Assembly (NCBI GenBank): GCA_028275075.1
Contig: JAQCNK010000083.1
Location: forward strand, 1 to 11,994
From: Haloarcula sp.
GTDB lineage: Archaea; Halobacteriota; Halobacteria; Halobacteriales; Haloarculaceae
DNA length: 11,994 nucleotides
Reading direction: 5' to 3'
This document shows positions 1-11,994 of this stretch, one piece after another. Made by a program: the position numbers and the translations under genes. Within the stretch, counting starts at the first letter, position 1. Each line of letters starts with the position of its first letter. The notes beneath the pieces were generated by a model. That model was not told where the DNA came from. It saw only the letters and a program-made list of their open reading frames with translations, and did no database searches.

Positions 1-194
1 TTGCCAGTGAGTCAGTCGTACTCCCGGCGCTGGGATGTGGCATCGCCGGGTTCGACTTCGACGAGGGTGTGCGTCTCATCTGCGAGGAGATCGCGGCTTT
101 TGATCCTGACTCGCTCTCGGCGGTCCGCCTAATCGCCTATGGCGACGAGGAGTTCAAGCGGATGCGACAGATCGCGTCGGAGGTAGAGACGTGA
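1..194 (+). CDS. Macro domain protein, C-terminal part (partial)
   Basis: Only the last 63 codons are present, read in the frame starting at base 3, so the start lies outside the window. The visible segment has the closing part of a macro domain: a run of the form SVVLPALGCGIAGFDFDEG, which matches the conserved hydrophobic strand plus Gly-rich loop that binds the diphosphate of ADP-ribose, followed by a helix and a final strand. Proteins of this family bind or hydrolyse ADP-ribose derivatives such as O-acetyl-ADP-ribose. The exact substrate cannot be told from this piece. The stop codon TGA overlaps the GTG start of the next gene by four bases, suggesting translational coupling. The family call is fairly secure; the specific activity is inference. 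Confidence 0.8.
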   Translation, partial: ASESVVLPALGCGIAGFDFDEGVRLICEEIAAFDPDSLSAVRLIAYGDEEFKRMRQIASEVET

Positions 195-454
195 GCAACG
201 GGAACGCTGACAGCTACGGCCGCGAGACCGATAGCGAGGGGCCGGTCATCTGTCCAATCTGTGGCGCGGATTTCGAGTCAGTGTCGGTCCACGACGAAGG
301 GCTGATGGTGAACATGCGTGACAACGACCGCTACCAGCGTGTCTGTCTCGAACCGATCTCGGACGACGGAACGGCGCTCGTTCGTTTCTTCGGTCATACA
401 CACGAGCAGGCCGGAACCGACCACCCCGGGAGCGCGGGTGGACGGATTCCGTGA
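191..454 (+). CDS. Small zinc-finger-like haloarchaeal protein
   Basis: An 87-residue acidic protein starting with GTG that overlaps the stop of the macro-domain gene (GTGA). It carries a CPIC motif (Cys21, Cys24), another cysteine at 52 and a His-Thr-His at 69-71, which could together bind one zinc ion. I do not recognise a named family. Small single-zinc proteins of this type are frequent in haloarchaea. Its stop codon again overlaps, by GTGA at 451-454, the start of the following broken glycosyltransferase gene. The three genes therefore look like a tightly packed operon. No Toprim, nuclease or other catalytic motif is visible. The start is chosen because the four-base overlap is repeated at both ends of the gene. 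Confidence 0.6.
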   Translation: MSNGNADSYGRETDSEGPVICPICGADFESVSVHDEGLMVNMRDNDRYQRVCLEPISDDGTALVRFFGHTHEQAGTDHPGSAGGRIP

Positions 455-585
455 CCAGCGCGGCCGACAAGCGGGAGTCGCTGCCACGTTCAGACTTGGC
501 CGCCCCATCGGTGGGACCCCGTCTGCACGCCCGCCATATCTGCGTGTTGCCCCCTGGCGTCAACGAGGCCGCGACTGTCGAGTCA

Positions 586-665
586 TACGGTCAGTTGTAA
601 GCCATTGCCAGGATTTGCCGGACCCAGCCCGGCAAATCACCGGTAAATCGTTACAACCGACCGTA
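586..665. mobile_element. 80-bp hairpin element type 1 (MITE-like)
   Basis: An almost fully self-complementary 80-bp unit. The outer arms TACGGTCAGTTGTAA (586-600) and TTACAACCGACCGTA (651-665) pair with one mismatch. A short bulge follows, then an inner stem ending in the perfect pair GATTTGCCGG (612-621) and CCGGCAAATC (629-638). It interrupts the glycosyltransferase reading frame: removing it together with one copy of the flanking TCA (583-585 and 666-668) restores TVESVVEGF in frame. This supports insertion with a 3-bp target duplication. No reading frame lies inside, so it would be non-autonomous. It shares ends, length and bulge position with the hairpins at 877 and 2189 but not the rest of the sequence. 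Confidence 0.75.
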
Positions 666-876
666 TCAGTCGTCGAGGGATTTCGCGAGGCGGGGTTCGA
701 GAACGTCCTCGTCATCGATGGCGGGAGCACGGACGACACATATGCCCTAGCCGAGGCCGCCGGCGCTCGCGTCGTTGAGCAGTCCGGCAACGGCACAAGG
801 GACAGGCCGTTCGTGAGGCCGTCGAGTGCTACGTTGAGACGCCGTATGTGTTGATGGCCGATGCCGACGAGACCTA

Positions 877-955
877 TACGGGTCGACAGAAGCCCTGATA
901 GATATTCGCTGGCGTCTGGCGAGCCGAATTCTATCAACCGTTCTGTCGACCCGTA
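877..955. mobile_element. 79-bp hairpin element type 2, copy 1 (MITE-like)
   Basis: A hairpin with outer arms TACGGGTCGACAGAA (877-891) and the exact complement TTCTGTCGACCCGTA (941-955); the pairing extends two bases outward as TA/TA (875-957). After a 4-base mismatched bulge a second stem TGATAGA/TCTATCA follows. It is about 93 percent identical to the copy at 2189-2268 (five substitutions and one indel), in the same orientation. It lies inside the AglJ-type pseudogene exactly where some 25-30 codons are missing, so the insertion was accompanied or followed by a deletion and no clean target duplication can be read. No open reading frame lies inside it. Confidence 0.75.
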
Positions 956-1046
956 TACAAATCTGAAGCGGCTCAACTAGATCGGCAACCATCATCAACG
1001 GGGCGTTCTCGCGCGTTCACGGCCAATACTACGACGGCAGAGAGAT

Positions 1047-1178
1047 ACTGTTGGCGTATCACGCTCTCAACGTGACGGCTACGTCGGCATCTCCACCGAG
1101 AGTACGCACCTGTGCGCGACGCTCGAACATCTGTTCGGGGTGCTGTGGGACAACGGGGAGGCGGTCGCTGACACGTAG
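1047..1178 (+). pseudogene. Orphan C-terminal reading-frame remnant
   Basis: Directly after the glycosyltransferase remnant the good coding frame shifts. It reads TVGVSRSQRDGYVGISTES, then about 24 further residues ending in DNGEAVADT, and stops with TAG at 1176-1178. The segment has the look of a real C-terminus but has no start codon of its own and does not resemble AglJ. I take it as the tail of another truncated gene fused to this site by deletion. I do not recognise its family; a regulator or ligand-binding domain tail is only a guess. Confidence 0.35.
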
Positions 1179-1237
1179 CCCGGGAGCGCTCGGACACTCG
1201 CCGCCCGGCAGGCAGTGCCCGACGCACCATCTCGAAG

Positions 1238-1246
1238 GGCTTATGT
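1238..1246 (+). promoter_or_regulatory. TATA box for the eL43 gene
   Basis: GGCTTATGT with its core CTTATG centred about 31 bases before the ATG at 1273. This spacing fits a haloarchaeal promoter giving a leaderless or very short-leader transcript. There is no Shine-Dalgarno-like sequence before the ATG. Confidence 0.5.
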
Positions 1247-1272
1247 GGACGCTGGGCCGACCAGTGTGTACT

Positions 1273-1551
1273 ATGGCTAGCAACAGCGGAAAGACCGGAA
1301 GCTCCGGCCGATTCGGCGCTCGCTACGGTCGTGTCTCACGACGTCGCGTCGCGGAGATCGAGGCGGAGATGAACGAGGACCACGCCTGCCCGAACTGCGG
1401 CGAGGACAAGGTCGACCGACAGGGTACTGGCATCTGGCAGTGTGGCTACTGCGACTACAAGTACACCGGCGGCTCTTACAAGCCAGAGACGCCCGGTGGC
1501 AAGACTGTCCGTCGCTCCATCCGCGCCGCACTCGCCGAAGACGAGGAATAA
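1273..1551 (+). CDS. rpl37ae: 50S ribosomal protein eL43 (L37Ae)
   Basis: A 92-residue basic protein of the large ribosomal subunit that binds 23S rRNA. It starts at ATG 1273, which gives the family's usual N-terminus [20 protein letters not shown]. It contains the C4 zinc ribbon CPNC (Cys39, Cys42) and CGYC (Cys57, Cys60) followed by the conserved [18 protein letters not shown] segment. A longer in-frame extension upstream exists but runs through pseudogene debris and is not plausible. The RNA polymerase subunit P gene begins 25 bases downstream on the same strand, a known archaeal gene pair, so the two are probably co-transcribed. Identification is confident. Confidence 0.96.
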
Positions 1552-1576
1552 AGGGTCTCGACCTTCATCTGTTACT

Positions 1577-1711
1577 ATGAGCTACAAGTGTTCACGCTGT
1601 AAACGCGACGTAACACTCGATGAGTACGGTGGCGTCCGCTGTCCGTACTGTGGCCACCGCGTGCTACTGAAGGAGCGCTCACCCGACATCAAAGAAGTCG
1701 ACGTCAGGTGA
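1577..1711 (+). CDS. rpoP: DNA-directed RNA polymerase subunit P (Rpb12-like)
   Basis: A 44-residue zinc-ribbon subunit of archaeal RNA polymerase, homologous to eukaryotic Rpb12, which helps hold the Rpo3/Rpo10 platform together. The sequence starts [19 protein letters not shown] and has paired CxxC motifs (Cys5/Cys8 and Cys22/Cys25) and the typical end segment [15 protein letters not shown]. Length is normal for the family. The ATG at 1577 is preferred over an upstream in-frame start because it gives the conserved N-terminus exactly. It follows the eL43 gene by 25 bases and precedes Pcc1 by 77 bases. Confidence 0.95.
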
Positions 1712-1756
1712 TACGGAACGCTGTAGATAGTTTCTGGATGGCGCTGACCCGGGTCG

Positions 1757-1765
1757 GCACATATC
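1757..1765 (+). promoter_or_regulatory. TATA box for pcc1
   Basis: GCACATATC with its core ACATAT about 28 bases before the ATG at 1789, the spacing expected of a leaderless haloarchaeal transcript. This suggests that pcc1 has its own promoter in addition to any read-through from rpoP. Confidence 0.45.
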
Positions 1766-1788
1766 AGTAACCCACTACAACAACCCGT

Positions 1789-2040
1789 ATGACGCCGCCC
1801 CACCGGACTGTTTTCACGCTCGATTACGCTGACAAGCGTCTGGCCCGCCGCGTCGAGCGGAGCCTCCGACCGGAGATCGGCGATATCGAAGGGGACCGGA
1901 CCACAGCATCGCTGACCCGCGAGGGCGCGACGCTGCGCGTGACGGTCGAGGCCGACGATCTCGTCGCACTGCGGGCGGGCTGTAACACGTGGCTGACACT
2001 GACGAGTGTCGCCCAAGCGGAGTATAACGGTAGGCTATAG
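1789..2040 (+). CDS. pcc1: KEOPS complex subunit Pcc1
   Basis: An 83-residue protein matching the Pcc1/Cgi121-partner family. Pcc1 is the dimerisation subunit of KEOPS, the complex that makes N6-threonylcarbamoyladenosine at position 37 of ANN-decoding tRNAs. Visible signs are the alternating strand pattern, the middle segment GATLRVTVEADDLVALRAG and the conserved D57-x3-LRA-x2-N66 helix start. Length is typical for archaea. Position after the eL43 and RpoP genes is the arrangement I know from haloarchaea. In that arrangement a prefoldin beta gene often follows, but no such gene is seen here: the DNA after the stop is non-coding and holds a hairpin element. Confidence 0.85.
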   Translation: MTPPHRTVFTLDYADKRLARRVERSLRPEIGDIEGDRTTASLTREGATLRVTVEADDLVALRAGCNTWLTLTSVAQAEYNGRL

Positions 2041-2188
2041 TTCGTTCAGTCTGTCAGTACCGCTATCATCGAGCTATTGGCAGAGTATGACAGGGGAACG
2101 CACCAGCCGCGAACTGATACTCGGCGTTCCTCATGCGCACATCTCGAAGCAAACCTTGACGCCCCGTGGCTTGATACTGTCGGCTGTA

Positions 2189-2268
2189 TACGGGTCGACA
2201 GAAGCCCTAATAGATATTCGCCGGGGTCTGGCGGAGGCGAATTCTATCAATCGTTCTGTCGACCCGTA
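2189..2268. mobile_element. 80-bp hairpin element type 2, copy 2 (MITE-like)
   Basis: Second copy of the element at 877-955, same orientation, with identical 15-base outer arms TACGGGTCGACAGAA and TTCTGTCGACCCGTA and the same bulge. Its inner stem pairs better than in copy 1: TTCGCC (2217-2222) with GGCGAA (2236-2241) around a 13-base loop. The flanking bases are TA on each side (2187-2188 and 2269-2270), either extra pairing or a 2-bp duplication. It sits in intergenic DNA about 225 bases before the halorhodopsin start. Confidence 0.75.
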
Positions 2269-2283
2269 TAACATCACGGCAGA

Positions 2284-2309
2284 AATCGCCCAGCCCGGGG
2301 TGGGCGATT
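2284..2309. repeat. Short perfect-ended inverted repeat
   Basis: AATCGCCCAGCCC (2284-2296) is followed without a spacer by GGGGTGGGCGATT (2297-2309), complementary except for one position. It lies 15 bases after the type 2 hairpin. It could be a terminator-like structure, a protein-binding palindrome or debris of another insertion. No T-run follows on either strand. Confidence 0.5.
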
Positions 2310-2441
2310 ATCTCCACGTACGTACAGCCAACAGTATGAGTCGGACCCGGGAGATATTGGACCCATTGGCCATATCGGTCGGGAAGCGGTGCTGTTCCCG
2401 GAGTGAGAACACTGGTTCCGAACCGGAAAACCGACGACCGT

Positions 2442-2471
2442 ACCTATAGGGTTTGGGTAGCTAAATATAAG
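2442..2471 (+). promoter_or_regulatory. Halorhodopsin promoter with candidate bop-type activator site
   Basis: A clear TATA box, TAAATATAAG at 2462-2471, is centred about 28 bases before the hop ATG, giving a leaderless or near-leaderless message. Just upstream, ACC at 2442-2444, seven bases, then TTTG at 2452-2455 fit the layout ACC-N7-TTnG that I remember for the upstream activator bound under Bat control at the bacteriorhodopsin promoter. The TATA box is strong evidence. The activator match is short and recalled from memory. Confidence 0.6.
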
Positions 2472-2494
2472 TACTCGATTCCTACTTCGGATGC

Positions 2495-3289
2495 ATGTCA
2501 GTCTCAGCAACGGCAACAGCAGCACTGCTCCAGGCCACACAGGCGGAGGCGGTAGAAATCATCCAGAACGACGCGTTGATTTCGTCTTCACTCTGGGTCA
2601 ACATCGCGCTTGCCGGGTTTTCCGCGCTCCTGTTCATCTATATGGGACGGAACGTGACGGACCCCCGGGCCACGTTCATCTTCGCGGCGACGCTGATGAT
2701 TCCGCTTGTCTCTATCTCCAGCTACACCGGACTTCTATCGGGACTAACGGTCGGGTTCATCGAGATGCCGGCCGGCCACGCACTGGCCGGCGAGGAAGTG
2801 ATGAGCCAGTGGGGTCGCTACCTCACGTGGGCGCTGTCGACACCGATGATACTGCTGGCACTCGGGCTCTTGGCGAAAGTCGACACCCCTGATCTCTTTA
2901 CCGTCATCGCTGCCGACATCGGTATGTGTGTCACCGGCCTCGCGGCCGCGCTCGTCACCTCATCGTATGCAATGCGGTGGTTCTTCTATCTCATCAGCTG
3001 TGCGTTCTTCATCGTCGTACTGTACGCTATCCTCGTCGAGTGGCCCAAATCAGCCGCTGCGGCCGACACCGACGAGATATTCGGAACCCTTCGGACACTG
3101 ACTGTTGTGCTGTGGCTTGGCTACCCGATCATCTGGGCACTGGGCGTCGAAGGACTTGCGCTGGTCCAGAGTGTCGGCATCACTTCTTGGGGCTACTCAG
3201 CGCTAGATATCGGTGCGAAGTACGTTTTCGCATATCTCCTCCTACGCTGGGTCACGGCCAACGAGGAAATCGTCGCCGAGTCGACGTAA
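2495..3289 (+). CDS. hop: Halorhodopsin, light-driven chloride pump
   Basis: A 264-residue seven-helix retinal protein of the cytoplasmic membrane that pumps chloride inward when illuminated. The helix C segment RYLTWALSTPMILLALGLLA shows the chloride-pump signature: Thr111 and Ser115 where bacteriorhodopsin has Asp85 and Thr89, and Ala122 where it has the proton donor Asp96. Arg108 is kept. Retinal attaches to Lys242 in LDIGAKYVFAYLLLRW, with Asp238 as counter-ion partner. These numbers equal those of the Halobacterium enzyme as I remember it. The start at ATG 2495 fits the TATA spacing; an ATG at 2491 is out of frame. No retinal-synthesis gene (brp/blh) is in the window. A strong hairpin lies 10 bases after the stop. 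Confidence 0.97.
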   Translation: MSVSATATAALLQATQAEAVEIIQNDALISSSLWVNIALAGFSALLFIYMGRNVTDPRATFIFAATLMIPLVSISSYTGLLSGLTVGFIEMPAGHALAGEEVMSQWGRYLTWALSTPMILLALGLLAKVDTPDLFTVIAADIGMCVTGLAAALVTSSYAMRWFFYLISCAFFIVVLYAILVEWPKSAAAADTDEIFGTLRTLTVVLWLGYPIIWALGVEGLALVQSVGITSWGYSALDIGAKYVFAYLLLRWVTANEEIVAEST

Positions 3290-3299
3290 GCTCGGACGC

Positions 3300-3340
3300 G
3301 GGCGGCGCCACAGCAGTCGACGACTGACTGCCCGCCGCCC
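3300..3340. terminator. Nested hairpin after hop
   Basis: Outer arms GGGCGGC (3300-3306) and GCCGCCC (3334-3340) enclose a second stem GCAGTC (3313-3318) and GACTGC (3326-3331). It begins 11 bases after the hop stop codon. It is a plausible 3' end structure for hop, or for aspS arriving from the other side. No U-run follows, so a termination role is inference. Confidence 0.45.
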
Positions 3341-3561
3341 AGTTCCACTTTGTCGAGTCGACCGGTCCGCAGTAGCGCTATCACGCTGTTGGCACCTCAG
3401 TAGTGCCGTATCTACTACTGTTGTCCTCTCTAACCGACACACGGGCCGGATGATAATCGCACCAATCTGCATCCGGCCGACAGCGCTGGCAGTTCCGCGC
3501 CCCGTGCGGTCCGTCCGCGTGTAACGCGAGGGGCGCTCCCGCTCGATAGTTGCGGTGTCGC
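3341..3561. repeat. Convergent intergenic region with two more hairpins
   Basis: No gene is seen between the hop terminator and the aspS stop. Two further inverted repeats are present: GGCCGGATG (3444-3452) with CATCCGGCC (3470-3478) around a 17-base loop, and GCGCCCC (3497-3503) with GGGGCGC (3530-3536), whose loop holds smaller stems such as CGCG-TGTAA-CGCG. These may be aspS 3' UTR or terminator structures, or a small RNA. Confidence 0.45.
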
Positions 3562-4866
3562 CTACGGCGACAACCGCTGTCGATCTCGCGGGAACAGCAC
3601 CGCTTCGCGGATGTTCTCCAGCCCGAGCATCGTCATGACCAGACGTTCACCACCGAGTCCCCAGCCGGCATGCGGCGGCATGCCGTATTTGAACATTTTG
3701 GTGTAGTAGTCGAAGGCTTCCGGATCTAGGCCCTGCTGTTCGAAGCCAGAAACGAGGTGGTCGAAGCGGTGTTCACGCTGGCCTCCGGAGACCAGTTCCA
3801 TCGACGGGTGCATCATGTCGAAGCCGGTCGAAATCTCTTCGTCGTCGTCGTGGTCTTTGATGTAGAACGGTTTGATCTCGCTTGGCCAGTCGGTGATGAA
3901 GTAATGCTCGCCGACTTCCTGACCGAGGAGGTGTTCGGCCTCCGTCGAGAGGTCGTCGCCCCAGACGAGTGGCTCGTCGAGTTCACCCGTCGCGTTGATC
4001 TTGTCGATGGCCTCCTGATAGCTGAGCCGCGGGAAATCGCCGTCTGGCGCGTCGAATTCCCCATCGAGTCCAAGGGCTTCGAGTTCGTTCTGGCAGTTCT
4101 CTGCGACGCCCTCGTAGGCGGCCTTGACAACGTGCTCGCAGGCGTCCATCGCCTCGGTGTGGTCGTAGAAGGCCGACTCGAAGTCGATACTGGTCGCCTC
4201 GTTGAGGTGCCGCGGTGTGTTGTGTTCCTCGGCGCGGAAGATCGGGCCGATCTCGAAGACTCGCTCCAGCCCGGAACCGACCATTAGCTGTTTGAACAGC
4301 TGCGGGCTCTGGTTCATGAACGCCTCGCGGCCGAAGTACGTGATTGGGAACAGCTCGGTGCCGCCTTCCGTTCCGGTGGCGACGATTTTCGGCGTGTTGA
4401 TCTCCGTGCAGTTCAGTTCGCGGAAGGCCTCGCGTACAGAGCGAAGCACCTCGGCACGGATCTGGAAGATGGCTTTCACCTCGTCTTTTCGGAGATCCAG
4501 CGTCCGGTTGTCGAGCCGCGTCGGGAGTTCGGCGTCGACCTTTCCGGAGGGGTCAAGCGGCAGTTCGGGATCCGCTTCGGAGATGACATCGACGGACTCC
4601 GGCGTAATTTCAACGCCGGTCGGTGCACGCGGTTCCTCCTCGACTGCACCCGTGACCGAGATGACTGACTCACGCTGGACGCCCAGACCTGTGTCGACGA
4701 GGTCGTCGTCCATCTCGTCTTTCTCGAACTTGATCTGGATCTTCCCGGTGGTGTCCCGGAGGATGAGGAAGGCGATACCACCGAGGTCGCGAATCTCGTG
4801 GACCCAACCGGCGACGGTGACGTGGTCGTCCGGCTCGGCGTCTGCGGTGTATGTGCGGTCGTCCAT
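3562..4866 (-). CDS. aspS: Aspartyl-tRNA synthetase, archaeal type, probably non-discriminating
   Basis: A 434-residue class II aminoacyl-tRNA synthetase that charges tRNA-Asp. Residues 15-100 form the OB-fold anticodon-binding domain and 130-434 the catalytic domain. Visible are the aspartate-binding stretch QSPQLFKQ (186-193), motif 2 [14 protein letters not shown] (210-223) and motif 3 GWGLGGERL (401-409). Length is normal for archaea. The anticodon domain has His23 ([11 protein letters not shown]) and Pro82 (RAPTG), which match the His/Pro pair described for non-discriminating archaeal enzymes that also make Asp-tRNA-Asn for GatCAB. This mapping is inference without an alignment. ATG at 4866 is supported by a TATA box 28 bases upstream. 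Confidence 0.95.
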
Positions 4867-4889
4867 GGGGGCAGCTATTGATGGGTGGG

Positions 4890-4898
4890 ACTTAAGAA
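4890..4898 (-). promoter_or_regulatory. TATA box for aspS
   Basis: On the minus strand TTCTTAAG lies about 28 bases before the aspS ATG (first base 4866). This suggests a leaderless aspS transcript independent of the upstream lipid gene. Confidence 0.5.
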
Positions 4899-4912
4899 CA
4901 GTCTTTCGGAGC

Positions 4913-4938
4913 GGGGTCGCGACGTCAGGAGCGACCCC
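4913..4938. terminator. 8-bp stem hairpin upstream of aspS
   Basis: GGGGTCGC (4913-4920) and GCGACCCC (4931-4938) are perfect complements around a 10-base loop. The structure overlaps the stop codon of the possible small membrane gene (4925-4927) and lies about 15 bases before the aspS TATA box. It could end the upstream transcript or act at the aspS promoter. Confidence 0.45.
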
Positions 4939-5146
4939 GACACGTGAACGGCGAGCAACGCGAGCCGTGAACAGCGAGGCATCGACCGGATGGAGATGCC
5001 TCGGTATCGTGAGCCACGGCCATCACGCCGTGTACGTTTTTGACCGCCAATGGGCCCAACCTGCGAGCGCCGGCGATCAGCGACAGCCCGACCATAGCCA
5101 TGACCGCGATGAAAAAGGCTGACTCCGCTGTCGGCGTCCGTATCAT
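4925..5146 (-). CDS. Possible small one-helix membrane protein
   Basis: A 73-residue reading frame starting 23 bases after the GGGP synthase stop, on the same strand. Residues 8-27 ([20 protein letters not shown]) form one good hydrophobic helix followed by Arg-Arg, so the C-terminal side would be cytoplasmic. I do not recognise a family. The first 45 codons look like haloarchaeal coding sequence, while the last 25 are rich in Cys, Arg and Ser and look less natural. The gene may be real, may end differently because of a sequencing or mutational shift, or may be a chance frame. Its location suggests co-transcription with the lipid gene. Confidence 0.4.
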
Positions 5147-5169
5147 TGGAGCAGTGGCGACGGGGTTCG

Positions 5170-5889
5170 TTACTCAGTCGACGTCGCGGCTTTGGCGTCC
5201 TGTGCACCCTCGACGGTTTCGCGGACCGCCCCAGAGCCCTCGTCGTGGACAAGGTCGCCGACGACGATGGTGTCGGCGTGTTCGGCCATCGTTCGGGCTG
5301 AATCGTAGTCGTGAATGCCGCCGCCGTAGAAGAGAGTAGCCTCATCGAGGATGTCGGCCGCGGCGGCGACCTTTTCGGTGTCGCCAAGCATGCCCGAGTA
5401 TTCGACGTAGACGATCTCCTGGCCCAACAGGTGTTCTGCAGCTTCGGCGTAGGCCGCGACTTCATCGGCATCGATATCACAGTTGGCCTGGGTGTAGGTA
5501 GCGACAGAGGCGTCGGGGTTCATGACGATATAGGCCTCAGTGAACGTCCGCGACCAGTCGATATCGTCGTCGATGCGTATCCATTCTTTATGCGCGCCGG
5601 TGATCCAAGTCACGTCGCCGGCGTTCATTACGACGGGGATGAGATAGCCGTCGTGTCGGTCGCTGTGGACGACCGAAGCAGGGTTCGAGGGCTCGATATA
5701 GACCGGAATGTCGTGTTTCCCGCACGCCTCGACAACCCGCTTCATCTTCTCTTCGGTCATCCCGGTGGTGCCGCCGACCTCGATGGCGTCAGTGCCGGTG
5801 GCAGCCACGTCCTCGAACGTCTCCTCGGCGTACAGCGTCTTGTCGGGGTCGATTTTGGTGATGTGGTCCCAGTCCGCCCAGTCACTCAT
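5170..5889 (-). CDS. pcrB: Geranylgeranylglyceryl phosphate synthase
   Basis: A 239-residue TIM-barrel prenyltransferase that joins geranylgeranyl diphosphate to sn-glycerol 1-phosphate, making the first ether bond of archaeal membrane lipids; Mg2+ dependent. Family motifs are seen in order: ITKIDPDK at the start (10-17), EVGGTTGMT (37-45), YIEPSNP (64-70), YVEYSG (161-166), GGGI (189-192) and [10 protein letters not shown] (209-218). The last four line the barrel's phosphate and substrate site. A 63-residue upstream extension in the same frame is rejected because it has no homology and overlaps the divergent promoter; [17 protein letters not shown] is the natural start. Archaea-specific and essential in this lineage. 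Confidence 0.94.
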
Positions 5890-6022
5890 ACGCAAATGGA
5901 CGTTTGCCTGTCGGCATAACGGCTTCGGATGGGCGAAACCGACAGTCCGCAGCCGTGGCCACCCGGATGGCGCTCGACAGAGCCGCAGAACGCTTTTTCG
6001 GTCGCGGTCCGTCAAGCCGGCT
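5890..6022. promoter_or_regulatory. Divergent promoter region between pcrB and the DUF547 gene
   Basis: 133 bases between two divergent starts. For the rightward gene a TATA-like CTTTTT (5993-5998) sits 28 bases before the ATG at 6023, giving a leaderless message. For pcrB no equally clear box is seen. A small palindrome GCAAA (5892-5896) with TTTGC (5903-5907) lies immediately before its start and could be an operator; this is speculative. Confidence 0.4.
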
Positions 6023-6742
6023 ATGACGACTGCACCGGCCGATGGCAGGGAGACGGTCACTCCGAGTGAACTGGCCACGGAGCTTCTGGTAGCGCTGCGG
6101 GCTGGGGACGACGTTGAGCCGTTGCTCGGGGCGCTCGACGCCCTGTCGGAGACTGCGCTTGCGCCGGTCCGGACCGACTCCGAGGTGGCGCTGGCGTTCT
6201 GGCTGAACTGCTACAATGCAGGGACCAAGCGGCTGCTGGCCGAGCGACCGGAGCTGTACGACTCCCGGTGGCGCTTTTTTCGTGCGCCGGCGCTGACCGT
6301 CGCCGGTCACCCGCTCGGGCTGGACGACATCGAACACGGCCTCCTGCGAGGGTCCCGATCGAAGTACGGGCTCGGGTATCTACCCCGGTTGCTCCCCGAC
6401 AGCTTCGAACACCGTTACACGCTCGACCGTGTGGACCCGCGAATCCACTTCGCGCTGAACTGCGGGGCCGCAAGCTGTCCCGCGATCCGTGCCTACGATC
6501 CGGCTACTGTCGACGACCAACTCGACACCGCGACGCGGAGCTATCTCGATGCCACTGTCGAGTACGACCCCAGCGCCGGTGTTGTCAGCGTTCCTCGCGT
6601 GTTCCGGTGGTTCCCGGGTGACTTCGGTGGGCGGTCTGGCGTTCGGGCGTTCCTGAGCCGGTACGACCAGCTCCCCGACGAGCGGGTCGATATCGACTAT
6701 CTCGACTGGGACTGGTCCCGGGAGCCGCCGTCGTTCGCTTGA
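6023..6742 (+). CDS. DUF547 domain protein
   Basis: A 239-residue soluble protein matching the DUF547 family, whose biochemical role is unsettled. Typical segments are seen: [17 protein letters not shown] (57-72), the [25 protein letters not shown] stretch (85-109), and [21 protein letters not shown] (138-158), which holds Cys147 and Cys152 with conserved His142 and Asn146. The Cys/His arrangement resembles a papain-like or transglutaminase-like site, but function is not established. No signal peptide or membrane helix is visible, unlike many bacterial members. Start at ATG 6023 follows from TATA spacing; the in-frame extension upstream runs antisense through pcrB. It is divergent from the lipid gene and shows no sign of operon partners. 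Confidence 0.85.
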
Positions 6743-6953
6743 CGTTCCGTGGGCTCCCACCTCACTACTGCTGTAACCCTCTTATTGATTCGCTACTTTG
6801 TTGTATAATTCTACACAATACTAACTAGAAATAGCAATTATAGCTACAGTCGTGCAGCAAAAACAGTGTAGAAAAAGACTTTAGTTCACAGACATCCAAG
6901 TACCAGATAGGAAGCGGCCGGGGCCCGAACCTGTCACTGCCGGCGGAAGCCGG
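6743..6953. other. AT-rich intergenic stretch with inverted repeat
   Basis: About 210 bases without a gene. From roughly 6770 to 6900 the base composition is strikingly AT-rich compared with the rest of the window. The eight-base inverted repeat TTCTACAC (6809-6816) and GTGTAGAA (6866-6873) frames a 49-base interior, and several TATA-like sequences occur. It may be the promoter region of the small gene at 6996, a former insertion or an sRNA locus. Confidence 0.45.
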
Positions 6954-6995
6954 TTGGGCATGAACGGGCGACCGGTCCAAACACAGGTACAGCAA

Positions 6996-7199
6996 ATGGC
7001 TAGACACGATTACGACCTCCCGGCGGACTACGAACAGCGGATCGCGGAAGGCACGATGAGCGACTGGTACACGCAGGAACGCGCCAGACGGCGAGCGCTG
7101 AAACAGGACACAAACTTCGAACGGGAGTTCCTGGGACTGCGCGACAGTATTGAACGGCTGATTACGGCTGCAAACGAGACAGTGGAAATCAAACGGTAA
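6996..7199 (+). CDS. Small charged haloarchaeal protein of unknown function
   Basis: A 67-residue protein from ATG 6996, beginning MARHDYDLPADYEQRIAEG and rich in charged residues. The pattern suggests mostly amphipathic helix: DWYTQERARRRALKQDTNF, then EREFLGLRDSIERLI. It has no cysteine, no membrane helix and no catalytic motif. I do not recognise a named family. In-frame starts at 6954 (TTG) and 6960 (ATG) would add 12-14 residues. 6996 is preferred because an AGGT lies about nine bases before it and the extra residues look like untranslated leader, but the choice is uncertain. A structured hairpin follows 30 bases after the stop. Confidence 0.6.
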   Translation: MARHDYDLPADYEQRIAEGTMSDWYTQERARRRALKQDTNFEREFLGLRDSIERLITAANETVEIKR

Positions 7200-7228
7200 G
7201 ATCGTTCCGCCGTTCGGCTATCGTGGCC

Positions 7229-7292
7229 ATTGAAACGCAATGCACACCCAACCGCGCGACAGCAGTGCGGTCGGTGTGTAAATAGTTTCAAT
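7229..7292. terminator. 64-bp multi-stem hairpin between convergent genes
   Basis: Three nested pairs are seen: ATTGAAAC (7229-7236) with GTTTCAAT (7285-7292), CACACC (7243-7248) with GGTGTG (7273-7278), and CCGC (7252-7255) with GCGG (7267-7270). It starts 30 bases after the small gene's stop and ends about 55 bases before the topA stop, with a T-run (TTTT) 11 bases beyond. It could be a terminator, a small structured RNA or another hairpin insertion. Confidence 0.5.
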
Positions 7293-7346
7293 TATAGTAC
7301 AGTTTTAGGATGCCGACCCTGTACAGCGCCGCGCTTACGGAGCTGT

Positions 7347-10300
7347 TCACGCTTCGAGTTCAGTCTGCCAGTCCCGAACCTGGCTCGCGCTGACGCCCTG
7401 GACTTCGGCGGCGATGACGTCGGCATCGGCCTCCTGTAGGGTCTGCAGGGAGTCCACGCCCGCCGCTTCGAGCTTCTCGGCGGTCGCCCCGCCGATACCG
7501 TTCAGGTCCTCTAACCCCTCGATGGCGTTTCGCGCTCGGTACTCTTCGAAGTTACAGATTGGACAGCCCAACTCCCATGGGTCGTCGCTGTCGGGGTCGA
7601 CGACGAGTTCGGGGAGGTCGTGCTCTTCGCAGAACTCGTCGGTGACCTCGATGTCGCCGTTGCGCGGCAGTGGTAGCGAGTACTCGCAGTCGGGATAGCG
7701 CGTACACCCCACCAGCCGGGAGCCCGAGCGGAGGTGCTTTATCGCTAGCTCACCGTTGTCTGGCTCGTGACAGTCCGGACAGGGCCCGATGACTTCGTCC
7801 TCGCTCTCGTCGGCTTTCTCGGCCTCACAGCGGGGACAGCCATGGACGAACGTGTCCCGGCCGGCGAGCATCTTCACGTGGTGCATCTCGTGGTCCTCAC
7901 ACTCCTCGTCGAGCACGAGCGGTTCACCAGTCGAGGGCAGTGGGAGCGTGTTGCGACACTCCGGGAACCCGTCACAACCGACGAAATATGAGCCCTGGCG
8001 GGAGCGTCTGACGAGCATCGCCTCGCCACACTGCGGGCACGGACCGAGCGTCTTGTCGGCCTTCAGCGACTCTTGGAGGTGTTCGCCAATCTCTTCGCGG
8101 GAGTTTGCGAGTTCGTCGAACACTCGCTGGAGCATCTCGCGGGACTCGTTGGTCACCTCGTCTAAGCTGGCCTCGCCGTTGGCGATGCGGGTCATGTCCG
8201 CTTCGAGTTGGGCCGTCATGTCGTCGCTGACGACGCGGTCGGCGAACTCCTCGGCGGCCTCGACGACAGCCATCGCCAGCGTTGTCGGGCGGGGCGGGTC
8301 GTTCTCGATGTAGCCGCGGTCGTACAGCTTCTCGATGCTGTTGTGGCGGGTCGAGTTGTGGACCACGGCACCACCCTCGACAGCGAAGTTCGGTGCGTTC
8401 TCACTTACTGTGAGGTCGTACACGGGACCGTCGTACTCGCACTCTTCCACGGCCCGGACTGTGGTTGTCGACGGTTCGCCGTGAACTGTCGCGTACACCG
8501 ACTCCTCGAAACCAGTTGCGACGTACTGAACGGTCCGGTTCTCGTCTAGGCTGCGGTTACTGCCCTCGATTCGCTTCTCGACGTGACCGCTCTCGCGCAG
8601 TTCACGGACGTACTTGTTTATACTTCCCTGGCTGACACCGAGCGACTCGGCCAGCGCGGCACTCGTCTTCGGCTCTTCCCGTATCGCTGCCAGAAGCGCC
8701 GCTTTTCTGGTGGTCACCTCGTACGTGGCCAAGGCATCGAGTCCCCGGTAGAACTTCTCGTCCGACGCAATCGGTATCCTGTCGAGGAATCGTTCGAGAT
8801 TCGTCCGGCCACGGATGTGGAGTTTGTGCTGGTCAGGCGCCAGTTTCGTCTCGATACCCATCTCGGCGAGCATCGCCGCCACGCCGGTCAGTAACGTATG
8901 GTCCGTGTTCGAAATGAACGCCTTCCCTTCGCGGGAGATATGCCCCTCGTCGTCGAACAGTGCACCGACGAACGCCGGCCGTACTGCATCCGGAACCACC
9001 GGTGCCCCGTTCTCGGTCACGGTTTCGAGGATGTAGACGAGGGCTCGACCGACTGCCGATGGGATGTCGACCTGATACTTTCGCTTGTGGTGTGATTTCC
9101 GGCCCGGCCGGTCGCTGGCGACTGGTTCGGTATCGAACAGTCGTTCGATATCTCGGGCGAAGCGCTCTATCAACACCGGGTCCGTATTGTGATACCGCAC
9201 GTCGACGACGTTCTCATAGTCGTTACGGTGTATCGAGCCGTCGCCGAGGAGACAGCCGACTACTCGGGCCAACTCCGGCGACCACTCCAGCGGGAACGGG
9301 TTCTCGAAGCTCGTGTCGTAGTTCAGCCCGTGGATTCGGTCCGGACGAATATCGAGTTCGCCGAGCAGCCAGACGGGGACATCCTTCTGTCCCCGCTCGT
9401 ATTTTCCTATCGCCGAGCTGTACGACCCGTATCGGTCGGCGAATTCGGTTTGACTTTCACCACGCGCTTCGCGCTTGGCTGTGAGTTCGGTACCACAGTC
9501 GATACCGTAGAGTTTCGAATCCTTGTCACAGTCCGCCGCAAACGCCTGCCACGAGACGGCCGTTTCGTCGGTCGATTCGACCATCGTCTCCGGTGGTCGA
9601 CGGGCAGCGACGAGTTCGGTTCCGGTATCGACTTCCGACGCCGGACGGACAGTGACCGCTTCCCCTTGTCGGACGTACATCGGGTGGTCGTCGGTAACCG
9701 TCATCGTCCCCCGAGGGGTTACGACTGTACGCACGTCCTCATCGTCGTCCAGTGACCGCTCGCTGACTAGTGTCGACTCCTGTTCGGCGAGCGTTCCGAC
9801 CTGCTCGTCCAGCGAGAGTACCGTCGGTGTCTCCTCGGTGGCTGCGATATCCGTGTCACCGTCGGCGAGGACGACCTGTCCGTCGTCGAAGACCGAAGCG
9901 ACGTTCCGACGCTCGATATCCCCCTCTGGGGACCTGACGAGGACGTTCGTATCCGCAGTAAGGCACTTGGTTCCCAGCCCCTTCTTCTCCATGGTCTCGA
10001 TGAGCCGTGACTGCCCGTAGCGACGGGGTGGCTGGGTCTGCTTGGCTTCAAGCCTGACCTCGGACATCGCCAGCTCCTCACCCTCGCTGACATCGGGGAC
10101 GTGGTTTTCGCTGGCGCTGGAATAGGGGTAGACGGCGTGGTAGCCCGGTTCGACCAGGCGCTTGCCGTTGGCCTTCAGCGAGCGGCCGGCGGCCTCAGCG
10201 ACGACGCGCAGCCGTTCCCAGGTCGCGGCGTCGGCGACTGTCGCGAAGAACCGCCGGACGACGAGTTCGTACACGTCCCATTCGTCCTCAGAGAGCTCCG

Positions 10301-11441
10301 ATTTCGGGGGGAGCTCGCCGGTCGGGTGGATGGGCGGATGGTCGGTGGTCTCCTCGTCGCCCTCGGTAGCGACGATCTCGTCCTGTTCGAGCAGCGACTC
10401 GGCGTCCTCACCGAAGTCCGGTGAGCTGACGAAGGCATCGAGCAGTTCGTCCTCCTCTAGATCCTCGGGATAGACGGTGTTGTCCGTGCGCGGGTAGGTC
10501 ATGTAGCCCGCGGTGTACAGCTCCTCGGCGATGGACATCGCCCGCTGGGCGGAGTAGCCAAGCGAACTGGCCGCAGAGATAAACGCAGTCGTGTTGAACG
10601 GCGCTGGCGGGTTGTCCGTTCGGGTACGTCGGCGGACGCTGGTGACCGTCGCCGCGTCAACTTCCCGGAGGTCAGCGTCGGCCGCATCAGCGGCGTCCTC
10701 GTCCCAGACGCGCTCGGCTTCGCTGCCGTCGTCGTCATAGAAGTACTGGGCCTCGAAGGTCGATTCGTCTTTCGTGAGGTCGGCGAAGATCTCCCAGTAG
10801 TCCTCCGGATCGAACGCCTGAATCTCCCGTTCGCGATCGACGATGAGCTTCAGCGTTGGTGACTGGACCCGACCCACGGAGATGAAGTCATCGCCCAGCT
10901 GTCGCGCCGAAAGGGAGAGAAAACGGGTGAGTGCGGCACCCCACACCAGGTCGATTATCTGGCGCGCCTCGCCCGCAGCCGCGAGGTCAAAATCGATGTC
11001 GTCCGGGTCGGCGAACGCCTCCCGGACCTCGCGTTCGGTGATGGATGAGAACCGCACGCGCGAAACGGGCATGTCTGTCACTTCGCGGATGAGCTCGTAT
11101 GCCTCCTTGCCGATGAGCTCCCCCTCCCGGTCGTAGTCAGTCGCGATGATGGCGCTCTCTGTCTTGCGGGCTAACTGCTTGAGCGTGGTGACGATGTTCT
11201 CCTGGGTCGCCTCCTTGGTGACCTCAGCGTCGATGAGTTCCACCGGCTCGACGTCGCGCCAGTCGTTGTACTCCGGCGGGAAGTCGACGCCGACGACGTG
11301 GCCCGACAGGCCGATGACGCGCTTGGTCCCCCAGCGGTAGACGTTGACCCCATTTCGCCGTTCGGCCGAGGCGCTGCCCTCCGAAAGAATATCTGCGATT
11401 CGCCTGGCGGCGTTGTCCTTCTCCGTGATAATTAGCTCCAT
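7347..11441 (-). CDS. topA: DNA topoisomerase I (type IA) containing an intein
   Basis: A 1364-residue precursor; after splicing the mature enzyme would be 827 residues. It relaxes negative supercoils by single-strand passage through a 5'-phosphotyrosine. The N-terminal Toprim domain shows TEKD (Glu7) and TDYDREGE (101-108) for Mg2+. The catalytic tyrosine is Tyr316 in MTYPRTDN. The core is interrupted after Lys492 by an intein (493-1029) and resumes as STRHNSIEKLYDRGYI. The C-terminus has Cys-rich zinc modules: C1135/C1138/C1156/C1162, CxxH/CxxC at 1181-1205, C1221/C1224/C1246/C1252 and CxxH/CxxC at 1271-1296. A helix-hairpin-helix domain (about 1308-1360) follows. ATG at 11441 is chosen from the family start MELIITEKDNAARR and a Shine-Dalgarno AGGTGG six bases upstream. 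Confidence 0.95.
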   Translation of the reverse strand: MELIITEKDNAARRIADILSEGSASAERRNGVNVYRWGTKRVIGLSGHVVGVDFPPEYNDWRDVEPVELIDAEVTKEATQENIVTTLKQLARKTESAIIATDYDREGELIGKEAYELIREVTDMPVSRVRFSSITEREVREAFADPDDIDFDLAAAGEARQIIDLVWGAALTRFLSLSARQLGDDFISVGRVQSPTLKLIVDREREIQAFDPEDYWEIFADLTKDESTFEAQYFYDDDGSEAERVWDEDAADAADADLREVDAATVTSVRRRTRTDNPPAPFNTTAFISAASSLGYSAQRAMSIAEELYTAGYMTYPRTDNTVYPEDLEEDELLDAFVSSPDFGEDAESLLEQDEIVATEGDEETTDHPPIHPTGELPPKSELSEDEWDVYELVVRRFFATVADAATWERLRVVAEAAGRSLKANGKRLVEPGYHAVYPYSSASENHVPDVSEGEELAMSEVRLEAKQTQPPRRYGQSRLIETMEKKGLGTKCLTADTNVLVRSPEGDIERRNVASVFDDGQVVLADGDTDIAATEETPTVLSLDEQVGTLAEQESTLVSERSLDDDEDVRTVVTPRGTMTVTDDHPMYVRQGEAVTVRPASEVDTGTELVAARRPPETMVESTDETAVSWQAFAADCDKDSKLYGIDCGTELTAKREARGESQTEFADRYGSYSSAIGKYERGQKDVPVWLLGELDIRPDRIHGLNYDTSFENPFPLEWSPELARVVGCLLGDGSIHRNDYENVVDVRYHNTDPVLIERFARDIERLFDTEPVASDRPGRKSHHKRKYQVDIPSAVGRALVYILETVTENGAPVVPDAVRPAFVGALFDDEGHISREGKAFISNTDHTLLTGVAAMLAEMGIETKLAPDQHKLHIRGRTNLERFLDRIPIASDEKFYRGLDALATYEVTTRKAALLAAIREEPKTSAALAESLGVSQGSINKYVRELRESGHVEKRIEGSNRSLDENRTVQYVATGFEESVYATVHGEPSTTTVRAVEECEYDGPVYDLTVSENAPNFAVEGGAVVHNSTRHNSIEKLYDRGYIENDPPRPTTLAMAVVEAAEEFADRVVSDDMTAQLEADMTRIANGEASLDEVTNESREMLQRVFDELANSREEIGEHLQESLKADKTLGPCPQCGEAMLVRRSRQGSYFVGCDGFPECRNTLPLPSTGEPLVLDEECEDHEMHHVKMLAGRDTFVHGCPRCEAEKADESEDEVIGPCPDCHEPDNGELAIKHLRSGSRLVGCTRYPDCEYSLPLPRNGDIEVTDEFCEEHDLPELVVDPDSDDPWELGCPICNFEEYRARNAIEGLEDLNGIGGATAEKLEAAGVDSLQTLQEADADVIAAEVQGVSASQVRDWQTELEA
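8355..9965 (-). mobile_element. TopA intein with LAGLIDADG homing endonuclease
   Basis: A 537-residue protein intron coded inside topA, residues 493-1029. Splicing residues are Cys1 (start CLTADTNVLVRSPEG), block B TDDH (Thr583, His586), block F VYDLTVSENAPNFAV and the terminal VVHN followed by Ser+1, so self-splicing looks intact. The middle holds a LAGLIDADG-type endonuclease with two motifs, VVGCLLGDGSI (727-737) and FVGALFDDEGHI (824-835); both acidic residues are kept, so it may still be active. An Xre-like helix-turn-helix (about 653-690) precedes the endonuclease and a winged-helix-like segment (about 910-957, AALAESLGVSQGSINKYVRE) follows it. Insertion is at the conserved GLGTK/STRHN site of the enzyme core. 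I recall a TopA intein catalogued in Haloarcula; the domain reading is mine. Confidence 0.94.
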
Positions 11442-11447
11442 CGGACA

Positions 11448-11497
11448 CCACCTGTCGTACTCATCATGGGTCGCTACGCTCGGAGTCGTTCTAAAGA
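11448..11497 (-). promoter_or_regulatory. topA promoter and Shine-Dalgarno site
   Basis: On the minus strand a TATA-like TCTTTAGA (11490-11497) lies about 52 bases before the ATG, which predicts a leader of roughly 25 bases. AGGTGG (11448-11453) lies six bases before the ATG. Unlike most other genes here, topA therefore seems to have a leader with a ribosome binding site. Confidence 0.45.
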
Positions 11498-11533
11498 CTT
11501 TCGGGGAAATGAGCCTCAGCGCGAGCGTGCCAG

Positions 11534-11553
11534 CGCACGCCCCCGCGCGTGCG
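11534..11553. repeat. GC-rich hairpin between topA and the membrane gene
   Basis: CGCACGC (11534-11540) pairs perfectly with GCGTGCG (11547-11553) around a six-base loop. It lies in the divergent intergenic region of about 210 bases, upstream of the topA TATA box. No other gene or element is seen there. Confidence 0.4.
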
Positions 11554-11650
11554 AGAGCCACACTGACGGTGGCGTCCTCGTCGCCGGCGAAAGGTGAACG
11601 CTGGCGGTGCCATCCGACGGGCTCTTGTCGCCGCGACCCGCAGTGCCGGT

Positions 11651-11994
11651 ATGGACAGACGGACCGTCCGCATCCTCCGTGCGGCCGCCGCTGTGCTCGT
11701 CTTCGTCACGGCGGCGTACCACCTCTGGTGGGGGTTCCCGCGAAGTCTCGTCTACCTATCGGCGTTCGGGACCGGCGTCCCGCCGGACCCGCGGCCGTTC
11801 CTCTTCGTAGCCCTCGGTGCGATGTTGCTCGCCGGGCCGTATCTCATCAGCTTCGATCTCGTCTCCCTCAGAACGGCCTACATCGGTGGTGCGCTCCTGC
11901 TCGTCGGCTCTATCGCCGCGTGGATCACGTGGCACGCCACCGGCCACGGCAGTTTCCTCGCCGACGGCTTCGCCGCGCCCGCGTCGGGTGGGGG
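11651..11994 (+). CDS. Small multi-pass membrane protein (partial)
   Basis: Open at the right edge of the window; 114 codons are visible from ATG 11651. The start MDRRTVRILR is positively charged and is followed by three hydrophobic helices at about residues 9-28, 50-69 and 76-95, with short polar links. There is no metal-binding or catalytic motif in the visible part. A DPRPFLF segment precedes the second helix. I do not recognise a family. It is divergent from topA. No clear TATA box is seen at the expected distance, so the exact start is less sure than the frame. Confidence 0.7.
   Translation, partial: MDRRTVRILRAAAAVLVFVTAAYHLWWGFPRSLVYLSAFGTGVPPDPRPFLFVALGAMLLAGPYLISFDLVSLRTAYIGGALLLVGSIAAWITWHATGHGSFLADGFAAPASGG

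Follow-up and report, generated by a model that had tools for sequence, protein, structure and literature searches.

Hairpin repeats of about 80 bp in a Haloarcula genome as probable MITEs of IS630-family insertion sequences

Stowaway MITEs of Tc1/mariner transposons are hairpin-like, TA-duplicating eukaryotic elements that are longer than the units described here and are moved by relatives of IS630. The attC sites of integrons carry R and L boxes and are recombined by the integron integrase without target duplication, and target duplications are not expected of Y1 elements either. Among other short repeats, RUP (repeat unit of pneumococcus) has IS630-Spn1 as its proposed mobilizer (PMC2229807), and the SMR-A elements of Haloquadratum walsbyi are described as inserting into palindromic elements (PMC3119063). 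PATE and IS200/IS605 elements have neither inverted terminal repeats nor target duplication, according to the part of PMC3119063 that treats them. The IS630-Tc1-mariner family is, in the description given in one part of PMC8533490, characterized by duplication of a TA dinucleotide. Here we describe haloarchaeal hairpin units of about 70-110 bp, with no transposase gene inside, that from their sequences are very probably MITEs of haloarchaeal IS630-family insertion sequences, with a left and a right end joined via a short palindromic core.

The window, meaning the whole stretch of 11,994 nucleotides that was analyzed, comes from a Haloarcula draft genome. An initial annotation had described three units of 79-80 bp with TACGG starts, CCGTA ends, a 15-bp outer stem and a bulge whose left side begins with GCC, and all of these features were confirmed on the forward strand at 586-665, 877-955 and 2189-2268. 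GCC follows the left outer arm, and the 15-bp outer arms pair with one mismatch in type 1 and with none in type 2. The first unit (586-665, 80 bp) is classed as a type 1 hairpin MITE from its folds, from empty sites in relatives and from the similarity of its ends to IS630, and it lies between two copies of TCA (583-585 and 666-668), so that GTCGAGTCA[80 bp]TCAGTCGTC here corresponds to GAGTCAGTC in a relative (L232). The second (877-955, 79 bp) is type 2 copy A, which resembles the ends of the L125 clade of IS630; a TA lies on its left (875-876, target duplication) and on its right (956-957), and beyond the latter about 93 bp of the target are absent that are present in another relative (L229). 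Both units interrupt a glycosyltransferase pseudogene (539-1039, forward strand), recognized by alignment to homologous DNA of the same genus and by the open reading frame in L229, which we take to be AglJ/dolichyl-phosphate mannosyltransferase-like; a Pfam search of the piece at 669-852 gave no match. The third unit (2189-2268, 80 bp) is type 2 copy B, between TA duplications at 2187-2188 and 2269-2270, and five substitutions and a single indel separate it from copy A, which agrees with the initial annotation.

Two further units on the forward strand had been overlooked. Copy B is nested in a type 3 hairpin MITE (2175-2336), recognized from intact type 3 copies elsewhere, which is split by copy B and its 2-bp duplication, measures 80 bp after removal of the insert and one TA, and is flanked by TGA at 2172-2174 and 2337-2339. 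A degenerate, presumably old type-1-like unit of 78 bp (1712-1789) sits between rpoP and pcc1 and scores 57.6 bits (E 3e-14) with covariance model R2, of which it is itself one of the 37 training rows. The TGA on its left (1709-1711, forward strand) is the rpoP stop codon, and the ATG of pcc1 is formed by the last A of the unit and the first bases of the TGA on its right (1790-1792, forward strand).

The type 2 arm, the 15-mer TACGGGTCGACAGAA, was found with at most two mismatches 122 + 127 times in the draft genome, and its reversed control 0 + 0 times; 249 arm sites against zero show that the arms are not there by chance. These arms correspond to about 125 copies of type 2 in 2.06 Mb. Arms of type 1 number 298 and 298 in one genome of another genus of the same family. 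A search of haloarchaeal genomes with a covariance model had been proposed; with R2, relatives of type 1 were found in 173 of 392 Halobacteriales genomes, although R2 was trained partly on units from genomes that were later searched and its E-values are rough. A draw of 196 genomes across the phylum, with the share of other orders unstated, gave matches in 10, each of them from the order to which the window belongs. Searches with type 2 in 59 other genomes, a phage collection and a plasmid collection gave nothing at E≤0.01, and type 1 was without a match in the phage collection. A scan for hairpins starting with TAC returned 120, five of which belong to no type; the same scan with control trinucleotides returned 33 for ACT (largely the same hairpins shifted), 11 for ATC, 8 for CAT, 7 for TCA and 6 for CTA.

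Flanking duplications are of two classes. An identical 2-mer flanks 78 of 82 type 2 copies (TA 75, TC 2, GA 1), and an identical 3-mer flanks 93 of 124 scanned hairpins of the other types, 92 of these 3-mers being TNA, mostly TGA or TCA (types 1 and 3-6), in a symmetric target consensus GNC-TSA-GNC. Such duplications, 2 bp long in type 2 and 3 bp in the other types, are of the kind that a DDE transposase makes. The likening of the units to attC sites is not supported. Empty sites, which had been proposed as a check, were also found: of 19 fetched loci from relatives for 586-665, one of which (L245) matches the hairpin alone, eight align on both sides and all eight lack the element, with a single TCA at the uninterrupted site against two here. 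For type 2, a nested empty site was found on contig C220. Type 2 inserts into the arms of other hairpins at one TA step, and the joined flanks contain another hairpin's arm in 20 of 82 copies, against 0.6 per 82 for shuffled flanks. The initial reading of a mobile hairpin MITE is upheld, with many copies and with empty sites.

The units fold well. On both strands, each of the three window units beats every one of 200 dinucleotide shuffles (RNA z -6.8 to -10.3; DNA z -7.3 to -8.9). Across 37 aligned type-1-like units, both-sided changes occur in 20 of 33 stem pairs, in agreement with the first observation that stems differ yet stay paired; for covariation and for the covariance model, a structure drawn manually after the fold of the window unit was used, and the RNAalifold structure of the type-1-like alignment (A1) is poor, with 12 pairs. 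The inner core is palindromic and covaries between units, and IS630 ends have no such core: their left/right identity at positions 25-38 is 0.21, and their best-shift identity at positions 25-36 is 0.46 against 0.43 when shuffled, compared with 0.50-0.92 for the hairpins (0.50-0.58 for types 2 and 6). If a recombinase of an attC-like or Y1/IS200-like system acted on the hairpin itself as single-stranded DNA, with the fold selected for mobility, this would suit the strong folds on both strands, the covariation with the inner stem included, the asymmetric bulge at a fixed place and the inner palindrome that IS630 ends lack. We consider this very unlikely, given the clean target duplications of 2-3 bp, ends that match IS630 clades of agreeing duplication length, and the record of change within type 2, in which 53 copies hold 72 one-sided stem changes and no compensatory one, with stems mutating at about the rate of loops. 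The outer arms change at 0.011-0.013 against 0.029-0.035, a rate biased low because copies were sought by their arms, which favors intact arms. Selection on the folded form in resident copies is not supported, and the earlier suggestion of selection on a folded single strand is not sustained.

For MITEs of IS630, covariation of the outer arms could arise without any folding, as both ends of an inverted repeat must fit one transposase, and this would be the chief reason why the types differ in stem sequence and stay paired. Arm covariation in a mobile inverted repeat is by itself no evidence of a functional fold. The inner palindromic core is not accounted for in this way; because IS630 ends lack it, a plain end-to-end fusion is not a full account of the hairpins.

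Called stop codons coincide with 26 of 58 non-genic insertion sites, against 60 of 572 background TGA/TCA sites, an approximately sevenfold excess that depends on rough gene calls (greedy longest-ORF, with 35 of 93 sites inside called ORFs, some spurious) and on a background of TGA and TCA alone, whereas TAA, TTA or CTC makes up 8 of the 93 sites. If the units were structured 3' RNAs, or transcription terminators retained at the ends of genes, this excess and the stable long stems would be accounted for. That this explains the units is scarcely conceivable, as there is no Rfam match at gathering scores, units also occur inside genes such as the glycosyltransferase of the window, the stems of resident type 2 copies are as mutable as loops, and 40 type 2 copies of at least 93% identity stand among the matches listed in one genome. 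Tentatively, the TNA-duplicating IS630 branches may have shifted away from the TA rule, and they and their hairpin MITEs may use gene ends as a built-in safe harbor in which to spread; the conserved, covarying core palindrome would then be an extra feature that active source copies retain for transposition or transcript tolerance. We regard this as rather doubtful. In this view, many haloarchaeal genes finish with a C-ending codon before a TGA stop, where an insertion duplicates the stop and leaves the gene whole. If true, this would have put long hairpins into the 3' UTRs of genes throughout the order.

The initial annotation had called for a transposase matching the TACGG ends, and IS630 transposases with TAC ends do exist. 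NCBIfam NF033545 (above its cut-off) and Pfam DDE_3 both identify the transposases of L115, L125, L126 and the single such element of the draft genome itself (C332:1188-2256, TCA duplication), for one N-terminal piece of which a profile search gave no match; those of L118 and L120 are IS630 by DDE_3 only, and a DDE match is present in 108 of 111 IS630 loci. Of 30 loci returned for the L118 clade, 22 were examined and 12 resolved; all 12 have TNA duplications, and 4 of them start with TAC and 8 with TAG. The L125 clade duplicates TA, as type 2 does, and the main clade duplicates TNA, as types 3-6 do; a TAG-ended clade that duplicates TA was also found. The main clade was sampled as the best 80 of 221 relatives, many of them near copies from few genomes, with 19 distinct end pairs, two from other searches. 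TAC ends were found in 38 of these 80 loci, against 35 for ACT (the same ends shifted), 29 for CGA and a median of 8 for other start triplets; a search that assumed no start letters gave mostly noise (4 of 80 best pairs starting with TAC, 12 with TAG). Single end assignments are unsure, though chance would not be expected to give TNA so uniformly. The IS630 tree has 55 rows after removal of 30 loci without resolved ends and four with odd labels and after merging of duplicates; its bootstrap is unsettled, it carries a long-branch warning, and one row labeled TA has the same protein as a TNA row.

Hairpin halves and IS630 ends were compared over positions 4-28 with 1000 shuffles, with p values uncorrected for the number of comparisons and with one of 33 TNA pairs (L277, probably a false pairing) excluded from the end comparisons and one L118-clade locus (L374) excluded from this test. 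The left half of the type 1 unit at 586-665 resembles the left end of the L118 clade (15/25, p=0.004) and its right half the right end (18/25, p=0.002), and only in type 1 is such a polar match clear. Both halves of type 2 resemble the right end of the L125 clade (15/25, p=0.002; 17/25, p<0.001). Types 3, 4, 5 and 6 each match the main TNA clade with one half (17-19/25, p<0.001). Low values also occur off the diagonal, namely 0.001 for the second half of type 6 against the L118 clade, which beats its main-clade value, and 0.007 and 0.008. In an earlier test with 300 shuffles, types 1-5 each had one half that fell short (p 0.08, 0.07, 0.06, 0.42 and 0.04), as did type 6 (p 0.04), and type 3 reached p 0.010 with its better half.

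Searches of the draft genome (71.6% complete) with PF13358 and the L118 protein returned one element, and an IS630 whose ends are of type 1 or type 2 was not found. Single type 2 arms and long-range arm pairs on 61 of its contigs gave hairpins, variants and a few chance pairs, and no autonomous element. On one complete chromosome (G034), 38 and 35 type 1 arms were listed, with no pair at IS length by eye. The IS5 family (PF01609) was considered as a partner and rejected after five genomes were searched and the ends of 30 returned loci examined. One IS5 copy (L188) lies between the halves of a type 5 arm pair and is read as an insertion into the hairpin, because four other 458-aa copies (L177, L181, L185 and L191) have no such flanks.

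The assignment to IS630 is drawn from hairpin types that resemble the ends of particular clades, with partial similarity (15-19 of 25 positions), and from the same target duplication in hairpin and partner clade for types 1-6; the units are multi-copy and have empty sites. On this reading, an IS630 (Tc1/mariner-related) transposase supplied in trans would bind at each end to the outer 15 bp and to a second block, which lies about 19-29 bp in; by cut-and-paste it would then move the element to a TA (type 2) or TNA (types 1 and 3-6), duplicating 2 or 3 bases. The asymmetry of the bulge, GCC on the left and CGATT on the right, plausibly reflects left-end versus right-end sequence. The TA rule by which the family is usually described holds for type 2, the L125 clade and the TAG-ended TA clade, and fails for types 1 and 3-6 and their insertion sequences, whose 3-bp TNA would represent natural variation in cut spacing. 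A likely driver is hereby named for an abundant haloarchaeal repeat superfamily; literature searches found no account of these hairpins.

The units are set apart from attC sites by their duplications of 2-3 bp, and from PATE and IS200/IS605 elements by a perfect or near-perfect 15-bp terminal inverted repeat as well as by duplications. The TA duplication of Stowaway elements is shared by type 2 only. The SMR-A and SMR-B of H. walsbyi are alike in being haloarchaeal repeats of 80-110 bp with inverted ends and many copies (PMC3119063), and their insertion into other palindromic elements recalls the type 2 copies in hairpin arms. That the units are Small Mobile Repeats of this kind, with an agent unrelated to IS630, is nevertheless extremely unlikely, as SMRs are reported, in the portion of PMC3119063 devoted to them, without target duplications, related transposon or transposon-like ends, whereas the hairpins, compared by description only, have duplications and IS630-like ends. 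IS630 is a testable candidate for SMR-like repeats, whose mobilization the same portion of that paper calls enigmatic. Correia/NEMIS elements are likewise short, with long stem-loop transcripts, terminal inverted repeats and TA at their ends (described in part of PMC2229807); the likeness is one of description only, and their hosts are bacterial, unlike those of the hairpins. RUP is like the present units in being non-coding, about 100 bp long, present in about 100 copies and IS630-like at its ends, with insertion at TA and into mobile elements (as given in its description in PMC2229807). In contrast to RUP, most hairpin types duplicate a 3-bp TNA, the hairpin, two ends plus a palindromic core, makes up the entire element, and several types built on one plan occur in archaeal hosts.

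The short hairpins of this contig are best explained as IS630-end elements moved in trans by the transposase of a matching IS630, and very probably they are so. On re-reading of the sequence, the type 1 unit (586-665) and the type 2 copies A (877-955) and B (2189-2268) matched their initial annotation, and all three folded far better than shuffled sequence, as RNA and as DNA, on both strands. A degenerate unit lies at 1712-1789 between rpoP and pcc1; the inserted copy B splits a further hairpin, of type 3, at 2175-2336. Within 1709-1792, the pcc1 ATG takes its A from the old hairpin unit, which directly abuts the rpoP stop codon. An intein-like insert, matching LAGLIDADG, HTH and splicing domains, interrupts the DNA topoisomerase I gene (7347-11561, minus strand).

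A scan of 61 contigs (538 kb) for TAC...GTA hairpins found 120, versus 3 after mononucleotide shuffling and 6-33 for other start triplets. Apart from 5 of no type, these represent five types, with outer arms TACGGTCRGTTGTAA (type 1, n=18), TACGGGTCGACAGAA (type 2, n=77), TACTGTYGGCTGTA (type 3, n=5), TACTGGTGGCTGTA (type 4, n=8) and TACTGCCGGCTRTA (type 5, n=7). At least 40 of the 162 first-look candidates from the draft are type 2 copies with ≥93% identity. The 15-bp arm of this type was counted 122+127 times there (control 0); at two arms per copy, this gives about 125 copies. Type 1 has at least 39 further matches on the genome's own contigs, part of them partial. One genome of another genus carries a type 2 sister with TACTGGTCGACAGAA arms and a type 6 of 108 bp. 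A 73-74-bp type 2 variant, with about six bases absent beside one outer arm, recurs in 19/82 copies on the own contigs (e.g. locus L101, 2794-2866, and L102, 8007-8080). At 5709-5855 of locus L086 (contig C22), a mosaic hairpin with a type 1 interior behind a type 2 outer arm (AACGATTTACCGG) adjoins a full type 2 copy, which suggests that types recombined at the common AACGATT.

Insertion left target duplications. Flanking dinucleotides were identical in 78/82 type 2 copies, mostly TA, with matched exceptions TC/TC and GA/GA. For the other types, 93/124 scanned hairpins had identical flanking trinucleotides, of which 92 were TNA (TGA/TCA 85, TAA/TTA 7). When these 92 flanks were turned to TGA/TAA, C occurred at -4 in 60, G at -6 in 50, G at +4 in 44 and C at +6 in 54, a symmetric preference that paired strand transfer predicts. 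The empty sites sought for such units were found for 586-665, which splits a glycosyltransferase pseudogene: both flanks align in 8/19 fetched loci and the element is absent from all eight (GTCGAGTCA, 80 bp, TCAGTCGTC in the window versus ATCGAGTCAGTC in relative L232). Copy 877-955, in that same pseudogene, reads GACGAGACCTA versus GACGAGACGTA in relatives, and about 93 bp of target gene are absent to its right. The TA flank is retained despite this loss (875-1040), possibly a later or coupled deletion. By crude gene calls, 26/93 duplicated sites coincided with a called gene's stop codon, versus 60/2250 nearby TGA/TCA; outside genes only, the counts were 26/58 versus 60/572 (odds ratio 6.9, p 7e-10). 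A TGA stop codon fits the TNA target and becomes duplicated, so insertion there leaves the gene intact; the excess may reflect targeting, purifying selection or both.

The initial annotation suggested looking for a transposase or recombinase with TACGG ends. IS630-family elements of ~1070-1150 bp have TAC-type ends and the same duplications as the hairpins; their transposases match Pfam DDE_3 and, where tried, NCBIfam NF033545. The L118 element (left end TACGGTCGTGCGAAAATATTTGCCAGTG, right end TACGGTCGTGCGTTAGTTTTTACCGGTGATT, duplication TCA) compares with the type 1 right half, TACGGTCGGTTGTAACGATTTACCGGTGATT, and the L125 right end (TACTCACCGACAGAGATATTGATAGATTC, duplication TA) with type 2, TACGGGTCGACAGAACGATTGATAGAATTC. 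Over positions 4-28, the best half of type 1 was closest to the L118 clade, that of type 2 to the L125 clade and those of types 3-6 to the main IS630 clade, the second half of type 6 scoring equally with the L118 clade. Such off-diagonal matches slightly lower the confidence in the IS630 reading. The type 1 match is polar, left half to left end and right half to right end. Ends were resolvable in 12/22 L118-clade loci, all 12 with TNA duplications (4 start TAC, 8 TAG). Plasmid relatives of L125 from Halorubrum ezzemoulense, Natrinema sp. SYSU A 869 and Natrinema zhouii have readable ends, a TA duplication and a GACAGA..TATTGATA block; the fourth examined, from Halococcus dombrowskii, had no convincing ends. 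Among the best 80 of 221 relatives, 38 named-genome loci had TAC ends and a duplication, which was a 3-bp TNA in 33 and TA in 5; Natribaculum breve and Halospeciosus flavus contribute many of the loci as near copies. In a tree of 55 DDE domains, 22/24 TNA rows form one clade (100/99), joined by a single row that is labelled TA but identical in protein; the remaining two, L118 and L122, are set off from it by a long branch. A clade of their own is formed by the TAG-ended TA elements (100/100) and another by L125, L276 and L277 (100/99). Protein searches of the window's own draft genome (2.06 Mb, 373 contigs including the window, 71.6% complete) found no L118- or L125-type element; a main-clade IS630 with a TCA duplication lies at C332:1188-2256.

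The transposase of the matching IS630 would work in trans on a hairpin made almost solely of the two IS ends, inserting it at TA or TNA, and the fixed bulge would be where left and right ends differ. IS630 ends leave the inner palindrome unexplained: IS left and right ends are unlike there, and the hairpins pair and covary there. It may be a by-product of template switching when the minimal element forms, or an aid to movement. Compensatory change, initially taken as a sign that a folded form is selected or mobile, is real between units: across 37 diverse type-1-like units, both-side changes occurred in 20/33 pairs (98 cells), above shuffled (13.9 pairs, 37.5 cells) and slid (at most 15 pairs, 58 cells) controls. 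It did not extend within type 2, where 53 copies (each 79 or 80 bp long) carried 72 one-sided pair changes (27 still standard pairs), one double change left unpaired and 0 compensatory changes. Per-site mutation there was 0.022 and 0.024 in stems and 0.026 and 0.030 in loops. The fold of type 2 copies is therefore not maintained once inserted.

A type 1 covariance model of the kind first suggested recovered matches in 173/392 Halobacteriales genomes and 51/95 genera (E≤0.001, with scoring limited to 11 candidates in each genome). In a phylum-wide draw it matched 10/196 genomes, all from this order. Type 2 itself had no match among 59 other genomes. Type 4 occurs in 10 named plasmid records of Haloarcula and Halomicrobium, and type 1 in three named records (Haloarcula sp. 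JP-L23, Halostella pelagica, Salinibaculum litoreum). Relative G071, of another genus, has the top load among ten genomes compared (type 1 arms 298+298 in 2.4 Mb).

Type 2 also inserts into other hairpins. Another type's arm (≤3 mismatches) was present in the joined flanks of 20/82 copies, versus 0.6 per 82 with shuffled flanks. Ten of the 20, copy B among them, share one TA step at arm positions 13-14 (TGTA/A), a hot spot within hairpins (10/82 copies, own contigs). On the complete chromosome G034, an IS with DDE_Tnp_1 (PF01609; L188, 1007-2498) sits between the two halves of one type 5 arm pair. Each outer side carries TCA, and the IS is read as inserted into a hairpin. Frequent insertion into hairpins somewhat raises the standing of a rival in which these are the haloarchaeal SMRs, which they resemble (PMC3119063), driven by an agent unrelated to IS630. 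In that source, however, SMRs are said to lack both target duplications and related transposons, whereas the present hairpins have both, and we consider this rival highly improbable.

No published description of these elements was found in the open literature; the TNA branches may already be catalogued in ISfinder or in subscription papers. MITEs of IS630 are already known, as RUP with IS630-Spn1 (PMC2229807). According to PMC8533490, the IS630-Tc1-mariner rule is a TA duplication, with Sailor (TATA) as an exception; the TNA branches described here depart from that rule.
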